Shown here piece by piece: positions 1-64,000 of a DNA stretch of 64,000 bases (its first letter is position 1; every line of letters begins with the position of its first letter). Made by a program: the position numbers and the translations under genes. The stretch is from NCBI RefSeq assembly GCF_000379825.1, contig NZ_KB903837.1, positions 256,762-320,761 of the forward strand, written 5' to 3'. Below the pieces are notes generated by a model. It made no database searches and had not been told where the DNA came from. It was given only the letters and a program-made list of their open reading frames with translations. Source of the stretch: Longispora albida DSM 44784 (GTDB taxonomy: Bacteria; Actinomycetota; Actinomycetes; Mycobacteriales; Micromonosporaceae).

Positions 1-96
1 GCCGGCGATGCTGGCCCGCCACTGGCGCTCCAGGCCGATGACGGCGCCTAGGACAGCGGCGGCGAATACGTGAAGAAAAGTAACGAAAGTCTGCAT
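1..96 (-). CDS. MgtC/SapB-family membrane protein, N-terminal fragment cut by the window edge
   Basis: Only the first 32 codons are visible; the gene runs off the left edge. The residues form a hydrophobic helix (FLHVFAAAVLGAVIGLE) followed by GLERQWR, which matches the first transmembrane segment and the conserved G-x-E-R turn of MgtC/SapB proteins. MgtC proteins act at the inner membrane in virulence and in survival at low Mg2+ in several bacteria; the role in this organism is unknown. The ATG at 96 has a G-rich stretch (GAGGGGG) about 6 bases upstream. A short ORF (161 to 48) begins upstream and overlaps this start out of frame, so the two may be translationally coupled. The family call rests on the N-terminus alone. 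Confidence 0.6.
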   Translation of the reverse strand, partial: MQTFVTFLHVFAAAVLGAVIGLERQWRASIAG

Positions 97-161
97 GAAC
101 GGCCCCCTCGCAAGGATCTGGCGGGTCTGGACACGGTGCCGCGACTGCTACTGCTGCCCAT
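48..161 (-). CDS. Putative 37-codon leader ORF overlapping the MgtC-like start
   Basis: An ATG at 161 is preceded by a near-perfect Shine-Dalgarno (GAGGAGG, 177-171) with 9-base spacing, better than that of the MgtC-like gene it overlaps. The 37-residue product is rich in Ser and Arg, resembles no family I know, and stops at 48, past the downstream start. Such a layout suits translational coupling or leader-peptide control. Expression is inferred only from the ribosome-binding site. Confidence 0.35.
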   Translation of the reverse strand: MGSSSSRGTVSRPARSLRGGRSCRLSLLFFTYSPPLS

Positions 162-264
162 GACTGCCCACCTCCTCAGGCCGTTTCTTACACAAAACTA
201 TGGATTTCTCACCGTACCCGATGATGCCCGCGCAGCACTGTGGAACACCACACAGCAGGATGGG

Positions 265-294
265 CCGGCCCGGTTGACGCGCCAACCGGGCCGG
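265..294 (-). terminator. 12-bp perfect hairpin downstream of the SDR gene
   Basis: The arms 265-276 and 283-294 are perfect reverse complements (CCGGCCCGGTTG) around a 6-base loop. It lies 140 bases past the SDR stop codon and upstream of the MgtC-like leader. There is no T-tract, as is common for actinobacterial terminators. The rest of 162-433 shows no gene. Confidence 0.55.
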
Positions 295-433
295 GGCACA
301 AGGCGATCACGGCCGGAGGGCAGCGGGCATCGGTCGAACATTCACGCAAGCCCCCGTGGCTGAGAAATCGACGGGAGCAGTCAATATCGTCGAGCCCCCG
401 CCGTCAAGACCCGTTTGCCGGTACCTGGGAACG

Positions 434-1255
434 TCAGCCCTGCTGCATCTGCCGGAGCACGGCGTCGAACCCGCGATCGTCCAGTGAGGACCGCAGGTCC
501 AGCAGGGTCCGGTCGTCGGCGACGACCTCACGGGTCGGCGGCTCGCCGGCCAGCAGCGCCGCCTCGATCCGCTCGGCGACGTCGTCGGCGCTGACGCCCA
601 GCTCCGGGTTGCGGAACACGGCCCCGAAGAGGGCGGCCACCCCGCCGGTCAGGTCCGCGTACGGGCCGTCCATGTCGCAGTTGCGCTTCATCGCGGCCAC
701 AGCGGTGTCGCCGAACTCCGTCCGGACCAGGCCGGGCTGGATCAGGCTGACGTGCACCCCGAACGGCGCCACCTCGAAACGCAGGCCGTCGGCGAGGGAC
801 TCCAGCGCGTACTTCGTCAGGTGGTACCCGGCGGCGGCCGGCATCGTGAACATCCCGCCGATCGAGCCGACGAACACGATCCGCCCCTCGCCGCGCGCCC
901 GCATGCCGGGCAGGACGAGCTGGCACAGCCGGGTCGGGCCGACCACATTGGTCTCGAAGCACCGGCGCAGCGAGTCGGCCGGCAGCTCCTCCACCGGCCC
1001 GTACTCGCCGTAGCCCGCGTTGTTGACCAGGGCGTGCACCTCGCCGATCTCCTCGGCGACGGCGGTCATGGAAGCCTCGTCGGTCGTGTCGAGCCTGCGG
1101 GTGATGGCCCCGGCCTCGGCCAGCCCGGCCAGGGTCTCCGGGTTGCGGGCCGTGGCCCAGACCTGCCACCTGCCCGACGCGGCCAGCCGCGCGGCGGTGG
1201 CGTGGCCGATGCCGGTGGAACAACCAGTGATCAGTACGGCCGGAGCGCTCGTCAT
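434..1255 (-). CDS. Short-chain dehydrogenase/reductase (SDR), classical type
   Basis: This 273-aa NAD(P)-dependent oxidoreductase has the classical SDR layout: TGCSTGIG nucleotide-binding motif at residues 10-17, NNAG at 78-81, catalytic Ser131, and Tyr144-x3-Lys148. The length is normal for the class. An Arg at the end of strand 2 (ATARN) hints at NADP preference, which is inference. The substrate is not predictable; close relatives are usually labelled ketoreductases or YusZ-like oxidoreductases. The ATG overlaps the stop of the upstream lipoprotein gene (ATGA), so both are probably one transcript. A hairpin at 265-294 would end it. Confidence 0.85.
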   Translation of the reverse strand: MTSAPAVLITGCSTGIGHATAARLAASGRWQVWATARNPETLAGLAEAGAITRRLDTTDEASMTAVAEEIGEVHALVNNAGYGEYGPVEELPADSLRRCFETNVVGPTRLCQLVLPGMRARGEGRIVFVGSIGGMFTMPAAAGYHLTKYALESLADGLRFEVAPFGVHVSLIQPGLVRTEFGDTAVAAMKRNCDMDGPYADLTGGVAALFGAVFRNPELGVSADDVAERIEAALLAGEPPTREVVADDRTLLDLRSSLDDRGFDAVLRQMQQG

Positions 1256-1917
1256 ATCGACGATGCTAGCTCTACGAGCCGCCGGGCGTACGTGTCGGAG
1301 CTGTCCGAGGAACGTTTGAGATCGGCGGCCTGCGGGTTGACCGGCTTCGGGTAGAGCACGGTCACCTTCACGTGCAGCAGTACCTTGCTGGAGCGGTAGA
1401 AGTAACAGCGCGGCAGGTGCATCGGCGTCGCGGACTGCGGCCAGTCGTAGAAGGACAGCCCAGCCGTTGTCGTGGACGGCGCGTCATGGCCGTCGAGAGG
1501 CTGCGGAAGGTCCTCGCGCCCGGCCCTGCACAGCCCGTAGAACGCCTTGTACAGCGCGTCGGCCCGGACGGCACCGGTGACCGGCTGCACGTACGTCTCG
1601 ACGATCGCGGCGTGCTTCGAGCTCTGCCCGGACTCGCCGGGCGGAAGCGCGAGCGCGTCCACACAGGACACCCCGGTCAGCGTGTCGGCCCCGGAGAGCA
1701 CCGGGATCACCTGATGCGTACTGGCGGCCGGGCCGGGGGAGCCGATCGCGGCCGACAGCGGCTCCAGGGCCTTCGTGCACAGCTCGGTGGTGGCGCGCTG
1801 CGCGGCGTTGAGGGTGGCCGGCGGCTTGGACGGCGCCGCGCTCGGCTGAGCCGGGCCGATGCACCCGGACGCGGCGAGGGCTGTGATGGCGACCACTGTG
1901 GCCCGACGGAGTCTCAT
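1252..1917 (-). CDS. Putative lipoprotein of unknown function
   Basis: The 221-aa product starts with a basic n-region and hydrophobic stretch ending in a lipobox (LAASGC, Cys19), so it should be lipid-anchored outside the membrane. A Pro/Ala/Ser-rich linker follows, then a globular part with several cysteines (around residues 47, 84, 133 and 169) that could form disulfides. I recognise no domain; it has the feel of small actinobacterial sensor or solute-binding lipoproteins, but that is a guess. It is translationally coupled to the SDR gene, so the two products may serve the same process. Confidence 0.6.
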   Translation of the reverse strand: MRLRRATVVAITALAASGCIGPAQPSAAPSKPPATLNAAQRATTELCTKALEPLSAAIGSPGPAASTHQVIPVLSGADTLTGVSCVDALALPPGESGQSSKHAAIVETYVQPVTGAVRADALYKAFYGLCRAGREDLPQPLDGHDAPSTTTAGLSFYDWPQSATPMHLPRCYFYRSSKVLLHVKVTVLYPKPVNPQAADLKRSSDSSDTYARRLVELASSI

Positions 1918-1991
1918 GCCTCGGCAGGGTACTGAAAGGAAAGCTTAAAGAGAAGGTGGCCGATCGGTGTCCACCGTGGCCGGACAGTGTG

Positions 1992-2099
1992 GTGCCCCTG
2001 GTGACCAGCGGCAAGGTCCCTGGACCCCGTCGCGCTCATCCCGGGAAGGGAGCCGGGATGACCCCGGCGGGATCTCGTTGCCACCAGTGCCAGGGGCAC
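1992..2099. repeat. Nested imperfect inverted repeat, about 108 bp
   Basis: The outer arms GTGCCCCTGG (1992-2001) and CCAGGGGCAC (2090-2099) are perfect complements. Near the centre sits a second hairpin with 9-bp arms (TCATCCCGG and CCGGGATGA). The element fills the gap between the ArsR-type gene and the lipoprotein gene. It may be a terminator, a structured leader for the lipoprotein-SDR transcript, or a mobile palindromic repeat. Confidence 0.5.
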
Positions 2100-2101
2100 T
2101 C

Positions 2102-2121
2102 CGTTCAAAATAATTTGAACG
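2102..2121. promoter_or_regulatory. AT-rich 8-bp inverted repeat, operator or terminator
   Basis: CGTTCAAA (2102-2109) and TTTGAACG (2114-2121) flank ATAA. The site begins one base past the ArsR-type stop codon. Its symmetry and AT core resemble a dimeric-repressor operator for the downstream lipoprotein-SDR unit; it could equally help to end the regulator transcript. Confidence 0.4.
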
Positions 2122-2122
2122 A

Positions 2123-2734
2123 CTACTGCTCGTCAAGCTCGGCGGGCTTACCCGAGCCGTTCGGCGCACTGGCCACCGGGTGCAGTGCGATCAGGAGCTG
2201 GTAGGACGGATTGGCTGGGTCGTTGCCGTCGTGGAACTCCTCGACCAGCTCCAGCAGCCGCCGGCGGAACTCGCCGGCCTGGGCTGGGGGGACGCTCGAG
2301 ATCGCGTGGCTGACGATCACCCGGGTCTCGTCCGGCGCATCCCGGGCCGCGACGATCTCCCCGGAGCGGATGCCGGCCACGATGTTGTCGCGCACCTGGT
2401 CGATCATGGCGGCGATCAGCTCGTCCATGCCCCCGGACGGACCTGGGCCGCTCTCGTAGCTGAGCATCTTCTGGCCGGCCCCGTAGTGCTTCTCGATGAT
2501 CCCGTTGATCACGCGCGTGGTGCGCACCTCGAGCAAGCCGTGCTGCTCCAGCGTGTTCAGGTGGTAGTAGATCTTCGTCGGGGGAACCCGGACGGCGCTG
2601 GCCAGCTCCTTGGCTGTCCACGACCGACGGTGGTCGGACATGGTCAGCTCCAGGACGGTCAGCCGGATCGGATCGGCCAGCGCCTTGAGCGTGCCGACAT
2701 CCTGGACCACTCGCCTGGAGGGAATTGGCTCCAT
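2123..2734 (-). CDS. ArsR-type winged-helix transcriptional regulator
   Basis: The 203-aa product has an N-terminal winged helix (residues about 10-90): LKALADPIRLTVLELT is the typical ArsR-class opening, followed by a recognition region (ELASAVRVPPTKIYYHLNTL) and a wing. The C-terminal half is a mainly helical sensor or dimer domain without an obvious metal-binding Cys cluster, so a metal sensor is unlikely. The gene diverges from the peptide/radical SAM pair starting at 2864 and shares a 129-bp AT-richer intergenic region with it, making control of that pair the simplest hypothesis. The ATG at 2734 follows a weak purine-rich site. Confidence 0.75.
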   Translation of the reverse strand: MEPIPSRRVVQDVGTLKALADPIRLTVLELTMSDHRRSWTAKELASAVRVPPTKIYYHLNTLEQHGLLEVRTTRVINGIIEKHYGAGQKMLSYESGPGPSGGMDELIAAMIDQVRDNIVAGIRSGEIVAARDAPDETRVIVSHAISSVPPAQAGEFRRRLLELVEEFHDGNDPANPSYQLLIALHPVASAPNGSGKPAELDEQ

Positions 2735-2782
2735 TCCTGCGACCCCATCCGTTGCGCACTATTTAGGGAGGTGAAGAATATC

Positions 2783-2812
2783 AAACGCTTGACACCCACT
2801 ACGCGTTTAAAC
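2783..2812. promoter_or_regulatory. Palindrome-rich promoter region before the peptide/radical SAM pair
   Basis: Within this unusually AT-rich stretch are AAACGC (2783-2788) and its complement GCGTTT (2803-2808), the perfect 8-bp palindrome GTTTAAAC (2805-2812), and a consensus -35 box TTGACA (2789-2794). No convincing -10 box is visible. The layout suggests a repressor, plausibly the divergent ArsR-type protein, binding over the promoter. Confidence 0.4.
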
Positions 2813-2863
2813 AACATTAAGCGTCAAGTCCAGGGGCAGGGGTCAAGTGATGCAGGAGTCAAG

Positions 2864-3022
2864 GTGATCGTCGACGCTTTGCTAGTCGCCCAGGTGCTGG
2901 AGCACGTTACCCAGGCTGGCGAGCATGTCACCAGGATGTTCCTCGAGGATGTGACCACCGTGGTCCAGCCGATGCTCGACTTCGGCGAGGGTGTCCAGAA
3001 CGCCGGCTGCCAGGAGCGCTAG
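2864..3022 (+). CDS. 52-aa putative RiPP precursor peptide next to a radical SAM enzyme
   Basis: A GTG at 2864 has a clear Shine-Dalgarno (AGGAG, 2854-2858) with a 5-base spacer and opens a 52-codon ORF ending 20 bases before the radical SAM gene. Residues 1-34 are Val/Leu-rich and predicted helical, with a small internal repeat (EHVT at 13-16 and 20-23) and a Thr pair at 31-32. The C-terminal third is different: Pro36, Asp39-Phe40-Gly41, GEG, Asn46 and a single Cys49 followed by Gln-Glu-Arg. A helical leader plus a short core with one Cys is the usual layout of SPASM-enzyme substrates. I do not recognise the peptide family; precursor status rests on position, size and ribosome site. Confidence 0.6.
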   Translation: MIVDALLVAQVLEHVTQAGEHVTRMFLEDVTTVVQPMLDFGEGVQNAGCQER

Positions 3023-3042
3023 CCCTGAGGCCCAGCCGATAC

Positions 3043-4353
3043 GTGACAGTCGGCCGGATCGTCTACCGGCATCCGTCCGGCCGGCTGGTCCAGCCGGTGC
3101 TGCACGCCACCACGGCCAAGGTGTACCTGGCTGATCCCGCCACCGCCGCCCGCCTGTCGGGGTCCGGTGCGGCCCTCCATCCCGCCGACGAGCAGGCGCT
3201 GCTGTCGGCGGGCCTGCTCGTGCCCGAGGGTACGGACGAGGCGGCTGGCGTGATCGAGGCGGGCCGGGTGGCCGCTGCTGCCGGGCGGCGTACGCGGGGC
3301 TTCGTCATCATGCCCACGAGCTACTGCAACATGGCCTGCTCGTACTGCGGGCAGGAGCACCGTCGCGGTGTCACCTCGGCGGGACACCGGGACGCGCTGG
3401 TTGCCCGGGTGACGGCGGCGATCCGGAGTGGACGGTACGACGACGTCCACGTGCGGTGGTTCGGCGGGGAGCCCCTGATGGGGTACGCGATCATCCGGGA
3501 CCTGTCGCGCCGGTTCATCGCGGCGGCGGACGAGGCCGGGGTCGGCTACTCGGGGTACATCGTGACGAATGGCGCGCTGCTCGACGAGCGCAAGCTCGCG
3601 GAACTGCACGGTGCCTGCCGGGTCGGCACCATCGAGGTGACCGTGGACGGGCCGGAGGCCGAGCACGACGCGAGCCGGGTACTCAAGAATGGGTCTGGCT
3701 CTTTCCGGCACATTGTGCGGCTGATCGCGCAGTCTGTTCGCGATGAGTGTCCACAATGGCGCATCAGGACGAACGTCGGCGAGCACAATGCGCACCTGTC
3801 CGGAGAATTCGCCGCCGCTATGGCCGAGTCGGGGCTCGCGCATCCCAAGGTGAGTTTCTATCCGGCGCCCATTCATTCGTGGGGCAATGACGTGAGCGCG
3901 GTGCGGCTCGCCGCCGAACGGATGGCTGCGATCGAGCTGGACTGGCTGGCCGCCTACCACCGGAACGGCCTTACGTGCGCTCTGGTGCCGATCAGGCCCG
4001 TTCAGGTGCCGTGCGTGGCTGTCACGCGGCATTCCGAGGTCGTCTCGCCGGACGGCCGGGTCTACTCCTGCACGGAACAGCCGCTCGTGCCCGGCTTCGA
4101 GGATCGGGCGGTGTCGTCGCTGCCTGTGCTGGCGGCGGGGGAGTTGCGGCCGGAAGGCGAGTTCGACGACTGGTACGACGCGCTGGACGGCGGCGAGACC
4201 GGGTGCCGGGACTGCCGCATCCTGCCGCTGTGCGGGGGCGCGTGCCCGAAGCTGTGGCGGGAGGGCAAGCCGCCGTGCCCGCCGCTGAAACTCAACGTGG
4301 CCGGCCGGCTGGACCTGTTCGCCCGTGCGGCCGGCTGCGAGCCAGTCTCCTGA
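3043..4353 (+). CDS. Radical SAM/SPASM peptide-modifying enzyme
   Basis: This 436-aa protein has the radical SAM cluster motif Cys95-x3-Cys99-x2-Cys102 and a GGEP motif (141-144). The C-terminal SPASM region is complete: Cys324, Gly338-x4-Cys343, then Cys388-x2-Cys391-x5-Cys397-x3-Cys401 and Cys412, enough for two auxiliary 4Fe-4S clusters. About 85 residues precede the radical SAM domain and could form a peptide-recognition (RRE/PqqD-like) or related domain; this is not certain. SPASM enzymes of this build typically install thioether, C-C or C-O bonds in ribosomal peptides or oxidise active-site residues. The GTG start sits 20 bases after the 52-aa ORF, so that peptide is the likely substrate. 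The 3' end overlaps the convergent DUF1990 gene by 62 bp. Confidence 0.88.
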   Translation: MTVGRIVYRHPSGRLVQPVLHATTAKVYLADPATAARLSGSGAALHPADEQALLSAGLLVPEGTDEAAGVIEAGRVAAAAGRRTRGFVIMPTSYCNMACSYCGQEHRRGVTSAGHRDALVARVTAAIRSGRYDDVHVRWFGGEPLMGYAIIRDLSRRFIAAADEAGVGYSGYIVTNGALLDERKLAELHGACRVGTIEVTVDGPEAEHDASRVLKNGSGSFRHIVRLIAQSVRDECPQWRIRTNVGEHNAHLSGEFAAAMAESGLAHPKVSFYPAPIHSWGNDVSAVRLAAERMAAIELDWLAAYHRNGLTCALVPIRPVQVPCVAVTRHSEVVSPDGRVYSCTEQPLVPGFEDRAVSSLPVLAAGELRPEGEFDDWYDALDGGETGCRDCRILPLCGGACPKLWREGKPPCPPLKLNVAGRLDLFARAAGCEPVS

Positions 4354-4819
4354 GGACAACCCCGCAGCGCCGGGCGTAGAGATTCTGGAACAGCGGCACG
4401 ACCGGCTTCACCATTCTCGCGTACCAGGCCGCTGGCTGGCTGAACGCGATGACCGTGAGCCACACCTGCCCGTCGCCGGCCTCCTCCAGCCAGAACGCCT
4501 CCTCGCCCCGCTCGGGATGGCCGGGCAGCGTGCCGTACGCCCAGCCGGCCCGGCTCTCCTCCTCGACCGTCCACACGACGCGGCACGGAGCCGAGATCGG
4601 TCCGAGGTGGACGGTCAGCTCGGCTCCCGGTACGGCGCGCGGGGCCGTGGTGGTGACGCCGACCGGGATGGCGCGGTGCATCCGCCACGTGAACAGCGCC
4701 TCTGCGGCGCCGGCGAGCCGGACATGCCCGAGGTTCGTCCGGACGCGCAGATGGCTGTACCCGGCCGGCAGCGCAGGACGAGCCGTGCCGCCGGCCTCGG
4801 GGTACGTGAGGTCAGCCAA
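4292..4819 (-). CDS. DUF1990 family protein
   Basis: The 175-aa product carries the DUF1990 pattern: an early HLRVRTNLG segment, a short-chain helix around ALFTWRMHRAIPVGV, then GWAYGTLPGHPERGEEAFWLE and a C-terminal FSQPAAWYARMVKPVVPLFQ stretch. The family is uncharacterised and common in actinobacteria and plants; its fold is thought to be a small beta-rich, START-like shape, which I cannot confirm here. The start overlaps the helicase stop by 8 bases, so the two are co-translated. Its 3' end overlaps the radical SAM gene on the other strand, so transcriptional interference between the two is possible. Confidence 0.8.
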   Translation of the reverse strand: MADLTYPEAGGTARPALPAGYSHLRVRTNLGHVRLAGAAEALFTWRMHRAIPVGVTTTAPRAVPGAELTVHLGPISAPCRVVWTVEEESRAGWAYGTLPGHPERGEEAFWLEEAGDGQVWLTVIAFSQPAAWYARMVKPVVPLFQNLYARRCGVVLRRLARSRPHGRTGPAGRPR

Positions 4820-7289
4820 GACGGTTGACGGCGGTGATCTCGATGACGGCCTCGCCAGCCTCGTCGGAGGCTGCCAGGTCGACCTCTGCGCTGATCCCCC
4901 AGTCGTGGTCGCCCTCGGGATCGTCGAAGATCTGCCGGACGAGCCAGCGTTCCTTCTCCTGAGTGATCATCAGCAGGGCCGGGCCGCGTGCGTCGGGGCC
5001 GGTACCGAGCGTGTCGTGCTCGTCGAAGTACTCCTCCATCGCCGTGCGCCAGTCGAAGCCCTGGTCGAGATCCATCAGCTCCTGGTACCGGCTGCGCGCC
5101 GCCAGCTCCACCCGGCGGAACAGCGCGTTGCGGACCAGCACCCGGAAGGCGCGGACGTTGCGGGTCACGGCCGGCGGCGTGCTGTCCACCGGCGGGCGGC
5201 CGGTGTCCTCCTCGCCAGGGTTGCGCAGCTGCTCCCACTCGTCGAGCAGGCTGGAGTCGACCTGGCGGACCAGCTCGCCGAGCCACTCGACGATGTCGTG
5301 GATCTCCTCGGTCTTCGCGTCCTCCGGCACGGTCTGGCGCAGCGCGCGGTACGCGTCGGCCAGGTACCTCAGGACCAGGCCCTCCGAGCGGGCCAGGTTG
5401 TAGTAGGAGACGTACTCGCCGAAGGTCATGCCCTGCTCGTACATCTCGCGGACGACCGACTTGGGCGACAGGCGCTGGTCGGCGACCCACGGGTGGCTCT
5501 TGCGGTACGAGTCGAACGCGGCTTCGAGCAGCTCGGCCAGCGGCCGCGGGTGCGTGATGTTCTCCAGGAGCGCCATCCGCTCCTCGTACTCGATGCCGTC
5601 GGCCTTCATCTGCATGACAGCCTCGCCCTTGGCCTTGTTCTGCTGGGCGTAGAGGATCTGGCGCGGGTCCTCCAGGACGGACTCGATGATGGACACCACG
5701 TCGAGCGCGTAGCTGGGGTCCTCGGCGGACAGCAGCTCGGTCGCCGCCACCGCGAACGGGGACAGCGGCTGGTTGAGCGCGAAGCCGAGCTGGAGGTCCT
5801 CGGTGAGCTTGATCTGCCCGTTCTCGTCCTGCTGGACGATCCCGGCGGTGCGCAGCGCCCGGTAGATCGCGATGGCCCGGCGGATGTGCGCGCGCTGGGC
5901 AGCCGGGGACTCGTGGTTGTCGGTGAGCAGGTGCCGCATGCTGGCGAAGACGTCACCACCGCGCTCGACGACGTTCAGGACCATCGAGTGGCTGACGTGG
6001 AAGGACGAGGTCAGCGGCTCCGGATCGGCCCCGACGAGGCGCTCGAAGGTCGGCTGGCCCCAGCCGACGAAGCCCTCCGGCGGCTTCTTCTTCACCAGTT
6101 TCCGCAGCTTCTTCGGGTCGCCGGCGGCCTTGGCGACGGCCTTCTCGTTCTCGACGACGTGCTCGGGTGCCTGCACGATCACCGTGCCCAGCGTGTCGAA
6201 ACCGGCCCGCCCGGCCCGGCCGGCGATCTGGTGGAACTCGCGGGCCTTGAGCAGCCGCATCCGCTGCCCGTCGAACTTGTTGAGCCCGGTGAACAGCACG
6301 GTACGGATCGGCAGGTTGATGCCGACGCCGAGCGTGTCCGTCCCGCAGATCACCTTGAGCAGCCCGGCCTGCGCCAGCAGCTCGACCAGCCGCCGGTACT
6401 TGGGCAGCATGCCGGCGTGGTGCACGCCGATCCCATGCCGGACGAGCCGGGACAGGGTCTTGCCGAAGCTCGACGAGAACCGGAAGCCGCCGATCAGGTC
6501 GGCGATGGCGTCCTTCTCCGCCCGGGTACACATGTTGATGCTCATCAGCGCGCTGGCCTGCTCAAGGGCGGCGGCCTGCGTGAAGTGCACGATGTACACG
6601 GGAGCCTGCTTGGTGCTCAGCAGCTCCTCGATCGTCTCGTGCAGCGGCGTCGTCACGTAGGAGTGCAGCAGCGGTACCGGGCGCTCGCCGGAGGCGACCA
6701 CCGACGTGTCCCGGCCGGTCCGGCGGGTCAGGTCGGCCACGAACCGGGTCGTGTCGCCGAGCGTCGCCGACATCAGCACGAACTGGGCCTGCGGCAGCTC
6801 GACGATCGGCACCTGCCAGGCCCAGCCCCGGTCGGGCTCGGCGTAGAAATGGAACTCGTCCATGACCACCTGGCCGACGTCGGCGTCCCTGCCCTCCCGC
6901 AGGGCCAGGTTCGCCAGGATCTCCGCGGTGCAGCAGATCACGGGCGCGTCGGCGTTCACCGAGGCGTCTCCGGTGAGCATGCCGACGTTCTCCGGGCCGA
7001 AGACCTGGCACAACGCGAAGAACTTCTCCGACACGAGCGCCTTGATCGGCGCGGTGTAGAACGTGGTCCGGTCGGAGGCCAGGGCCGCGAAGTGCGCGCC
7101 GATCGCCACCATCGACTTGCCAGAGCCGGTCGGGGTGCTCAGGATGACGTTCGCGCCGGAGACGATCTCGATCAGCGCCTCCTGCTGGGCCGGGTACAGG
7201 CTGAGGCCCTGGCCCTCCGTCCAGGCCGAGAAGGCGTCGAACAGTGCGTCGGGGCTGGCGTCACGCGGGATCTGATCGGTGAGACTCAT
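4812..7289 (-). CDS. DEAD/DEAH-box helicase with DUF3516-type C-terminal region
   Basis: The 825-aa protein has superfamily 2 helicase motifs in order: Walker A STPTGSGKS (I), TAPIKAL (Ia), MDEFHFY (II, a DEFH variant), MSATLGD (III), and the RecA-2 motifs CGTDTLGVGINLP (V) and QIAGRAGRAGFDT (VI). It is close to Ski2/Mtr4-like enzymes. The last 350 residues match the region often labelled DUF3516 in actinobacteria. RNA unwinding or turnover is the expected role. I chose the ATG at 7289 because of a GGGGG site just upstream and because the protein opens normally (MSLTDQIPRD); upstream codons read through a palindromic element. It is coupled to the DUF1990 gene. Confidence 0.88.
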   Translation of the reverse strand: MSLTDQIPRDASPDALFDAFSAWTEGQGLSLYPAQQEALIEIVSGANVILSTPTGSGKSMVAIGAHFAALASDRTTFYTAPIKALVSEKFFALCQVFGPENVGMLTGDASVNADAPVICCTAEILANLALREGRDADVGQVVMDEFHFYAEPDRGWAWQVPIVELPQAQFVLMSATLGDTTRFVADLTRRTGRDTSVVASGERPVPLLHSYVTTPLHETIEELLSTKQAPVYIVHFTQAAALEQASALMSINMCTRAEKDAIADLIGGFRFSSSFGKTLSRLVRHGIGVHHAGMLPKYRRLVELLAQAGLLKVICGTDTLGVGINLPIRTVLFTGLNKFDGQRMRLLKAREFHQIAGRAGRAGFDTLGTVIVQAPEHVVENEKAVAKAAGDPKKLRKLVKKKPPEGFVGWGQPTFERLVGADPEPLTSSFHVSHSMVLNVVERGGDVFASMRHLLTDNHESPAAQRAHIRRAIAIYRALRTAGIVQQDENGQIKLTEDLQLGFALNQPLSPFAVAATELLSAEDPSYALDVVSIIESVLEDPRQILYAQQNKAKGEAVMQMKADGIEYEERMALLENITHPRPLAELLEAAFDSYRKSHPWVADQRLSPKSVVREMYEQGMTFGEYVSYYNLARSEGLVLRYLADAYRALRQTVPEDAKTEEIHDIVEWLGELVRQVDSSLLDEWEQLRNPGEEDTGRPPVDSTPPAVTRNVRAFRVLVRNALFRRVELAARSRYQELMDLDQGFDWRTAMEEYFDEHDTLGTGPDARGPALLMITQEKERWLVRQIFDDPEGDHDWGISAEVDLAASDEAGEAVIEITAVNRLG

Positions 7290-7322
7290 AGTGCCCCCGA
7301 TCGTGCCACACGGTAGTGCCGA

Positions 7323-7417
7323 CCCGCTGAGTGCGACGCTGGACTGCGCATTCCGGACCCGCATACAACACCGGTATGCGGGCGTCCGGAATGCTTGCCA
7401 GCCCCGCACTCAGCGGG
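7323..7417. repeat. 95-bp long inverted repeat upstream of the helicase gene
   Basis: The outer arms CCCGCTGAGTGCG (7323-7335) and 7405-7417 are perfect complements. The inner arms GCATTCCGGACCCGCATAC (7348-7366) and 7374-7394 match except for a two-base insertion. A 7-base loop remains. The element would fold into one long stem. It could be a terminator, a palindromic mobile repeat, or a 5' element of the helicase transcript. Confidence 0.65.
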
Positions 7418-7466
7418 CCACCTCAGGTCAGGTCAAGGTCAAGATCCAAAGCAAGATCAAGATCGT

Positions 7467-7481
7467 GATTTTGTACCTGTG
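7467..7481. repeat. 15-bp repeat, copy 1 (GATTTTGTACCTGTG)
   Basis: The same 15 bases occur at 57661-57675. Both copies are preceded by an AGCAAGA-containing purine-rich tract and both lie just past the 3' end of a minus-strand gene (MarR here, cbtA there). Confidence 0.5.
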
Positions 7482-7506
7482 CCGGGGTGGAACGGCTGAT
7501 GCGTGG

Positions 7507-7989
7507 CTAGGCGTGATCGCCCAGGGAGAGTAGTAGCCGTTTGAGCAGGACGGCCAGCTGGTCGTGTTCGTCTTCGCTGAGCGGGGCGAGCAGGCGGCGC
7601 TCGTTGTCCAGGTGGAGGCCGACCACCGCCTCGACGCGGCGCAGCCCCTCCGGTGTGAGCTTGACCCGCACGGACCGCCGGTCGCCCGGGTCGGCGCACC
7701 GCTCGACCAGTCCGCGGGCCGCCATCCGGTCGACACGGTTGGTGATCGCGCCGGAGGTGACCATCATGTTGCCGAACAGCGCGCCCATGCTCATCTCGTA
7801 CGGCTCGCCGAAGCGCCGCAGCGTGGCCAGCACGTCGAACTCCCAGGTCTCCAGGTCGTGCGCGGCGAAGAAGGTCTTGAGCTCCTTGTCGAGCAGCGCG
7901 CTGAGCCGGCCCATCCGGCCGATCACCCCGATCGGCGTGGGGTCCAGTTCGGGACGTTCCGTCCGCCACTGGTCAGTGATCAAGTCCAC
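7507..7989 (-). CDS. MarR-family repressor of the adjacent exporter
   Basis: The protein is about 160 aa with a central winged helix (residues about 40-120). Visible pieces are LETWEFDVLATLRR, the recognition helix region SGAITNRVDRMAARGLVER, and the conserved wing DPGDRRSVRVKLT. MarR dimers normally repress a divergent transporter gene and release DNA on ligand binding. I prefer the GTG at 7989; an in-frame TTG at 8016 would place nine codons inside the operator array and is less likely. Three near-identical palindromes (7997-8048) sit between this gene and the EamA exporter, so it probably controls both. Confidence 0.85.
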   Translation of the reverse strand: MDLITDQWRTERPELDPTPIGVIGRMGRLSALLDKELKTFFAAHDLETWEFDVLATLRRFGEPYEMSMGALFGNMMVTSGAITNRVDRMAARGLVERCADPGDRRSVRVKLTPEGLRRVEAVVGLHLDNERRLLAPLSEDEHDQLAVLLKRLLLSLGDHA

Positions 7990-7996
7990 ATGGTCT

Positions 7997-8048
7997 TTCA
8001 ATGTTGAACCTTTCAACGTTAAAGTCAGCGCATTACTTCAACGTTGAG
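7997..8048. promoter_or_regulatory. Triple MarR-type operator array
   Basis: Three copies of a 12-bp palindrome close to TTCAACGTTGAA lie at 7997-8008 (TTCAATGTTGAA), 8012-8023 (TTCAACGTTAAA) and 8037-8048 (TTCAACGTTGAG), 15 and 25 bp apart. They occupy the whole space between the divergent MarR and EamA genes, as expected for autoregulation plus exporter repression. Confidence 0.75.
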
Positions 8049-8066
8049 ATACTACCGGAGCCCGCC

Positions 8067-8942
8067 ATGCTGCTCACCGCACTGGCCCCGATGATCTGGG
8101 GCTCGACCTACCTGATCACCACGGAACTCCTGCCGGCCGACCGCCCGCTGCTGGCCGCCACGATCCGCTGCCTCCCGGCCGGGCTGCTGTTCATCCTGTT
8201 CACCCGTAAGCTCCCTGCCGGGTCCTGGTGGTGGAAGTCGGCCGTGCTGGCCGTCCTGAACATCGCGGCCTTCCAGCCGCTGATCTTCATCACCGCGTAC
8301 CGGCTGCCCGGCGGCGTCGGCGCCATCGTCGCCGCGCTCGGCCCCTTCGTGGTGGCAGCCCTGAGCTACCCGCTGCTGCGGCTCGCCCCCGCGCCCCGCA
8401 CCCTGATCGCGAGCGTGTTCGGCCTGATCGGCGTCGCGCTGGTCGTCCTGCGCGCCACGGCCGTCCTCGACACCCTCGGGCTCGCCGCCGGAGCCGCCGG
8501 GACCGTGGTCATGGCTCTCGGTACGGTGCTGGGCCGCAAGTGGGGTGCGCCTCAAGCAGGGCTGCTCGCGCTGACCGGCTGGCAGCTCGCGATCGGCGGG
8601 GCGCTCCTGCTGCCGCTGACCCTCGCGGTCGAGGGGCTGCCGGGCGAGCTGAACGGGAAGAACCTGGCCGGCTACGGCTACCTGGTCGTCTTCGGCGCGA
8701 TGCTCTCCTACGCCCTGTGGTTCCGCGGGGTGGCGAAACTGGCCCCGGCCCGGGTGTCCATGCTCGGCCTGATGAGCCCGGTCGTGGCCGCCGTACTCGG
8801 CTGGGTGGTGCTCGGCCAGGCCCTGACCGGCTGGCAGCTGCTCGGCGCCGCGCTGGTGATCGGCTCGGTGGTCTGGGGCGCGATGGCCCCGGCCCGCAAG
8901 GCACCCGTGGCCGAGGTACGGGAGCCGGCGCTCGTCAGGTAG
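8067..8942 (+). CDS. EamA/DMT-superfamily transporter
   Basis: The 291-aa protein is almost entirely hydrophobic, with about ten transmembrane segments arranged as two EamA repeats (residues about 5-135 and 145-280). The opening PMIWGSTYLITTELLPADRPL is typical of the drug/metabolite transporter family. It probably exports a small metabolite or drug. The ATG at 8067 has GGAG at 8057-8060; an upstream in-frame ATG at 8001 lies inside the operator array and was rejected. A long hairpin (8958-8997) follows. Confidence 0.85.
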   Translation: MLLTALAPMIWGSTYLITTELLPADRPLLAATIRCLPAGLLFILFTRKLPAGSWWWKSAVLAVLNIAAFQPLIFITAYRLPGGVGAIVAALGPFVVAALSYPLLRLAPAPRTLIASVFGLIGVALVVLRATAVLDTLGLAAGAAGTVVMALGTVLGRKWGAPQAGLLALTGWQLAIGGALLLPLTLAVEGLPGELNGKNLAGYGYLVVFGAMLSYALWFRGVAKLAPARVSMLGLMSPVVAAVLGWVVLGQALTGWQLLGAALVIGSVVWGAMAPARKAPVAEVREPALVR

Positions 8943-8957
8943 CAGGAAGCACGGCGC

Positions 8958-8997
8958 GATGGCCGGCTCACGTGATCACTTCACGGAGCCGGCCATC
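8958..8997. terminator. Bidirectional terminator between the EamA and MalG-like genes
   Basis: The arms 8958-8969 and 8986-8997 (GATGGCCGGCTC and its complement) are perfect, with a further inner 5-bp stem (CGTGA/TCACG). The minus-strand MalG-like stop codon lies in the loop, so the terminator overlaps the end of that gene. Confidence 0.7.
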
Positions 8998-9770
8998 AGG
9001 CCCTGGACGAAGTACCGCTGGAAGGCGAAGAAGACCGCCAGCGGCACGAGCATCGACAGGAACGCCCCCGGCGCGATCACGTCGATGTTGGACGAGAACG
9101 ACCGGGTCTGCTCGCGGATCGCGTAGGTGATCGGAGCCGAGTCCGGGCTGGCGAACACCAGCGCGACGAGCAGGTCGTTCCACACCCAGAGGAACTGGAA
9201 GATGGCCAGCGAGGCGATGGCTGGCCAGCCGAGCGGCAGGATCACCTTCCGGAAGATCGTGCCGTCCGAGCCGCCGTCGATCCGGGCGGCCTCCAGCAGC
9301 TCGCGCGGGATGGCGACGAAGAAGTTGCGGAGCAGGAAGATCGCGAACGGCAGCCCGAAGGCCACGTGGAACAGCACGACGCCCGGGATCGAGCCGAACA
9401 GGCCCAGGTTGCCGAGCAGCTCGGCGTCCGGGATCAGCGCGACCTGCACGGGTACGACGATCAGCGCGACCACGACCAGGAACAGCCAGTCGCGGCCGGG
9501 GAAGCGGCCCCAGGCGAAGGCGTAGGCGGCCATCGCCCCGAGCACCACGACGAGCACAGTGGACGGCACGGTGATCAGTACCGTGTTCCACAGCGCCCCG
9601 AGCATCCGGTCGTCGGACAGCAGCTTGGCGTACCCGTCGAAGGTCAGCTCCCCGAAGGTCCACCAGCCGGAGGAGTTCACCGCGCGGGCCGGCCGCAGGC
9701 TCGACACCAGCAGCCCGGCCGCCGGGGTCAGCCACAGCAGCCCGACGAGGACGACGAGAGCCCGTTTCAT
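8976..9770 (-). CDS. Carbohydrate ABC transporter permease, MalG-like
   Basis: The 264-aa permease has a signal-anchor helix, an extracytoplasmic segment, and five more transmembrane segments. The EAA loop that contacts the ATPase is visible as EAARIDGGSDGTIFRKVILPL. The C-terminus ends FVQGLMAGSVK, which is typical of MalG homologues. With the upstream permease and lipoprotein it forms a CUT1-type sugar importer. The ATG at 9770 overlaps the stop of the upstream permease (ATGA) and has a GGAGAGAAGG site directly upstream. No ATPase gene is adjacent; actinomycetes often power such systems with a shared MsiK-type ATPase encoded elsewhere. Confidence 0.9.
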   Translation of the reverse strand: MKRALVVLVGLLWLTPAAGLLVSSLRPARAVNSSGWWTFGELTFDGYAKLLSDDRMLGALWNTVLITVPSTVLVVVLGAMAAYAFAWGRFPGRDWLFLVVVALIVVPVQVALIPDAELLGNLGLFGSIPGVVLFHVAFGLPFAIFLLRNFFVAIPRELLEAARIDGGSDGTIFRKVILPLGWPAIASLAIFQFLWVWNDLLVALVFASPDSAPITYAIREQTRSFSSNIDVIAPGAFLSMLVPLAVFFAFQRYFVQGLMAGSVK

Positions 9771-10942
9771 CCTTCTCTCCTCAGCCGCCGAAGGTTGAAC
9801 AGCATCGCGGGCAGGACGAGCAGGAACAGCAGCACGCCGAGCGCCGAGCCCAGCCCGAGATCCCTGGCCCCGCCGAACGACACCCGCCACATCTGGAGCG
9901 CGACCACGTTCGCGTCGGCCTGCACCGCCTCGGGTGCCAGGACCAGCACGAGGTCGAACACCTTGAGCACGTTGATCACCATCGTCACCCAGACCACGAC
10001 CAGCACCGGTCTCAGCTGGGGAATGGTCACCCTGCGCAGCACCTGCCACTCGGAGGCCCCGTCGATCCTGGCCGCTTCCAGGGTCTCCCGGGGGATCCCG
10101 GCCAGCCCGGCACTGATCAGGACCATCGCGAAGCCGGCCCAGATCCAGACGTACGCGCCGATGATCGCCGGAGTCACCACGGACGGCCCGAGCCAGTCGA
10201 CGCCGTTGAAGGGCTGGGCGAAGTTGCTGTCCGGCAAGCGGATCGTGTGGTCCCCGGCGGGCAGCGTGTACCTGCCGTCCGGCCCGGTCGTCGTCTCCGC
10301 GACCACCTTGCCGTCCCGGACCGCCTCGACCCTGACGCCGGGCAGGCCCTTCTCGCCCGGGTCGATCACGCCGGGACGCCCGCCGCCGCCCGGGGCGAAG
10401 TCGAGCCAGACCACGCCGCTTCCGCCCTCGGTGGCCTGCACGCCGTCAGCCGGAGCCGGCACGCCAACGACCGCGAACCTCCCGGCTGTGTCCTCAGTGG
10501 AACGCAGCCGCGCGCCAGGGTAGGGCGGACGGTCCGCGAACGCGTCGTGCACCGTGACGATGGCGGCGTTGGCGATGCCACGGTCGGGATCAGCCTCGTA
10601 CACCATCCGCCAGGTGACACCAGCGGCCAGGAACGAGATCGCCATCGGCAGGAAGATGACCACCTTGACGGCGGACGCCCAGCGGATCCGGTCCGTGAGC
10701 ACCGCGAAGAATAGGCCGGCGATCGTGACCAGGCTGGGCGCGAGTACCACCCAGACCGCGTTGTTGCGCAGCGCGGTCAGCGTCTCGGGCGAGGTGAAGA
10801 TCTCCTGGTAGTTGGCCAGGCCGACGAAACTCTCACCGTCGCCGCCGAACAGGCTCCGCACGATCGTGTACCCGATGGGGTACACCACCAGCGCTGCCAG
10901 CAGTACCAGGGCCGGCCCGCAGAAGACGGCCGCCCGCTTCAC
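9767..10942 (-). CDS. Carbohydrate ABC transporter permease, MalF-like, with a large extracytoplasmic insertion
   Basis: The 391-aa protein is longer than a typical MalF-like permease (about 300 aa). The first helices are normal (residues 5-110), but at about 116-250 there is a hydrophilic insertion after a transmembrane segment, so it should face outside. Residues about 198-238 (GLPGVRVEAVRDGKVV, GPDGRYTLPAG) look like a carboxypeptidase-regulatory or SdrD-B-type beta-sandwich. The permease core then resumes, with the EAA loop EAARIDGASEWQVLRRVTIP at 289-308. The insertion may contact the binding protein, as the MalF P2 loop does in E. coli. The GTG at 10942 overlaps the binding-protein stop (GTGA). 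Confidence 0.85.
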   Translation of the reverse strand: MKRAAVFCGPALVLLAALVVYPIGYTIVRSLFGGDGESFVGLANYQEIFTSPETLTALRNNAVWVVLAPSLVTIAGLFFAVLTDRIRWASAVKVVIFLPMAISFLAAGVTWRMVYEADPDRGIANAAIVTVHDAFADRPPYPGARLRSTEDTAGRFAVVGVPAPADGVQATEGGSGVVWLDFAPGGGGRPGVIDPGEKGLPGVRVEAVRDGKVVAETTTGPDGRYTLPAGDHTIRLPDSNFAQPFNGVDWLGPSVVTPAIIGAYVWIWAGFAMVLISAGLAGIPRETLEAARIDGASEWQVLRRVTIPQLRPVLVVVWVTMVINVLKVFDLVLVLAPEAVQADANVVALQMWRVSFGGARDLGLGSALGVLLFLLVLPAMLFNLRRLRREG

Positions 10943-12246
10943 TTGTAGGCACTCGCGGCGGCAGCCTCCAGTTTCGCCGCCGTCCCAGCCACGTCGGACG
11001 GATTCGCCAGGAACTCCTGGAGGATCTTCCACTCCCCGCTGCCCGGCGTGCCGCCGAACGCGCTCGGTGCCAGGTCGGACATGTCGAAGCGGAACTCGTC
11101 GCCAGCCTTGATGATGGCCACGCCGAGCGCCTTCGTCGTCGCGTCCGGGTACGTGCTGGTGTCGAGGTTCCTGTTCGGGGACAGGAACCCGCCCTGCTTG
11201 GCCCAGATCCCGGCGGCCTCGGGGCCAGCCAGCCATTCGAGCAGCGCCTGCCCGCCCTTGGAGTCCTTCAGCGCTACGGCGACGTCCCCGCCGCCGACCA
11301 CCGAGGGCTTGGAACCCTTGATCGACGGGAAGTCGAAGAACTTGGCCGTCTCGCCGACCTTCGCCCGGGTCTCCTTCTGGATGTTCGTCGCGACGAAGTC
11401 ACCCTCGTACACGACGGACGCCTTGGGCGTGTCGCCGAACACCTGCGTCACCGACTGCTCGAACTTCACCTGGAGCGCTGCGGCCGGGCCACCCGGGATC
11501 ATGCCGGGCGCGCCCCACAGCTCACCGAGCAGCCGGAGCGTCTCGACGACCGTCGGGTCGGTGAAGGGGATCTCGTGCCTGGCGAGCTTGTCGTACATCT
11601 GGGCTCCGGCGACCCGGAGGTAGACGTTCTCGAACCAGTCGGTCAGCACCCAGCCGTCACCGCCACCCACCGACAGCGGGGGAGTGCCGGCCTCCGACAG
11701 CGTCTTCAGGTTCTTGGTGAAGTCGTCCCAGGTGGACGGTGGCTGGACGCCGGCGGCGGTGAAGCTGTCCGGCCGGTACCAGACCAGGCTCTTGTTGGCC
11801 GCTTTCAGCCACACGCCGTACAGCTGGCCGTCGGCTCCGGTGCCGAGCTGTTTCCAGATCGGCGCGTAGTTCTTCTCCACTGCGGTCTTGGTACCGGAGC
11901 TGACCGGCTTGAGGCTGCCGCGCTTGGCCAGGTCGGTGAGCAGGCCGGGCTGGGGGAGCACCGCGATGTCCGGTGGCTTCCCGCCCGAGATCTTGCTGCC
12001 GAGCACGGCGGCGATGTCGTTGCCGGTGGAACTGTAGGACACGGTCGCGCCGGTCTTCTTCGCGAAGGTGTCGAGCACCTTGAAGAACTTCGTCTGCTCG
12101 TCGCCCGACCACACGGCGGCGACCTCGATCGTCTGACCCTTGAGTGATCCGTCGCCGTCGGCGCTGTCCTTGGCCGAGCAGCCGGCCGCGGCCCCGGTGC
12201 TGAGCACCAGCACACTGGCGGCCGCGATACGTAAGAGAGCTCTCAT
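10939..12246 (-). CDS. Carbohydrate ABC transporter substrate-binding lipoprotein
   Basis: The 435-aa precursor begins with a signal peptide and lipobox (GAAAGC, Cys at about residue 22), so it is a membrane-tethered binding protein. The mature part follows the family 1 extracellular solute-binding pattern: IEVAAVWSGDEQTKFFKVLDTF at the start of lobe 1, PPDIAVLPQPGLL, and late WLAGPEAAGIWAKQGGFLSPN. The sugar is unknown. The ATG at 12246 has a strong AGGAGG site. It is the first gene of the importer operon. An inverted repeat (CGCAA-ATC-TTGCG, 12331-12343) about 85 bp upstream could be a LacI-type operator. Confidence 0.88.
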   Translation of the reverse strand: MRALLRIAAASVLVLSTGAAAGCSAKDSADGDGSLKGQTIEVAAVWSGDEQTKFFKVLDTFAKKTGATVSYSSTGNDIAAVLGSKISGGKPPDIAVLPQPGLLTDLAKRGSLKPVSSGTKTAVEKNYAPIWKQLGTGADGQLYGVWLKAANKSLVWYRPDSFTAAGVQPPSTWDDFTKNLKTLSEAGTPPLSVGGGDGWVLTDWFENVYLRVAGAQMYDKLARHEIPFTDPTVVETLRLLGELWGAPGMIPGGPAAALQVKFEQSVTQVFGDTPKASVVYEGDFVATNIQKETRAKVGETAKFFDFPSIKGSKPSVVGGGDVAVALKDSKGGQALLEWLAGPEAAGIWAKQGGFLSPNRNLDTSTYPDATTKALGVAIIKAGDEFRFDMSDLAPSAFGGTPGSGEWKILQEFLANPSDVAGTAAKLEAAAASAYK

Positions 12247-12380
12247 CAGGCTTCCTCCTGTTTGGACTGAGCCGTTCGAGTACTCCCGGATTATCGCCCA
12301 GAATTTCTTTCGTGTTACCTGGAACGCATGCGCAAATCTTGCGAACATCCGTGCTCAGTGGATGGTATGCCCGAAAATGC

Positions 12381-12417
12381 GGCTTACCGGGCCGGACTGA
12401 GCCCGGCCCGGTAAGCC
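12381..12417. terminator. 15-bp perfect hairpin terminator
   Basis: The arms 12381-12395 and 12403-12417 (GGCTTACCGGGCCGG and its complement) enclose a 7-base loop, 21 bases past the stop of the small secreted-protein gene on the minus strand. Confidence 0.75.
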
Positions 12418-12437
12418 AGCGGTTATGTCAGCGGATA

Positions 12438-12677
12438 TCAGCAGGCCGTGTAGTACACGTTGTAGTACGCCGTCTTGTAACCCCAGTCCCACGCGTGCGA
12501 CCCGCAGTCGCCGTACTGCCAGAACTGCCCGGTCATCTGGGTCTTGGCCGACGTCGTGAAGTACGTGATCAGCTTGAAGTGGCGCTCCGGTGGAATCGGG
12601 ATCGCCTGGGCCGGCGGCGCGGCCGCGAGGAACAGGCTGCCGGCCACGAGAGTGGTGAACAAGGCACGTCGGAGCAT
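12438..12677 (-). CDS. Small secreted protein, DUF6289-like
   Basis: The 79-aa precursor has a clear Sec signal peptide (MLRRALFTTLVAGSLFLAAAPPAQA). The mature part of about 54 residues is aromatic-rich: ITYFTTSAKTQMTGQFWQYGDC, then GSHAWDWGYKTAYYNVYYTAC, with two cysteines likely forming a disulfide. This pattern resembles the DUF6289 group of short secreted actinobacterial proteins, which have no known function. The ATG at 12677 follows a GGAAAGGA site. It is a stand-alone transcription unit closed by the hairpin at 12381-12417. Confidence 0.65.
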   Translation of the reverse strand: MLRRALFTTLVAGSLFLAAAPPAQAIPIPPERHFKLITYFTTSAKTQMTGQFWQYGDCGSHAWDWGYKTAYYNVYYTAC

Positions 12678-12855
12678 GGGTGTGCACGTCCTTTCCGGGT
12701 GATGGTCCAGGTGGTGGGAAAGCCTTGCCCCGTCATCCTCTGTCCGCGGACCGCCTCCGGGGAACATCGGGACGCATGAATGACATGTGCCTTGTCTGCC
12801 GGACATCCCGCCGGATTGATCGCCTGGCCGCCGCCCCTCCGGTACGTTGCGAGCT

Positions 12856-13197
12856 ATGGCGGAGATCTACCACCTGACTGAGCAGGGCACCTGGGACGCG
12901 GCCGTGGCCGCCGGCGAGTACACGATGTCCACCCGGGCGACCACGCTCGCGGAAGAGGGCTACATCCACGCCTCCTACGCCGACCAGGTACGCGGCGTGG
13001 CCGACCGGTACTACTCCGACGTCACCGAGCTGCTGCTCCTGGTGATCGACACGTTCCGGCTCGAGGTACCCGTGGTGCCGGAGCCGGCGGCGCGCGGCCG
13101 GGCCGAGAAGTTCCCGCACATCTACGGGCCGGTCCCGATCAGCGCGGTCACCGAGGTCCGCGTCGTGCTCCCCGACCGGTCCAACCTGCCGGAGTAA
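12856..13197 (+). CDS. DUF952 domain protein
   Basis: The 113-aa cytoplasmic protein shows the DUF952 signature: an N-terminal IYHLTEQGTWDAAVAAGEY, the EEGYIHASYADQV segment, and the hallmark FPHIYGPVPISAV near the end. The family is widespread and uncharacterised; part of its fold resembles ADP-ribosyltransferase-like proteins, but no activity can be assigned from this sequence. The ATG at 12856 is preferred over an in-frame TTG three codons earlier. A bidirectional hairpin follows at 13218. Confidence 0.85.
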   Translation: MAEIYHLTEQGTWDAAVAAGEYTMSTRATTLAEEGYIHASYADQVRGVADRYYSDVTELLLLVIDTFRLEVPVVPEPAARGRAEKFPHIYGPVPISAVTEVRVVLPDRSNLPE

Positions 13198-13217
13198 CCG
13201 GGTTCTGAGCAGCACAA

Positions 13218-13246
13218 AGCCCCGCGAACGGAGGCTTCGCGGGGCT
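13218..13246. terminator. Bidirectional hairpin terminator
   Basis: The perfect 10-bp arms AGCCCCGCGA (13218-13227) and TCGCGGGGCT (13237-13246) enclose a 9-base loop between the convergent DUF952 and M6 protease genes, with a T-containing tail on the plus strand. Confidence 0.75.
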
Positions 13247-13367
13247 CTGTTCCCCGGTACCGGAAAGGATCACCGGTGCGGGGAGTGCGCCGGGCCCGCC
13301 TGGTGGGAGCCGGACCCGGCCTTGCCGCCTGCCCGGGGTCGCGCGCCCGGCAGGCTCGTCATGCCAC

Positions 13368-15704
13368 TCAGGCTGCGGAGACCCGGATGGTGGTCTCGCG
13401 GCCCTGAGCGTGTTCCTTCACGACCTCGATCTTCGTGCCGGTGGCCGGCACCTTGACCCCGAGCTGCGGGATCGCGGGGTCGAAGTAGACGCCGGTCTTG
13501 TCGTTGAACGCCTTGACCGGAGGCTGCTTCTTCAGCACCGTCGCGACACCGCCCTTGTGGAGGGTGATCGAGTCCGTGTACTTCAGGCCGAACGTGGCGT
13601 CCAGCGGCTGAGCCCGCATGTTGACGAGCGAGCCGTCAGCGAACTTCAGGGCGCCGGCCCGGGCGTCGATCGGCAGGATCATGCCCGCACCGAGGTGCTG
13701 CTTGGTGTTGTTGTCGGTGTAGTAGCTGTCCCAGAGCCAGATCAGCACGCCGTCCTGGTAGGGGTAGTGCTCCACCAGCTTCGACTTGCCCTCGACCCCG
13801 GACCAGCCGAAGTTGTACGGGCCGGTCTGGAGGAACGCGCCGTAGCCCGCGTAGCGGCGGTTCTCCACGAGGTACGAGCGGGCGTGCGCCTTCGAACCGG
13901 TCTTGCCGGCCAGCGAGAAGCCCTGAGCGGCCCAGCCGTTGTCCCCGTTCTCGGCGTCGTCGCTGAACACGACGTTGCCGTCGGCCGTCACGCTGATCGC
14001 GTCGACCAGGAAACCGTTCTCGGCGGTGTTGGTGTCCGTGACGTAGCGGAACCGGAACAGCGCCTTGCCACCGGCGACACTGTCCAGGTTGTACGACACG
14101 TCAGCCCAGCCGGACGACCGGCCGGTCAGCCCCGGGCGGCCGTTGACCGCCGGGATCGGAGCACCGTTGATCGTGCCGCCGACGCTCTTCCAGGTCTTGC
14201 CGTTGTCTGTGGAGGCCTCGGCGTAGAGGTAGTCGTAGTCCTCCTCGATCCAGAACTGGCTCTTCGCGTTGACCCGGGCCGTGCTGGCCCCGGCCAGGTC
14301 CAGCTCACGGGTCAGCGTCTCGTCGAGGTAGTCACCCCGGCCGGACCACCACTGCTTCGCGCCCTGGAACGGGTCGGCCAGTTCCGTGGTGACCTGCCGT
14401 GGCGGCAGCTCGACCATCACGGCCTGCTTCTTGTCCGTGTTGTACGAGGACACGCCCAGCACGTGCTCTGACTCCGTGCCGGCCTTGGCCTTCTCGTAGT
14501 TCAGCCAGCCGAGCTGGAGCTTGCTCCACGCGTCGAGGTCGCCGGGGAACTCGCCGGTCTGGCCGTTCTCCTTGGACAGGTACGAGGCGGAGGACATCAG
14601 CGACCAGAAGCTGACCGAGTTCTCGCCCTCGCTCGCGTAGAGGTCGGGCAGGCCGAGGTCGTGGCCGAACTCGTGGGCGATCAGGCCGATGCCGCTGTTC
14701 TCGCCGGCGGTCAGGTAGTCGCCGACCCAGATGCCGGTGTCGCCGATCTGGGTGCCGCCGTTCTTGTTGCCGGACGGGCCGGCCTCACCCTTGGACGGCC
14801 AGTACGCGAAGTACCGGTGCGCCCACACGGCGTCGTTGCCCTGGGCGCCGCCGCCCCAGGTCTGGTCCACGCCTGCGTGGATGACCTGGTAGTGGTCGAG
14901 GTAGCCGTCGGGCTCGTCGAAGTTGCCGTCGTTGTCGAAGTCGTAACGGTCCCACACGTCGAACTTGGCCAGCTCGGCCTTGATCTCCGCGGTGCTGCGG
15001 CCCTTGGCGACCTCGCGCTCGTACCAGGCGTTGGCCGAGTCGCGCACCAGATCCCAGTTGGACCAGCAGATCCCGCCGTCGGAACAGCGGTCTGAGCCGT
15101 AACGCGCCTCGTTGTACGGCACCTTCACCCAGTCGGAGACCTGGCCGTCCATGTCGTACCGGCCGGAGGACTGCACCCGGTAGAAGTTGCGCAGCGAGTT
15201 CGCGCCCTTCGACTGGTTGAAGTAGATGTCCTGGTAGTACGCCCGGTCGAAGTCGGACCGCCACAGCGTGTGGTTGTCGTTCTGCGTCGCGGGGTCGGGA
15301 ATCGCGTTGTGCAGCGGCCCGGGCGCGCCGCCGTACTTGACCTCGCCGTTGTGCATGGTGGTGTTGTCGATCTTGTCGCCGAACTCGGCGAGGACCACGA
15401 AGATCTGGTCCTTGCGCTCCTGTGCGACCTCGACGTAGCTGTTGCCGACCTGCACGGCCCGGCCGCCGCTCTTCGCGAAGCCGCGCTGGGCGGCCGCCGG
15501 GGTGCCGGAGGTGAGCTGCTCGATGGCCTTGCGCCGCAGCGCCTGCTGTCCGAGCTGCTGCGGGCTGAGGGGCGCCCGCTGGTCTTTCGCCTCGGCGGGG
15601 GCTGCCTGCTCAGCGGACGGCGGGCCGGCCATCGCCGGTCCTGTCAGTGCCGCGGCACCGAGCAGCGCCGCGAGACCAGCCGCGACCGCAGTTGTTCTGC
15701 GCAC
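13368..15704 (-). CDS. Secreted M6-family metalloprotease (immune inhibitor A-like)
   Basis: The 778-aa preproprotein has a Sec signal (RRTTAVAAGLAALLGAAALTGPAMA), an approximately 80-residue propeptide, then the peptidase M6 domain with the zinc motif His344-Glu345-x2-His348 (AHEFGHDLGLPD). A jelly-roll-like accessory region with repeated SDDAENGDNGWAAQGF-type motifs follows. Immune inhibitor A proteases degrade host or competitor proteins in Bacillus; in actinomycetes they are general secreted proteases. The GTG at 15704 is chosen because it gives an intact signal peptide and has GAGGA upstream; the longer frame would add an unlikely Pro/Arg-rich extension. Confidence 0.88.
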   Translation of the reverse strand: MRRTTAVAAGLAALLGAAALTGPAMAGPPSAEQAAPAEAKDQRAPLSPQQLGQQALRRKAIEQLTSGTPAAAQRGFAKSGGRAVQVGNSYVEVAQERKDQIFVVLAEFGDKIDNTTMHNGEVKYGGAPGPLHNAIPDPATQNDNHTLWRSDFDRAYYQDIYFNQSKGANSLRNFYRVQSSGRYDMDGQVSDWVKVPYNEARYGSDRCSDGGICWSNWDLVRDSANAWYEREVAKGRSTAEIKAELAKFDVWDRYDFDNDGNFDEPDGYLDHYQVIHAGVDQTWGGGAQGNDAVWAHRYFAYWPSKGEAGPSGNKNGGTQIGDTGIWVGDYLTAGENSGIGLIAHEFGHDLGLPDLYASEGENSVSFWSLMSSASYLSKENGQTGEFPGDLDAWSKLQLGWLNYEKAKAGTESEHVLGVSSYNTDKKQAVMVELPPRQVTTELADPFQGAKQWWSGRGDYLDETLTRELDLAGASTARVNAKSQFWIEEDYDYLYAEASTDNGKTWKSVGGTINGAPIPAVNGRPGLTGRSSGWADVSYNLDSVAGGKALFRFRYVTDTNTAENGFLVDAISVTADGNVVFSDDAENGDNGWAAQGFSLAGKTGSKAHARSYLVENRRYAGYGAFLQTGPYNFGWSGVEGKSKLVEHYPYQDGVLIWLWDSYYTDNNTKQHLGAGMILPIDARAGALKFADGSLVNMRAQPLDATFGLKYTDSITLHKGGVATVLKKQPPVKAFNDKTGVYFDPAIPQLGVKVPATGTKIEVVKEHAQGRETTIRVSAA

Positions 15705-15840
15705 TCGGGGTGTCCTCTCACCTGGGGGGATGGGGAGGGGCCGTGACCTGCGCGAGGCAGGCCCTGGCCAGGGTTGGTGGTATGTTACACACGACACACC
15801 TCCCCGGCCAGACCCGTTGAGCGGCTGTTAACGCGGGGTT

Positions 15841-17262
15841 CTAGCTGAGCCGGCGGATGTCGCCATACGCCCGGTAGAAGCCGCCTCGGACGGACTCGCG
15901 CACCTCGTCCACCACGTACCGGGCGCCGGCCGTGCGGATCTGCTTCGGGAACTGGACGCGCCACGACTGCTGGAAGCCGGGGCTGACCACGCGCATCCGG
16001 AGCTCGCTGCCCGCCGCGTAGCACTCGACGATCACGCCGCCTGCTGCCTCGGCTACGGTCTCCACAGTGGACGAGGGGAGGATCGCGTCGAGCTTCGGCG
16101 CCTTGATGTCCCGGGTCTGCGGAACGGTACCGGCCTGGGCTGCCTTGATCGCGGCCTCGCTCGCGTCGATGCAGGCCAGCGAGCCGTCCGTGGTGACGAT
16201 GTACAGCCGCTCGTCCCGGTACTGCATGGAGAACGCCGAGCCGCAGCCGGTACCGAGCTTCCACAGCCGCGTGCCGTCGGCGTCGAAGCAGTACACGGAG
16301 GAGTGGTTGTCACCGGCGAACACGTACCGGCCGTCGGGCGACGTCGCGCACGAGTAGACCGAGGCGTCGCACTGGTACACCTTGAGCGGCTTGCCCGTCT
16401 TCGACAGCGCGTGCACCTGGTTGCGCACGGTACCGGCGTAGACGGCCTCCGCCTCCTGCCAGCCGAACAGCACGCCGCCCTTGGTGGACTGGTGCCACAG
16501 CTCCTTGCCGGTCTCCCAGTCGTACATGGTGACGCCGTTGGAGTGGCCCTGGTAGACGCCCAGGTCGTCGCAGCGCACCATCCAGCCGCCGGTGCCGTTG
16601 CCCGGCCGCCGCCACTGGAACTCGTCCTCGTGGTTGAACACCGAGATCCCGCCGCCGGCGTCGGAGACGCCGAGGACGCCGTCGTGGATGTCCAGCCAGT
16701 AGATGTCGACGTCGCGGGCGATCTCGTAGGAGACGCGGGGCGCCTTGCCCGACAGGTCGTACACGTTGCCGTCGTCGCAGCCAGCGTAGATCCAGTCGTC
16801 GTCGGCGACGATGCACTTCACGCCGTCCGGCAGCCGGTACTGCCGGGTGACCTGGCCGTCGAGCGCCAGGGTGTAGATCTGGCCGTCCTCGTTGCCCACC
16901 ATCGCCTTGTGCTCGTCGACGAAGATGCCGAAGGCCGAGGCGCCCGAGCGGAAACGCCACAGCACGGGAGCCCTGGAAGCCGTGGACACGACGCTCTGGA
17001 TGACACGGCGGGTGACGGCGCGGCGCTGGCGGACGCCCTGCACCGCCTCCTCGTACCCCTTGCGCATCTTCTCGCGGATCTTCTTCTGCGCCTCGGCCCT
17101 CGCCCTGGTGAGGTCGGCGAAGCTGCTCGTCTTCACCTGGCCGGACTCGCCGATCCGTCCATAGCGGATGGTCACCGTGCCGCCCTCGACCACGACCTCG
17201 TAGAACTTGTGCGATCCGCCGCCGTCCTCCGACAGCTCCAGATACGTCGTCTCGGTACTCAT
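15841..17262 (-). CDS. WGR-domain protein fused to a PQQ/WD-like beta-propeller
   Basis: The 473-aa protein starts with a WGR domain (residues about 1-75: KFYEVVVEGGTVTIRYGRIGE, then a basic helix QKKIREKMRKGYEEA). The rest consists of six or seven repeats of about 40 residues with patterns such as DGQIYTLALDGQV, DGNVYDLSGKAP and SSVYCFDADGTRLWKL, as in PQQ-type beta-propellers. WGR domains bind nucleic acids in PARPs and are often found with MolR/DUF4132 proteins in actinobacteria, which also occur in this window at 28.8 kb. A cytoplasmic scaffold or sensor is likely. The ATG at 17262 is the natural start; upstream codons belong to the divergent intergenic region. Confidence 0.85.
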   Translation of the reverse strand: MSTETTYLELSEDGGGSHKFYEVVVEGGTVTIRYGRIGESGQVKTSSFADLTRARAEAQKKIREKMRKGYEEAVQGVRQRRAVTRRVIQSVVSTASRAPVLWRFRSGASAFGIFVDEHKAMVGNEDGQIYTLALDGQVTRQYRLPDGVKCIVADDDWIYAGCDDGNVYDLSGKAPRVSYEIARDVDIYWLDIHDGVLGVSDAGGGISVFNHEDEFQWRRPGNGTGGWMVRCDDLGVYQGHSNGVTMYDWETGKELWHQSTKGGVLFGWQEAEAVYAGTVRNQVHALSKTGKPLKVYQCDASVYSCATSPDGRYVFAGDNHSSVYCFDADGTRLWKLGTGCGSAFSMQYRDERLYIVTTDGSLACIDASEAAIKAAQAGTVPQTRDIKAPKLDAILPSSTVETVAEAAGGVIVECYAAGSELRMRVVSPGFQQSWRVQFPKQIRTAGARYVVDEVRESVRGGFYRAYGDIRRLS

Positions 17263-17353
17263 AGGCGCGGAGCCTAACGGCGGGGTCTGACAAACCCGTT
17301 CCCGGCCGTTGGGCCGATGGCGCGGGCCGGCCGGGTTCGTAAAACTGGCGAGA

Positions 17354-17379
17354 CGTTCAGTCATCAATCGTTCGGTCAT
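17354..17379 (+). promoter_or_regulatory. Direct repeat upstream of the esterase gene
   Basis: CGTTCAGTCAT (17354-17364) and CGTTCGGTCAT (17369-17379) form an 11-bp direct repeat with a 15-bp period, ending 18 bases before the esterase ATG. It suggests a regulator binding in tandem, but no family is indicated. Confidence 0.4.
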
Positions 17380-17397
17380 ACTGACATCGGGGAGAGC

Positions 17398-18558
17398 ATG
17401 AACGCCGACGAGCTGATCCGCGGGGCCACCGGCAAGGGTTTCCGGCTGGAGAACCCGATCGTGGAGCCCTCCGGCACACCCGGAATGTCCACTGTGACCT
17501 TCACCTGGCAGGGCGAAGCAGAACAAGTAGTACTTCTGGGGCAGCTCGGCGACTTCTCCGACCTGAGCAAGACGGCCTTCACCCGGCACGAGGGTGACGA
17601 GTGGTCGCTGACCCTCGACCTGCCGGACAACCTGCGCGCGACCTACCGCATCCTCGTCGACCCGCCGGCCAACGAGCTGCTCCCGGAGCACTGGCCGTCG
17701 CTCCAGGTCCACCACGACCCGCGCAACCCCAGGGAGTTCGTCTTCCCCGGCGGGACGAAGCTGTCGGTCGTCGAGCTGCCTGACGCTCCGGCCCAGCCGT
17801 GGGTCAACGCCGGCGACTCTGTACCCGCAGGCAAGGTGACCGCCCACGACTCCGGCTACGACGATCGGGAGACCTGGGTCTACACGCCGCACGGCTACTC
17901 CACGGACGGCGCGCCGTATCCGCTGCTCGTCGTCTTCGACGGCGACGGGTACGTCACCGACACCGTTCCCGCGCCCACGATCCTGGACAACCTGATCGCG
18001 GCCGGCCGCATCCCGCCGGTCGTGGCGCTGTTCGTCCACAGTGGTCACGAGAACGCCCGGCGGAGCGAGGAACTGTCCTGTAACCCCGGGTACTTCGAGG
18101 AGCAGCTGGTCGGCGGGCTGCTGCCCTGGGTCCGCTCCGGCTGGCACGTCTCCGAGGCCCCGGCCACGGTCACCGGGTCGAGCCTCGGCGGCACGTTCGC
18201 GGCGTACGCGGCGCTGAGCCGCCCCGACCTGTTCGGCGCCGTCCTGTCCCAGTCGGGCTCCTTCGGCTGGAAGAACGAGCGGATGACCGGTTTCGAGCTG
18301 GCGGCGGACGTCGCGGACGGCCCGGCCCGCCCGATCCGCTGGTACCTGGAGGCCGGCTCGCTGGAGACCACGAAGTCGGTCCTCGCCGAGTCCATCCTGG
18401 ACGCGAACCGGCGGATGCGGGACGCGCTCCTGGCCCGGGGCTACGAGCTGCACTACTCCGAGTACTCCGGCGGCCACGACTACGTGAGCTGGCGGGGTTC
18501 GCTGGCCGACGGCCTGATCGCCCTGTACGGGGCGGATGTCCCGGACGAGGTGTCTTGA
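17398..18558 (+). CDS. Enterochelin esterase-like alpha/beta hydrolase
   Basis: The 386-aa protein combines an N-terminal beta-sandwich (residues about 30-140) like the lid domain of Fes-type enterobactin esterases with a C-terminal esterase D-type alpha/beta hydrolase. The nucleophile motif is GSSLGGTFAAYAALSRPDLF, with the catalytic His in SGGHDYVSW. No signal peptide is present. Fes enzymes open ferric siderophores inside the cell; a siderophore substrate here is plausible but not proven, and no siderophore genes are adjacent. The ATG at 17398 follows GGGGAGAG. It diverges from the WGR gene and is followed by a peroxiredoxin gene. Confidence 0.78.
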   Translation: MNADELIRGATGKGFRLENPIVEPSGTPGMSTVTFTWQGEAEQVVLLGQLGDFSDLSKTAFTRHEGDEWSLTLDLPDNLRATYRILVDPPANELLPEHWPSLQVHHDPRNPREFVFPGGTKLSVVELPDAPAQPWVNAGDSVPAGKVTAHDSGYDDRETWVYTPHGYSTDGAPYPLLVVFDGDGYVTDTVPAPTILDNLIAAGRIPPVVALFVHSGHENARRSEELSCNPGYFEEQLVGGLLPWVRSGWHVSEAPATVTGSSLGGTFAAYAALSRPDLFGAVLSQSGSFGWKNERMTGFELAADVADGPARPIRWYLEAGSLETTKSVLAESILDANRRMRDALLARGYELHYSEYSGGHDYVSWRGSLADGLIALYGADVPDEVS

Positions 18559-18607
18559 CCGTCACCTGCCCTGGTTCCTGAGGGTGCGAGGCTCTAGGGT
18601 TGCTGCC

Positions 18608-19057
18608 ATGAAGCCCGGAGACCTCGCCCCTGACTTCGAGCTGCCCGACCAGCAGGGCCAGCTCCGCAAGCTCAGCACGCTGCTGGCCGACGGCCCGGTG
18701 GTGCTGTTCTTCTACCCGGCGGCGATGACGGCCGGGTGCACCGCGGAGAGCTGCCACTTCCGCGACCTGGCGGCCGAGTTCGCGGAGGCCGGCGCGCAGC
18801 GGGTCGGGATCAGCCCCGACACCGTGGACAAGCAGAAGCAGTTCTCCGACATGCACGCGTTCGACTACCCGCTGCTGGCCGACGAGGGCGGGGCCGTCGC
18901 GGCGCAGTTCGGGGTGAAGCGCGGCATCGGCCTGCTCCCGGTCAAGCGGCACACCTTCGTGATCGGCAAGGACCGCCGGATCGTCGAGATCATCAAGAGC
19001 GAACTCCGGATGAGCGTGCACGCCGACAAGGCGCTCGAGGCGCTGCGCGCTATCTAG
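18608..19057 (+). CDS. Peroxiredoxin, BCP/PrxQ type
   Basis: The 149-aa AhpC/TSA-family thiol peroxidase opens with MKPGDLAPDFELPDQQG and has the peroxidatic cysteine in the motif TAGCTAESC. The second Cys five residues later is the resolving residue, typical of atypical two-Cys BCP/PrxQ enzymes. The usual PGxxTPGCT motif is altered to AAMTAGCT; the key Thr and Cys are retained. It reduces hydrogen and alkyl peroxides with thioredoxin. The start is the ATG at 18608, 50 bp after the esterase stop. Confidence 0.88.
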   Translation: MKPGDLAPDFELPDQQGQLRKLSTLLADGPVVLFFYPAAMTAGCTAESCHFRDLAAEFAEAGAQRVGISPDTVDKQKQFSDMHAFDYPLLADEGGAVAAQFGVKRGIGLLPVKRHTFVIGKDRRIVEIIKSELRMSVHADKALEALRAI

Positions 19058-19069
19058 TAGTACCGGCGC

Positions 19070-19204
19070 CTAGTGCGGCGGTTCGGGCAGCGGGCTGGGT
19101 GGCTCCACGGGGTCGTGCGGCTGGGGTTCCGGATCGTAGGGCCGCTCGATCGGGTCGGGCTCCGGCTGCGGGTCCGGCTGGTGGCGTATGGCAGTCGCGG
19201 ACAT
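19070..19204 (-). CDS. Small proline-rich protein (44 aa)
   Basis: This short ORF has an excellent ribosome-binding site (GGAGGTG) 4-5 bases before its ATG. After MSATAIRHQ the product is almost entirely Pro, Glu, Asp and His in short repeats such as DPQPEPDPIE and PHDPVEPPSP, so it should be disordered and acidic. It has no recognised family. The codon bias and ribosome site favour a real gene. Confidence 0.5.
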   Translation of the reverse strand: MSATAIRHQPDPQPEPDPIERPYDPEPQPHDPVEPPSPLPEPPH

Positions 19205-19277
19205 GGCGCACCTCCTGGCAGGGCCTGTGATCAGGTCTGCCAGGAGGTCATACCCCGTGGTTGGCCAGGACAAACTC

Positions 19278-19721
19278 TCAGACGCTCGCGCCCTCGGGCT
19301 CGGGCGCGGGTGCCGTCGTGCGGCTGCGGCTCAGCACCGCGTCGAGTGACAGCGGACCCGCGCCGGTGAAGACGATGAGGAAGAAGGCCCAGCAGTACAT
19401 CGCCGAGGCGACGCCGCCGTTCTGGATGGGCAGGAGCCCGGTCTCCTGGTGGACGACGAAGTACGCGTAGGCCATCGAGCCGGAGCTGATCAGCGCCGCG
19501 ATCCGGGTGCCGAGGCCGAGCATCACGAGGATGCCGCCGACGAGCTGAATGACGCCGGCCCACCAGCCGGGCCAGGTGCCGAAGGCGACCGTGCCGCCCT
19601 TGCCCATGAATCCGCCGAACCAGCCGAGCACCGAGGACGCGCCGTGGCACGCGAACAGGAAACCAACCACCATGCGGAACAGTGATACGACATGTCCCTG
19701 CATTTTGTTGAGGTACGCCAT
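19278..19721 (-). CDS. DoxX-family membrane protein
   Basis: The 147-aa protein has four predicted transmembrane segments. It carries DoxX features: LFRMVVGFLFACHGASSVLGWFGG in helix 1, GVIQLVGGILVMLGLGTRIAALISSGSMAYAYF, and a C-terminal FFLIVFTGAGPLSLDAVL. Actinobacterial DoxX proteins are associated with membrane redox or thiol stress complexes; the exact role is open. The start region lacks a good ribosome site; the ATG at 19721 is the first in frame. An IdeR-like box lies 54 bp upstream, so iron control is possible for this gene, for the divergent peptidase, or for both. Confidence 0.8.
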   Translation of the reverse strand: MAYLNKMQGHVVSLFRMVVGFLFACHGASSVLGWFGGFMGKGGTVAFGTWPGWWAGVIQLVGGILVMLGLGTRIAALISSGSMAYAYFVVHQETGLLPIQNGGVASAMYCWAFFLIVFTGAGPLSLDAVLSRSRTTAPAPEPEGASV

Positions 19722-19774
19722 ATGAAGATGCTTGCGAGCGACGTCACCCGTGTCAATGTTTGACCGAGCAAATT

Positions 19775-19793
19775 TTAGGTTAGCCTAACTCGT
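19775..19793. promoter_or_regulatory. IdeR/DtxR-like iron box
   Basis: TTAGGTTAGCCTAACTCGT matches the iron-box consensus TTAGGTTAGGCTAACCTAA at 14 of 19 positions, including the whole left half and the core palindrome. It lies between the divergent DoxX and S9 peptidase genes. Fe2+-bound repressor would shut off one or both. Confidence 0.65.
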
Positions 19794-19810
19794 GGTATGT
19801 GATATACCAC
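19792..19810. promoter_or_regulatory. Second inverted repeat adjoining the iron box
   Basis: GTGGTAT (19792-19798) and ATACCAC (19804-19810) flank GTGAT and end only 4 bases before the peptidase ATG. A repressor here would block transcription or initiation. It abuts the iron-box right end, so two regulators may compete. Confidence 0.5.
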
Positions 19811-19814
19811 TACC

Positions 19815-21818
19815 ATGCCTGACCAGTACCTCGCTGACTCGGCCCGGACCGGCCGGTTCTCCTTCGGCGCCCCCCGGGCCATTACCGTGACCTCCGGCGG
19901 CTCCGGCCTGCTCCTTCTTCGTTCCAGTGGCCCGTCAGACCCGGTCGACGCACTGTGGACGGTCGATGTGGCCACCGGTGCCGAGCGGCGGCTCGCCGAC
20001 CCACTCGACCTCTTCGGCCGGCCCGTCGCCCGGGAAGATCTGCCGGCGGCGGAAAGGATGCTGCGGGAGCGGCTCCGGCTCCAGGCGGCCGGGATCGGGT
20101 CGTACGCGAGCGACGGCGAGGTCGCGGTCTTCACACTCGGCGGCCGGCTGTTCGAGGTGACCCTCAGCGGTGCCGAGACCCGGGAGATCGAGACGGGCGG
20201 CCGGGCCTGGGACCCGCGCCCGAGGGCCGGCCGGGTGGCGTACGTCGAGGACGACGCCGTGTACGTGACCGGGATCGGGCAGCTCACCCCCGACGACGGC
20301 GCCCGGTGGGGCATCTCCGACTTCAACACCGCTGAGGAGCTGGGCCGCAGCCGGGGCCACTGGTGGCTCGACGACGGCACGCTGCTGATCGTCCGGACCG
20401 ACGAGTCGATGCTCAGCCGCCGCCACGTCGCCGACCCGGCCAGCCCGGAGGAGCCGGTGGCCACGTTCGCGTATCCGCTGGTGGGCGGCCCGATCGCGGA
20501 CACGGCGCTGTACGTGGTGGCGCTGGACGGCACGCGGAACGAAGTGATCTGGGACCGGCAGACCTATCCGTACCTGACCGAGGTGGACGGCCGGATCATC
20601 ACCGTCTACGACCGGCTCCAGCAGAACTGCCAGCTGCTGGAGATCACGAAGGGCGGGCAGACGACGCAGCGGGCCGCGCTGGCCGACGAGTACTGGATCG
20701 AGCAGGCCGGCGGCCTCCCGGCCCTGCTCGACGACGGCCGGATGCTGCACACGATCGACGGCGAGACGCGCTCGCTGGCCGTGGGCGGCAAGGTCATCAC
20801 GCCGCCGGAGCTGTACGTGCGCCGCTACGCAGGCGTCCTCGGCGACGAGCTGGTCATCGAGGCCGGCGTCGGCGACCCCTCCGAGCAGCACCTCTTCCTG
20901 GTCACGCTGGACGGCGAGCTGACCAGGCTCACACACCAGCCCGGTGTGCACAGCGCCATCACGGGCGGCGCGACCATCGTCGTCACGAGCGCCACCGTGG
21001 ACGGTGTTGTCCGCACGGCTGGCGGGCACACGCTGACCGACCTGGCCGCCAAGTTCCCGTACCGGGTGGAGCCGATCCTCGCCCGCGTGACCGAGCACCA
21101 GATCCCGACCGCCGTCGTGTACCCGCGCGGCCACGTGCCCGGCACCAAGCTGCCCGTGCTCATCGACATCTACGGCGGGCCCGGGTACCAGGACATCGCG
21201 CTGGAGCCGCGCCGCTGGAACAAGAAGCAGTGGTGGGCCGACCAGGGCTTCGCGGTCGTGACGATCGACAACCGTGGTACCCCGAACGTGTCGCCGGCCT
21301 TCACCCGCGCCATCTTCCGCGGCTGGTCGCAGGTCGTGCTCGACGACCAGGTCGCCGCGCTGCACGAGCTGGCCGCCGCGCATCCCGACTTCGACCTCAC
21401 CCGGGTCGGGATGCGCGGCTGGTCCTACGGCGGGTACCTGTCGGCGCTCGCGGTGCTGCGCAGGCCGGACGTGTTCCACGCTGGCTCGGCTGGCGCGCCG
21501 CCGACCGACTTCCGGTGGTACGACACGGCGTACACCGAGCGGTACCTGGGGCTGCCTGCGGAGAACCCGGATGGCTACGCGGCCGACGCGCTGATCGGCG
21601 ACGCGGCGAAGCTGAGCCGGCCCCTGCTGCTGATCCACGGGTACGCCGACGACAACGTGCACCCGCTGCACACGGTCCGGCTGTCGGAGGCGCTGACCGG
21701 TGCCGCCCAGCCGCACAACGTCCTCATGCTGCCGGGCGTGAGCCACATGACGCCGCCGGGGCTCCAGGAGGACCTGGCGCTGATCGAGCTCGACTTCCTG
21801 CGGAAGGCGCTCGGCTGA
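19815..21818 (+). CDS. S9-family serine peptidase (dipeptidyl-peptidase IV/prolyl oligopeptidase-like)
   Basis: The 667-aa protein has an N-terminal beta-propeller (residues about 40-400) and a C-terminal alpha/beta hydrolase. The catalytic triad is visible: Ser537 in GWSYGGYLS, Asp in GYADDNVHP (612/613), and His644 in VSHMTPP. There is no signal peptide, so it is probably cytoplasmic. S9 enzymes cut short or unfolded peptides, often after Pro; some class III lanthipeptide clusters use S9 proteases to trim leaders. The stop is one base from the GH36 start and the run continues to the peptide genes at 24.4 kb, so a peptide-processing role is possible but inferred. Confidence 0.88.
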   Translation: MPDQYLADSARTGRFSFGAPRAITVTSGGSGLLLLRSSGPSDPVDALWTVDVATGAERRLADPLDLFGRPVAREDLPAAERMLRERLRLQAAGIGSYASDGEVAVFTLGGRLFEVTLSGAETREIETGGRAWDPRPRAGRVAYVEDDAVYVTGIGQLTPDDGARWGISDFNTAEELGRSRGHWWLDDGTLLIVRTDESMLSRRHVADPASPEEPVATFAYPLVGGPIADTALYVVALDGTRNEVIWDRQTYPYLTEVDGRIITVYDRLQQNCQLLEITKGGQTTQRAALADEYWIEQAGGLPALLDDGRMLHTIDGETRSLAVGGKVITPPELYVRRYAGVLGDELVIEAGVGDPSEQHLFLVTLDGELTRLTHQPGVHSAITGGATIVVTSATVDGVVRTAGGHTLTDLAAKFPYRVEPILARVTEHQIPTAVVYPRGHVPGTKLPVLIDIYGGPGYQDIALEPRRWNKKQWWADQGFAVVTIDNRGTPNVSPAFTRAIFRGWSQVVLDDQVAALHELAAAHPDFDLTRVGMRGWSYGGYLSALAVLRRPDVFHAGSAGAPPTDFRWYDTAYTERYLGLPAENPDGYAADALIGDAAKLSRPLLLIHGYADDNVHPLHTVRLSEALTGAAQPHNVLMLPGVSHMTPPGLQEDLALIELDFLRKALG

Positions 21819-21819
21819 C

Positions 21820-23472
21820 ATGGTATGGCGACCGTACGGCACCAGTGCCGCCGACCCCGTCCACATCGCGCTGCCGGGCCTGACGCTCGAAGTGGACGGG
21901 GCCGCCCCGGACATCACCGAGGAGGACGGCGTCATCGTCGTCCGGCTCGGCGGCGGCCGGGTGGAGTGGGCGATCCCGTGCGCGGACGCCGTCGCGTACT
22001 GGACGCCGGACAGCGACCGGCCGCGCTGGCTCCCCCCGTCGTGGGCGCGCCCGCCGAAGGTGATGCTGTCGCGGGGCGCTCCGGTCGCGGTACTCATCGG
22101 GGCCGGGGACGACAGCCTGTGCACGGCGGCGCTCAGCCCGGTACCGGGTGAGGCCGTCCTGACGGGTGGCGTGGTCGAGGAGACCGGGGAGTTCCGGTTC
22201 TGGGCGGAGTACGCCGAGCCGTTCGAGCTGCGGATCGACCTGCGGCGGGTGCACTTCGCCGCCGCGCTGGGCGAGGTCGCGGCGTGGTGGCAGGGTGACA
22301 GTGCGCGGTCTGTGCCGCTGGCAGCCCGGCTGCCGACCTACTGCACCTGGTATGCCCTGCACCAGCACGTGACGGCTGAGGCCGTCGAGGAGCAGGCGGT
22401 TCTGGCCGCCGGGCTGGGCTGCTCGGCCATCATCGTGGACGACGGCTGGCAGACGGCCGACACGGGGCGCGGGTATGGCCACTGTGGAGAGTGGGAGCCC
22501 GTCTTCCCGGACATGCCGGGTCATGTGCATCGGGTGCGGTCGCTCGGGCTCGCGTACATCCTGTGGTTCGCCCTGCCCTTCCTGGGTGAGCGGTCCGCGG
22601 CCTGGAGTGAGCTGAAACCCTTGCTGCTCAAGGAGATTCCGGACCTTCAGGCGGGTGTGCTCGATCCGCGGCACGCCGAGGTCCGCGACTTCCTGACCGG
22701 CAAGCTCTCCGCAGCCGTGGCCGAGTGGGGCTGCGACGGGCTCAAGGTCGACTTCGTGGACACGTATGCCGACCCGGACGTCATGCCTGCCCTGGCCCAG
22801 CTGCTCGGGCAGCTCGACGCCCGGCTGCGCGAGGTCAGGCCCGACGTCCTGGTCGAGCACCGGCAGAACTACGTCAGCCCCCTGCTGTGGCCGTACGCGA
22901 CGATGGTCCGCGCCGCCGACTGCCCGCTGTCGCCGGCGGAGAACCGGCAGCGGATCATCGACCTGCGGCTGACCGCCGGCCCGCTCGCCGTGCACGCCGA
23001 CCCGGTCACGTGGCACCCGGCAAGCTCGCCGGAGGACATCGCCGCCCAATTGATCAATGCCATTTTCGGTGTACCGCAGATCTCCGCCGACCTCACGGCG
23101 CTGACGGACGCGCAACGAGCAGCCGTGGCCTTCTGGCTGGGTTTCTCCCGCGAGCACCTGGGCGTCCTCCAGCTCGGCCTGCTCCGGCCGGCGCGCGCCG
23201 AGCAGGGCTATCCGCTGGTCGTCGCGACCGACGGCGTCACCACGATCGCCGGGCGGTACTCGGCGCTGCCGGTCGAGGTGCCGGGCGGGCGGCTGCTGGT
23301 CGCCAACGCCGACGCCGACGAGCGCGTGATCCTCGCGGCAGAGCCGGGCCAGACGCGAAATGCCGAGGTCAGGGGCTGCACGGGTGTGGTGGTATGGGCC
23401 GGGCCGGTGGACTTCCCGGCCGGGCTCGCCACGGTCCGGGTGCCGAGGGGCGGGCTGCTGAGCGTGGCGTGA
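21820..23472 (+). CDS. GH36-type alpha-galactosidase-like glycoside hydrolase
   Basis: The 550-aa protein has a (beta/alpha)8 core with GH36/GH-D clan motifs: YCTWYAL (174-180), VDDGWQ (206-211), the nucleophile Asp311 in GLKVDFVDTY, and a plausible acid/base Asp367 in VRAADCPLSP. An N-terminal beta domain and a short C-terminal beta sheet frame it. It is shorter than classical 700-aa GH36 enzymes and lacks a signal peptide, implying cytoplasmic action on imported alpha-galactosides or on a glycoconjugate. The ATG is one base after the peptidase stop. Confidence 0.82.
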   Translation: MVWRPYGTSAADPVHIALPGLTLEVDGAAPDITEEDGVIVVRLGGGRVEWAIPCADAVAYWTPDSDRPRWLPPSWARPPKVMLSRGAPVAVLIGAGDDSLCTAALSPVPGEAVLTGGVVEETGEFRFWAEYAEPFELRIDLRRVHFAAALGEVAAWWQGDSARSVPLAARLPTYCTWYALHQHVTAEAVEEQAVLAAGLGCSAIIVDDGWQTADTGRGYGHCGEWEPVFPDMPGHVHRVRSLGLAYILWFALPFLGERSAAWSELKPLLLKEIPDLQAGVLDPRHAEVRDFLTGKLSAAVAEWGCDGLKVDFVDTYADPDVMPALAQLLGQLDARLREVRPDVLVEHRQNYVSPLLWPYATMVRAADCPLSPAENRQRIIDLRLTAGPLAVHADPVTWHPASSPEDIAAQLINAIFGVPQISADLTALTDAQRAAVAFWLGFSREHLGVLQLGLLRPARAEQGYPLVVATDGVTTIAGRYSALPVEVPGGRLLVANADADERVILAAEPGQTRNAEVRGCTGVVVWAGPVDFPAGLATVRVPRGGLLSVA

Positions 23473-23483
23473 GGGAGAAGCGG

Positions 23484-24371
23484 GTGCGGGTACGGGGGTA
23501 CCGGGACGAGGACTTCCCGGCTGTGGTGGAGGCCGTGGCCGGCTGGATCGCGGCGGCGGGCCGGGCCGGGTACGACCACGTGGGCGAGATCCCGCACCGG
23601 ATCTACGAGAACCTGCGCGGCCGGTACCCGGTGGGCGACGTCGTGCGGCTGTGGGCGGACGAGGGCGGGATCGCGGGGCTGGCGATCTGCCGCCGCTTCG
23701 GGAACGCCTTCGACGTGTTCACTGCGCCCCGGCTGCGCGGTACCGAGGCCGAGGCCGCGATGATCCGGCATGCCGTGGAGGTGACGGCGGCCGGGACGAG
23801 CGAGGAGTACGTGCTCACGGACGTGTGGGACTCTGACGCTGCCCGGGTGGAGGTGCTGGAACGGCTGGGCTTCGAGTACTTCCGGGTCTGGGACGACATC
23901 CGGGAGCGGGATCTGGCCCGGTTGCCGCCCGTCTCCACAGTGGATCGATATGTCGTCCGCAGTGCCACCTTGGACGACGCCGGCCAGCTCGCCGAAGCGC
24001 GGAACCAGTCGTTCGGCGAGGACTGGACGGGGCGTCAGTACCGGGACGCCGTGATGACCAAGCCGGGCTACGATCCGGCGCGCGAGATCGTGGCTGTGAC
24101 GGCGGACGGGCGGGTCGCCGCGTACACCGTGTGGTGGTCCGATCCGGTCAACGGGATCGGGCACTTCGAGCCGGTCGGTACACACCGGGAATTCCAGCGG
24201 CAGGGCCTCGGGCGCGCCGTCATGCTGCACGCCATGCATGCCATGCGCGCTGCTGGACTGACTCGCGTGACCGTCAACCACAACGCGGAGAACGTCCCAG
24301 CGGAGGCGCTCTACACCAGCCTGGGCTTCGTCGGCAGCGGCCGGACACTGGGCTTCAAAGTCAAGGTCTAG
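23484..24371 (+). CDS. Tandem GNAT-fold acetyltransferase
   Basis: The 295-aa protein contains two GNAT-like halves. The first (residues about 1-150: VRVRGYRDEDFPAVVEAVAGW to VEVLERLGFEYF) has lost the clear acetyl-CoA loop. The second (155-295) is intact, with GTHREFQRQGLGRAVMLHAMHAM as the acetyl-CoA binding motif A and a typical ALYTSLGFVGSGRTLGFKV end. It should transfer an acetyl group to an amine; the substrate is unknown. I favour the GTG at 23484 with GGGAG upstream; another GTG overlapping the GH36 stop (23469) is possible. The gene continues the S9-GH36 run and precedes the two small peptide genes. Confidence 0.8.
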   Translation: MRVRGYRDEDFPAVVEAVAGWIAAAGRAGYDHVGEIPHRIYENLRGRYPVGDVVRLWADEGGIAGLAICRRFGNAFDVFTAPRLRGTEAEAAMIRHAVEVTAAGTSEEYVLTDVWDSDAARVEVLERLGFEYFRVWDDIRERDLARLPPVSTVDRYVVRSATLDDAGQLAEARNQSFGEDWTGRQYRDAVMTKPGYDPAREIVAVTADGRVAAYTVWWSDPVNGIGHFEPVGTHREFQRQGLGRAVMLHAMHAMRAAGLTRVTVNHNAENVPAEALYTSLGFVGSGRTLGFKVKV

Positions 24372-24441
24372 CCGCCAGTCCAATGTGGTCGCACAATGAT
24401 GACGCCACGGGGCTACTCCGACCTGAAGCAGGGAGACAGCG

Positions 24442-24606
24442 ATGCGCGCTGAGGACGTCGTCCGTTCCTGGAAGGACCCGGACAACACGGCTGCCGACCA
24501 CCCGGCCGGGCAGATCTCGCTCGCGGTGACCGCGATCGCCGGCTGGCCGTTCAGCGACCTGATGGACTGCACGACCTTCCCGAACGACGAAGACGAGATC
24601 TGGTAA
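24442..24606 (+). CDS. 54-aa peptide A with a mersacidin-type lanthipeptide leader
   Basis: The ATG at 24442 has GGGAG 6 bases upstream. Residues 4-13 (EDVVRSWKDP) and 20-24 (HPAGQ) match the leader of mersacidin/lichenicidin-family precursors (pattern I-I-R-S-W-K-D-P ... N-P-A-G). The C-terminal part contains one cysteine, Cys43, followed by Thr44-Thr45-Phe46 and an acidic tail ending DEIW. Aligned without gaps to peptide B, 28 of 54 residues are identical. A single Cys and no LanM gene nearby make a classical multi-ring lantibiotic unlikely; a different modification or signal peptide is possible. Confidence 0.75.
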   Translation: MRAEDVVRSWKDPDNTAADHPAGQISLAVTAIAGWPFSDLMDCTTFPNDEDEIW

Positions 24607-24646
24607 CAGGCCGCCCGGCGGCGGCCAGAGAAGGCAGGGGCACACC

Positions 24647-24811
24647 ATGAGCGCGGAAGACGTCGTCCGGTTGTGGAAGGATCCCGACCGCACCAGCCCC
24701 GGCCACCCGGCGGGGCAGATCATGCTCGACCGGAGCGGTGACCACCCCACCACCGGCAGCGACGTGGTCCTGTGTACCAGCTTCGAGTCCGAGGAGGACG
24801 ACCTCTGGTAG
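24647..24811 (+). CDS. 54-aa peptide B, paralogue of peptide A
   Basis: The peptide has the same length as peptide A. The ATG at 24647 has AGGGG 6 bases upstream. Conserved positions are the leader (Ala3-Glu4-Asp5-Val6-Val7-Arg8, Trp10-Lys-Asp-Pro-Asp14, His20-Pro-Ala-Gly-Gln-Ile25), Ser38-Asp39, Cys43-Thr44, Phe46, Glu50-Asp51 and the C-terminal Trp54. The stretch 28-37 diverges completely (DRSGDHPTTG in B). That pattern, a fixed leader and a fixed C-terminal Cys-Thr-x-Phe...acidic-Trp tail, suggests the tail is functional. It lies 32 bases before the proposed regulator start. Confidence 0.75.
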   Translation: MSAEDVVRLWKDPDRTSPGHPAGQIMLDRSGDHPTTGSDVVLCTSFESEEDDLW

Positions 24812-24843
24812 GTCGGCTCGGTGCGAGGCCGCCGCGCGCGGGC

Positions 24844-27657
24844 GTGCTGGTCGGCCGCGAGCGCGAACTCGCCGCGCTGTCCACTGTGCTGCGCGACGCG
24901 ATGGCCGGGGCAGGTCAGGCCGTGTTCCTGCTCGGCGAGGCAGGCATCGGCAAGTCCCGGATGGCCGCCGAGCTGAGCAGGGTCGCGGTCACCACCGGCG
25001 CGCGGGTCCGCAGGGGCCGGGCCGGCGGGGCCGTGGCCGGGATACCGTTCCGGCCGCTCGCCGAGGCGCTGGCCCCGCTGTTCCACGACGGCGTACCGGA
25101 GTCGCTGGCCGGGCTGCTCGGCCCCAGCTGGCCGCACAGCACCGTCGAGCACTCGCCGATCCTGCTCGGCGAGGCCGTGCTGCGGCTGCTCGCCGCGGAC
25201 AGCGCGGCCGGCGGCTGCCTGCTGGTACTGGAGGACCTGCACGAGGCCGACACCGACACGCTGGCCGTGGTGGAGTACCTGGCGGACAACCTCGGCGGCC
25301 ATCGCGTCCTGCTCGTGGCCACCACCCGCCCCGAGCCCTGCCCGGCCGTCGACCTCGCCTACTCGGCCGCCCAGCGCCGGGCCGCCGGGATCACGACTCT
25401 GGGGCCGCTGACCGCCGGGCACGTACGCGAGCTGTCGGCCGGCCTGCTCGGCGTGCCCGCCGGCGCGCTGCCCGCCGAGCTGGCCGCGCGGGCCTGGCGG
25501 GACAGCGAGGGCAACCCGTTCGTCGTCGAGGAACTGCTCGCCGGGGTGCGCCTGGTCCGCAGCCACGGGCGGTGGGTACCGGAGGATCCCGGCACGCCGG
25601 CCTGGGACGGCGTACCGGCCACCGTCGCCGCGAGCGTCAACCAGCGGGCGGCGAAGCTCGGCGGGGACCTGCACGCGCTGCTGCGGTTCGGGGCACTGCT
25701 GGGGCGGCGGTTCCCGTACCAGGTCGTGGCGGCGGCCGCCGGTACGAAGCCGGGGGTGCGGGCCGGTGTCGACGCCGGGCTGCTGGCGCCGGACCAGGCG
25801 GAGCCCGGCTGGTATGTGTTCCGGCACGCGCTGACCGCAGAGGCACTGCTCAGCCAGCTCCTGCCCGAGGAACGGTCCGCGATGGCCGAGACGATGGCGC
25901 GGACCATCCACGAGATCCACAGTGGACTGCCGGGCGACTGGTGCCAGCTGTCGGCGGCGCTGCTCGCCGACGCCGGCGACCGTGCCGGGGCTTCGCAGCT
26001 TTTCGCGGAGGCCAGCCGGCGCGCGCTGGGCGCGGGCGCTGCCGGATCGGCCCTGGCGCTGATCGACCGGGCGCTGGCCCTCCACGGCGACCTGAGAGCC
26101 GAGCCATGGGCGCTGGACCTGCTGCTGACCGTGCTCAGCGCCGTCGGCGAGGTGGACAGGGCACTCCTCCTGGAACGGGACCTCGCCCAGCTGTCCGGCA
26201 GGCTCCAGCCCGCCGACCTCGCCGTGCTGCACGCGCGGATCGCCGGCGCGGCACTGATCGCCGGGCGGAGGGCTGCCGGGCTCGCCCAGATCGCCATCGC
26301 CAGGGACCTGCTGGGCGGGTCGAGCCTGCCGCTGCTCGACGTGATCGAGGCCCGCGCCGTGCAGGGCAAACCGGGGCCGGGCGGCTGGGCGCGCGCCGAG
26401 GAGCTGGCGCTGCGCGCGGTCACAGACCCCGACCCGCAGGTCAGGTACCAGGCGCTCAAGGTGCTGGGGTTCGCCGCCCGGCTGCGCAGTGCCGAGGAGA
26501 CCGAGCAGATCTTCAGCCAGATGCTGCGCATCGCCGACGAGATCGGGGTGGCGGGCTGGCGGATCGACGCGCTGGTCCACCTGGGTACCAACGACGCGCT
26601 CCACATGGGACGGCCGGGGAGGCTGGAGGCTGCGCGGGCCGAGGCGGAGCGGTCGGGCTCCGTGCACGTGTACAGCCAGATCGACTGCCTGCGCGTCATG
26701 ATCATGGTGCAGAACGGGGACTACGAGCTGGCTTCCGCCCTGATCGCCGAGGCGCTGCCGATGGCGGCCCGCACCAGGCGCGGGCAGGTGACCAGGTACC
26801 TGATCCTGGGGCAGGCGATCCTGGCCGGCCACCAGGGGGACAGGGCCGGAGTCGCCAGGCACATGGCGGAGCTGACGGCGCTGGGCGGGGACGGTACCCA
26901 CTACCCGCCGATCGGATGGGGCCTGGCCGACGCGGTGTGCGCACTCCTGGAGGAGGACCGTGACCGGGCCAGGGCCCAGCTCGACCGCGCAGCCGAACAG
27001 GAGAGGGCTACCGAGAGCCCGTACGGGCTGTCCGGCCGCTTCGGCCTGCGCCTCCTGCTGGGCGTCCTGTCTGGACGATCGGGCTGGGGTGACTACGAGC
27101 AGCTGACGGCCGACGCCCGTACCCGGATGCGGTGGAACGCCCAGTTCGTCGCGGCCAGCCGCGCCGTGCTGCTCGGCCGGGACGGCGACGGCGAAGCCGC
27201 GGCGGGAGCGATGGCCGAGTCGGCAGCCCTGTCGGAGACCTATCCGCTCGCCGCGCACCTGATCCTCAGGCTGGCCGCCGAGGAGGCGCTGACGGCCGGC
27301 TGGGGGGACCCGGTCGGCTGGGCGCGGACGGCGGAGAGCTTCTTCCACGCGCACGGGCTGACCGCTGTGGCAGCGGCCAGCCGTGCGGTGCTGCGCTCGG
27401 CGGACGCCCGGGTGTTCCAGCACCGGCGCGGCTCGGAGAAGGTACCGGAGGCCGCGCGGCTGGCCGGGGTGACCGTCCGCGAGTACGAGGTGCTGGAGCT
27501 CCTGGCCGGGCAGCTCAGCAACGCCGAGATCGCCGAACGGCTGTTCATCTCGGTGCGGACGGTCGAGAAACACGTGGCGAACCTGATCGGCAAGCTGGGC
27601 CTGCCCGGCCGCCGGGGAGCACGATCCTATCTGGACGGCGTCAGGCCGCCACGTTGA
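24844..27657 (+). CDS. Large ATP-binding LuxR-family regulator (LAL/MalT-like)
   Basis: The approximately 937-aa protein opens with LVGRERELAAL and a STAND-type ATPase: Walker A GEAGIGKSRMA and Walker B LLVLEDLHEADTDTL. A long helical (TPR-like) middle follows, then a C-terminal LuxR HTH (LTxRE-like VTVREYEVLELLAGQLSNAEIAERLFISVRTVEKHV, which ends in an approximately 65-residue domain). LALs integrate ligand sensing with activation of metabolic or antibiotic genes. The start is uncertain: the GTG at 24844 fits the family N-terminus but has only a distant GAGG; an in-frame GTG at 24772 inside peptide B is possible. It probably controls the peptide genes. Its 3' end overlaps the convergent ohr gene by 17 bp. 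Confidence 0.85.
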   Translation: MLVGRERELAALSTVLRDAMAGAGQAVFLLGEAGIGKSRMAAELSRVAVTTGARVRRGRAGGAVAGIPFRPLAEALAPLFHDGVPESLAGLLGPSWPHSTVEHSPILLGEAVLRLLAADSAAGGCLLVLEDLHEADTDTLAVVEYLADNLGGHRVLLVATTRPEPCPAVDLAYSAAQRRAAGITTLGPLTAGHVRELSAGLLGVPAGALPAELAARAWRDSEGNPFVVEELLAGVRLVRSHGRWVPEDPGTPAWDGVPATVAASVNQRAAKLGGDLHALLRFGALLGRRFPYQVVAAAAGTKPGVRAGVDAGLLAPDQAEPGWYVFRHALTAEALLSQLLPEERSAMAETMARTIHEIHSGLPGDWCQLSAALLADAGDRAGASQLFAEASRRALGAGAAGSALALIDRALALHGDLRAEPWALDLLLTVLSAVGEVDRALLLERDLAQLSGRLQPADLAVLHARIAGAALIAGRRAAGLAQIAIARDLLGGSSLPLLDVIEARAVQGKPGPGGWARAEELALRAVTDPDPQVRYQALKVLGFAARLRSAEETEQIFSQMLRIADEIGVAGWRIDALVHLGTNDALHMGRPGRLEAARAEAERSGSVHVYSQIDCLRVMIMVQNGDYELASALIAEALPMAARTRRGQVTRYLILGQAILAGHQGDRAGVARHMAELTALGGDGTHYPPIGWGLADAVCALLEEDRDRARAQLDRAAEQERATESPYGLSGRFGLRLLLGVLSGRSGWGDYEQLTADARTRMRWNAQFVAASRAVLLGRDGDGEAAAGAMAESAALSETYPLAAHLILRLAAEEALTAGWGDPVGWARTAESFFHAHGLTAVAAASRAVLRSADARVFQHRRGSEKVPEAARLAGVTVREYEVLELLAGQLSNAEIAERLFISVRTVEKHVANLIGKLGLPGRRGARSYLDGVRPPR

Positions 27658-28060
27658 CGGTGACCTCGATGTTGCCCCGGGTCGCGTTCGAGTAGGGGCA
27701 GACCTCGTGCGCCTTGGCGACCAGGGCGCTGGCCTGCTCTGCCGGGACGCCGGGGAGCGCGGCCGTCAGGTTCACGGCGAGGGTGTAACCGCCGGCACCG
27801 TTGGCGCCGAGGCCGACCTTGGCCGCGACGGTGGAACCGTCCAGCGCCACCCCGGCCTTGCCGGCCACCAGCCGCAGGGCCGAGTGGAAGCACGCCGCGT
27901 ACCCGGCGGCGAACAGCTGCTCCGGGTTGGTCGCCCCACCGGCTCCGCCCAGCTCGGCCGGCACGGCGAGCGTGGTGTCGAGCAGGCCGTCGGCGGTGCG
28001 GACCGCGCCGTCCCGGCCGCCGCCGGTCGCCAGGGCCTCGGTCGTGTACAGAACCTTCAT
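27641..28060 (-). CDS. ohr: Organic hydroperoxide resistance protein Ohr
   Basis: The 139-aa OsmC-fold thiol peroxidase begins MKVLYTTEALATGGGRDG and has the two catalytic cysteines in FAAGYAACFHSAL and HEVCPYSNATRGN. These reduce lipid and organic hydroperoxides using lipoyl partners. Length and motifs are textbook. The ATG at 28060 overlaps the ohrR stop (ATGA) and has AGGAGA 8 bases upstream, so both are produced from one peroxide-induced transcript. Confidence 0.95.
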   Translation of the reverse strand: MKVLYTTEALATGGGRDGAVRTADGLLDTTLAVPAELGGAGGATNPEQLFAAGYAACFHSALRLVAGKAGVALDGSTVAAKVGLGANGAGGYTLAVNLTAALPGVPAEQASALVAKAHEVCPYSNATRGNIEVTVNVAA

Positions 28061-28512
28061 GATGAGTGTCTCCTGTGGATGGTGGTGGTGATCTCGGTCA
28101 GCGTGCGGTGGAGAGCTGCGAAGTCCGTACCGGGCAGGTCGATCTCGCAGGCCAGCCGGGCCGGGATGCCCTCGGCCCGGCCGCGCAGCGCCCGGCCGTC
28201 GTCGGTGAGGGCGATCTCGACCCGCCGTTCGTCGGCCGAGCTGCGCTGGCGGGTGACGAAGCCGAGGGCTTCGAGCCGTTTCAGCAGCGGCGACAGGGTG
28301 CCGGAGTCGAGCTGGAGGTCGGAGCCGAGGTCGGAGACCGTCCGGCCGTCGCGCTCCCACAGGGCGAGCATGACCAGGTACTGCGGGTAGGTCAGGCCCA
28401 GCTCGGCGAGCATCGGGCGGTAGACGGCCGTCATGGCCCGGGAGGCGGAGTAGAGCGCGAAGCAGAGCTGGCTGCTCAGCGCCATGGTGTTCCGCGGGGC
28501 CTCGTTCTCCAT
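28057..28512 (-). CDS. ohrR: Organic hydroperoxide-sensing MarR repressor OhrR
   Basis: The 151-aa MarR protein has the OhrR sensor cysteine in QLCFALYSASRAM (Cys17), a YPQYLVMLALWE helix with the conserved Tyr, a winged helix (VSDLGSDLQLDSGTLSPLLKRLE) and the wing SADERRVEIALT. Oxidation of the Cys by organic peroxides releases DNA. It lies upstream of ohr and downstream of a 22-bp palindromic operator (28533-28554), giving a complete autoregulated unit. The ATG at 28512 follows AGGAG. Confidence 0.93.
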   Translation of the reverse strand: MENEAPRNTMALSSQLCFALYSASRAMTAVYRPMLAELGLTYPQYLVMLALWERDGRTVSDLGSDLQLDSGTLSPLLKRLEALGFVTRQRSSADERRVEIALTDDGRALRGRAEGIPARLACEIDLPGTDFAALHRTLTEITTTIHRRHSS

Positions 28513-28532
28513 GAGGAGAAAGGTAGTGGGAA

Positions 28533-28554
28533 ATTAAGTTGTGCACAACGTAAT
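28533..28554. promoter_or_regulatory. OhrR operator palindrome
   Basis: A near-perfect palindrome centred on GTGCAC (ATTAAGTTG and CAACGTAAT flanks) lies 20 bases upstream of ohrR and should bind OhrR, repressing ohrR-ohr in reducing conditions. Confidence 0.75.
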
Positions 28555-28698
28555 GCGGGTCACGGATCGCCGCGACGGTGGGCGCTGGGCGTTATCAGTA
28601 CAAAATTATGGGTTTGGGGCTTTGGGTGTCAGCGGGGCTGGCCCTGGACTGTGCCTGTGGCCGGAATGGACTGTCCATATCGGCGCTGAGCTGCGCGA

Positions 28699-28726
28699 TT
28701 GAGAAAATGTCGGTGGCCGCTACTAA
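28699..28726 (+). promoter_or_regulatory. Candidate promoter of the MoxR-VWA operon
   Basis: TTGAGA (28699-28704) and TACTAA (28721-28726) are spaced 16 bp and lie about 108 bases upstream of the first operon gene. The -10 box is a weak match. It lies in the 321-bp gap (28513-28833) that otherwise holds only the OhrR operator. Confidence 0.4.
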
Positions 28727-28833
28727 CCTGCCCCGTATCCGCTCCCACGGGGTTGTCTGACAGGGAGCATCCTGTGCGGCTGCCTGGGCACCAGTGTGCC
28801 CGGCGGAAGGTGTCTGAGAGGACAAGATCCCGG

Positions 28834-29691
28834 ATGAATTGGCTGGCCGCTGGCGGCGGCTATCAGGTGACACTGCGCGAGGGCACGGTCGTCGCCCGCA
28901 ACGCCAAGGGCAAGGAGCTGCGGTCGCTGCCCGCCGCGCTGCGCGAGGACCCGGTGGTGACCGGGCTGCGCCAGCTCACCGAATGGCTGGTCAGGCACCA
29001 GGCGCACTGCGCGGCCGAGGTGGAGAAGTGGATGATCCGCTCGCTTCCGGTGCCGATGGCGCTGGTCAGCGAGGTGTGGGCGGACGATTGCTGGCGGGCC
29101 GCGCTCGCTGATCTCGTGGTCACCGCTGGCGAGGAAACGGGTTTCCTCCGGGACGCCGGCCCCGAGGGCGCGGGTCTGGTCACTGTGGACGGTGACACGC
29201 TGCGGGTGAAGACCACTGAGATCAAAATTCTTCATCCTGTACTGATCGAGGAGCTCGACGACTTCCGCGAGTTCGCGGCGGACCTCGGGGTGAGCCAGTC
29301 GGCCACGCAGCTCTTCCGCGAGACGTGGGTGAAGCCGGAGGGCCTCGACGCGCAGGCCGGCAGCGTCACCGAGTTCTCCGGCGGGCGGTACGAGCAGCTG
29401 CGCCACCTGACCGGCCGTGCCACCTCCCTCGGGTACCCGGTGCGGGGCGGCTACGCGGTCTGCCGGGTCGTCGAGGGCGGCCAGGCCTCCGAGGCGCGGT
29501 GCTGGATCGGCGCCGACGACCCCTACTACGAGGCCGAGACCGGCGACCTGGTCTTCACCGGCCCGTCCGGCGGGGCGCTGACCCTGGGCGAGGTCGGGCC
29601 GATCGCCTGGTCGGAAGGAATGCGGATGGCCGCGGCGCTGTACGCGGGGCGTGTGCCGGACAAGAACCAGAACGAGACGGAGGAGGCCTGA
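28834..29691 (+). CDS. DUF4132-like (MolR-associated) protein
   Basis: The 285-aa cytoplasmic protein resembles the C-terminal DUF4132 region of MolR-type proteins: KILHPVLIEELDDFREFAADLGVSQSATQLFRETW is the characteristic segment, followed by YEQLRHLTGRATSLGYPVRGGY. The first 60 residues hold a WGR-like strand pair (YQVTLREGTVVARNAKGKEL). Function is unknown. It is the first gene of the five-gene run; the next ATG starts two bases after its stop. The ATG at 28834 has GAGAGGA about 12 bases upstream. The assignment is by pattern memory, not by search. Confidence 0.65.
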   Translation: MNWLAAGGGYQVTLREGTVVARNAKGKELRSLPAALREDPVVTGLRQLTEWLVRHQAHCAAEVEKWMIRSLPVPMALVSEVWADDCWRAALADLVVTAGEETGFLRDAGPEGAGLVTVDGDTLRVKTTEIKILHPVLIEELDDFREFAADLGVSQSATQLFRETWVKPEGLDAQAGSVTEFSGGRYEQLRHLTGRATSLGYPVRGGYAVCRVVEGGQASEARCWIGADDPYYEAETGDLVFTGPSGGALTLGEVGPIAWSEGMRMAAALYAGRVPDKNQNETEEA

Positions 29692-29692
29692 G

Positions 29693-32600
29693 ATGACCGC
29701 CGAACTGCTAGAGGCCGGAGCCGTCCTGACGGCGGCAGTCCCCGGTGACGACACCGTGGACGCCCTGACCGCCCGGCACTACGAGCACCCGGTGCTCGGC
29801 CAGACCTTCGTCCGGCTCGTCCCGGCCACCCTGGGTGGCGCGGAGGACCTGTCGATGGAGTTCCTCGGCTTCGCCGAGCCAGCCAGGGTCGCAGAGGTCG
29901 GCTACGTCCGGCAGCAGGCGCTGGGCTTCCCGGCCTGGGCGCTGGTCAACGACCCGGCCAACGGCCACCACGCCCTCGCACTGGTCAAGGAGATCGAGCG
30001 GCTCGCCAGGATCGCCAGGTCGAAGACCGGCCAGGCCAAGGAGGGCTTCGACGAGCTGGGCAACCGGCTGGCGCTGGCCGTCCCGCACTTCCTGCCCACC
30101 TTCTACGAGGAGGCCGGCCGGGCGTTCATCGCCTCCGACAGCCCCACGTTCGCCGCGTCGATGTTCGGCAAGGCGCGGGAGGCCGAGCGGGCCTACGCGC
30201 TGACCATCGACGACGACCGCCAGCACACCGTGTTCCTCGAGTTCGCCCTGGCCGGCGCGCTGACGGCCAAGGCGCTGTCTGGCCACGCCCGGGATCTGGC
30301 CGCCCGGTGCAGCCCGGCGGACGCCTACACCCGGTTCCGCCGGCTGTGCGTCGAGCGGACCCTCGGCGGGCTGCCGCCGTACGCGGCGATGCACACCGAC
30401 CTGCGCCGCCTGGCCAAGGCCGCCAAGCTCGACCAGGCCGAGGCCGACGAGTCGGTGCTGGCCGAGCTGCTGGCCTCGCCAGCCGTGGGCCAGGCGGCCG
30501 AGGCGTTCTGGACGGCGTACCGCGCGCCGCTGATCCGGATCGCGCACCGTGACGACCGGGTCAAGGAGCAGCTGCTCGGCCTGCACGCCGTGAACTGCGC
30601 CGACCCCGTCTGGCTGTCCATCCTGGAGGAGTGCGGCGCCGTCGACCGGCTCGTCGCCCCGAGTGGCGTGACCGGCGAGCCGGCCGGCTGGCTGAGCCGG
30701 ATGGCCGAGCGGCGCGGCGCGCGGTACTGGCGGAGGTCCGGCCGGTGCGCGGAGCTGCTCGACCTGGTCACCCGGATGGCGCCGAGGCTGGCCGCCGACG
30801 CGGTGCCGGTGGTCCTCGGCTCCGGCTGGTCCGCCGACCTGGACCTGGTCGACGTGTGCCTGGCCTCCGGCGTGCCCGTCGCCGACCCGGAACGCGACCA
30901 GGGTCCCCTGTCCGTGCCGCGCTGGGTGGAGGACGAGGCGCCCGGTGCGCGGGACCTGGCGGCGGTGGCTGCCGATCCCCGGTACACGCGGGCACTGATC
31001 GCCGGCACGGAGAATGCTGTCCGGCGCGGGTACGGGTCAGCCGACAACCAGCTCGTCGAGAAGATCGCTGCCGTGCCGGGCCTGCGGGCCGCGGTGCGGA
31101 CGTGGCTGGCCGAGTTCGCAGCGGGGCTCACCGAGCTGGGCCTGCCGGTGCTCGACAAGCGGCTCGAACGGCTCAGGCCGATCGCCTGCGCGGCTGGCTT
31201 CGAGATCAACCCGGAGGCCTCGGCCGCGATCACGTCCTACGACGTCACGCCGTCCCTGGCCAGGACCCTGCGGGCCGGCGTGTTCGACGAGTGGGGCTGG
31301 CCTGCCTTCGAGGAAGCTGTGGCCAGGCTCGGCAGCTCCGACAACCACGGCGAGCTGCACATGGCCGCCCAGTGGCCGGAGATGGTGCTGTGGCGGGAGC
31401 GCGGCAGCGTCGCCGTGGTGGCCGGCCCCAGCGGCGTCGAGTCCGAGCACACGGTGAACATCCCGGCCGACCAGCGCCGGTACCTGTGGCGGACGACGAT
31501 GCGCTATGTGGACGGTCAGCTGCTCGTGTCCTGGGACATCGGGCCGGAGCGGGCCGCCTACTGGAGCGGGAACCCGTCCGACGTCTTCGTCATCCCGGAC
31601 AACGCGTTCTCCTCGTACCTGACGCGGTCGCTCGCCGTGCCCGGTGGCGGCCGGACGTCCGGTGCCCGGATCCTCCTGCCCGGCGACCAGGCCGACAGGT
31701 TCACCAACGGCACCGTGATCAGCGACGGCGTGAACTTCTGGGTCGGCTCGACCACCAGCGGCGAGGAGTACGCGTGGGTGGAGCTGGACCCGGCCACCGG
31801 TACGACCGGCCGGAAGTCCATGCCGGCCTTCTTCTCCGCCGGCGTCAGGGACGGCGAGCCGCTGCACCGGCCGTCCTGCGACCTGTTCCCGGCGCCGGAT
31901 GCCGCCGACGGCCCGCTCGGTGGTGCTGACGGGCTGGCCGGCTGGCGGGTGCGCTGGGTGCCCGGTACCGGTTTCGCCGGTGAGGGCATCGACGGCAGGA
32001 CCTTCGTGCTCCGGGAGTCCCCTGGCCAGCGGCACGGGGCGCTGACCGGTGCGTTCGGGTTCCCGGGGGCCTCCGAGGTGGCCGGGCTGACCACCATGCA
32101 GGATCTCAGCGGGATGGTGCTGGTCGCGGAGGACGGCTTCGTGCTCGGCGTGTACGCGATCGACAACGGGCAGCAGGACTACGCGTACGGCACGCCGCTC
32201 ATCCCTCAAACCGAGTACTGGCACCACTTCCGGGTCCGGGACGCCGCTGGCTCGGCCGCGCTGCGTGCCCTGACCGGCGAGCAGGCCACCGCGCTGCTGG
32301 CCGGTGCGCTCGCCGCCAAGCCAGAGGACGACCTCACCGGGCTCGTCCGCGAGGTCCTGCCGGCCATCACGCACCCGGGCCTGGTCGCCGGGGTGAGCTC
32401 GATCGTGCGGCTCGCCGGGAGGTTCGCCGGGACGCTGGGCCGGTACCGGGCGATCCTGGCCGGCGAGGTGGAGGAGACCGCCGACCGGCATCCTCCGCGT
32501 CCCGTCGTCCCGGCGGAGATCAGGGACGACGCGCTGTACTCGGCGCTGGACTCGGTGATCCGGTACTGCTGGCGGCGCGACACGAGCGCCGCAGAGCTGA

Positions 32601-34381
32601 TCCTGGTGGCATCGGCGGCCCTGACCGCACCGGAGCTGCCAGCCGGACCCGTCGAACTGCCCTATGTGGACCGCGACTGGCTCGACGCCCTCTCCCTGCT
32701 GCCCACCGCCATGTACCTGGCCGCTTCGCCGTTCACGGCACCCGAGTCCCGTGCCGCGCTGTCCGGCCTGGTCAAGCTGTGCGCCGGCACCGGCCTGTAC
32801 GCGCCGGGGGCGCAGCTGCGCCGGGTGAGGATCGGGATGAAGGCCGGTTCCGGCATCGAGGTGCCCAAGGACGGCCAGGCGCTCGAAGACGGTGGCCGGC
32901 GCGTGCTGGTCCTCAGCGCCAGCAAGGGAGGCAACGGCGACTCCGAGCTCGACACGCTGGTCTACAGCCCGGCCGGTGAGACCGGGCCGCTGGCGCTCGG
33001 CTCGATCCAGAGCGAGCAGGTCCTCATCCAGGGCGACCTGGAAGCGGACGCGGCACTGGAGTTCGTCGAGCTGCTGGCCGAGCGCGGTCCGCTGGCCTGG
33101 AAGCAGGAGTGGGCTGAGCAGTTCAGCGAGGCGGCCGGGGTCAGCCTGGCCGAGGCTGCCGTGCTGCTCGCGGGCCTGCCGGCCAAGGCTGACCACGAGT
33201 CGCTGGGCGTGAGCGCCGCCGCCGCGTCGACGGCGCTGACCCGCTGGCCGACCGGCGCGGCACGAGCGGAGCTGTTCGCGAAGCTGCTGCCGGCCGACCG
33301 GGCCGCGTTGTGGGACTCGGGTCCCCAGTTCGCCGGGGTGGCCGCCGAGCAGGTCGCCGCGAACGGCGTGCGCAAGCCGGTCAGTGACGACCTGATCGTC
33401 GCGCTCGACAAGGCCGGGGTCTGCCATCACCTCCGCGCCTCCGAGCTGCTGCACGGCCTGGCCAACCCGGACACGTGCCGCTGGCTCTCCGCCGTCCCGG
33501 ATCCGGGGAAGGAGGAACACGACGCGATGAACCTGGTGGTCACGCTGGCGGCGACGCTGCCGTGGCTGGCGTACCGGCTGCCGGCCTCCGACCCGCTCCG
33601 TGCCGTCCTGCCCCGGGCGGAGGCCGCCGTCCGGGAACTGCTCGCCCGGCCGGGCACGAAGGTCAAGGCCGGGTACACGGGCAAGGAGGACGCGGACAAG
33701 ATCGCCGCGCTCTCGCCTGCGCTGGAGATCAAGGAAGACGGGTACTGGCGGCCGGTCTGGCTGAGGACGGCCGGGCTGACCGGACCGGACGATCCGGCGA
33801 TCAGCGCGGTGATCGCCCATCTCGATCCCGGGTACGCGATCCCGGCTCTGCGCGCCGTCCTGAGTGGACAGCTCGCCGGGGCCGTCCGGTTCGATCCCGC
33901 GCTGGCCGGGCTGGAGGGGCATCCGCTCGACCCGTCCGTCTCCGTGCCGGCCCTGGTCGCCGAGGTGGTGGCCGAGCACGGGCTGAGCGAGGACGCCGCA
34001 GCCGTGTACCTCCAGCTGCTCGCCCTGCCCGACCCGACGGACCGCAACGTCGCGGCCTGGCTGGGCTGGAAGCCGGCCAGGCTGAAGAAGGCCCGGGCCG
34101 AGCTGGCCGGCACCAGCCTGGTGACGGAGGCGAAGCGGTCCCGGGCCGGCCGGTCGCTGTTCCTGCCGGGCGGCTGGCTCGCGCTCAAGGCGCCGAACCT
34201 GCCACTGGAGGCCTGGAAGCGCCCGATGATGCTCTCCGACGGCGACGGGGACGGCCTGTTCCTCGGTGGCGTCCTGCCAGCAGTGTCCATTCCCGAGCTG
34301 TTCGCCCTGGCCTGGTCCCGGGTCCGCGACGGCGACGGTCCCCGCTTCGACGAACTCGTCACCGGAAGGCGCCGCAAGTGA
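29693..34381 (+). CDS. 1,562-aa protein of the MoxR-VWA operon, unknown domain
   Basis: This very large soluble protein has no signal peptide, membrane segment or Walker motif that I can see. The first 250 residues are helical and TPR-like (KTGQAKEGFDELGNRLALAVPHFLPTFYEEAGRAF). The middle (about 600-850) is beta-rich with Trp and Gly repeats. The C-terminal 150 residues (YLQLLALPDPTDRNVAAWLGWKPARLKKARAELAGTSLV) look like a winged helix, which could bind DNA. Similar proteins sit beside MoxR ATPases in other actinomycetes, often labelled DNA-binding protein. It may be the substrate or effector of the MoxR-VWA machine. The stop overlaps the MoxR start (GTGA). Confidence 0.7.
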   Translation: MTAELLEAGAVLTAAVPGDDTVDALTARHYEHPVLGQTFVRLVPATLGGAEDLSMEFLGFAEPARVAEVGYVRQQALGFPAWALVNDPANGHHALALVKEIERLARIARSKTGQAKEGFDELGNRLALAVPHFLPTFYEEAGRAFIASDSPTFAASMFGKAREAERAYALTIDDDRQHTVFLEFALAGALTAKALSGHARDLAARCSPADAYTRFRRLCVERTLGGLPPYAAMHTDLRRLAKAAKLDQAEADESVLAELLASPAVGQAAEAFWTAYRAPLIRIAHRDDRVKEQLLGLHAVNCADPVWLSILEECGAVDRLVAPSGVTGEPAGWLSRMAERRGARYWRRSGRCAELLDLVTRMAPRLAADAVPVVLGSGWSADLDLVDVCLASGVPVADPERDQGPLSVPRWVEDEAPGARDLAAVAADPRYTRALIAGTENAVRRGYGSADNQLVEKIAAVPGLRAAVRTWLAEFAAGLTELGLPVLDKRLERLRPIACAAGFEINPEASAAITSYDVTPSLARTLRAGVFDEWGWPAFEEAVARLGSSDNHGELHMAAQWPEMVLWRERGSVAVVAGPSGVESEHTVNIPADQRRYLWRTTMRYVDGQLLVSWDIGPERAAYWSGNPSDVFVIPDNAFSSYLTRSLAVPGGGRTSGARILLPGDQADRFTNGTVISDGVNFWVGSTTSGEEYAWVELDPATGTTGRKSMPAFFSAGVRDGEPLHRPSCDLFPAPDAADGPLGGADGLAGWRVRWVPGTGFAGEGIDGRTFVLRESPGQRHGALTGAFGFPGASEVAGLTTMQDLSGMVLVAEDGFVLGVYAIDNGQQDYAYGTPLIPQTEYWHHFRVRDAAGSAALRALTGEQATALLAGALAAKPEDDLTGLVREVLPAITHPGLVAGVSSIVRLAGRFAGTLGRYRAILAGEVEETADRHPPRPVVPAEIRDDALYSALDSVIRYCWRRDTSAAELILVASAALTAPELPAGPVELPYVDRDWLDALSLLPTAMYLAASPFTAPESRAALSGLVKLCAGTGLYAPGAQLRRVRIGMKAGSGIEVPKDGQALEDGGRRVLVLSASKGGNGDSELDTLVYSPAGETGPLALGSIQSEQVLIQGDLEADAALEFVELLAERGPLAWKQEWAEQFSEAAGVSLAEAAVLLAGLPAKADHESLGVSAAAASTALTRWPTGAARAELFAKLLPADRAALWDSGPQFAGVAAEQVAANGVRKPVSDDLIVALDKAGVCHHLRASELLHGLANPDTCRWLSAVPDPGKEEHDAMNLVVTLAATLPWLAYRLPASDPLRAVLPRAEAAVRELLARPGTKVKAGYTGKEDADKIAALSPALEIKEDGYWRPVWLRTAGLTGPDDPAISAVIAHLDPGYAIPALRAVLSGQLAGAVRFDPALAGLEGHPLDPSVSVPALVAEVVAEHGLSEDAAAVYLQLLALPDPTDRNVAAWLGWKPARLKKARAELAGTSLVTEAKRSRAGRSLFLPGGWLALKAPNLPLEAWKRPMMLSDGDGDGLFLGGVLPAVSIPELFALAWSRVRDGDGPRFDELVTGRRRK

Positions 34382-35529
34382 CCACGAACACCACCACCAT
34401 CCGCCAGGTCGAGCTGGCCGAGGACGCGCACGCCGGGGAGCTGGCGTTCCTCGCGGCGTACGACTCCGGCCCGAAGCCGCCCGGCTGGCGGCTCACCCCG
34501 CGCGCCGTCGTCACCTTCATCATGGGCAGCGACCGGCCGCTGGAGCTGCCGTCCGCTGTGGACGGGCTCCCCGGCAAGCTGGAGATCAGCCAGAAGTTCG
34601 TCGGCGAGCGCGCCCTGATCGAGCGGTGTGTCGTGACGCTGGCCGGCGAGCGGGGGCTGCTGCTGGCCGGCGAGCCCGGTACCGCGAAGTCGATGCTGTC
34701 CGAGCTGCTGGCCGCCGCCGTCTCGGGCACGAGCACGCTGACCGTGCAGGGGACGGCGGGCACGACGGAGGACCACCTGCGGTACGGGTGGAACTACGCG
34801 CAGCTGCTCGCCCATGGGCCGAGCCCGGATGCCCTCGTGCCCTCGCCGGTGCTCAGCGCGATGCGGGCCGGTGGCGTGGCGCGGGTCGAGGAGATCACGC
34901 GCTGCCTGCCCGAGGTGCAGGACGCCCTGGTGTCCATCCTGTCGGACCGGCGGATCGCGGTGCCGGAGCTGGCGGGTACCGACGGCAGCGTCGTGCACGC
35001 CGCACCCGGGTTCACCGTGATCGCCACGGCGAACCTGCGGGACAAGGGCGTGTCGGAGATGTCTGCGGCGCTCAAGCGGCGGTTCAACTTCGAGACCGTC
35101 GGCCCGATCAGCGACTTGGCGGCCGAGACCGAGCTGGTCAGGCGGCAGGCGACGGCGGCGCTGGACAGGTCGGGCACGTCGTTCGGCGTGGACGACGCCG
35201 TGCTGGAGGTGCTGGTGACGGCGTTCCGTGACCTGCGCGGCGGGCAGTCGGTGGAGGGCTGGGACGTGCAGCGCCCGTCCACGGTGATGAGCACGGCGGA
35301 GGCGGTGTCGGTGGCGACCTCGCTCGGGCTGGCCGCCGCGTACTTCCCCGGTGACCGGGACGTGCTGTCCCTCGTGCCCGGCCACCTGCTGGGCGTCGTG
35401 CGCAAGGACGACCCTGCGGACGGCGCGACCCTGCTCGGTTACTGGGACGGTGCCGTACGCCGCCGGGCCGAAGGCGGAGCCCGGCTCTGGCGTGAACTGT
35501 GGGAGCTGCGGGATGTCCTTGCGGGCTGA
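34378..35529 (+). CDS. MoxR-family AAA+ ATPase
   Basis: The 383-aa ATPase has Walker A GEPGTAKS (98-105), Walker B-like GVARVEEITR, a sensor 1 motif IATANLRD, and an arginine finger ALKRRFNFE. A C-terminal lid domain follows. MoxR proteins work with VWA-domain partners to remodel proteins or insert metals and cofactors; the VWA partner is encoded directly downstream (overlap of 17 bp). The GTG at 34378 overlaps the previous stop, implying tight translational coupling. Confidence 0.9.
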   Translation: MTTNTTTIRQVELAEDAHAGELAFLAAYDSGPKPPGWRLTPRAVVTFIMGSDRPLELPSAVDGLPGKLEISQKFVGERALIERCVVTLAGERGLLLAGEPGTAKSMLSELLAAAVSGTSTLTVQGTAGTTEDHLRYGWNYAQLLAHGPSPDALVPSPVLSAMRAGGVARVEEITRCLPEVQDALVSILSDRRIAVPELAGTDGSVVHAAPGFTVIATANLRDKGVSEMSAALKRRFNFETVGPISDLAAETELVRRQATAALDRSGTSFGVDDAVLEVLVTAFRDLRGGQSVEGWDVQRPSTVMSTAEAVSVATSLGLAAAYFPGDRDVLSLVPGHLLGVVRKDDPADGATLLGYWDGAVRRRAEGGARLWRELWELRDVLAG

Positions 35530-38500
35530 ACAATCCTCGGCGGCCTTACAGGCCCTCAGCACGTCGGAGGACCCGGCCGAAGTGGCCGGGCGGCTGGCGG
35601 GGAGCACGGATCCGTTCCTGATCGGAGTCCGGCACCACTCGCCAGCCCTCGCCGGGGCCGTTCCTGCCCTGCTGGACGGCTTCCGGCCCGACGTGCTGCT
35701 GCTGGAGCTGCCGCCCGAGCTGGAGCCGTGGCTGTCCTGGCTGGCCGATCCGGGCACTGTCGCCCCGGTCGCGCTGGCCGGGGTGGCGAAGGGCGAGGGG
35801 CCGGCGTTCTACCCGTTCGCCGACTTCTCGCCGGAGCTGGCCGCGATCCGGTGGGCGGCTGAGCACGGCGTGCGGGTCGTGCCCTGCGACCTCCCGCTGG
35901 CCGACGGGGCCTGGCGGTCCCGGGAAGGCGAGCCGGTGATCGCTGGCGCTCAGCCGGTCGCGTGGCTCGGGAACGCGCTGCGGGCCAGCGCCACCGGCCG
36001 GGACCACGAGGACATGTGGGACCGGACGGTGGAGGCCCCGGCACCGGGCTCGGGCCCGGAAGCCATCCGCCGGGCCGCGCTCCTGGTCGGCTGGGCCATG
36101 CGCCAGGACACCGTGGACGGTGCGGGCGTGAGCCGGCTCGACCTGCGCCGGGAAGCGTGGATGCGCCGGTGCCTGGCGGCCGAGAGCGGCCGGGTCGCGG
36201 TGCTGGCCGGTGCCTTCCACACTCCGGTACTGGACCGGGGCGGGGAAGTGGCTCCCGATCCGGTACCGGCGGGTGAGGTCGCCACGTCGCTCGTGCCGTA
36301 CACGTTCGGGCTGCTCGACGAGCGATCCGGTTATCCGGCGGGAATCCGCGACCCCGGCTGGCAGCAGGCCGTGCTCGAAGCTGACGGCGATCCGTCGCGG
36401 GTGGAGGGTGCTGCGGCTGCCGCCATCACCGCGATCTGCGCCGGGCTGCGCGCACAGGGCCACCCGGCCGGGCCCGCCGAGGCGCGGGAAGCGCTCCGGC
36501 TGGCCATCGACCTCGCGAGCCTTCGCGGCCTGCCAGCTCCGGGGCGCGGGGAGATCGTGGAGGCGGTGCAGAGTGTGCTCGCCGCCGGCGAGGTCCTCGG
36601 CCGGGGCCGGGCCGTCGCCACGGCGATGGAGAAGGTGATGGTCGGGGAGCGCCGGGGTGTCCTGGCACCCGGCGCGCCACGTTCCGGGCTGCGGCCGGCG
36701 GTGCTCGGCGAGCTGGCCGCGCTGCGGCTGCCAGGCCCGGGTGATCCGGAGAAGGAGATGCGGCTCGAACCGCTGCGCTCCGACCTGGACCGGCGGCGGG
36801 AGATCACGCTCCGGCGGCTCACGGCCTGCGGGGTCTCCTACGGGTCCGAGACCGCCGTCGCGGGGCTCGGTGGCGGGGACGCGTTCTCGACCCGGTGGAC
36901 GATGCGGTGGACGCCGCAGGCGGAGGCGATGACCGACCTGGCCGGGATGCGCGGGGTCACCCTCGCGCAGGCTGCGGCCGGTGCGCTGGCCGAGCAGTAT
37001 CGCCGGGCCACCGCTGACGGCGGGCCGATGCCTGCCGACGTGATCGGCGGGCTCGGTTCGGCTGCGGAGTGCGGCCTGCGGACCGTGGCCGCCGAGCGCC
37101 TGGCTGAGCTGGGCACGGTCGTGCCGGCCTCGGCCAGCCTGCCTGAGCTGGCCGGGGCGCTAGCCCTGCTCGACCGGCTGCGCGCCGGGCACATTCCCGG
37201 TATGAGCCCGGAGAATCTGCCGGATCTCGACGCGGTGACGTCCGAAGTGGAGGACGCGGCCGTCCGGCAGCTCGACGGGCTGGCCGGCTCCGCTGACCCG
37301 GCGGACGCCCGGGCGCTGGCTGCCCTCGCCCAGCGCAGCGCGGCGGCGGGGACGCTGCTGCGGCTGACGAGCGCCCTGGGGCGGCTGGCCGCCGACGGCG
37401 TACCCCTGATCGGGGCTGCGGCTCAGGTCGTCCTGGTCCTGATCGGGGCGGAGGACGCCGCCGTCCTGGCTCGCCGGGTCACGTCGTGGGTGGACAACGC
37501 CTCGGCACCCGAGAGCCGGAGGCAGCTCCAGGACCGGCTGGCCGGCCTGCTGACCGTCGCGGAGCCGCTGATGCAGGCGGGCGGGCCGGTGTTCGAGGCG
37601 CTGTGCGAACGCGTCGAGTACCTGGCGGACGGCGAGTTCCTGGGCCGGCTGCCCGCGCTGCGCGGCGGGTTCCAGGCCGCCAGCCCGGCCGGCCGCACGC
37701 GCTTGCTGAGCGTGGTCAGCGACCGGCTCGGCGGCGGAGCCCGGCTGAACGATTCCGTCGACCCGGCGCTTCTGCTGGCCAGGGTGCGCGCGGACCTGGC
37801 CGGGCGGGCGGCACTGGAGGCTGCGGGGCTGATACCTGCCGGGCTGCTGCCGGACGGGGCGACGGCTGCCGGAGAGCCTGCCAGGCTGTTGCCGGGCGAG
37901 CCGGTGCCTGTCGAGCTCGTGGACGGTGTGCCGGTGTCGCGCGGGGCTGAGAGCGCGCTGGTGAGTACCGTTCCGGTAGCGGAGCGGCATCTGTCCACAC
38001 TGGATCGATGGCGGTTGCTGCTGGGCCGGGAGAACGAATCGCTCGCCGGGTCCGCCCGCCGGTACGCGACGGCGCTGGACGAGCTGTACGGCATCGGGCA
38101 GGGCGAGGGTGCCGCTGCCGAGGCGGCCGCCCGGGCTGGGCAGGAGGCCTCGTTCCCGAGCGTCCGTGAATGGGCCGGGGAGCTGGCGGCACTGTTCGGC
38201 GAGGGGGTCAGGGAGGAAGTACTGGCCAGTGCGATCGAGAGCGGCAGGCTCGACGTCGCGGCGCATCTGGACCCCGAGCGGGTCCGGCCGTCCGTCGAGC
38301 TGCTCCAGTCGGTGCTCACCCTGGCCGGCGGCCTGCCAGAGGGCGCGGTGGCCAAGCTCAGGCCGCTGGTCGCCCGGCTGGTGAGCGAGCTGACCCGCCA
38401 GCTGGCGACCCGGCTACGGTCGGCTCTGTCGGGGCTCAGCACGCCCCGGCCGACCCGCCGGTCGGGCGGCAAGCTCAACCTCCCGGCCACGATCCGGGCC

Positions 38501-39085
38501 AACCTGGCCACCACCCGGCGGCTGCCGGACGGCTCGGTGCAGGTGATCCCGGAGAAGCCCATCTTCGGTACGCGGGCGCGGAAGGGTGTCGACTGGCGGC
38601 TGATCCTGGTGGTCGACGTGTCCGGCTCGATGGAGGCCTCGGTGATCTGGTCGGCGCTCACCGCGTCGGTGCTCGCCGGGGTCCCGGCGCTCAGCACGCA
38701 CTTCCTCGCGTTCTCCACCGAGGTCGCCGACTTCACGGACCGGGTCAGTGATCCGCTGAGCCTGCTGCTCGAGGTGAAGGTCGGTGGCGGTACGCACATC
38801 GCCGCCGGGCTGCGGCATGCCCGGTCGCTGGTCAGGGTCCCCTCCCGGACGATGGTCGTGGTGGTCAGCGACTTCGAGGAGGGTTACCCGGTCAGCGGCC
38901 TGCTCGCCGAGACCAGGGCGCTGGCCGAGTCGGGCTGCACTGTGCTCGGCTGCGCGAGCCTCGACGACGGCGGGCAGCCACGGTACTCCGTGCCGATCGC
39001 CCAGCAGCTCGTGGCCGCCGGCATGCCGGTCGCCGCGCTGAGCCCGCTGGAGCTGGCGCGCTGGGTGGGGGAGAAGGTCCGATGA
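35513..39085 (+). CDS. DUF5682 protein with C-terminal VWA (CoxE-like) domain
   Basis: The 1,190-aa protein has an N-terminal DUF5682/TraB-like region (FLIGVRHHSPALAGAVPALL, then LLLELPPELEPWLSWL), a long helical middle, and a C-terminal VWA domain (about 1027-1190). The VWA MIDAS is intact: DVSGSM near residue 1034, a Thr in VGGGTHIAAGL, and an Asp in VVSDFEEGYP. Such VWA-MIDAS partners recruit clients to MoxR ATPases. The ATG at 35513 lies inside the MoxR 3' end with GGGAG upstream. Confidence 0.85.
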   Translation: MSLRAEQSSAALQALSTSEDPAEVAGRLAGSTDPFLIGVRHHSPALAGAVPALLDGFRPDVLLLELPPELEPWLSWLADPGTVAPVALAGVAKGEGPAFYPFADFSPELAAIRWAAEHGVRVVPCDLPLADGAWRSREGEPVIAGAQPVAWLGNALRASATGRDHEDMWDRTVEAPAPGSGPEAIRRAALLVGWAMRQDTVDGAGVSRLDLRREAWMRRCLAAESGRVAVLAGAFHTPVLDRGGEVAPDPVPAGEVATSLVPYTFGLLDERSGYPAGIRDPGWQQAVLEADGDPSRVEGAAAAAITAICAGLRAQGHPAGPAEAREALRLAIDLASLRGLPAPGRGEIVEAVQSVLAAGEVLGRGRAVATAMEKVMVGERRGVLAPGAPRSGLRPAVLGELAALRLPGPGDPEKEMRLEPLRSDLDRRREITLRRLTACGVSYGSETAVAGLGGGDAFSTRWTMRWTPQAEAMTDLAGMRGVTLAQAAAGALAEQYRRATADGGPMPADVIGGLGSAAECGLRTVAAERLAELGTVVPASASLPELAGALALLDRLRAGHIPGMSPENLPDLDAVTSEVEDAAVRQLDGLAGSADPADARALAALAQRSAAAGTLLRLTSALGRLAADGVPLIGAAAQVVLVLIGAEDAAVLARRVTSWVDNASAPESRRQLQDRLAGLLTVAEPLMQAGGPVFEALCERVEYLADGEFLGRLPALRGGFQAASPAGRTRLLSVVSDRLGGGARLNDSVDPALLLARVRADLAGRAALEAAGLIPAGLLPDGATAAGEPARLLPGEPVPVELVDGVPVSRGAESALVSTVPVAERHLSTLDRWRLLLGRENESLAGSARRYATALDELYGIGQGEGAAAEAAARAGQEASFPSVREWAGELAALFGEGVREEVLASAIESGRLDVAAHLDPERVRPSVELLQSVLTLAGGLPEGAVAKLRPLVARLVSELTRQLATRLRSALSGLSTPRPTRRSGGKLNLPATIRANLATTRRLPDGSVQVIPEKPIFGTRARKGVDWRLILVVDVSGSMEASVIWSALTASVLAGVPALSTHFLAFSTEVADFTDRVSDPLSLLLEVKVGGGTHIAAGLRHARSLVRVPSRTMVVVVSDFEEGYPVSGLLAETRALAESGCTVLGCASLDDGGQPRYSVPIAQQLVAAGMPVAALSPLELARWVGEKVR

Positions 39086-39100
39086 TGCGGAGGGCACACG

Positions 39101-41005
39101 ATGAGTGAGGCTGGACTGCCGCCCGTGGACGGCCTGGTGCTGGCGGAGGCGGTCGACGCGCTGCCTGCCCGGCTCCGCAAACGCCTCGACGACACGGTGG
39201 CCAAGGCCCAGGGCTGGCCGGTGTCGGCCTCCGGGGACTCGGCTGTCGTCGTGACCGTGGACGAGAGCACAACTGTCACCCTGACGATGGACGCGGGGGC
39301 GGTCCGAACCGGAGACGGGGCGGTGTGCAGCTGCTTGCTCGCGCCGAACTGCCTGCATCGTGCGGCGGTGCTGTCCTGTGCCCCGGTCGCTGAGGTGGCC
39401 GAACTCGCAGCTACGGCTCCCGAGTCCGAAGTGGAGAGTTTCACGGAGCCGGCGGCTGCCGCCGACCTGACAGCCGGGCAGCGTGCTGCGGCCGATGCGC
39501 TGTGGCGGCAGGGTGTTTCCGTGCTCGCCGCTGGTGTCCAGGGTGCCGGGGTGGTGACGGAAGCCGGGCTGTATCGCGCGGCCCATGCGGCCCGGGCCGA
39601 GGGGCTGCACCGGATCGCCGCGACGACGAGGCGGGTTGCCGCCGGGCTGCGTTCCGCCCGCGAACAGCACGCGGCTTACCGGCTGCCGGTGATGACCGAC
39701 GACCTGGGAGAGCTGCTGGCGCTGTCCCGGCAGCTGTGCGATCCGGCGCTGCCGGCTGACCTGGCTCCCGACCTGGTCGGCACGGCGCGGCGGGGGTACG
39801 AGCTGCACGGCAGCCTGCGCCTGTCCGGGCTGTGCAGCGTGCCGGTGGTGGCCCGGTCGGGTCACGCGGGCACGGTGACGTACGTGGTCGCCAAGGACAG
39901 CACGATCTGGGCGATCGCCGACCTGTACCCGGGCGGCGCCGACCGCGCGCTGACCGCTCCGCACGCGACGGTCGCGCTCGGTGAGGCCGCCCTCAGCCAT
40001 CGCGCGCTGACCAGGGCCGGGCTGGTGGTGTCCGGGGCGACCGCCTCGGCGCATCGCCAGCTGGGGGCCGGTAAGTCGGTCAAGGCTGTCCGGGCCTCCG
40101 GTGCGAGCTGGACAGCCGAGCCGCTGGCGGGACTCTGGGCGGAGCCGGTGGCGGCCCAGGCGGAACGGGCCTTCGCCTCCCTGGGGCTGCCAGTCACGGC
40201 CCGGCCAGCCGGGTCGGATCTGATGTTCCTCCGGGTCCGGCTGCTGGGCCGAGGGCCGGACGGGCTTCCGCAGGCCGCGACGCCGGACGGGCTGCGGATC
40301 ACGCTCACGGCACCGGGCACGGGCCGGGCACTGCCCTATCAGGACAATCTCCAGGTCCTCGCGCAGGCGCCCGGTACCGAGCTGCTTCTGATCGGCCAGC
40401 CCGACCCGGCCAGCCCGCTCACCCTGATCGCTCTCTCGGTGGGTGTGCCGGACGACGCGGAGTCCACGCTGGCGCTTCCGGCGGCGTGGGGCGGCCACGC
40501 CGACCTGGGAATCGACCGGCTGCACCGCAGCCACATCCCGGGGTACACCGGGAAGGGCGAGGCTGCCAGGGGAGGTGAGGCCGAGGTTGCTGGGGAGGGC
40601 GACGATGCCATGGCCTCCGGAGAGAGCGGTGTGCGTGGCGAGGCGAGCGGTGAAGGGGAAGTTGAGGCCAACGCCGGCGGCGACGAGCTGGAGCCGGTGG
40701 TCGTCAGGCCGGCCGACCCGGCGCTGGCGCTGCTCCGGCGGCACATCGAGCGGATCACGGCCGGGGGCCGGGCGGTGCAGGCGCTGGCCGGTGTGGACAG
40801 TGGTGCGCTGCGCCGTGCCCGGTTGGAGACCGGGGCCGCGCTGCTCGACCAGGTGACGCTCGCGGCGAGGGACCGGGGCCGGGATCCGTTCGGGCGGATC
40901 ACCTCGGACTCCGGGGAGGAGTTCGCCCGGAGCTGGCTCGCACTCGTGCTGTACGAGGCGGCGGCGGCCAGGGCCTTCGCCCAGGCGGGATGGATGGTCT
41001 CCTGA
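39101..41005 (+). CDS. SWIM zinc-finger protein
   Basis: The 634-aa protein has a SWIM finger at Cys76-x-Cys78-x5-Cys84-x-His86 (CSCLLAPNCLH), which typically binds Zn2+ and nucleic acid or protein. The rest is low in known motifs; residues about 480-530 are an acidic Gly/Glu/Ala-rich, disordered linker (GEAARGGEAEVAGEGDDAM). SWIM proteins frequently accompany MoxR-VWA genes in actinobacteria. The start has GGAGGG 6 bases upstream and lies 15 bases after the VWA gene. It ends the operon; a strong hairpin follows at 41036-41077. Confidence 0.85.
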   Translation: MSEAGLPPVDGLVLAEAVDALPARLRKRLDDTVAKAQGWPVSASGDSAVVVTVDESTTVTLTMDAGAVRTGDGAVCSCLLAPNCLHRAAVLSCAPVAEVAELAATAPESEVESFTEPAAAADLTAGQRAAADALWRQGVSVLAAGVQGAGVVTEAGLYRAAHAARAEGLHRIAATTRRVAAGLRSAREQHAAYRLPVMTDDLGELLALSRQLCDPALPADLAPDLVGTARRGYELHGSLRLSGLCSVPVVARSGHAGTVTYVVAKDSTIWAIADLYPGGADRALTAPHATVALGEAALSHRALTRAGLVVSGATASAHRQLGAGKSVKAVRASGASWTAEPLAGLWAEPVAAQAERAFASLGLPVTARPAGSDLMFLRVRLLGRGPDGLPQAATPDGLRITLTAPGTGRALPYQDNLQVLAQAPGTELLLIGQPDPASPLTLIALSVGVPDDAESTLALPAAWGGHADLGIDRLHRSHIPGYTGKGEAARGGEAEVAGEGDDAMASGESGVRGEASGEGEVEANAGGDELEPVVVRPADPALALLRRHIERITAGGRAVQALAGVDSGALRRARLETGAALLDQVTLAARDRGRDPFGRITSDSGEEFARSWLALVLYEAAAARAFAQAGWMVS

Positions 41006-41035
41006 CCGGGTCTCCGACGGGCGTGACAGCAGCCC

Positions 41036-41077
41036 GGCCCCGGTGTGACCCGTAGCGGATACGGGAACACCGGGGCC
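41036..41077. terminator. Long two-part hairpin terminator
   Basis: The outer 11-bp arms GGCCCCGGTGT (41036-41046) and its complement (41067-41077) enclose an inner 6-bp stem CCCGTA/TACGGG. It lies between the convergent SWIM and phospholipase C genes. Confidence 0.75.
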
Positions 41078-41088
41078 AGGACGTCGGG

Positions 41089-43134
41089 TCAGCCGCTGAT
41101 GCTTTCCTTGCCGTTCTCGAGGTGGCCTGCCAGGCGGCGCGCGAAACCCGGTTCCTCGGCGACCGTGATCGTCATGTCGTACCAGCCGTGGGACCTGGCG
41201 GTGCCCTGGATCAGCTCGTACTCCCTGCCGGGCTTGACGTTGATCCGCCGCTCGCCGTCGACGACGAACGTGCGGAGAGCCGGGCCACGGTTGACGAGCG
41301 TGATGGCGAGCTGCCGGGTCAGGCCCCGGATCGCGGTGCGGACCTCGATCTGCTCGGCTCCCGCCCCGGTGAACTCGCGGCGGAAGCCGTTCGGGCCGGT
41401 GACCAGGAGCTGGTAGGTGTCCGTGGCCGGTACGTCCAGTGTGGAGGAACCGAGGACGTCCAGGTGCTGTGGCTTGGTGAACTCGCCGGCGTACGGCCAC
41501 ACGATCAGGTGCGCGCTCGACGGGCCGTCGTTGCGGACGGACAGGACACCGCCGGTGTAGGAGGCGTCGGGCTGGTAGGGGAGCGGGCGGGCCGGGCGGG
41601 TGCCGTCCTCCTGCACCGGCTGCGCCTGGGTGGCCGGGGGTACGGGGCGCCAGCGGGGAGTGGCCGGCGGGGTCGGGGCCGGGCTCGTCACGGCCGGCTG
41701 CCTGCGCCCGCGGTCGAAGCAGAAGGCGGAGGTGAGGTCGCCGGCCACGGTACGCCGCCAGGTGCTGATGTTCGGCTCTGCGACGCCCAGCCACTCCTCG
41801 GTGAACCGGACCATCGAGGTGTGGTCGAAGGTCTCCGAGCAGACGTACCCGCCGACGGTCCACGGGGACACCACGATCATGGGTACCCGGATACCGAGGC
41901 CGATCGGCTGGCCGTCGACCCACTCGTCCTTGAAGGCAGCCGGGGGCACGGGCGGCGGGACGTGGTCGAAGTAGCCGTCGTTCTCGTCGTACGTGATGAA
42001 CAGGGCGGTGCTCGCCCACACGTCCGGGTTCGAGGCGAGGGCGTCGAGCACCTGGTACGTGATGTTCGCGCTGGCTGCGGGGGAGGAGGCGCCGGGGTGC
42101 TCGGAGTCCTTCGCTGAGGGTACGAGATAGGAGACCTGGGGCAGGGTGCCAGCCTCGACGTCGGCGCGGAAGGCCGCGGCGAGCGTGCCGGGGCGAACGC
42201 GGTGCAGGGCGCGCTCGAACCGGGCGCGCTCACCCGGCTCCAGTGTGGCCACTCCGGCTGCCAGCGCCTCGAAGAGCGGGGCCGGGTCGGCGGCGGCGGA
42301 CACCTTGCCGTAGAAGGAGTCCAGGCTCTTCAGGCCGAGGCCGGCCAGCGCCTTGCGGGCGATCTGCTTGAACGGCGCGTGGAACTCCAGGTTGTTGTCC
42401 TGGTAGTTGTCCCACTCCTGGTACACCTTCCAGGTCTTGCCTGCCTGTTCGAGGCGCTCGGCGTAGGTGCCCCAGGTGTAGCCGGGGTGGGTGTCCTCGG
42501 CGTAGGCGGAGTTGCCGGTGGCCCGCTTGCCGTTCGGCTCGTAGCCGATCGTGCCGCTGACGTGGTAGTTGCGGTTCGGGCTGGTGGAGCTCATCACCGA
42601 GCAGTGGTAGGCGTCGCAGATCGTGAACGTGTCGGCCAGCTCGTAGTGGAACGGCAGGTCGGTGCGGTCGTAGTACGCCATCGTCGCGGCACCCTTGGCG
42701 CCGATCCAGCCGTCGAACCAGCCCTCGGCCCAGGCCTTGTGCCCGTCGGCCCAGCCGTGCGGCAGGTCGCCGATGTAGTGGATGTCCTTGTTTCCGGCCT
42801 TCGCGGCCTCGCGCACCGAGAAGGGCAGCACCTCGCCCCCGGCCGTGCCGGGCTTGGGCTGGGCGAAGACGCTCCTGCCACTGCGCTGCCGGACGGCGTT
42901 GGGGTCACCGAAGCCCCGCACGCCGCGCAGCGAGCCGTAGTAATGATCGAAAGACCTGTTTTCCTGTACCAGGTAGACGACGTGCTTGATCGCCGGCAGC
43001 CCGCCGGGCTTGGCCGGCTGGGCGAGCGCGGCCTGGACGGACGGCGGCAGGAGCGAGGCGGCGGCGACGGCACCGGCCGAGGCGGCACCGTAACCGAGTA
43101 CCGCGCGGCGGCTGAGGGGCAGCGAGTCAGACAT
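41089..43134 (-). CDS. Secreted phospholipase C (phosphoesterase family, Tat-exported)
   Basis: The 681-aa precursor has a twin-arginine signal (SRRAVLGYGAASAGAVAAASLL). The phosphoesterase domain shows the acid-phosphatase/PLC motifs IKHVVYLVQENRSFDHYYGSL, ITYDENDGYFDHVPPP and VPMIVVSPWTVGG. Two C-terminal beta domains typical of bacterial non-haemolytic PLC follow (about 460-680). It cleaves phosphocholine-type lipids outside the cell. The ATG at 43134 gives a complete Tat signal. A DasR-like box lies 73 bp upstream between this gene and the carbonic anhydrase gene, suggesting control by amino-sugar status. Confidence 0.9.
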   Translation of the reverse strand: MSDSLPLSRRAVLGYGAASAGAVAAASLLPPSVQAALAQPAKPGGLPAIKHVVYLVQENRSFDHYYGSLRGVRGFGDPNAVRQRSGRSVFAQPKPGTAGGEVLPFSVREAAKAGNKDIHYIGDLPHGWADGHKAWAEGWFDGWIGAKGAATMAYYDRTDLPFHYELADTFTICDAYHCSVMSSTSPNRNYHVSGTIGYEPNGKRATGNSAYAEDTHPGYTWGTYAERLEQAGKTWKVYQEWDNYQDNNLEFHAPFKQIARKALAGLGLKSLDSFYGKVSAAADPAPLFEALAAGVATLEPGERARFERALHRVRPGTLAAAFRADVEAGTLPQVSYLVPSAKDSEHPGASSPAASANITYQVLDALASNPDVWASTALFITYDENDGYFDHVPPPVPPAAFKDEWVDGQPIGLGIRVPMIVVSPWTVGGYVCSETFDHTSMVRFTEEWLGVAEPNISTWRRTVAGDLTSAFCFDRGRRQPAVTSPAPTPPATPRWRPVPPATQAQPVQEDGTRPARPLPYQPDASYTGGVLSVRNDGPSSAHLIVWPYAGEFTKPQHLDVLGSSTLDVPATDTYQLLVTGPNGFRREFTGAGAEQIEVRTAIRGLTRQLAITLVNRGPALRTFVVDGERRINVKPGREYELIQGTARSHGWYDMTITVAEEPGFARRLAGHLENGKESISG

Positions 43135-43206
43135 GAGCCGTGTCTATCCACTGATCATGGCTCTGGAGTGAACTCCGCCGAAACCCCAGGCCAGGCTGGC
43201 GCGGCC

Positions 43207-43222
43207 AGTGGTCTGGACCACT
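43207..43222. promoter_or_regulatory. DasR-like operator (dre) between phospholipase C and carbonic anhydrase genes
   Basis: AGTGGTCTGGACCACT matches the Streptomyces DasR site with core TGGTCTAGACCA at 11 of 12 core positions. DasR is a GntR-family repressor released by glucosamine-6-phosphate. The site lies 73 bp from the phospholipase start and 54 bp from the carbonic anhydrase start. Confidence 0.6.
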
Positions 43223-43275
43223 AGCTCGTGTGCCATTCCCGAAACTCTGGGCGGGCTGCCCGCGTTGGGCAGGGT

Positions 43276-44037
43276 ATGGATGACTTACGGGCGTACCTGC
43301 TCTCCGGGCCGCGCCGCACCCCGCCGCTCTCCGCCCCGGTACCCGTCCCCGCTCCTGTCCCGAAGTTCTTCAGCCGCAGGCTGCTGCTCCGCGCGGGCCT
43401 GGCCGGCGCCGGGCTGGCCTGGCTGGGCGCCGACACCGTCCGCGCCTCGGAGACCCCGCCGGCCGTGGCGCACGACCCGGTGTCTGCCGAGTACGCGCTG
43501 CGCCTTCTCAAAGCCGGCAACCAGAGATACGCCAGGAACCACGAGGTCCACCCGGACGCGAGCGCCGGGCACCGCAGCCGCGTCGCGTCGGGCCAGCACC
43601 CGTTCGCGCTGGTCGTGGGCTGCGTCGACTCCCGCGTACCACCGGAACTCGTCTTCGACCTCGGCCTCGGTGACCTGCTCGTCGTCCGGACCGCCGGGCA
43701 CGTCCTCGACGCCGTCGCGCTGGCGAGTGTCGAGTTCGGAGTGAAGGAACTGCACGTGCCGCTCGTGGTCGTGCTCGGGCACTCGCGATGCGGGGCGGTG
43801 ACGGCCGCTGTCCAGCACGTGCTGTCCGGTACCGCGGCTCCGGGGCGGCTCGGGGTACTCGTCGAGCAGATCGCGCCAGCCGTGCGCGAGGCGCGGACCC
43901 GGCCGGGAGACCTGGTGCAGAACACGGTCCGGTGCCATGTCGACCGGGTACGGCGCGAGCTGGCGGCTGAGGACAGCTGCCGGGTGGTCGGGGCGCGCTA
44001 CGACCTCGACACCGGCCGGGTCAGCTTCACGGGATGA
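43276..44037 (+). CDS. Beta-carbonic anhydrase with Tat-like export signal
   Basis: The 253-aa protein has zinc ligands Cys116, His169 and Cys172 (GCVDSRVPPE and GHSRCGAV) and the Asp118-Arg120 dyad of beta-class carbonic anhydrases. The N-terminal 60 residues contain a Pro-rich stretch and a twin-arginine segment SRRLLLRAGLAGAGLAWLG, so the enzyme is likely exported or membrane-anchored, which is unusual for this normally cytoplasmic class. It interconverts CO2 and bicarbonate. I chose the ATG at 43276; an upstream in-frame GTG at 43228 is possible and would leave the Tat motif 48 residues in. Confidence 0.85.
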   Translation: MDDLRAYLLSGPRRTPPLSAPVPVPAPVPKFFSRRLLLRAGLAGAGLAWLGADTVRASETPPAVAHDPVSAEYALRLLKAGNQRYARNHEVHPDASAGHRSRVASGQHPFALVVGCVDSRVPPELVFDLGLGDLLVVRTAGHVLDAVALASVEFGVKELHVPLVVVLGHSRCGAVTAAVQHVLSGTAAPGRLGVLVEQIAPAVREARTRPGDLVQNTVRCHVDRVRRELAAEDSCRVVGARYDLDTGRVSFTG

Positions 44038-44059
44038 CGTGAGGCTGACCCGGCCGGTG
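44010..44059. terminator. 16-bp hairpin overlapping the carbonic anhydrase stop
   Basis: The arms 44010-44025 and 44044-44059 (CACCGGCCGGGTCAGC and its complement) are perfect, with an extra inner TCAC/GTGA stem; the stop codon lies in the loop. It separates the convergent carbonic anhydrase and PRC-barrel genes. Confidence 0.75.
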
Positions 44060-44074
44060 CCGAGGCGGCAGATC

Positions 44075-44428
44075 CTAGAAGAACGGCCTGCCGTAGTACG
44101 TGCCGAGGCTGTCCCGGTACGTGGCGTCGTCACGGAGATCCTTGCCGTACGGCGGGGAGTCCTTGATCTGCTCCTTGGTCCTGGCCACGTACACCTTCCG
44201 GTTGGCCACGTCCACCTGGCTGATCACTCCGGCCGGCAGCATCACGAGGCTGCCGAAGATCCACGGGCCGGTGTCGACCACCAGGTACGAGCCGCCCGCG
44301 TCGTGCGTCGCCTCGTCAACATGGCCGATGCTGCCGTCGGTCGCTTCCACCGAGTATCCGGCCAGGTCGGTCACACCGGGGGCGTAGCCAGACGTGGCAG
44401 GGTAGTTCCACGGGTCCCAGTTCGTCAT
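44075..44428 (-). CDS. PRC-barrel domain protein
   Basis: The 117-aa protein has a PRC-barrel pattern: LAGYSVEATDGSIGHVDEATHD, then YLVVDTGPWIFGSLVMLPAGVISQVDVANRKVYV. A C-terminal tail rich in Tyr and Asp (KDSPPYGKDLRDDATYRDSLGTYY) follows. Actinobacterial PRC-barrel proteins are often stress-induced. The ATG at 44428 has GGAGG 5 bases upstream. A sigma-B-like promoter (minus strand 44497-44472) lies just upstream. Confidence 0.85.
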   Translation of the reverse strand: MTNWDPWNYPATSGYAPGVTDLAGYSVEATDGSIGHVDEATHDAGGSYLVVDTGPWIFGSLVMLPAGVISQVDVANRKVYVARTKEQIKDSPPYGKDLRDDATYRDSLGTYYGRPFF

Positions 44429-44471
44429 GACGCCTCCAAGAGTCCTGTTTGCGTCTGTCCTCGGTGGTGGG

Positions 44472-44497
44472 TTACCCGGAGGTTTCCGCCCGCAAAC
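44472..44497 (-). promoter_or_regulatory. Sigma-B-like promoter of the PRC-barrel gene
   Basis: On the minus strand GTTT (44497-44494) and GGGTAA (44477-44472) are 16 bp apart, like the actinobacterial sigma-B consensus GTTT-N14-16-GGGTA. An opposite-strand GTTT-N13-GGGTAC overlaps it and could serve the SnoaL-like gene. Confidence 0.4.
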
Positions 44498-44518
44498 CGG
44501 GTACGGCACAATCGCGGG

Positions 44519-44881
44519 ATGGATGCGATCGCCCCGCCCGCCGGATCGCCGGTGACCCAGACTCCCGCCGAAGTGGTCGAGCGGCAGCTGGCCGCGTACA
44601 ACGCCCACGACCTGGAGGCCTTCGCGGGGTGCTACGCGGAGGAGACCAGGATCGACTACCCGGACGGGTCGGTCATCCAGGGCCGGGACGCCGTGCGGGA
44701 GGCGTACGCCGCGCAGTTCGCCGAGGGCAGGTGCCGGGCGGAGATCGCCGGCCGGCTGACCGAGGGCGGCTGGGTCGTCGACCACGAGGTGGCCCACGGG
44801 CTGGCGGAAGAGCCGGTCCGGCTCCTCGTCGCGTACCGGGTCACGGACGGGCTGATCGACCGGGTGCGCTTCCTCCGCTAG
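44519..44881 (+). CDS. SnoaL-like (NTF2-fold) protein
   Basis: The 120-aa protein shows the SnoaL-like pattern VVERQLAAYNAHDLEAFAGCYAEETRIDYPDGSVIQGRDAVREAY, then a beta-rich half ending VAYRVTDGLIDRVRFLR. These small cone-shaped proteins act as steroid isomerases, polyketide cyclases or ligand binders; no catalytic assignment is possible here. The ATG at 44519 has no clear ribosome site; it diverges from the PRC-barrel gene. Confidence 0.82.
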   Translation: MDAIAPPAGSPVTQTPAEVVERQLAAYNAHDLEAFAGCYAEETRIDYPDGSVIQGRDAVREAYAAQFAEGRCRAEIAGRLTEGGWVVDHEVAHGLAEEPVRLLVAYRVTDGLIDRVRFLR

Positions 44882-44920
44882 CCGCCGGGGTCCTCGGCTG
44901 GACGTGGCGCTGGGCTCGGC

Positions 44921-45364
44921 TCAGCCCTCTGCGAGGGAGGCCAGGACCGCCAGCAGCTGGGGTGGCTCGACATCGCCGGTCAGGTCCTTCAGGTCCGCCT
45001 CGGTCACCCAGGCGTGCGAGACCAGGTTGCCGGTCTCGTCGGGCATGAGGCCGGCCGGCCGGACCTCCGGCGTGCCCGCGTACCTGGCCAGGAAGAACGC
45101 TTCCGCGCCGCCGTAGTGCTTGCCGTTCCAGCGGACGTCGCGCTCGACCATCACGTACCGCTCGCCGATCCGGGCGGGATCGAGGCCCGTCTCCTCGGCG
45201 AGTTCGCGGCGGGCTGTGTCCAGGTAGGACTCGCCGTCCTCGACGCCGCCGCCGGGAGGTTCCCAGACGAGGTGGCCGTCGAAGGGGTCACGCCACTGGA
45301 TGAGCAGGATCCGCCCGTTCTCGTCGAGGCAGAGGACGCGGACGGCTGGCCGGTGGATGATCAC
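44921..45364 (-). CDS. NUDIX hydrolase
   Basis: The 147-aa protein has the full NUDIX box GGGVEDGESYLDTARRELAEETGLD (about residues 38-62), with metal-binding Glu residues in REL-x-EE. It probably hydrolyses a nucleoside diphosphate derivative; the substrate is unknown. The GTG at 45364 begins VIIHRPAVRVLCLDENGRILL, a normal NUDIX N-terminus. It ends about 40 bp from the convergent SnoaL gene and follows the ABC exporter genes on the same strand. Confidence 0.85.
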   Translation of the reverse strand: MIIHRPAVRVLCLDENGRILLIQWRDPFDGHLVWEPPGGGVEDGESYLDTARRELAEETGLDPARIGERYVMVERDVRWNGKHYGGAEAFFLARYAGTPEVRPAGLMPDETGNLVSHAWVTEADLKDLTGDVEPPQLLAVLASLAEG

Positions 45365-45414
45365 ACGTGGACTGTACGCAGGGGGCGTGGTCTGCGCGGG
45401 GTCGCGAGTGGACG

Positions 45415-46122
45415 CTACGCGTCCCGGTACACGAAAGCGAAGTAGGCGCAGGCGGCGACGGCCAGTGACCAGAGGCCGAAGATCCCCAGCCCGCCCCAGC
45501 CCCCGTCCGTCAGGCTCTGGGCCTGCAGGGCGTTGGTGAACGGCAGGATGTCCGCGATCCACGGGAAGCGCCCGCCGAACACCGACACCAGCGGCACCTC
45601 GACGATCAGCGCGATGACGAGCGGCAGGACGATGCCGAGCGCGGTGTTCCTGGTCAGGGCGGCGATGCCGAAACCCCAGGCCAGCCAGCCGATCACGACC
45701 ACAGCGACCCGGGCGGCGAGCGCCCAGACGGCACCGCTGAGCCCGAGCGTCTGCCCGGCCACGGCGGCGATGACAACACAGGCCGCCGCGGCGACCAGGA
45801 ACACGGCGAGCGCGAACGCTCCCGCCACGGCCAGCTTGGCCGCGAAGACCGCCGGCCGGATCGGGAAGAGCGTGAGCGTCGACCGGATCGTGCCGAACCG
45901 GTACTCCTGGCCGATCGACTGCGCCCCGAACCCCGCGAACACGAACCCTCCGAAGAGGAGCGGCAGGGTCAGGCAGGCCGCCAGGTTGCCCGGGCCGTCC
46001 GGCTCGGCGGGCGTGTTGGCGACGATGAGCGCCTGGAACGCCCCGGCCAGCACGATCGCGATCGCGGCCAGGATCCACGTCCCGGGCACGGACGAGATCC
46101 GCCGCCACTCGTACTGGATCAT
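45415..46122 (-). CDS. ABC-2 type exporter permease
   Basis: The 235-aa protein has six predicted transmembrane segments with ABC-2 membrane features, for example an early IGQEYRFGTIRSTLTLFPIRP cytoplasmic loop typical of these permeases. It overlaps the stop of the ATPase gene by 4 bases (46119-46122) and forms an exporter with it. The substrate is unknown; lipid, antibiotic or peptide efflux are all possible. Confidence 0.85.
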   Translation of the reverse strand: MIQYEWRRISSVPGTWILAAIAIVLAGAFQALIVANTPAEPDGPGNLAACLTLPLLFGGFVFAGFGAQSIGQEYRFGTIRSTLTLFPIRPAVFAAKLAVAGAFALAVFLVAAAACVVIAAVAGQTLGLSGAVWALAARVAVVVIGWLAWGFGIAALTRNTALGIVLPLVIALIVEVPLVSVFGGRFPWIADILPFTNALQAQSLTDGGWGGLGIFGLWSLAVAACAYFAFVYRDA

Positions 46123-47051
46123 CCGGCTACTCCTCCTGGTCCGCGCTCGTTCTGCGCCGCGTACTCCTGATGGTCCGAGGTCAGCTCGAGGAAGGCCTGC
46201 TCCAGGCTGGCCGTCCGCGTGGTCAGCTCACGCACCGGCTGCCCGCAGTGGAACGCGACCTCGCCGACCTTCTCGGTCGTCGTCCCGCTGACGGCCACGC
46301 CGTCGGGACCCTCGCGGACGGCCGACAGGCCCTCGGCGAGCAGGTGACCGAGCAGCGACACCGGGTCGGGCACACGGACCAGCACGTCGTTGCGGGTGCT
46401 CCGGGCGACGAAGGCCGCCAGCGGCTCGTGCGCGATCAGCCTGCCCCGGCCGATCACCACGAGATCGTCGGCCATGAGCTGCATCTCCGACATGAGATGG
46501 CTGGAGACGAAGACGACCTTGCCGTGGGAGGCGTACGCCCGGATGAAGTCACGCAGCCACGCGATCGACTGCGGATCGAGCCCGTTGGCCGGCTCGTCGA
46601 GCAGGAGAACGGCAGGCTCGGCGAGGATCGCGCTGGCCAGGCCGAGCCGCTGGCCCATGCCGAGCGAGAACCCCCTCGGGCGCTTGCCGGCCACGGTGCC
46701 CAGCCCGACCTGCTCGATCACCTCGTCGACCCGGTGATCCCGGACCCCGCTGCCGGCCGCGAGCATCCGCAGGTGCGCCCGCGCCGTCCGGTTCGGATGG
46801 AAGGACTTCGCGTCGAGATGCGCCCCGGCGACCCGGCCGGGGACGGGATGCTCCGCGAGCTGCCGCCCGTCGTAGAGCGTGCGGCCGTCACCGTGGTCGA
46901 GCCCGAGCATCAGCCGCATCGTCGTGCTCTTGCCGCTGCCGTTCGGCCCCAGGAACCCCGTGACCCGGCCCGGTTCGAGCACGAAGCTGACCTCGTCGAC
47001 CGCGCGCTTCGACCCGAACGACTTCCCGAGGCCGGCCGCTTCCACAATCAT
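46119..47051 (-). CDS. ABC exporter ATPase
   Basis: The 310-aa ATPase has Walker A GPNGSGKST (35-43), signature FSLGMGQRLGLA (a degenerate LSGGQ), Walker B AVLLLDEPANGLDP and the switch His in SSHLMSEM. A C-terminal extension of about 85 residues (from LIAHEPLAAFV) is typical of drug or lantibiotic self-protection exporters (DrrA/CcmA-like). The ATG at 47051 starts the operon with the ABC-2 permease. Confidence 0.9.
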   Translation of the reverse strand: MIVEAAGLGKSFGSKRAVDEVSFVLEPGRVTGFLGPNGSGKSTTMRLMLGLDHGDGRTLYDGRQLAEHPVPGRVAGAHLDAKSFHPNRTARAHLRMLAAGSGVRDHRVDEVIEQVGLGTVAGKRPRGFSLGMGQRLGLASAILAEPAVLLLDEPANGLDPQSIAWLRDFIRAYASHGKVVFVSSHLMSEMQLMADDLVVIGRGRLIAHEPLAAFVARSTRNDVLVRVPDPVSLLGHLLAEGLSAVREGPDGVAVSGTTTEKVGEVAFHCGQPVRELTTRTASLEQAFLELTSDHQEYAAQNERGPGGVAG

Positions 47052-47209
47052 GACGAAGAGCTTATTTTGTACCGGGAACGGCGTTCACACTTCCCACGAT
47101 ATTCCCCGCACCGCTCCCGGCAACGCCCGGGCGCCCCGCCCGGCGCACCACACCCGGCCGCGAACCCGCCCCGCAGCCCCCGCCGTCCGTCCACTCCGTC
47201 ACCGCGCGG

Positions 47210-47370
47210 GCTCCCGCGGCCTGCCGGCCGCACGCCCGTGCTCCCCAGCCACCCACCACGCGCCCGGCCCGAACCTCACGCGCTACCGCGCGCCAGACCT
47301 CAACCCACGCGCTACCGCGCGCCCTCGCTCACGCTCGGGACCCGCTCCGCTCCCGCGGCCTGCCGGCCGC
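47210..47370. repeat. GC-rich tract with two pairs of direct repeats
   Basis: A 22-bp sequence beginning GCTCCCGCGGCC occurs at 47210-47231 and 47349-47370. An 18-bp sequence, CACGCGCTACCGCGCGCC, occurs at 47277-47294 and 47306-47323. The stretch 47052-47429 has no convincing gene on either strand and is unusually C-rich on the plus strand. It separates the ABC exporter genes from a small hypothetical gene. Confidence 0.55.
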
Positions 47371-47429
47371 GCCGCTCCGCGGCCCTGCGCACCACCGCGG
47401 CCCCACTCACCACAGGGAACAACCACCCC

Positions 47430-47753
47430 TCACCCCTGCTCCACCAGCTCCCACCGGCTCCCCGGCTGTGGCTGGATCAGGTACGAGCGGCCGCGCTGTA
47501 GCGGCTCGGCGCGGTCGGTGAGTGGCAGGGCGGAGATCGGCTCGCCGAGCTGGGTCAGCCGGGCCTGGCCCCACTGGCCACCACGGATGATCCAGTCCCA
47601 GCCGTCGTGGCTGAGCAGGTAGGTGGTGTCCGGCTCGAGCCAGTACGGCCGCATCCCGTCGCATTCCAGCCTCAGCCGGGTGATCCGGGCCGACCCGAGA
47701 TCGGGGTCGTGGTGGGTGTCCAGAATGCCGAGCGCCGTTGTCAGCAAAGCCAT
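47430..47753 (-). CDS. Hypothetical protein, 107 aa
   Basis: The product is cytoplasmic and beta-rich with several Trp residues (YLLSHDGWDWIIRGGQWGQARL). No family is recognised. GGAGGAGG abuts the ATG at 47753, which is too close for optimal initiation; the TTG two codons later would have correct spacing and may be the true start. Codon bias supports a real gene. Confidence 0.5.
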   Translation of the reverse strand: MALLTTALGILDTHHDPDLGSARITRLRLECDGMRPYWLEPDTTYLLSHDGWDWIIRGGQWGQARLTQLGEPISALPLTDRAEPLQRGRSYLIQPQPGSRWELVEQG

Positions 47754-47872
47754 CCTCCTCCGCCAGCAGTACCAGCCTGTTCACCAGTACGTCAGCGGCG
47801 GCAGGGCCAGCGTTACGCCACGCCGGCCCACCACACCCGGGCCACGCCCCCGCGAGCGGGACGACCCAGGGC

Positions 47873-48892
47873 CTACCCCAGCCGGACCAGCATCTTCCCC
47901 GTGTTGGCTCCGCCCAGCATCCCGATGAACGCCTCGGCGGCGTTGCCGATGCCGTCGACGACGGTCTCCTCGACCTCCAGCTTGCCGTCCTTCAGCCAGC
48001 CGGCGACCTGCTGGGCGAACTGCGGGGCCAGTTCCTGGTGGTCCCCGACGAGCATGCCCTTGAGGGTCAGCCGCTTGCCGATCGCCAGCCCGAGGTTCGA
48101 CGGCCCGGCCACCGGCCCGGTCGCGTTGTACATGCTGATCGCCCCGCACATCGCGACCCGCCCGAAGGGGCGCATCGTCGAGATCGCGGCCTCCAGGTGC
48201 TCACCGCCCACGTTGTCGAAGTAGACGTCGACGCCGTCCGGCACGGCTGCCTTGAGCTGCCCGCGCACGTCCCCGGCCTTGTAGTCGATCGCCGCGTCGT
48301 AGCCGAACTGCTCGACGAGCCGCTTCGCCTTCTCCGGCCCGCCTGCCGACCCGACGACCACGCTCGCGCCGAGCAGCTTCGCGAACTGGCCGGCCAGGCT
48401 CCCGACCGCCCCGGCCGCGCCCGACACGAACACGGTCTCGCCCGGCTGGAACTGTGCCACTTCCAGCAGCCCCGCGTACGCGGTGAGCCCCGGCATGCCC
48501 AGCACACCCAGGTAGGCGCTGGCGGGTGCCAGTTCCGTGTCGACGATCCGCCCGGCCGTGAGCAGGGCGTATTCCCGCCAGCCCGCCGAGTGCAGCACGT
48601 GCGCGCCGACCGGGTAGTCAGGGTGCTCGGAGGCGACGATCTCGCCGACCGCCCCGCCGTCCATGACCTCGCCGAGCTGGAACGGGGGCAGGTACGACTT
48701 CACGTCGTTCATCCGGCCCCGCATGTAGGGGTCGACGGACATCCACGTGTTGCGGACCAGGAACTGGCCGGGGCCGGGTGCCGGCACCTCGACGCTCACC
48801 AGCGCGAAGTCAGAGGGCTTCGGGGCGCCGACGGGCCGGGCGGCAAGATGTACTTCGCGGCTCATGACCGGAAACGTCACAGGAGAACTCAT
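47873..48892 (-). CDS. Zinc-independent MDR-family NADP-dependent oxidoreductase
   Basis: The 339-aa protein belongs to the medium-chain dehydrogenase/reductase group of leukotriene B4 12-hydroxydehydrogenase/CurA-like double-bond reductases. Visible features are DPYMRGRMNDVKSY near the substrate site and the nucleotide-binding motif VSGAAGAVGSLAGQFAKLLGA, followed by DYKAGD and YFDNVGGEHL. No zinc-binding Cys cluster is present. It reduces alpha,beta-unsaturated carbonyls using NADPH. A divergent MarR gene and a 14-bp palindrome suggest induction by a reactive compound. Confidence 0.88.
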   Translation of the reverse strand: MSSPVTFPVMSREVHLAARPVGAPKPSDFALVSVEVPAPGPGQFLVRNTWMSVDPYMRGRMNDVKSYLPPFQLGEVMDGGAVGEIVASEHPDYPVGAHVLHSAGWREYALLTAGRIVDTELAPASAYLGVLGMPGLTAYAGLLEVAQFQPGETVFVSGAAGAVGSLAGQFAKLLGASVVVGSAGGPEKAKRLVEQFGYDAAIDYKAGDVRGQLKAAVPDGVDVYFDNVGGEHLEAAISTMRPFGRVAMCGAISMYNATGPVAGPSNLGLAIGKRLTLKGMLVGDHQELAPQFAQQVAGWLKDGKLEVEETVVDGIGNAAEAFIGMLGGANTGKMLVRLG

Positions 48893-48909
48893 GGCCCCAC
48901 GCTACCACT

Positions 48910-48923
48910 TGCGTGCGCACGCA
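48910..48923. promoter_or_regulatory. 14-bp palindrome between the MDR oxidoreductase and MarR genes
   Basis: TGCGTGCGCACGCA is a perfect palindrome in the 45-bp gap of a divergent pair, positioned as an operator for the MarR protein. Confidence 0.6.
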
Positions 48924-48937
48924 CATATACTTGACGA

Positions 48938-49411
48938 GTGACCTTCGATACCCACGGTGACCGCCGCAACCAGGACCCCGGCCAGCACCCGAGCCCGATC
49001 CCCGACCCGGCCTTCTACGGCCTGATCTGGGCGGGCAACGCCCTCACCTGCCTGGTCGACAAGGCCCTCAGCGCCCGGCACAACATGCCGCTGTCCTGGT
49101 TCGAGGCGCTGTTCTGGCTCGCGCAGCAGTCGGAGCCGGTCACCGCGACGCAGCTCGGCGAGGCGGCCATGCTGTCCCGCAGCCGCCTGTCGCGGGTGCT
49201 CGACGAGCTGGCCGCCCGGGGCCTGATCACGCGCGAGCCGAGCCCGGCCGACGCCCGGGCCACCGTGGTGGCCCTGACCCCGGCCGGGCAGGAGCTGTAC
49301 GCGGCTGCCGACGAGACCCGCCGGGAGGTCATCGCGCCGTACTTCACCGACAAGCTGACTGCCGCCGAGCTCGCCACGCTCACAGCCATCTGGCGCAAAC
49401 TCCGCACGTAA
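48938..49411 (+). CDS. MarR-family transcriptional regulator
   Basis: The 157-aa protein has a winged helix with MSWFEALFWLAQQSE-like helix 2 (LSWFEALFWLA), recognition helix LSRSRLSRVLDELAARGLITRE and wing SPADARATVVALT. The Trp-Phe-Glu-Ala pattern is common in MarR proteins beside oxidoreductases. The GTG at 48938 is 46 bp from the divergent oxidoreductase start and 14 bp from the palindrome. It probably represses both genes. Confidence 0.85.
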   Translation: MTFDTHGDRRNQDPGQHPSPIPDPAFYGLIWAGNALTCLVDKALSARHNMPLSWFEALFWLAQQSEPVTATQLGEAAMLSRSRLSRVLDELAARGLITREPSPADARATVVALTPAGQELYAAADETRREVIAPYFTDKLTAAELATLTAIWRKLRT

Positions 49412-49441
49412 CCCGGGCCACTCGCCCTCAGTTCAGCCTGC

Positions 49442-51817
49442 TCAGATCCGCACATCCACCTCGAACTCACCACGCCCGAACACCATCGACTCCACTCGCC
49501 CCGCAGCCGCCACGTCCGCGAGGGCCAGTTCCATCTCCGCAGGCCCGCTGGCGCTCACCGCGCTCACCGGTGCCCGCATCGACAGCTTCGCCGCCGACTT
49601 CGCCTTCCTGATCTCGCCGATCATGCGGGAAGCCAGGTCGAACACCACAGTGGATGCCCGGCCCCCCGGAGCGGCTGGCCACTCCGCCCGGTGGATGGAC
49701 CCCTCCCGGAACCACGACCACACTTCCTCGGTCACGAACGGCAGGTACGGCGCGAACAGCCGCAGGAGCACCGACAGTGCCTCGCGCAGCGTCGCGATCG
49801 CCGACGGGTCGCCGGCGTAGGCGCGTTCCTTCACCAGTTCCACGTAGTCGTCGCAGAACGACCAGAAGATCCGCTCGGCCTCGGCCAGCGCCGCCGCGTG
49901 CTCGTAGTTGTCCAGTGCCCCGGTCGCGGCCCGGCAGGCCTCGTCCACGGCCGCCAGGAGCGCCAGGTCCACGGGAGCCTCTGCCCGCCCGCCCCGGTCC
50001 TCGAAGGACAGCACGAACGAGCCCACGTTCAGCAGCTTCATCGCCAGCCGCCGCCCCACCTTGAACTGGGCGGGCTCGAAGGCCGTGTCCACGCCGAGCC
50101 GCCCGGAGGCAGCCCAGTACCTGGCGGCGTCCGGCCCGTGTTCCGCGAGCAGCCCCACCGGCGTCAGGGCGTTGCCCTTGGACTTGCCCATCTTCTTCCG
50201 GTCGGGGTCGAGCACCCATCCCGAGATCGCCGCGTGCTTCCACGGCAGCTCCTGGGCCCGCACCAGGGTCGCGAACAGCCAGGTACGGATGATCTCGTGA
50301 GCCTGTGGCCGCAGGTCCATCGGGTACGTCCTGGCGAGCAGGTCCGGGTCCTCCTCCCAGCCGCACACGATCTGCGGGCTCAGTGAGGACGTGGCCCAGG
50401 TGTCCATGATGTCGGTCTCCCCGCTGAAGCCACCCGGCTTGCCCCGCTGGTCCTCGGCGTACCCGGGCGCGGTGTCCACCGCCGGGTCCACCGGCAGGGC
50501 GGACTCCTCCGGCACGATGGTCCGTCCATAGTCGACGGCCCCGTCCTCGCCGATCGCGTACCACACCGGGAACGGCACCCCGAAGTGCCGCTGCCGGCTG
50601 ATCAGCCAGTCGGAGGTCAGCCCGGTCACCCAGTTCTCGTACCGGGTCCGCATGTGCTGCGGGTGCCACTCCAGCTCGCGCCCCCGTTCGAGGAGCCGCT
50701 CGGTGTGGGCCATCGTCTTGATGAACCACTGCCGGCTGCTCACGATCTCCAGGGGCAGGTCGCCGTTCTCGTAGTACCGCACGGGGTGCGTGATCTGCCG
50801 GGGTTCGCCGATGAGCTCGCCCGACTCGCGCAGTGCCGCCACCACGGCCCGCCGGGCCTGCCGCACCGTCAGCCCCGTGAGTTCACCAGCACCCGTCATC
50901 CGGCCGTCGCGCCCGATGATCACCCGCGTGTCGAGCCCCAGCTCCCGCCACCAGATCACGTCCGTCGCGTCGCCGAACGTGCACACCATCACCAGGCCCG
51001 TACCCTTCTCCGGGTCGGCCAGCCGGTGCGGGTGCACGGTCACCTCGTGCCCGGCGAAGGGCACGCGCACCCGGGTACCAAAAAGATTCTGGTAGCGGGA
51101 ATCCGCAGGATGCGCAACCAGCGCCACGCACGCGGGCAGCAGCTCTGGCCGGGTCGTGTCCACGCGCAGCCCGCCGCCGAAGGCCAGGGTGTGGAAGTGC
51201 CCGGGGGTCTCCTTGTCGATCTGCTCGGCCTGGGCCACGGCCGTGCCGAAGGTGGTGTCCCACGACGTCGGCGCCTCTGCCTGGTACGCCTCACCGCCGG
51301 CCAGCGCCCGCAGGAAAGCCCGCTGGGCTGCCCGCCGGGCCTTCGTCCCGATCGTCGTGTAGGTCTGAGACCAGTCCACCGACAGGCCGAGCCGCCGCCA
51401 GAGTTCCTCGTAGGCCTGCTCGTCCTCCGCGGTCATCCGCTCGCACAGCTCGATGAAGTTCTGCCGGGACACCACGTGCGGCTCGCCGTCGGGCTCGAAG
51501 CCGGGGTCGTAGGGCAGTGCCGGGTCGCAGCGCACGTTGAAGAAGTTCTGCGCGCGGCGCTCGGTCGGCAGGCCGTTGTCGTCCCACCCCATCGGGTAGA
51601 ACACTTCCTTGCCGCGCATCCGCTGGTAGCGGGCGATGATGTCGGTGTGGGTGTAGCTGAACACGTGCCCCACGTGCAGGGTGCCGCTCGCGGTCGGCGG
51701 CGGGGTGTCGATGGAGTAGATCTCGGCGCGGCTCTTCGACCGGTCGAAGGTGTAGGTGCCGTCGATGGCCCACTGCCCGGCCCACTTCGGGCCGAGCTCG
51801 TCCAGGTTCTTGTTCAT
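49442..51817 (-). CDS. valS: Valyl-tRNA synthetase
   Basis: The 791-aa class I synthetase charges tRNA-Val. The HIGH motif is HVGH (48-51) and the KMSKS loop is KMGKS (542-546). MGWDDNGLPTERR and a complete CP1 editing domain (about 195-340, with DTTFGTAVAQAEQ) are present. The sequence ends about 25 residues after the anticodon-binding helices (RAPVSAVSASGPAEMELAL), so the C-terminal coiled coil of E. coli-type ValS is absent; this suggests the shorter, archaeal-like branch. I chose the ATG at 51817; a GTG nine codons upstream is an alternative. A possible leader ORF lies upstream. Confidence 0.93.
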   Translation of the reverse strand: MNKNLDELGPKWAGQWAIDGTYTFDRSKSRAEIYSIDTPPPTASGTLHVGHVFSYTHTDIIARYQRMRGKEVFYPMGWDDNGLPTERRAQNFFNVRCDPALPYDPGFEPDGEPHVVSRQNFIELCERMTAEDEQAYEELWRRLGLSVDWSQTYTTIGTKARRAAQRAFLRALAGGEAYQAEAPTSWDTTFGTAVAQAEQIDKETPGHFHTLAFGGGLRVDTTRPELLPACVALVAHPADSRYQNLFGTRVRVPFAGHEVTVHPHRLADPEKGTGLVMVCTFGDATDVIWWRELGLDTRVIIGRDGRMTGAGELTGLTVRQARRAVVAALRESGELIGEPRQITHPVRYYENGDLPLEIVSSRQWFIKTMAHTERLLERGRELEWHPQHMRTRYENWVTGLTSDWLISRQRHFGVPFPVWYAIGEDGAVDYGRTIVPEESALPVDPAVDTAPGYAEDQRGKPGGFSGETDIMDTWATSSLSPQIVCGWEEDPDLLARTYPMDLRPQAHEIIRTWLFATLVRAQELPWKHAAISGWVLDPDRKKMGKSKGNALTPVGLLAEHGPDAARYWAASGRLGVDTAFEPAQFKVGRRLAMKLLNVGSFVLSFEDRGGRAEAPVDLALLAAVDEACRAATGALDNYEHAAALAEAERIFWSFCDDYVELVKERAYAGDPSAIATLREALSVLLRLFAPYLPFVTEEVWSWFREGSIHRAEWPAAPGGRASTVVFDLASRMIGEIRKAKSAAKLSMRAPVSAVSASGPAEMELALADVAAAGRVESMVFGRGEFEVDVRI

Positions 51818-51898
51818 CTGTGTGATCGCCTTCGCGCATGCCACGATGGCCGGGCTCTCGGACCGGCCGGGGAAAGGAGAGCGCAGGGGGAGCGGGTG

Positions 51899-51967
51899 CT
51901 ACCCGCCCATTACTCGCGGCATGCCCAGGGAACGACGGAACACGATCAGGAACTCGCTGATCTTCAT
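51899..51967 (-). CDS. Possible 22-codon leader peptide upstream of valS
   Basis: The ATG at 51967 has GGAGG 8 bases upstream. The ORF contains LIVF and two Val codons, and ends 81 bases before valS. A short GC hairpin (GGCCGG/CCGGCC) lies between its stop and valS. Val codons in a leader before valS recall attenuation, but two are few for that. Expression is inferred from the ribosome site only. Confidence 0.35.
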   Translation of the reverse strand: MKISEFLIVFRRSLGMPRVMGG

Positions 51968-52051
51968 CACGTCTCCCTCCGGGGTCTCACAGTGCGTTCC
52001 CGCCATCCTAGCGGGACCCCACCCGCAGGGTCCCGCCAGAAAGAGGTGAAC

Positions 52052-52483
52052 CTACCCAGCCGGGCTCGGCGGTGCCGAGTAGACGGCGGAGCAGTACTCG
52101 GCGATCTGCTGTTCCGACAGGTGCTTGGCCAGGTCGGCCTCGCTGATCATGCCGACGAGGGCGTGCGCCTCGATGACCGGCAGCCGGCGGATCCGGTTGC
52201 TCTCCATCAGGTCGAGCACCTCGCGCTCGTCGGCGTTGCTGTCGATCCAGACCGGCCGGCCCTGGGCGAGGTCCGCGGCCGTCATCCGGGACGGGTCCTT
52301 GCCCTCGGCCATGCACTTGATCACCAGGTCGCGGTCCGTGATGATGCCCATCAGCTTGTTGTCCGGTCCGCAGATCGGTAACGAGCCGACGTTGAGCTCC
52401 TTCATCATCTGCGCTGCCCGATCCAGGGTCTCGTGGGACGGCACGCAGGTCACGCCCTTGCTCATGATCTCTTTCGCCTTCAT
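52052..52483 (-). CDS. Paired CBS-domain protein
   Basis: The 143-aa protein is a stand-alone Bateman module of two CBS domains (residues about 7-60 and 75-130; MKAKEIMSKGVTCVPSHETLDRAAQMM, MGIITDRDLVIKCM, MISEADLAKHL). Such proteins bind adenine nucleotides and report energy state. The ATG at 52483 follows GGAGGGGG. Confidence 0.9.
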   Translation of the reverse strand: MKAKEIMSKGVTCVPSHETLDRAAQMMKELNVGSLPICGPDNKLMGIITDRDLVIKCMAEGKDPSRMTAADLAQGRPVWIDSNADEREVLDLMESNRIRRLPVIEAHALVGMISEADLAKHLSEQQIAEYCSAVYSAPPSPAG

Positions 52484-52595
52484 GTCCCCCTCCAGAGGTC
52501 GCTCCTCCTGATCGTCGCGTAGCCGGGCGTCACCGACAGCGGAACACGAATTTTTCTGACCAAAAGGCACCCGCGAAAATGGTACTAAGGAAAAG

Positions 52596-53387
52596 TCAGG
52601 TGTTGATGTCGCGCCGGGTGAAGGTCAGCAGCCCGGCGCAGACCAGGACGGCCGATGCCCCGGCCAGGACTCCCGCGTCGCCCCACTGGAAGCCGTTCCG
52701 CAGCGGGTCGCCGCCGATGTAGTAGTAGAAGGGCGAGAGCTTCTGCGCCCACTCCAGGCCCAGCTGGGGTCCGAAGCTGTTCATCGCGTACGCGAGGACG
52801 CCGATCACGGCTGTCGCCCCGAACACCAGCCCCCGCCGCCCGGCGGCCGACCCGGCGCAGATCGCCAGCGCGCCGAAGAACACGGCCAGCAGGGCCAGGT
52901 TGACGCACTGGGCAGCCAGCTGGCCTGCTGAGACGCCGGTCAGCTTCGCGGCAGGCCGGATGAGCAGCAGCGCGCCGAGCACGGCCGCCGAGATCACCAC
53001 CGACCCGGCCGCCAGCGCCGCGAACCGTTCCAGCAGCAGCCGCGCCCGGCTCACGGGGTGGGCCAGCAGCAGGTCGAGCTGCCCGCTCTCCTCGTCGCCG
53101 GCGATGGCCCGCGCCCCGGTCGACGCTCCGAAGAACAGCGCGAGCAGCGGGACGATGATGCCGAACGTGTTGGCGCCCAGGTACCCGGCGGCCGAGGTCA
53201 TGTCGTTGAGCCGGAAGGCGTCCTTCATGGACTGGGGGAAGGACTTCATCGCCTCTTCCATCGCCCCGTTCGCGAGCTGGGGGTAGAAGCTGGCGTACAT
53301 CATCGCGACCGCAGCCGTGCCGATCATCCAGCCGAGCAGTGAGCGCCGCGCGTCCCACAGCGTCTTCGTGAACACGTTACGCAGCAT
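52596..53387 (-). CDS. ABC-2 type transporter permease
   Basis: The 263-aa protein has six transmembrane segments and the ABC-2 pattern GARAIAGDEESGQLDLLLAHPVSRARLLLERF. It overlaps the end of the ATPase gene by 11 bases and forms an exporter with it. The substrate is unknown. Confidence 0.85.
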   Translation of the reverse strand: MLRNVFTKTLWDARRSLLGWMIGTAAVAMMYASFYPQLANGAMEEAMKSFPQSMKDAFRLNDMTSAAGYLGANTFGIIVPLLALFFGASTGARAIAGDEESGQLDLLLAHPVSRARLLLERFAALAAGSVVISAAVLGALLLIRPAAKLTGVSAGQLAAQCVNLALLAVFFGALAICAGSAAGRRGLVFGATAVIGVLAYAMNSFGPQLGLEWAQKLSPFYYYIGGDPLRNGFQWGDAGVLAGASAVLVCAGLLTFTRRDINT

Positions 53388-54276
53388 GACCAGCGCCGCC
53401 TTCGTAGTAGGTCAGGAAGAGTTCCTCGAGGTCTGGTTCCTCGCTGAGCAGGCCGGTAACCGTGTGCCGGGCGGCGGCCTTGACGAGCGCGTCCGGGCTG
53501 CCGGACACGCGGCAGCGGAGCACCGTGCCGTCGACGGCCAGGTCCGAGACACCGTCCACAGTGAACTCCTCGGCGCTGACTGGCGCGGCGAAGGTGATCT
53601 CGACCTTCCGTACAGCGCGTTCGCGCAGCGCCTCCACGCTGTCCAGTGCGACCAGGGCGCCCTCGCGGAGGATGCCGACCCGGTCGGCGACGGCCTGCAC
53701 CTCGCTCATGATGTGCGAGGACATGAAGACGGTCTGCCCCGCCGCCCGCGCCTCCCGGACCAGGTCGAGGAACGTGTGCTGCACGAGCGGGTCGAGCCCG
53801 GAGGTCGGCTCGTCGAGGATCAGGAGCTCCGGCGAGTGCATGAACGCCTGGACCAGCCCGACCTTCTGCCGGTTGCCCTTCGACAGGCTCCTGATCCTGG
53901 CCGTCAGGTCGAGGTCCAGCCGTTCGGCGAGCTCGCCGATCCTGGCCGCTCCGCCGTTGCCGCGCAGGTTCGCGAGGAAGCGCAGGCACTCGCGGACGGT
54001 CTGCCTGCCGTCGACCACGAAGTCGCCAGCCAGGTACCCGATCCGGCGGTGCAGGGCGACCGCGTCGGCGCGCGGGTCGAGGCCGAGGACCCGGGCGGTG
54101 CCGGCGCTCGGCCGGATCAGGTCGAGGAGCAGCCGGATCGTCGTGGACTTCCCGGCCCCGTTCGGCCCGAGATATCCGAATATTTCGCCGTGGTGCACGT
54201 CGAGCGTCAGGCCGGTCAGGCCGCGCCGCCGCCCGTAGGTCTTCGCCAGCCCGGTGAGCTGGATCGCAGCGTCCAT
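53377..54276 (-). CDS. ABC transporter ATPase
   Basis: The 299-aa ATPase has Walker A GPNGAGKST, signature LSKGNRQKVGL (LSxGNxQK of the DrrA/Nod-like group), Walker B LLILDEPTSGLDP and the switch His in SSHIMSEV. A C-terminal regulatory domain (about 215-299) follows. It pairs with the overlapping permease gene. A divergent MarR-like regulator and a 15-bp palindrome lie upstream. Confidence 0.9.
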   Translation of the reverse strand: MDAAIQLTGLAKTYGRRRGLTGLTLDVHHGEIFGYLGPNGAGKSTTIRLLLDLIRPSAGTARVLGLDPRADAVALHRRIGYLAGDFVVDGRQTVRECLRFLANLRGNGGAARIGELAERLDLDLTARIRSLSKGNRQKVGLVQAFMHSPELLILDEPTSGLDPLVQHTFLDLVREARAAGQTVFMSSHIMSEVQAVADRVGILREGALVALDSVEALRERAVRKVEITFAAPVSAEEFTVDGVSDLAVDGTVLRCRVSGSPDALVKAAARHTVTGLLSEEPDLEELFLTYYEGGAGHAA

Positions 54277-54292
54277 ATCTCGGACCGTACTG

Positions 54293-54307
54293 AAGTTTCA
54301 CAAACTT
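54293..54307. promoter_or_regulatory. 15-bp inverted repeat between the ABC exporter and its regulator
   Basis: AAGTTT (54293-54298) and AAACTT (54302-54307) flank CAC in the 66-bp divergent gap, in an AT-rich promoter zone. It is a likely operator for the MarR-like protein. Confidence 0.6.
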
Positions 54308-54342
54308 GTAAAGAATAAAAAGCATGTGGGAAACTGTGGCTC

Positions 54343-54819
54343 ATGAGCGACCTCCACCATGCCGCCGAGCGCCTCGCGCTCGTCCTCACCGAGAACGGCA
54401 TGCAGCGGATGACCGCCCGGGTCTTCGCCGCGCTGCTGTTCGCCGAGGGCGACACGATGACGGCTGGTGACCTCGGCCAGCAGCTCAACGTGTCGGCGGG
54501 CGCGGTGTCCGGCGCGGTGAAGACCCTGCTGACCGTCGGCATGATCGAGCGGGTGCCGGCTCCGGGCAGCCGCCGCGACCACTACCGGTTCCGCGACGAC
54601 GCCTGGTCGACCGTCATGACGGCCAAGAACCATGTGATCAAGGTGATGGAGGAGACGGCGTCCGAGGGCATCGAGGCCGCCGGGCCGGACAGTGCTGCGG
54701 GCCGGCGGCTCGCGGAGATGCGGGACTTCTACCGTTACGTCCTCGGCCAGACCGAGCTGATCCTCGACCGCTGGTCGGCCGCCCGCGCCGAGGGCGAGTA
54801 CCCGACCCCAGCTCCCTAG
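54343..54819 (+). CDS. MarR/GbsR-type regulator of the ABC exporter
   Basis: The 158-aa protein has a winged helix with MTARVFAALLFAEGDTMTAGDLGQQLNVSAGAVSGAVKTLLTVGMIERVPAPGSRRDHYRF, resembling GbsR-like MarR proteins. A helical C-terminal dimer region follows. It is divergently transcribed from the ABC exporter. The ATG at 54343 is the natural start. Its stop overlaps the convergent response regulator stop by 4 bp. Confidence 0.85.
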   Translation: MSDLHHAAERLALVLTENGMQRMTARVFAALLFAEGDTMTAGDLGQQLNVSAGAVSGAVKTLLTVGMIERVPAPGSRRDHYRFRDDAWSTVMTAKNHVIKVMEETASEGIEAAGPDSAAGRRLAEMRDFYRYVLGQTELILDRWSAARAEGEYPTPAP

Positions 54820-55475
54820 GCTGACGATCCCGAGCCCGAACTCGCACCCGGCACGACGAAGCCCGCCTCGTACGCCATGATCACGGCCTGGGTCCGGTTC
54901 TCCGCGCCGAGCTTGGCGAGGACGTTGCCGACGTGGGTCTTCACCGTCTCCAGGCTGACGAACAGCCGGCCGGCGATGTCCTGGTTGGACAGTCCCGTGG
55001 CCATCAGCCGGAGGACGTCGCCCTCGCGGCCGGTCAGGGGGAGCGGCTTCGGCGCGGCGGCGGGCCGGGCGGCGGCCAGCGCGCGGATCGCCTCGGGGAA
55101 GAGGACGGACTCCCCGCCGGCCACCACCCGGATCGCCTGGGCGAGCTGCTCGGGCCTGGCCCGTTTCACCAGGAACCCTGCGGCACCGGCCCGGATCGCC
55201 TCGTACACGTAGTCGTCGTTCTCGAACGTCGTCAGCACGAGTACCTTCGACGGGCCGCCCCGCAGCCGTTCCGTCGCGGCCAGCCCGTCGAGTACCGGCA
55301 TCCGCACGTCCATCACCACCACGTCCGGCTCCAGCCGCCGGGCCAGCGCGACGGCCTCCGCCCCGTCGGCCGCCTCCCCGACGACGTCGAGATCCGGCTC
55401 GGCCGACAGCAGGTACCGCAGGCCGGCCCTGGTCAGCTCCTCGTCGTCGGCGAGCACGACAGTCGTGGTGTTCAC
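54816..55475 (-). CDS. NarL/FixJ-type response regulator
   Basis: The 219-aa protein has a receiver domain with acidic pocket Asp10/Asp11, phosphorylation site Asp56 (VVVMDVRMP) and Lys104, and a LuxR-type HTH (LTGREGDVLRLMATGLSNQDIAGRLFVSLETVKTHVGNVLAKL). The start overlaps the sensor kinase stop by 4 bases. Together they form a two-component system. Confidence 0.93.
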   Translation of the reverse strand: MNTTTVVLADDEELTRAGLRYLLSAEPDLDVVGEAADGAEAVALARRLEPDVVVMDVRMPVLDGLAATERLRGGPSKVLVLTTFENDDYVYEAIRAGAAGFLVKRARPEQLAQAIRVVAGGESVLFPEAIRALAAARPAAAPKPLPLTGREGDVLRLMATGLSNQDIAGRLFVSLETVKTHVGNVLAKLGAENRTQAVIMAYEAGFVVPGASSGSGSSA

Positions 55476-56626
55476 CGGGGCAGCCTGGCATGCAGGAGCC
55501 AGCCGTCCGGAACCGGGCCGGAGGTCAGCGTGCCGCCGAGCACCTGGGCCCGCTCGGCCAGGCCGGTCAGCCCGCGCCCGGAGGGGACGGCAGCCACCTC
55601 ACCGGGTACCGGATTATGAATTTCGATCTCCAGCGCGCCAGGCACCGCCGAGACCCGCACGCTGATCGGTGAGGCACCGTGGCGCAGCGCGTTCGTCAGT
55701 CCTTCCTGGACGATCCGGTAGGCCTCGCGCGACACAGCTACCGGAATCCGCGTGCCAGCACCAGGCAGCTCGTCGGCGACGACCGCACCGGCCTGCCGGA
55801 TCCGGCTGATCAGCTCCGGCACGTCGGGCAGCCCGCGAGCCGGTGCCCGCCCGGCCGGGTCGTCGCGCAGCACGCCGAGCACGTGGTCGAGATCCTCCAG
55901 CGCCAGCCGGGAGGACTCCTCGATGCTCTGCATGGCCCGCCGGGCCAGTTCGGGATCGCTGCCGACCGCGCGCCCGGCGACGGCGGCCTGGATGGTGGCC
56001 GTGGTCAGGGTGTGGCCGATCGAGTCGTGCAGTTCCCTGGCGAGCCGGTTGCGGTGCGCGAGCACGGCCCGCTCCTCCTCGATCACCGCCAGCTTCTCCG
56101 CGGCGGTCGGGCCGAGCAGCACCGGCGCGAGCCTGCGGAACAGCAGCGTGCTGCCAGCCGTCACCGCCACAGCCAGAGCCAGGAAGAACAGGCCCACCAC
56201 CGCGTTCCAGGCGCCTTCCACCTTCCAGCCCATGATCGCGTACCCGGGATCCGGCTGCCCGGCCAGCCAGATCCACACAGGACCGACCGCGAGCAGCAGA
56301 AACAGGCCGGTGAGGCCCATGAGCGTGCTGCCGAGCCCGGTCGTGAGCGCCAGCCACGCGCCCGTGCGCGGCCAGTCCCGCCGGGCCGGCGCTGGCAGCC
56401 CGGAGCCCAGCAGCCGGTTCGCCAGCCACACCGACCCGCCGCGTACCCAGCGCGGGAAACCGGCCGCGAACGCCCCGGCGAGCACCAGCAGGCACCAGGC
56501 GAACAGCTTGACGTCGCTCGACCCCGGCACGAACACCGCGACGGCCAGCGCGAACGGGGACACCAGGAAACACAGCACCCAGCCGAGCAGCCCGTGCGCC
56601 CAGCCGGTGAGGATCTTCTTCGTCAT
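55472..56626 (-). CDS. Membrane sensor histidine kinase (HisKA_3 type)
   Basis: The 384-aa kinase has four transmembrane segments in the first 165 residues, a HisKA_3 dimerisation helix with phospho-acceptor His200 (LARELHDSIGHTL), and a short HATPase domain (N-box EGLTNALRHG and G-box GRGLTGLAERAQVLGG). This build is typical of NarX/DesK-like sensors partnered with NarL-type regulators. The signal is unknown. Confidence 0.9.
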   Translation of the reverse strand: MTKKILTGWAHGLLGWVLCFLVSPFALAVAVFVPGSSDVKLFAWCLLVLAGAFAAGFPRWVRGGSVWLANRLLGSGLPAPARRDWPRTGAWLALTTGLGSTLMGLTGLFLLLAVGPVWIWLAGQPDPGYAIMGWKVEGAWNAVVGLFFLALAVAVTAGSTLLFRRLAPVLLGPTAAEKLAVIEEERAVLAHRNRLARELHDSIGHTLTTATIQAAVAGRAVGSDPELARRAMQSIEESSRLALEDLDHVLGVLRDDPAGRAPARGLPDVPELISRIRQAGAVVADELPGAGTRIPVAVSREAYRIVQEGLTNALRHGASPISVRVSAVPGALEIEIHNPVPGEVAAVPSGRGLTGLAERAQVLGGTLTSGPVPDGWLLHARLPR

Positions 56627-56796
56627 GCGTTCAGTCTCCGGGCGGCCGGGGCCGCGAACCTCCCCCGCGAGAGCGAACTCTCAGGAGTCCCGGAGTACGA
56701 CATCCTGGACGATCCGCACCCGTCCACAGTGTTGTATCGAGCCACGCGTATCTCTACGGTGACAGTCACCAACCCCTCGGCATGTGAGGTCACTCG

Positions 56797-57621
56797 ATGA
56801 ACCGTCGACTCGTCAGCACCCTCCTGGCGGCAGCCACCGGCGCGGTACTCGCCGCCACGACCCTCGCCACCCCGGCCAGCGCCGCACCCACCGCGGTGAG
56901 CTTCGCGGGCACCGTGGCGCTGAGCAACTGTTCCGGCTCGATCGTCCGCGCCCCGCACTCGCTGTCTTCCGACCCGGCGCTCGTCATGTCCAACGGCCAC
57001 TGCCTGGAGAGCGGCATGCCCGGCCCGGGCGTCGTCGTGGTCAACCAGTCCTCGACGCGGTCGTTCACCGTGCTCAGCTCGTCCGGCCGGTCGCTCGGCA
57101 CGGTCAGGGCCACGAAGGTCTCCTACGGCACGATGACGAGCACCGACGTCGCGATCTACCAGACCAACCGGACCTACGCCCAGATCCAGAGCCAGTTCGG
57201 CGTCGCGCCACTGACCCTGGCGAACACCCACCCCACGGCCGGCACGGCGATGAGCGTCGTCTCCGGCTACTGGAAGCGGATGTACAACTGCAACGTCGAC
57301 GGCTTCGCCTACAAGCTCAGGGAAGCCGGCTGGACTTTCAACGACTCGATCCGCTACACGTCGGCCTGCAAGACCATCGGCGGCACGTCCGGCTCCCCGA
57401 TCGTCGAGGTCAGCACCGGCAAGGTGATCGGCGTCAACAACACGCGCAACGAGAGCGGCGGGCAGTGCACGCTCAACAACCCGTGCGAGGTCGACCAGGC
57501 CGGCAACATCACCGTCCGCTCCGGAATCGGCTACGGCCAGCAGACCTACATCATCGTCCCCTGCATCGGCACCCTCAGCCAGATCGACCTCGCACGCCCG
57601 GGCTGCACGCTGCCCCGGTAG
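56797..57621 (+). CDS. Secreted trypsin-like serine protease
   Basis: The 274-aa precursor has a Sec signal (RRLVSTLLAAATGAVLAATTLATPASA) and a chymotrypsin-fold domain with catalytic His68 (MSNGHCLE), Asp117 (STDVAIYQ) and Ser198 (GGTSGSPIV). The usual GDSGGP is altered to GTSGSP; such variants occur in V8-like and actinobacterial secreted proteases. Six cysteines may form disulfides (for example Cys45/Cys69). There is no obvious propeptide. The ATG at 56797 gives a normal signal. A 17-bp hairpin follows. Confidence 0.85.
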   Translation: MNRRLVSTLLAAATGAVLAATTLATPASAAPTAVSFAGTVALSNCSGSIVRAPHSLSSDPALVMSNGHCLESGMPGPGVVVVNQSSTRSFTVLSSSGRSLGTVRATKVSYGTMTSTDVAIYQTNRTYAQIQSQFGVAPLTLANTHPTAGTAMSVVSGYWKRMYNCNVDGFAYKLREAGWTFNDSIRYTSACKTIGGTSGSPIVEVSTGKVIGVNNTRNESGGQCTLNNPCEVDQAGNITVRSGIGYGQQTYIIVPCIGTLSQIDLARPGCTLPR

Positions 57622-57660
57622 TTCCCAGATCAAGAGCCTCAGAGCAAGAGCGAAGAACCT

Positions 57661-57675
57661 GATTTTGTACCTGTG
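57661..57675. repeat. 15-bp repeat, copy 2 (GATTTTGTACCTGTG)
   Basis: This stretch is identical to 7467-7481 and lies just left of a 17-bp hairpin. Both copies follow the 3' end of a minus-strand gene. Confidence 0.5.
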
Positions 57676-57678
57676 ACG

Positions 57679-57717
57679 CGCAGTGGCCGGGGAGACGAGG
57701 TCTCCCCGGCCACTGCG
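57679..57717. terminator. 17-bp perfect hairpin terminator
   Basis: The arms 57679-57695 and 57701-57717 (CGCAGTGGCCGGGGAGA and its complement) enclose a 5-base loop between the convergent serine protease and cbtA genes. Confidence 0.8.
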
Positions 57718-57735
57718 GTCGTGCGAAAGCGCTGG

Positions 57736-58464
57736 TCAGGCGGGCTGCGCCGTGCGGGCCTTCTTGGCTGCTCTGAGGCCCAGGAGCCCCATCACGATGC
57801 CGATGCCGGCCCACAGGAGCAGGTTCGCTCCGGCGGACACCGCGCGGAAGTCCCAGAGGAGGTTCGGCGGGATCTCCATCGCGTCCGGGTTGTCGGGGAG
57901 GACCAGGAAGCTGAGTGCCAGGGCCACCACCGGTACGGCGGCGGTGACCAGGTGCCGGACCGGCTCCGGGCTGCCCTTGGCCGCGAGCCAGGAGTGCAGC
58001 AGCATCGCGCCGGCCACCGCGACCAGGCCGAGCACGATCGCGCCCAGCCACGCGTCGGACCTCAGGCCCACGGTGTCACCGTCACCGACACCGGGCGGGG
58101 CCGCCGGGTACCGGATGAAGGGGATCAGCCACACCCCGAGGAACCCGGCTCCGGCCAGCCGCAGCGACCGCCGCCACGGCTCGGAGCTGGGCTCAGCCTT
58201 GTGCACGAGCGCGTACACCAGGGCGAAGAGGATGCCGAACGCCAGGCCCTCGGCGAAGAGGGCGACCAGCAGCCCGAACCGCTGCTCGCCGCGGGTGAAC
58301 GTCTCCTCGCCGGTCTCGCCGGCCGCCGCCGACCTGGCCGACTCGATGTCGATCAGTTTCCCGATCACCGGCTCGGCCAGCAGGTACGCGAATCCGCCAG
58401 CGACCACGCCGGAAACCCCGCCGGCCGCGAGACCGCGGCCGAGCAGGGTGACGACCGAGGCCAT
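57736..58464 (-). CDS. cbtA: CbtA family cobalt transporter subunit
   Basis: The 242-aa protein has five or six transmembrane segments and the CbtA pattern: ARGLAAGGVSGVVAGGFAYLLAEPVIG-like helix 1 (GRGLAAGGVSGVVAGGFAYL), IRYPAAPPGVGD and NLLWDFRAVSAGANLLLW. With CbtB it is predicted to import Co2+ for cobalamin synthesis. The start overlaps the cbtB stop by one base. The cobalamin riboswitch upstream of cbtB supports the assignment. Confidence 0.92.
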   Translation of the reverse strand: MASVVTLLGRGLAAGGVSGVVAGGFAYLLAEPVIGKLIDIESARSAAAGETGEETFTRGEQRFGLLVALFAEGLAFGILFALVYALVHKAEPSSEPWRRSLRLAGAGFLGVWLIPFIRYPAAPPGVGDGDTVGLRSDAWLGAIVLGLVAVAGAMLLHSWLAAKGSPEPVRHLVTAAVPVVALALSFLVLPDNPDAMEIPPNLLWDFRAVSAGANLLLWAGIGIVMGLLGLRAAKKARTAQPA

Positions 58465-58697
58465 CAGTGGCAGGGAGCGCCGGCGAGGTGCCGGGCGTCG
58501 TGCGTGAACTCGTGGATGAAGTTCTGGTCGAACGACAGCTGGCCGAGGATCGGGGCCAGCAGCGCGCCCTGGTCGACGAAGACCGAGTACAGGGTCAGCA
58601 GGGCGAACGCGAGGGCGATGCCGACGATGACCGCGTCGCGGACCGGCCGCCAGCTGAGAGCGCCTTCGGCGGTGGTCACGGGGGTGATGGATGCCAT
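58464..58697 (-). CDS. cbtB: CbtB family cobalt transporter subunit
   Basis: The 77-aa protein has one transmembrane helix and the family's His-rich C-terminus NFIHEFTHDARHLAGAPCH, which probably binds the incoming cobalt. It is the first gene of the unit under the cobalamin riboswitch. The ATG at 58697 has a good AAGGAG site. Confidence 0.92.
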   Translation of the reverse strand: MASITPVTTAEGALSWRPVRDAVIVGIALAFALLTLYSVFVDQGALLAPILGQLSFDQNFIHEFTHDARHLAGAPCH

Positions 58698-58744
58698 CTC
58701 CGCTACTCCTTCCCGGGGTGTCCCCGCCCCGGTATCCAGGAGAA

Positions 58745-58893
58745 CGACGGGTCAGTGTCCTGACTCCCGGATCGTTGTCCTCGACTCACCTTCCCGCCCC
58801 TCAGGGGGCAGTGGCCAGCACGAGGGAGGACTCCCCGGTCACAGTGGCGGGACCGTCCCGGACTCACACCGGGTTCCTGCGCACCGTCGTCTC
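58745..58893 (-). ncRNA. Cobalamin (B12) riboswitch controlling cbtBA
   Basis: Read on the minus strand, the region shows the conserved B12 elements: GGAACCCGGTG then TCCGGGACGG, the CCGCCACTGT box, GCCACTG, a GGGAAGG motif, and the 3' GAGTCAGGACACTG. The order and spacing are those of the class. It lies about 48 bases upstream of cbtB; adenosylcobalamin binding should lower transporter expression. Confidence 0.9.
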
Positions 58894-59134
58894 ATGTTCA
58901 ATTTGTGCGTTCCCAGGATCGTGCCCCCGGCCCCGGCCGTCAACCCGGAGGGTGTGCCCTTGGTCACAGGGTGGAACGATCCGCCCTCTGACCAGTGAAC
59001 AGGGACAATCCCTTGAGGACCCCCCATCTAGGACTACTCCTTTTCCCTTCAATTGCGGGCATTGTTCACCCGACATTCGGGTTCCGTAATACTCAGGGTG
59101 GAGCCGGCGTGGCTGCTTCTCGTTCAGCGGGCTG
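58894..59134. other. Intergenic region between the riboswitch and the esterase gene
   Basis: Roughly 240 bp without a credible gene; it should hold the cbtBA promoter (minus strand) and the esterase promoter (plus strand). No clear -35/-10 pair or palindrome was recognised. Together with the riboswitch it fills the 437-bp gap 58698-59134. Confidence 0.5.
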
Positions 59135-60319
59135 ATGGGGAAACGGGTTCGCGCACCTATCGTGATCGGCGTGGGGGAGAAGATCGCGCTGGCTGACGGC
59201 GTCTGGGACGTGCGGATAGCCAACGGCTGGTTCGTGCTGGTCATCGCGCTGCTGACCGTGGGGGTCGCGGCGTTCGCCGCTGTCACCTGGGACTGGGAAC
59301 GCCTCCGGCGGACCCGGCGGGCGGCTGCCCTGCTGCTGACCCAGATCATGGTGATCCTGACCTGCGCGGCCGGCGTGAACGCGCAGTCCAATTTCTATGC
59401 GACGATCGGCGACCTGTTCGGCAAGGGCGCGAGCGGCGGGCACGGCTCGATGACACCGCCGGGGACGCCGGTACTGGACCACACGGCCCCGACCGCCACG
59501 TTCGGCCAGTGGCTCACCGCCCGGCGCGCGCCGGGCCGGGGCGTGGTCGTGCCGCTGGTCATCGCGGGCAGCCGGACCGGGTACCGGCTGCCGGCCCGCC
59601 TCTACGTCCCCGACGCGTACTTCGCCCAGCCGGAGCGGCGTTTCCCGGTACTCCAGCTCCAGGCCGGGTACCCGGGCACGGTGGAGAGCTGGACGAAGAG
59701 CGTGGGCATCCCCGAGATGCTCGACCGGCAGATCGCGTCTGGCCGGATGCCCCCGGTGATCGCCATCGCCCCCGAGCAGAACCCGGTCCGGGGCCGCGAC
59801 AGCGAGTGCGTGGACGCGAACGGCGGGCTGCGCGCCGAGACGTACCTGGTGCACGACGTGCGCGAGACGCTCGGCCGGTACCTGCGGCTCACCACGGACC
59901 GCACGGGCTGGGCGCTGATGGGCTACTCGACCGGCGGGTACTGCGCGGTGAACCTCGCGCTCCGGCACCCGGAGAAGTACTCCTCGGCCGTCAGCCTCTC
60001 CGGGCACTTCCAGCCGATCGTGGACCGCAGCACCGGCAACCTGTACCGGGGCGACGCCGCCCAGCGCCGGGCCAACGATCCGATGTCGACGGTCGGCGAC
60101 ACCCGCCAGCTGCCGATCCGGTTCTACCTGTTCGCAGGCAAGAGCGACACGGTCGCGGTGAAGGCCGCCGGTGAGCTGGCCGGCCGGGTACGCAAGCCGG
60201 ACGAGGTGATCGTGGCCGACGCCCCCGGCGGGCACAACTTCAACGTGTGGAAGAACGGGATGCCCGGCATCCTCACCTGGCTCGCCGAGGGCATCCGGCA
60301 CTGCACTTCCGCCGCCTAG
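59135..60319 (+). CDS. Membrane-anchored esterase (esterase D/Ag85-like fold)
   Basis: The 394-aa protein has two N-terminal transmembrane helices (residues about 28-48 and 64-84) and an extracytoplasmic alpha/beta hydrolase. The nucleophile is Ser in GYSTGGYCAVNLALRHPEKYSS and the catalytic His is in APGGHNFNVWK. This topology is shared with actinobacterial esterases related to mycolyltransferases. The substrate is unknown. The ATG at 59135 is the earliest in frame; a GTG at 59162 would also retain both helices. The gene ends overlapping the convergent GNAT gene by 4 bases. Confidence 0.8.
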   Translation: MGKRVRAPIVIGVGEKIALADGVWDVRIANGWFVLVIALLTVGVAAFAAVTWDWERLRRTRRAAALLLTQIMVILTCAAGVNAQSNFYATIGDLFGKGASGGHGSMTPPGTPVLDHTAPTATFGQWLTARRAPGRGVVVPLVIAGSRTGYRLPARLYVPDAYFAQPERRFPVLQLQAGYPGTVESWTKSVGIPEMLDRQIASGRMPPVIAIAPEQNPVRGRDSECVDANGGLRAETYLVHDVRETLGRYLRLTTDRTGWALMGYSTGGYCAVNLALRHPEKYSSAVSLSGHFQPIVDRSTGNLYRGDAAQRRANDPMSTVGDTRQLPIRFYLFAGKSDTVAVKAAGELAGRVRKPDEVIVADAPGGHNFNVWKNGMPGILTWLAEGIRHCTSAA

Positions 60320-60888
60320 GCGTCAGATCTCAGGCGCGCGTGCAGGTGCATGCTGTGCCAGCCGTCGGCGTGCAGGTGGGCCGAGCGCAGCGTGCCCTCG
60401 TACTGGTAGCCGCAGGCCTGCGCCACCCGGCAGGACGCCTCGTTGCCGACGGAGTGGTGCAGGTCGAGCCGGTTCATGCCGAGGTCGTGCAGCAGCCAGC
60501 GGGTCAGCTCGTTCACGGCCCGGGTGGCGACGCGCCGGCCACGGGCGGCGGGCATCACCCAGTAGCCGATGCCGGCGTAGCCCTCCTCCAGGCTCATGCT
60601 GCCGAGCCCGAGGCGGCCGAGGACGGCGTCGGTGCCCGCGTCGGCGATCGCCCAGCCGCCACGGGTACCGGCCTCCCACAGCGGCGCCCAGGACAGCGCC
60701 CACGCCTCGGCTTCCTCGACGCTGTCCATCACGCGGGCGTGCCAGCGCTGGATCGCCGGGTCCTGGTACGCCTCGTAGACGGCGGGGGCGTCCTTGGCGA
60801 GCCAGGGCCGGATGACCAGGTCGCCGGCCGTCAGGGTCGGCTGGGGCGGGAGCGTGGGCGGCAGGGCCGGGATGATCAGGCTGGGCAT
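60316..60888 (-). CDS. GNAT acetyltransferase, RimJ/RimL-like
   Basis: The 190-aa protein has the RimJ-type GNAT pattern: LTAGDLVIRPWLAKDAPAVYEAYQDPAIQRW, GYWVMPAARGRRVATRAVNELTRWL (acetyl-CoA motif) and LDLHHSVGNEASCRVAQACGYQYEGTLRSA. It probably acetylates the N-terminal amine of a protein or a small molecule. The ATG at 60888 gives a normal N-terminus. Confidence 0.88.
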   Translation of the reverse strand: MPSLIIPALPPTLPPQPTLTAGDLVIRPWLAKDAPAVYEAYQDPAIQRWHARVMDSVEEAEAWALSWAPLWEAGTRGGWAIADAGTDAVLGRLGLGSMSLEEGYAGIGYWVMPAARGRRVATRAVNELTRWLLHDLGMNRLDLHHSVGNEASCRVAQACGYQYEGTLRSAHLHADGWHSMHLHARLRSDA

Positions 60889-60919
60889 GCAGTCATGATC
60901 ACAGATCGGGTGCTCTCGT

Positions 60920-61711
60920 TCACGCCAGGGCGAGGTCCGGGCCGTCCTCCGGCTCGTGCCGTGGCGACGGCACCTTGTAGTCGTCGGTGAGCAGGGTGGT
61001 CGGGCCCGGCCAGGTCGACTGGGTGACCTCGATCGGGTGCCGCTGCCCGTCGTAGCCGATGTGCAGCAGGGTCAGCACGGGGGTGTCCGCCCGGATCTGG
61101 AGCGTCTCGGCCTCGTCACGGTGCGGCAGCCGGGCGCTGAGCTGGTCGGTCGCGTAGACGTACTGGCGGCCGGTGACCTCCTCGACCTCCTGGTACAGCG
61201 GGCGGGTCAGCGGGGCCAGGCCCTCCAGCGCGCTGCCAGCCACCTCGCTCGCGCGCAGCCAGGTCGCGCTGACCTCGACGACCTGCTCCTGGCTGGTGAT
61301 GACGGCCCGCCGGACGAGCAGCTCGGTACCCTCGGCCACCCCGAAGGCCGCAGCCACCTCGTGCGGGGCGGGTGCGCGGCCGACGAGCGTGAGCCGCTGC
61401 CTGTACCGGGCACCCGGGTCGGTGTGGTACCCCCGGGTCGTCCCGTACCGGCCACGGGCCAGCCGGGCCAGCCGCCGCCGGACCCCCCGGACGTACGTGC
61501 CGGAGCCGGGGCGGGTGATCAGCAGCCCCTCGATCCGGAGCTGGTCGATGGCCCGCTGGGCGGTCTGCTTGGCCACGCCGTAGATGTGCCCGATGTCGGG
61601 AATGGAGGGCAGCTTCTCGCCCGGCCCCCAGTCCCCGGCCTGGATCTTGGCCCGGATCTGGTCGGCGATCTGCCGGTGCGGCCACTCGGTGGCCCCGGGG
61701 TTCACGGACAC
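60920..61711 (-). CDS. GntR/HutC-family transcriptional regulator
   Basis: The 263-aa protein has an N-terminal GntR winged helix (PHRQIADQIRAKIQAGDWGPGEKLPSIPDIGHIYGVAKQTAQRAIDQLRIEGLLITRPGSGTYV) and a C-terminal UTRA sensor domain (about 95-245). HutC-type regulators sense small metabolites such as sugars or amino acids. The GTG at 61711 has GGGAGG 6 bases upstream and gives a normal N-terminus. It diverges from the glutaminase gene across a 381-bp gap. Confidence 0.88.
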   Translation of the reverse strand: MSVNPGATEWPHRQIADQIRAKIQAGDWGPGEKLPSIPDIGHIYGVAKQTAQRAIDQLRIEGLLITRPGSGTYVRGVRRRLARLARGRYGTTRGYHTDPGARYRQRLTLVGRAPAPHEVAAAFGVAEGTELLVRRAVITSQEQVVEVSATWLRASEVAGSALEGLAPLTRPLYQEVEEVTGRQYVYATDQLSARLPHRDEAETLQIRADTPVLTLLHIGYDGQRHPIEVTQSTWPGPTTLLTDDYKVPSPRHEPEDGPDLALA

Positions 61712-62092
61712 GCTGACCTCCCTGCCTGGGCTGACCGGCCGCCCCGGCCGGTACCGGCTATCCACTGTGGCGCTCCTGGCCCAGGGTCCTAGGATGTCAT
61801 ACGTTCCCGGGATTCCGGCCGCCAATCGGACACCGCGGCAATCCGGCGTGCCCCGCCCAATCCACCCCACAAGCTGATCTTTCAGGGTCAGGTGGCCGAT
61901 GCCGCTCAGATCGAGGGTAAACGCAAGGGGTTTCCCCGTTCCTGGCCAGGGTGCTCGCCGCATAGGTTCGGGCTAGCCGGCGCCGCGTGCCGTGCCGCGG
62001 CGGCCGCCTGGTTCTACCCAGAGGGGGGTAGGTGGAGGGAGCGGGTGGGCAGTGCCTGCTCCCTCCTTTTCCAGGGAATGGAGAATGGCCGG
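61712..62092. other. Intergenic region between the GntR and glutaminase genes
   Basis: A 381-bp divergent region. An 8-bp palindrome TCCTAGGA is visible near 61786. No gene or clear operator array was recognised. Confidence 0.4.
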
Positions 62093-63004
62093 ATGGAGTA
62101 TCAGCAGCTCCTGGAGCACATCCGGGCCGAAGTTGTTCCTGCGGCGGGTCGCGGGCGGGTCGCCGACTACATTCCGGCGCTCGCCGCCGTGGACCCCGGC
62201 CGGTTCGGGATGGCCGTCGCGACCGTCGACGGCGAGGTCTACGGGACCGGTGACTGGCGGCTGCCGCTGTCGATCCAGAGCGTGTCCAAAGTGTTCAGCC
62301 TGGCGCTCGTGCTGCGCGAGGACGGGGAGAAGATCTGGTCGCGGGTGGGGCGGGAGCCGTCCGGCCATCCGTTCAACTCGCTGCTCCAGCTGGAGCACGA
62401 CCAGGGCATCCCGCGTAATCCCTTCATCAACGCCGGAGCCATCGTCGTCACCGACCGCCTGCTGACGCTCACAGGTGATGCCCGGTCGGCCGTGCGTGAC
62501 TTCCTGCGTACCGAGGGGGAGAGCTCCGCCGTCGGCTTCGACCCGGTCGTCGCGGCCTCCGAGGCGGACCACGGGCACCGCAACGCCGCTCTCGCCCACC
62601 TCATCGCGAGCTACGGCAACCTGGAGAATCCGGTACCCGACGTGCTCGACCACTACACCTGGCAGTGCTCGGTCGTCATGACCTGCCGGGAGCTCGCGCT
62701 GGCCGGCCGGTTCCTGGCCCGGCACGGTACCGGGGCGTCCGGCGAGCGCATCCTGTCCCGCAGCGACGCCAAGCGGCTCAACGCGACGATGCTGATCGGC
62801 GGCACCTACGACTCGGCCGGCGAGGTCGCGTACCGGGTCGGCCTGCCTGCCAAGAGCGGCGTCGGCGGCGCGATCCTCGCCATCGTGCCGAACAGGTGCG
62901 CCGTCGCGGTGTGGGGCCCGGGGCTCGACGCCAGCGGCAACTCGGTCGCCGGCCTGGCCGCGCTGGACGCCTTCACCACACTCACGGGCTGGTCGGTGTT
63001 CTAG
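62093..63004 (+). CDS. glsA: Glutaminase A
   Basis: The 303-aa protein is a serine-dependent beta-lactamase-like glutaminase converting glutamine to glutamate and ammonia. The catalytic Ser63-x2-Lys66 lies in IQSVSKVFSL; GRIPFNS-like EPSGHPFNSL, NPFINAGAIVV and the late GLPAKSGVGGAILAIVP are all family signatures. No C-terminal STAS domain is fused. The ATG at 62093 has GGAGA upstream. A 78-bp inverted repeat follows the stop. Confidence 0.95.
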   Translation: MEYQQLLEHIRAEVVPAAGRGRVADYIPALAAVDPGRFGMAVATVDGEVYGTGDWRLPLSIQSVSKVFSLALVLREDGEKIWSRVGREPSGHPFNSLLQLEHDQGIPRNPFINAGAIVVTDRLLTLTGDARSAVRDFLRTEGESSAVGFDPVVAASEADHGHRNAALAHLIASYGNLENPVPDVLDHYTWQCSVVMTCRELALAGRFLARHGTGASGERILSRSDAKRLNATMLIGGTYDSAGEVAYRVGLPAKSGVGGAILAIVPNRCAVAVWGPGLDASGNSVAGLAALDAFTTLTGWSVF

Positions 63005-63009
63005 GGGTT

Positions 63010-63087
63010 AGCGGTCCCAGCACAATGGCGCCGCCGGTCGTCGCCTGAAGCCGCCAGGGCGCCGCCAGTCATTGTGCTGGGACCGCT
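63010..63087. repeat. 78-bp inverted repeat with 18-bp perfect arms
   Basis: AGCGGTCCCAGCACAATG (63010-63027) and its exact complement (63070-63087) flank 42 bases that contain a further TGGCG/CGCCA pair. It fills the 96-bp gap between glutaminase and the next gene. It may be a terminator or a palindromic repeat element. Confidence 0.7.
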
Positions 63088-63100
63088 TAGCCTTGCGTGC

Positions 63101-63919
63101 ATGATCAAAGTTGCGTTTCTCGGGCTCGGGAGCATGGGCGCCCTGATGGCCGGCCGGCTGCTCGACGCTGGCTACGACCTGACTGTGTGGAACCGGTCGG
63201 CTGAGCGGGCCGCCCCGCTGGCCGAGGCCGGCGCGAAGGTCGCTGCCAGCCCGGCCGAGGCGGTGGCCGGTGCCGCCGTCGTGGTGACGATGCTGACGGA
63301 CGGCGCTGCTGTCCTTTCCGTACTGTCCGAGGCCGCCCCGGCCCTGGAGCCCGGTGCCGTCGTCGCGGAAATGTCGACGATCGGCCCCGGCGCCGTCGCC
63401 GAGCTCCGTGCGCTGCTCCCGGCCGGAGTCGGCCTGGTCGACGCCCCGGTACGCGGCAGCCTCCCGAAGGCCGCCGCCGGCACCCTGGGCATCGGGGCCG
63501 GCGGCTCGGAGGCGGACTTCGCCGTCTGCCAGCCGGTGCTCGGCGTCCTCGGCACCGCCTCGCTGATCGGCCCGCTCGGCACGGGCGCCGCGGCGAAGCT
63601 GGTCGTCAACGCGGTGAACATCGCCGCGTTCACGATCGCCGGCGAGGCGCTGGCCCTGAGCACCCAGCTCGGCATGTCCCAGGAACTCGCCGTCGAGACG
63701 CTGAAGGACACGGCCGTGTCCTTCATCCTGCCCCGCGTCGAGGCGCGCCTGGCCAACCCCGAGGCCCCGGTCGACTTCGCGCTCGGCCTGGCGGCCAAGG
63801 ACATGCGGCTGGCGACGGAGGTCCGCGACTCCGCGGTGCTGGCCGCCACCCGCGACGAGCTGGCGGCCCGCGAGGAACGCGGCGACGGCCCGAAGGACTT
63901 CAGCTCCGTCGTTCTCTGA
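63101..63919 (+). CDS. NAD(P)-dependent 3-hydroxyisobutyrate dehydrogenase-like protein
   Basis: The 272-aa protein has the Rossmann opening VAFLGLGSMGALMAGRLLDAGYDLTVWNRS, the DAPVRGSLPKAAAGTLGIGAGG substrate loop, and the catalytic Lys in GTGAAAKLVVNAVNIAAF. This is the beta-hydroxyacid dehydrogenase family; many actinobacterial members act as imine reductase-like or succinic semialdehyde reductases. The usual second half is present. The ATG at 63101 gives a normal N-terminus; a TTG nine codons upstream lies in the palindrome. Confidence 0.88.
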   Translation: MIKVAFLGLGSMGALMAGRLLDAGYDLTVWNRSAERAAPLAEAGAKVAASPAEAVAGAAVVVTMLTDGAAVLSVLSEAAPALEPGAVVAEMSTIGPGAVAELRALLPAGVGLVDAPVRGSLPKAAAGTLGIGAGGSEADFAVCQPVLGVLGTASLIGPLGTGAAAKLVVNAVNIAAFTIAGEALALSTQLGMSQELAVETLKDTAVSFILPRVEARLANPEAPVDFALGLAAKDMRLATEVRDSAVLAATRDELAAREERGDGPKDFSSVVL

Positions 63920-63928
63920 CGGCGTGTA

Positions 63929-63956
63929 CGCCGCAGGACACTACCGTCCTGCGGCG
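63929..63956. terminator. 11-bp hairpin terminator
   Basis: CGCCGCAGGAC (63929-63939) and its complement (63946-63956) enclose ACTACC, 10 bases after the dehydrogenase stop. The final 44 bases hold no recognisable feature. Confidence 0.75.
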
Positions 63957-64000
63957 CCTGCCAGTTCCTTCTGTGTACCCCGGTGGGCGGAGCGCCCGGC

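Follow-up and report, generated by a model that had tools for sequence, protein, structure and literature searches.

Tandem lanthipeptide-type precursor genes beside a LAL regulator in Longispora albida, a probable LanM-less member of a LanM-precursor-LAL gene set

The locus described here lies in a window of 64,000 nt from Longispora albida DSM 44784 (the whole stretch of DNA that was analysed) and consists of two tandem peptide genes followed by a LAL regulator gene. Among described systems, the twin peptides share their leader pattern with the class II precursors of the mersacidin/lichenicidin type, and their relatives adjoin LanM proteins that pass the model TIGR03897. However the twins differ from that class in that they score below the TIGR03898 cut-off, contain one Cys and have neither LanM nor LanT at the locus, and the cores of their family are mostly Cys-free. 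The regulator displays the AAA_16 domain, helical-repeat superhelix and LuxR HTH of the MalT/LAL STAND regulators, and its model finds 6mfv and 8bob in Foldseek, but it differs from these by a RiPP-type precursor gene directly 5′, as found at 6 of 7 paralogues, although many relatives in its clade are without one. To our knowledge, the ligands of LAL regulators are largely unknown.

Several precursors with similar leaders scattered in one genome that has few LanMs are also characteristic of the prochlorosin type; here, in contrast, each precursor or tandem pair lies beside its own regulator. The accessible part of PMC10783134 places prochlorosins in the Nif11 family. Cys-free cores and dehydration without lanthionine are shared with the cyanotins, the LanM/LanKC clusters (PMC7268733) and the LanMbC of the dehydrazoles (PMC10676384), as far as the available portions of these papers describe them. 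In the present loci, however, a LAL adjoins, and the loci were found mostly through LAL. According to the same portion of PMC10676384, the dehydrazole LanMbC carries a class III cyclase domain, unlike the LanMs treated here. In pneumococcus, too, a predicted lantibiotic cluster is linked to a TPR-type regulator and its small peptide, the TprA/PhrA system (PMC6753895, accessible text), but LAL differs in being a STAND ATPase whose peptide carries a LanM-type leader. In gene order the window locus also resembles an RRNPP-like pair, with a small peptide gene beside a helical-repeat putative receptor. The features of the locus are as follows.

19815-21818, forward strand: S9 peptidase (Pfam Peptidase_S9), upstream of the twins, the nearest protease gene noticed
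Upstream, between the S9 peptidase and GNAT genes, forward strand: glycosidase-like protein (Raffinose_syn, just below its cut-off)
About 23484-24371, forward strand: GNAT protein (Pfam Acetyltransf_1), upstream of peptide 1
24442-24606, forward strand: ORF of precursor peptide 1, 54 aa (leader-like residues 1-27 at 24442-24522)
24553-24579, forward strand: core motif of peptide 1, S38-D-L-M-D-C43-T-T-F46, aligned with S-x4/6-C-T-[TS]-[FL] of peptide 2 and of loci L064 and L023
24647-24811, forward strand: ORF of precursor peptide 2, 54 aa (leader-like residues 1-27 at 24647-24727)
24758-24784, forward strand: core motif of peptide 2, S38-D-V-V-L-C43-T-S-F46, from the same motif alignment
24844-27657, forward strand: LAL/STAND regulator, 937 aa, with AAA_16, helical-repeat superhelix and LuxR HTH (GTG start inferred from homology; longest ORF from 24772)
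Downstream of the regulator, reverse strand: OsmC and MarR proteins

Both 54-aa ORFs given in the initial annotation were located, and a recount confirmed that 28 of 54 residues are identical without gaps. The ribosome sites had been called good; purine-rich stretches do precede both ATGs, but they are adequate rather than strong. The gapless identity is 20/27 in residues 1-27 and 8/17 in residues 38-54, with 0/10 in residues 28-37, the stretch previously said to vary. When one peptide was shuffled, the mean was 3.5 matches and 28 was reached by 0 of 20,000 shuffles; with residues 28-54 the mean was 1.9 and 8 was likewise reached by 0 of 20,000. GC per codon position is 0.60/0.47/0.91 in peptide 1 and 0.64/0.47/0.93 in peptide 2, and the twins show an NG86 dN of 0.42 and dS of 0.67 (dN/dS 0.62). 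The fixed tail that had been described (Cys43-Thr44-x-Phe46, Glu50-Asp51, Trp54) holds in the twins, but the invariant S38-D39 had been overlooked, and the invariant core is S38-D39...C43-T44-x-F46...E50-D51..W54. Residues for a possible ring are present in both twins as the one Cys and a conserved Ser five residues ahead of it. No GG that could mark a double-Gly cleavage site is found in either twin; by eye, IAG in peptide 1 and RSG in peptide 2 are at most possible sites, and no signal sequence is evident.

The leader had been assigned to the mersacidin type. A lanthipeptide-type leader is supported, but with TIGR03898, the NCBIfam model for mersacidin/lichenicidin, the twins score 13.8 and 13.9 bits, below the cut-off of 23.5. 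Thus the mersacidin likeness of the twins is weak on its own, and gains weight from their relatives. A Pfam search with the twins gave a sub-threshold TetR_C_28 match to peptide 1 as its single result, which was dismissed as chance. A back-translated pattern search of genome contigs for close relatives of peptide 2 confirmed 0 of 150 stretches.

The inferred start of the regulator is 32 bp past the stop codon of the second peptide. Its frame is without a stop over 937 aa, the Walker A residues and the HTH are kept, and Pfam detects AAA_16 (2.8e-20) and GerE (9.2e-13). The AlphaFold2 model (mean pLDDT 91.0, pTM 0.75) predicts that the ATPase part extends to about residue 330 and is followed by helical hairpins at about 331-852 and an HTH at about 869-933. 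The first Foldseek match of the model is 6mfv, a STAND protein with TPR (3.3e-12), then Avs3, with MalT (8bob) at 5.3e-6; TM-scores by query length are low (0.29 for 6mfv, 0.20 for 8bob), thus the likeness is of parts. Residues 108-400 also match the model TOMM_kin_cyc, RiPP-linked by name, at 99 bits with a cut-off of 706. Upstream, 70 bp separate the GNAT stop from peptide 1, thus there is no room at that place for a LanM remnant. A crude motif test for the ABC ATPase of a LanT-type exporter found none in ORFs starting at 16-33 kb of the window, and none in L021-L024 and L028 either. A search of 21 genomes for the glycosidase-like gene, used as a synteny marker, found it in one, its own.

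The window lies on contig C24 of its genome (G000); contigs C2, C8, C11, C23 and C25 are other contigs of that genome. The absence of a LanM from the window was corroborated and extends to all of C24, where no LANC_like or DUF4135 match is found. A synthetase elsewhere in the genome had been suggested, and a genome search for LanM gave four DUF4135 loci, none on C24:

C2:846-848 kb (L021): full LanM with DUF4135 and LANC_like, all three zinc ligands (C-C-H) present
C2:736 kb (L022, 4915-6834, reverse strand): dehydratase-only protein without cyclase domain, beside a Thr-rich precursor and LAL
C25 (L025): LanM with C-C-H ligands and a precursor-like ORF upstream
C8:2000-14000 (L027): LanT/C39 and a LanM without the first part of the dehydratase domain, with a recombinase gene overlapping the LanM start

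With TIGR03897 (cut-off 304), L021 scores 700 bits and the dehydratase-only L022 scores 438 bits; L022 aligns to residues 87-568 of the 979 of LicM2. A search with peptide 2 revealed three further paralogues at E 4.4e-4 or better (C2:848754, C2:735835 and C2:493337), and a six-peptide profile together with TIGR03898 added those at C23:151442 and C11:23477. The regulator clade has seven paralogues in the genome at 438 bits or more, the next match being at 43 bits. Six of the seven have a leader peptide directly 5′, so the association with the downstream regulator suggested in the initial annotation is repeated within the genome, as it is in many others. The peptide of the C11 paralogue (L028) is divergent (profile 1.5e-4) and Cys-free, and the most distant regulator, at C2:446019, has no leader peptide. 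The precursor leader of L021 is the closest to that of window peptide 2 (64% over residues 3-27), and the twins also resemble the L021 precursor in their acidic-Trp end. The L024 peptide, with no adjoining LanM, has kept two Cys and, like the LanM-linked peptide of L063, a DDDWWVW end, which would be expected if it were a substrate in trans.

The genus was sampled by two genomes, that of the window and a second one, and both hold an intact LanM. The second genome has four loci: two with LanM-precursor-LAL, one with a dehydratase-only protein and one with precursor-LAL. Its dehydratase-only protein (L065, 6436-8520, reverse strand) is a LanM without cyclase domain beside a Thr-rich precursor and LAL, the counterpart of L022. 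A peptide without LanM is found at five loci in the genus (the window, L023, L024, L028 and L064). In the window group, the LanM-less peptides have the motif S-x4-C-T-[TS]-[FL] in common (x6 in L023), located 20-22 residues after HPAG, and the residues between HPAG and the S-x4/6-C motif vary among them; the peptides of the dehydratase-only loci are without the S-x4/6-C-T-[TS]-[FL] motif. The Cys-Thr-x-Phe...Trp tail, which had been offered as the mark of a subfamily, is real in the twins but local: CT[TS][FL] is found in 4 peptides from 3 loci in the two genomes of this one genus, and an acidic-Trp end in 5 of 73 collected precursors, all from the genus. The LALs of the two other loci with the same core motif are 46% identical to the window LAL. 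A LAL tree of 121 rows, made by a quick method with two loci entered twice, places the window together with the dehydratase-only L022/L065 and the LanM-less L023/L064 at support 99, on long branches, and groups L021, L024 and L063 at support 100; several long-branch joins were flagged, including L023-L064 and L021-L063.

Outside the genus, named genomes were scanned by LAL alignment and the best 80 loci of 226 relatives were taken, thus chosen through LAL and likeness. In 72 of these 80 best named loci (71 at 1.5 kb), LAL is preceded on its own strand by a LanM ORF that ends no more than 1.7 kb away. The other eight comprise one with LanM on the opposite strand, five with a contig end less than 0.75 kb upstream, and two with 2.7 kb and 9 kb free of LanM. 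In L189 (Kribbella) there is a precursor-profile match and no LanM in 9 kb upstream, with a LanM elsewhere in that genome. The unit is found in taxa that include Streptomyces, Kitasatospora, Saccharothrix, Lentzea, Actinophytocola, Micromonospora, Kribbella and Sphaerisporangium; the plasmid collection gave two records with a partial LAL match. Up to 6 kb from LAL, the crude motif test detected ABC ATPase motifs in 2 of the 80 named loci, some of which have shorter flanks, and one of the two is inside LAL itself. The twins do not form the isolated orphan first supposed, the locus being one LanM-less case of the LanM-precursor-LAL gene set, and they very probably belong to the LAL-linked precursor family of that system. 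Homologues always near a LanM and with several core Cys had been named as evidence against a new subfamily; most homologues do adjoin a LanM, but most cores are Cys-free. A literature search of titles and abstract openings found no description of the LanM-precursor-LAL unit; Zhang 2015 (AEM), reportedly the source of the LanM/LanKC clusters, may describe part of it.

Within the taxonomic family of the window, a LAL search at 1e-80, with at most four candidates scored per genome, found LAL in 39 of 200 genomes. Thirty LAL loci were returned, 15 with a LanM-like ORF, 9 with a precursor-profile match and 14 with neither, and the window alone among them has the peptide without LanM. Family LAL loci without LanM were refetched with longer flanks, and 19 of 19 (a set that overlaps the 30) had neither LanM nor precursor. 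Seven of the 15 loci with LanM gave no precursor-profile match; either the profile or the flanks miss some, or the precursors differ. Twenty family regions collected from peptide-profile matches have LanM in 19 and a strong LAL match in 6. The precursors in such regions without LAL mostly have several Cys, like ordinary lanthipeptide precursors. The LAL-linked precursors thus carry a LanM leader that is general in actinobacteria. Thus outside the window's genus, the peptide in this family goes with LanM and not with LAL as such.

Precursors were collected with an iterated profile from 93 loci (the 80 named and 13 from the window's own and other genomes), which yielded 73 precursors in 72 loci; some of the 21 loci without a profile match hold a precursor outside the scanned stretch or were seen by pattern. 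Peptides 1 and 2 match at 6e-10 and 4e-9, both being in the training set. Among the 6,399 ORFs of 30-170 aa that the 80 loci contain, the profile gave 55 matches just before LAL and 11 elsewhere, a distribution that is partly by construction since the profile was trained on these precursors. Of the 11, three lie between LanM and an over-long LAL call, two represent second copies, five come from a different LanM/LanT cluster and the last is beside the inverted LanM. A second Cys-free precursor copy past LAL, on the opposite strand, is seen in L156 (12006-12212, reverse strand) and L121 (12133-12339, reverse strand).

The last 30 residues are Cys-free in 58 of the 73 precursors, and a loose C-terminal Thr/Ser-Val-Ser-like pattern is found in 48. 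The zinc ligands of CylM are Cys, Cys and His in the available portion of PMC4550811. These are intact in 34 and changed in 34 of the 68 named LanMs longer than 600 aa (L113-L192; four shorter LanM ORFs were left out). The dehydratase motifs K-P-R, D-x-H-x-x-N and D-x-E are kept, in the aligned segments, in all 34 ligand-changed LanMs; among the intact-ligand rows, the dehydratase part of L159 aligned in a mixed frame. Ligand-changed LanMs beside LAL occur in Streptomyces and relatives, and the adjoining precursors were found without core Cys. A Cys in the last 30 residues is present in 8 of 32 precursors by C-C-H LanMs vs 1 of 26 by ligand-changed LanMs, where the single Cys belongs to the leader motif of a stretch-cut ORF (Fisher p = 0.033 counting this Cys, 0.0063 without it). 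The 15 precursors with no LanM row above 600 aa or a missing cyclase domain were left out. A link between core Cys and an intact zinc site is only suggestive, because the rows are related, and 24 of the 32 cores by intact LanMs are Cys-free.

The Cys-free cores, the changed ligands and the kept dehydratase motifs together suggest that the wider family keeps dehydration rather than ring formation. The accessible part of PMC10676384 reports for class II enzymes that excised dehydratase domains suffice for dehydration. Parts of this picture are already in print, as judged from the available portions of two papers: Cys-less LanM precursors were seen earlier in LanM/LanKC clusters (PMC7268733), and 179 single-Cys precursors have been predicted (PMC11251773).

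The most likely fate of the twins, to which we give about an even chance on comparative grounds, would be modification in trans by the intact LanM at C2:846-848 kb. Residues 1-27 would serve as the LanM-type leader, the LanM gene being absent at the window locus, and the distant enzyme would dehydrate residues and form one lanthionine between Ser38 and Cys43. LAL, whose gene lies 32 bp downstream, would control the pathway and perhaps respond to the peptide through its helical-repeat part. That the adjacent LAL senses the peptide is a tentative proposal, on balance doubtful. In this scheme we infer trans modification, the ring, export or retention of the product, and sensing. Modification in trans is favoured because the LanM-less peptides conserve a Ser-Cys pair, both genomes hold an intact LanM, and elsewhere the peptide goes with LanM. 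However the LAL group of the window has as its only LanM relatives proteins without the cyclase domain, thus the system needs no ring there, and the intact LanM may accept no precursor but its own. We also know of no acidic-Trp end among the features of known lantibiotics.

A different role, in which the peptides act unmodified as ligands or inhibitors of the adjacent LAL, would have the leader-like part bind the regulator and be kept after loss of LanM, with the Cys as free thiol or in a disulphide. TPR superhelices bind peptides in known systems, which favours this role, as does the persistence of the peptide beside LAL at the five LanM-less loci of the genus. The TprA/PhrA precedent, a TPR-type regulator and peptide on a predicted lantibiotic cluster, also agrees with it, in so far as the accessible text of PMC6753895 describes that pair. 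However, clade LALs with neither peptide nor LanM are common, thus LAL in general does not need the peptide. The 14 of 30 and 19 of 19 sampled LAL loci outside the genus with neither, joined by L029 of the window's own genome, argue against a general peptide-LAL pairing; they lower the standing of the unmodified ligand and of the broader signalling scheme given below, and raise slightly that of trans modification and of an ordinary lantibiotic. The W-K-[DN]-P...H-P-A-G leader pattern is moreover found in the precursors of an ordinary LanM/LanT cluster (L133), and both genomes of the genus hold intact LanMs, and so an unmodified ligand is considered unlikely. The leader type and the S-x4-C spacing would equally suit an ordinary lantibiotic or other antimicrobial whose synthetase lies elsewhere, LAL being merely a pathway activator. 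This is improbable given the lack of ABC exporter motifs by the crude test at the window (16-33 kb), L021-L024 and L028, with only 2 of the 80 named loci positive, and given that rings are not conserved in the wider family, where 58/73 precursors are Cys-free and 34/68 LanMs ligand-changed.

Decay after loss of LanM, with drifting peptides, would fit the absent LanM, the long LAL branch and the twin dN/dS of 0.62, but it is poorly reconciled with the coding GC3, the presence of two copies in tandem, the recurrence of the core motif at two other loci and a LAL open over 937 aa with Walker A residues and HTH kept; a relic is thus highly improbable. Action of a neighbouring enzyme on the peptides is suggested by the same-strand, tightly spaced GNAT and S9 peptidase genes upstream. 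Inspection by eye of the genes listed for the other paralogous loci did not show them, and of the 21 genomes searched for the intervening glycosidase-like gene only the window's own has it, so that such a role can be given hardly any credence.

Together with trans modification of the twins, a broader scheme should also be considered, although it is unlikely to hold as a whole: a signalling system widespread in actinobacteria, whose LanM, in many cases no more than a dehydratase, would make a dehydrated, mostly uncyclised peptide that a partner MalT-like STAND regulator senses intracellularly. In the window's genus the system would have multiplied, to six peptide-regulator loci in one genome, of which several would have shed LanM and would share one in trans. 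If this is true, lanthipeptide enzymes across actinobacteria make signals for STAND regulators rather than antibiotics, LAL regulators gain a concrete candidate ligand, and the LanM cyclase half has decayed on two or more occasions, by loss of the domain in the window's genus and by change of the zinc ligands in Streptomyces, with rings not needed. The precursors concerned are discarded by the mining rule for Cys-free cores in the available portion of PMC7268733. The unit is of more interest as a family than as a pair.

Other genes also recur near these loci. A gene group typified by an NRPS is found in 39 of the 80 loci and one typified by an MFS protein in 30, mostly downstream and on the other strand (one member of each was annotated). 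In Streptomyces, as at L154 (11996-20795) and comparable loci, the triad adjoins an MFS protein and an NRPS that has two modules and a thioesterase. Given the NRPS and MFS groups near them, the triads may steer an NRPS pathway in Streptomyces. Further recurring groups are of a phosphopantetheinyl transferase type (14 loci) and a small LuxR regulator type (28 loci). After the triad in Sphaerisporangium (L133, 13729-20869) come another LanM, a C39-domain LanT and five precursors in tandem. Their leaders read ELI(R/S)QWK(N/D)P..HPAG, and a CC pair is present in the four complete ones, the fifth being cut by the end of the stretch. One precursor of this LanM/LanT cluster was tested with TIGR03898 and scored 17.0 bits, also below the cut-off. 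At L203, L204 and L208, the short peptides that precede other LALs of the clade combine a hydrophobic stretch with an end rich in Gly and Cys (GCAGCGNGEA in L208). L203 has YcaO and TfuA genes too, which hints at other RiPP chemistries beside the same type of regulator.
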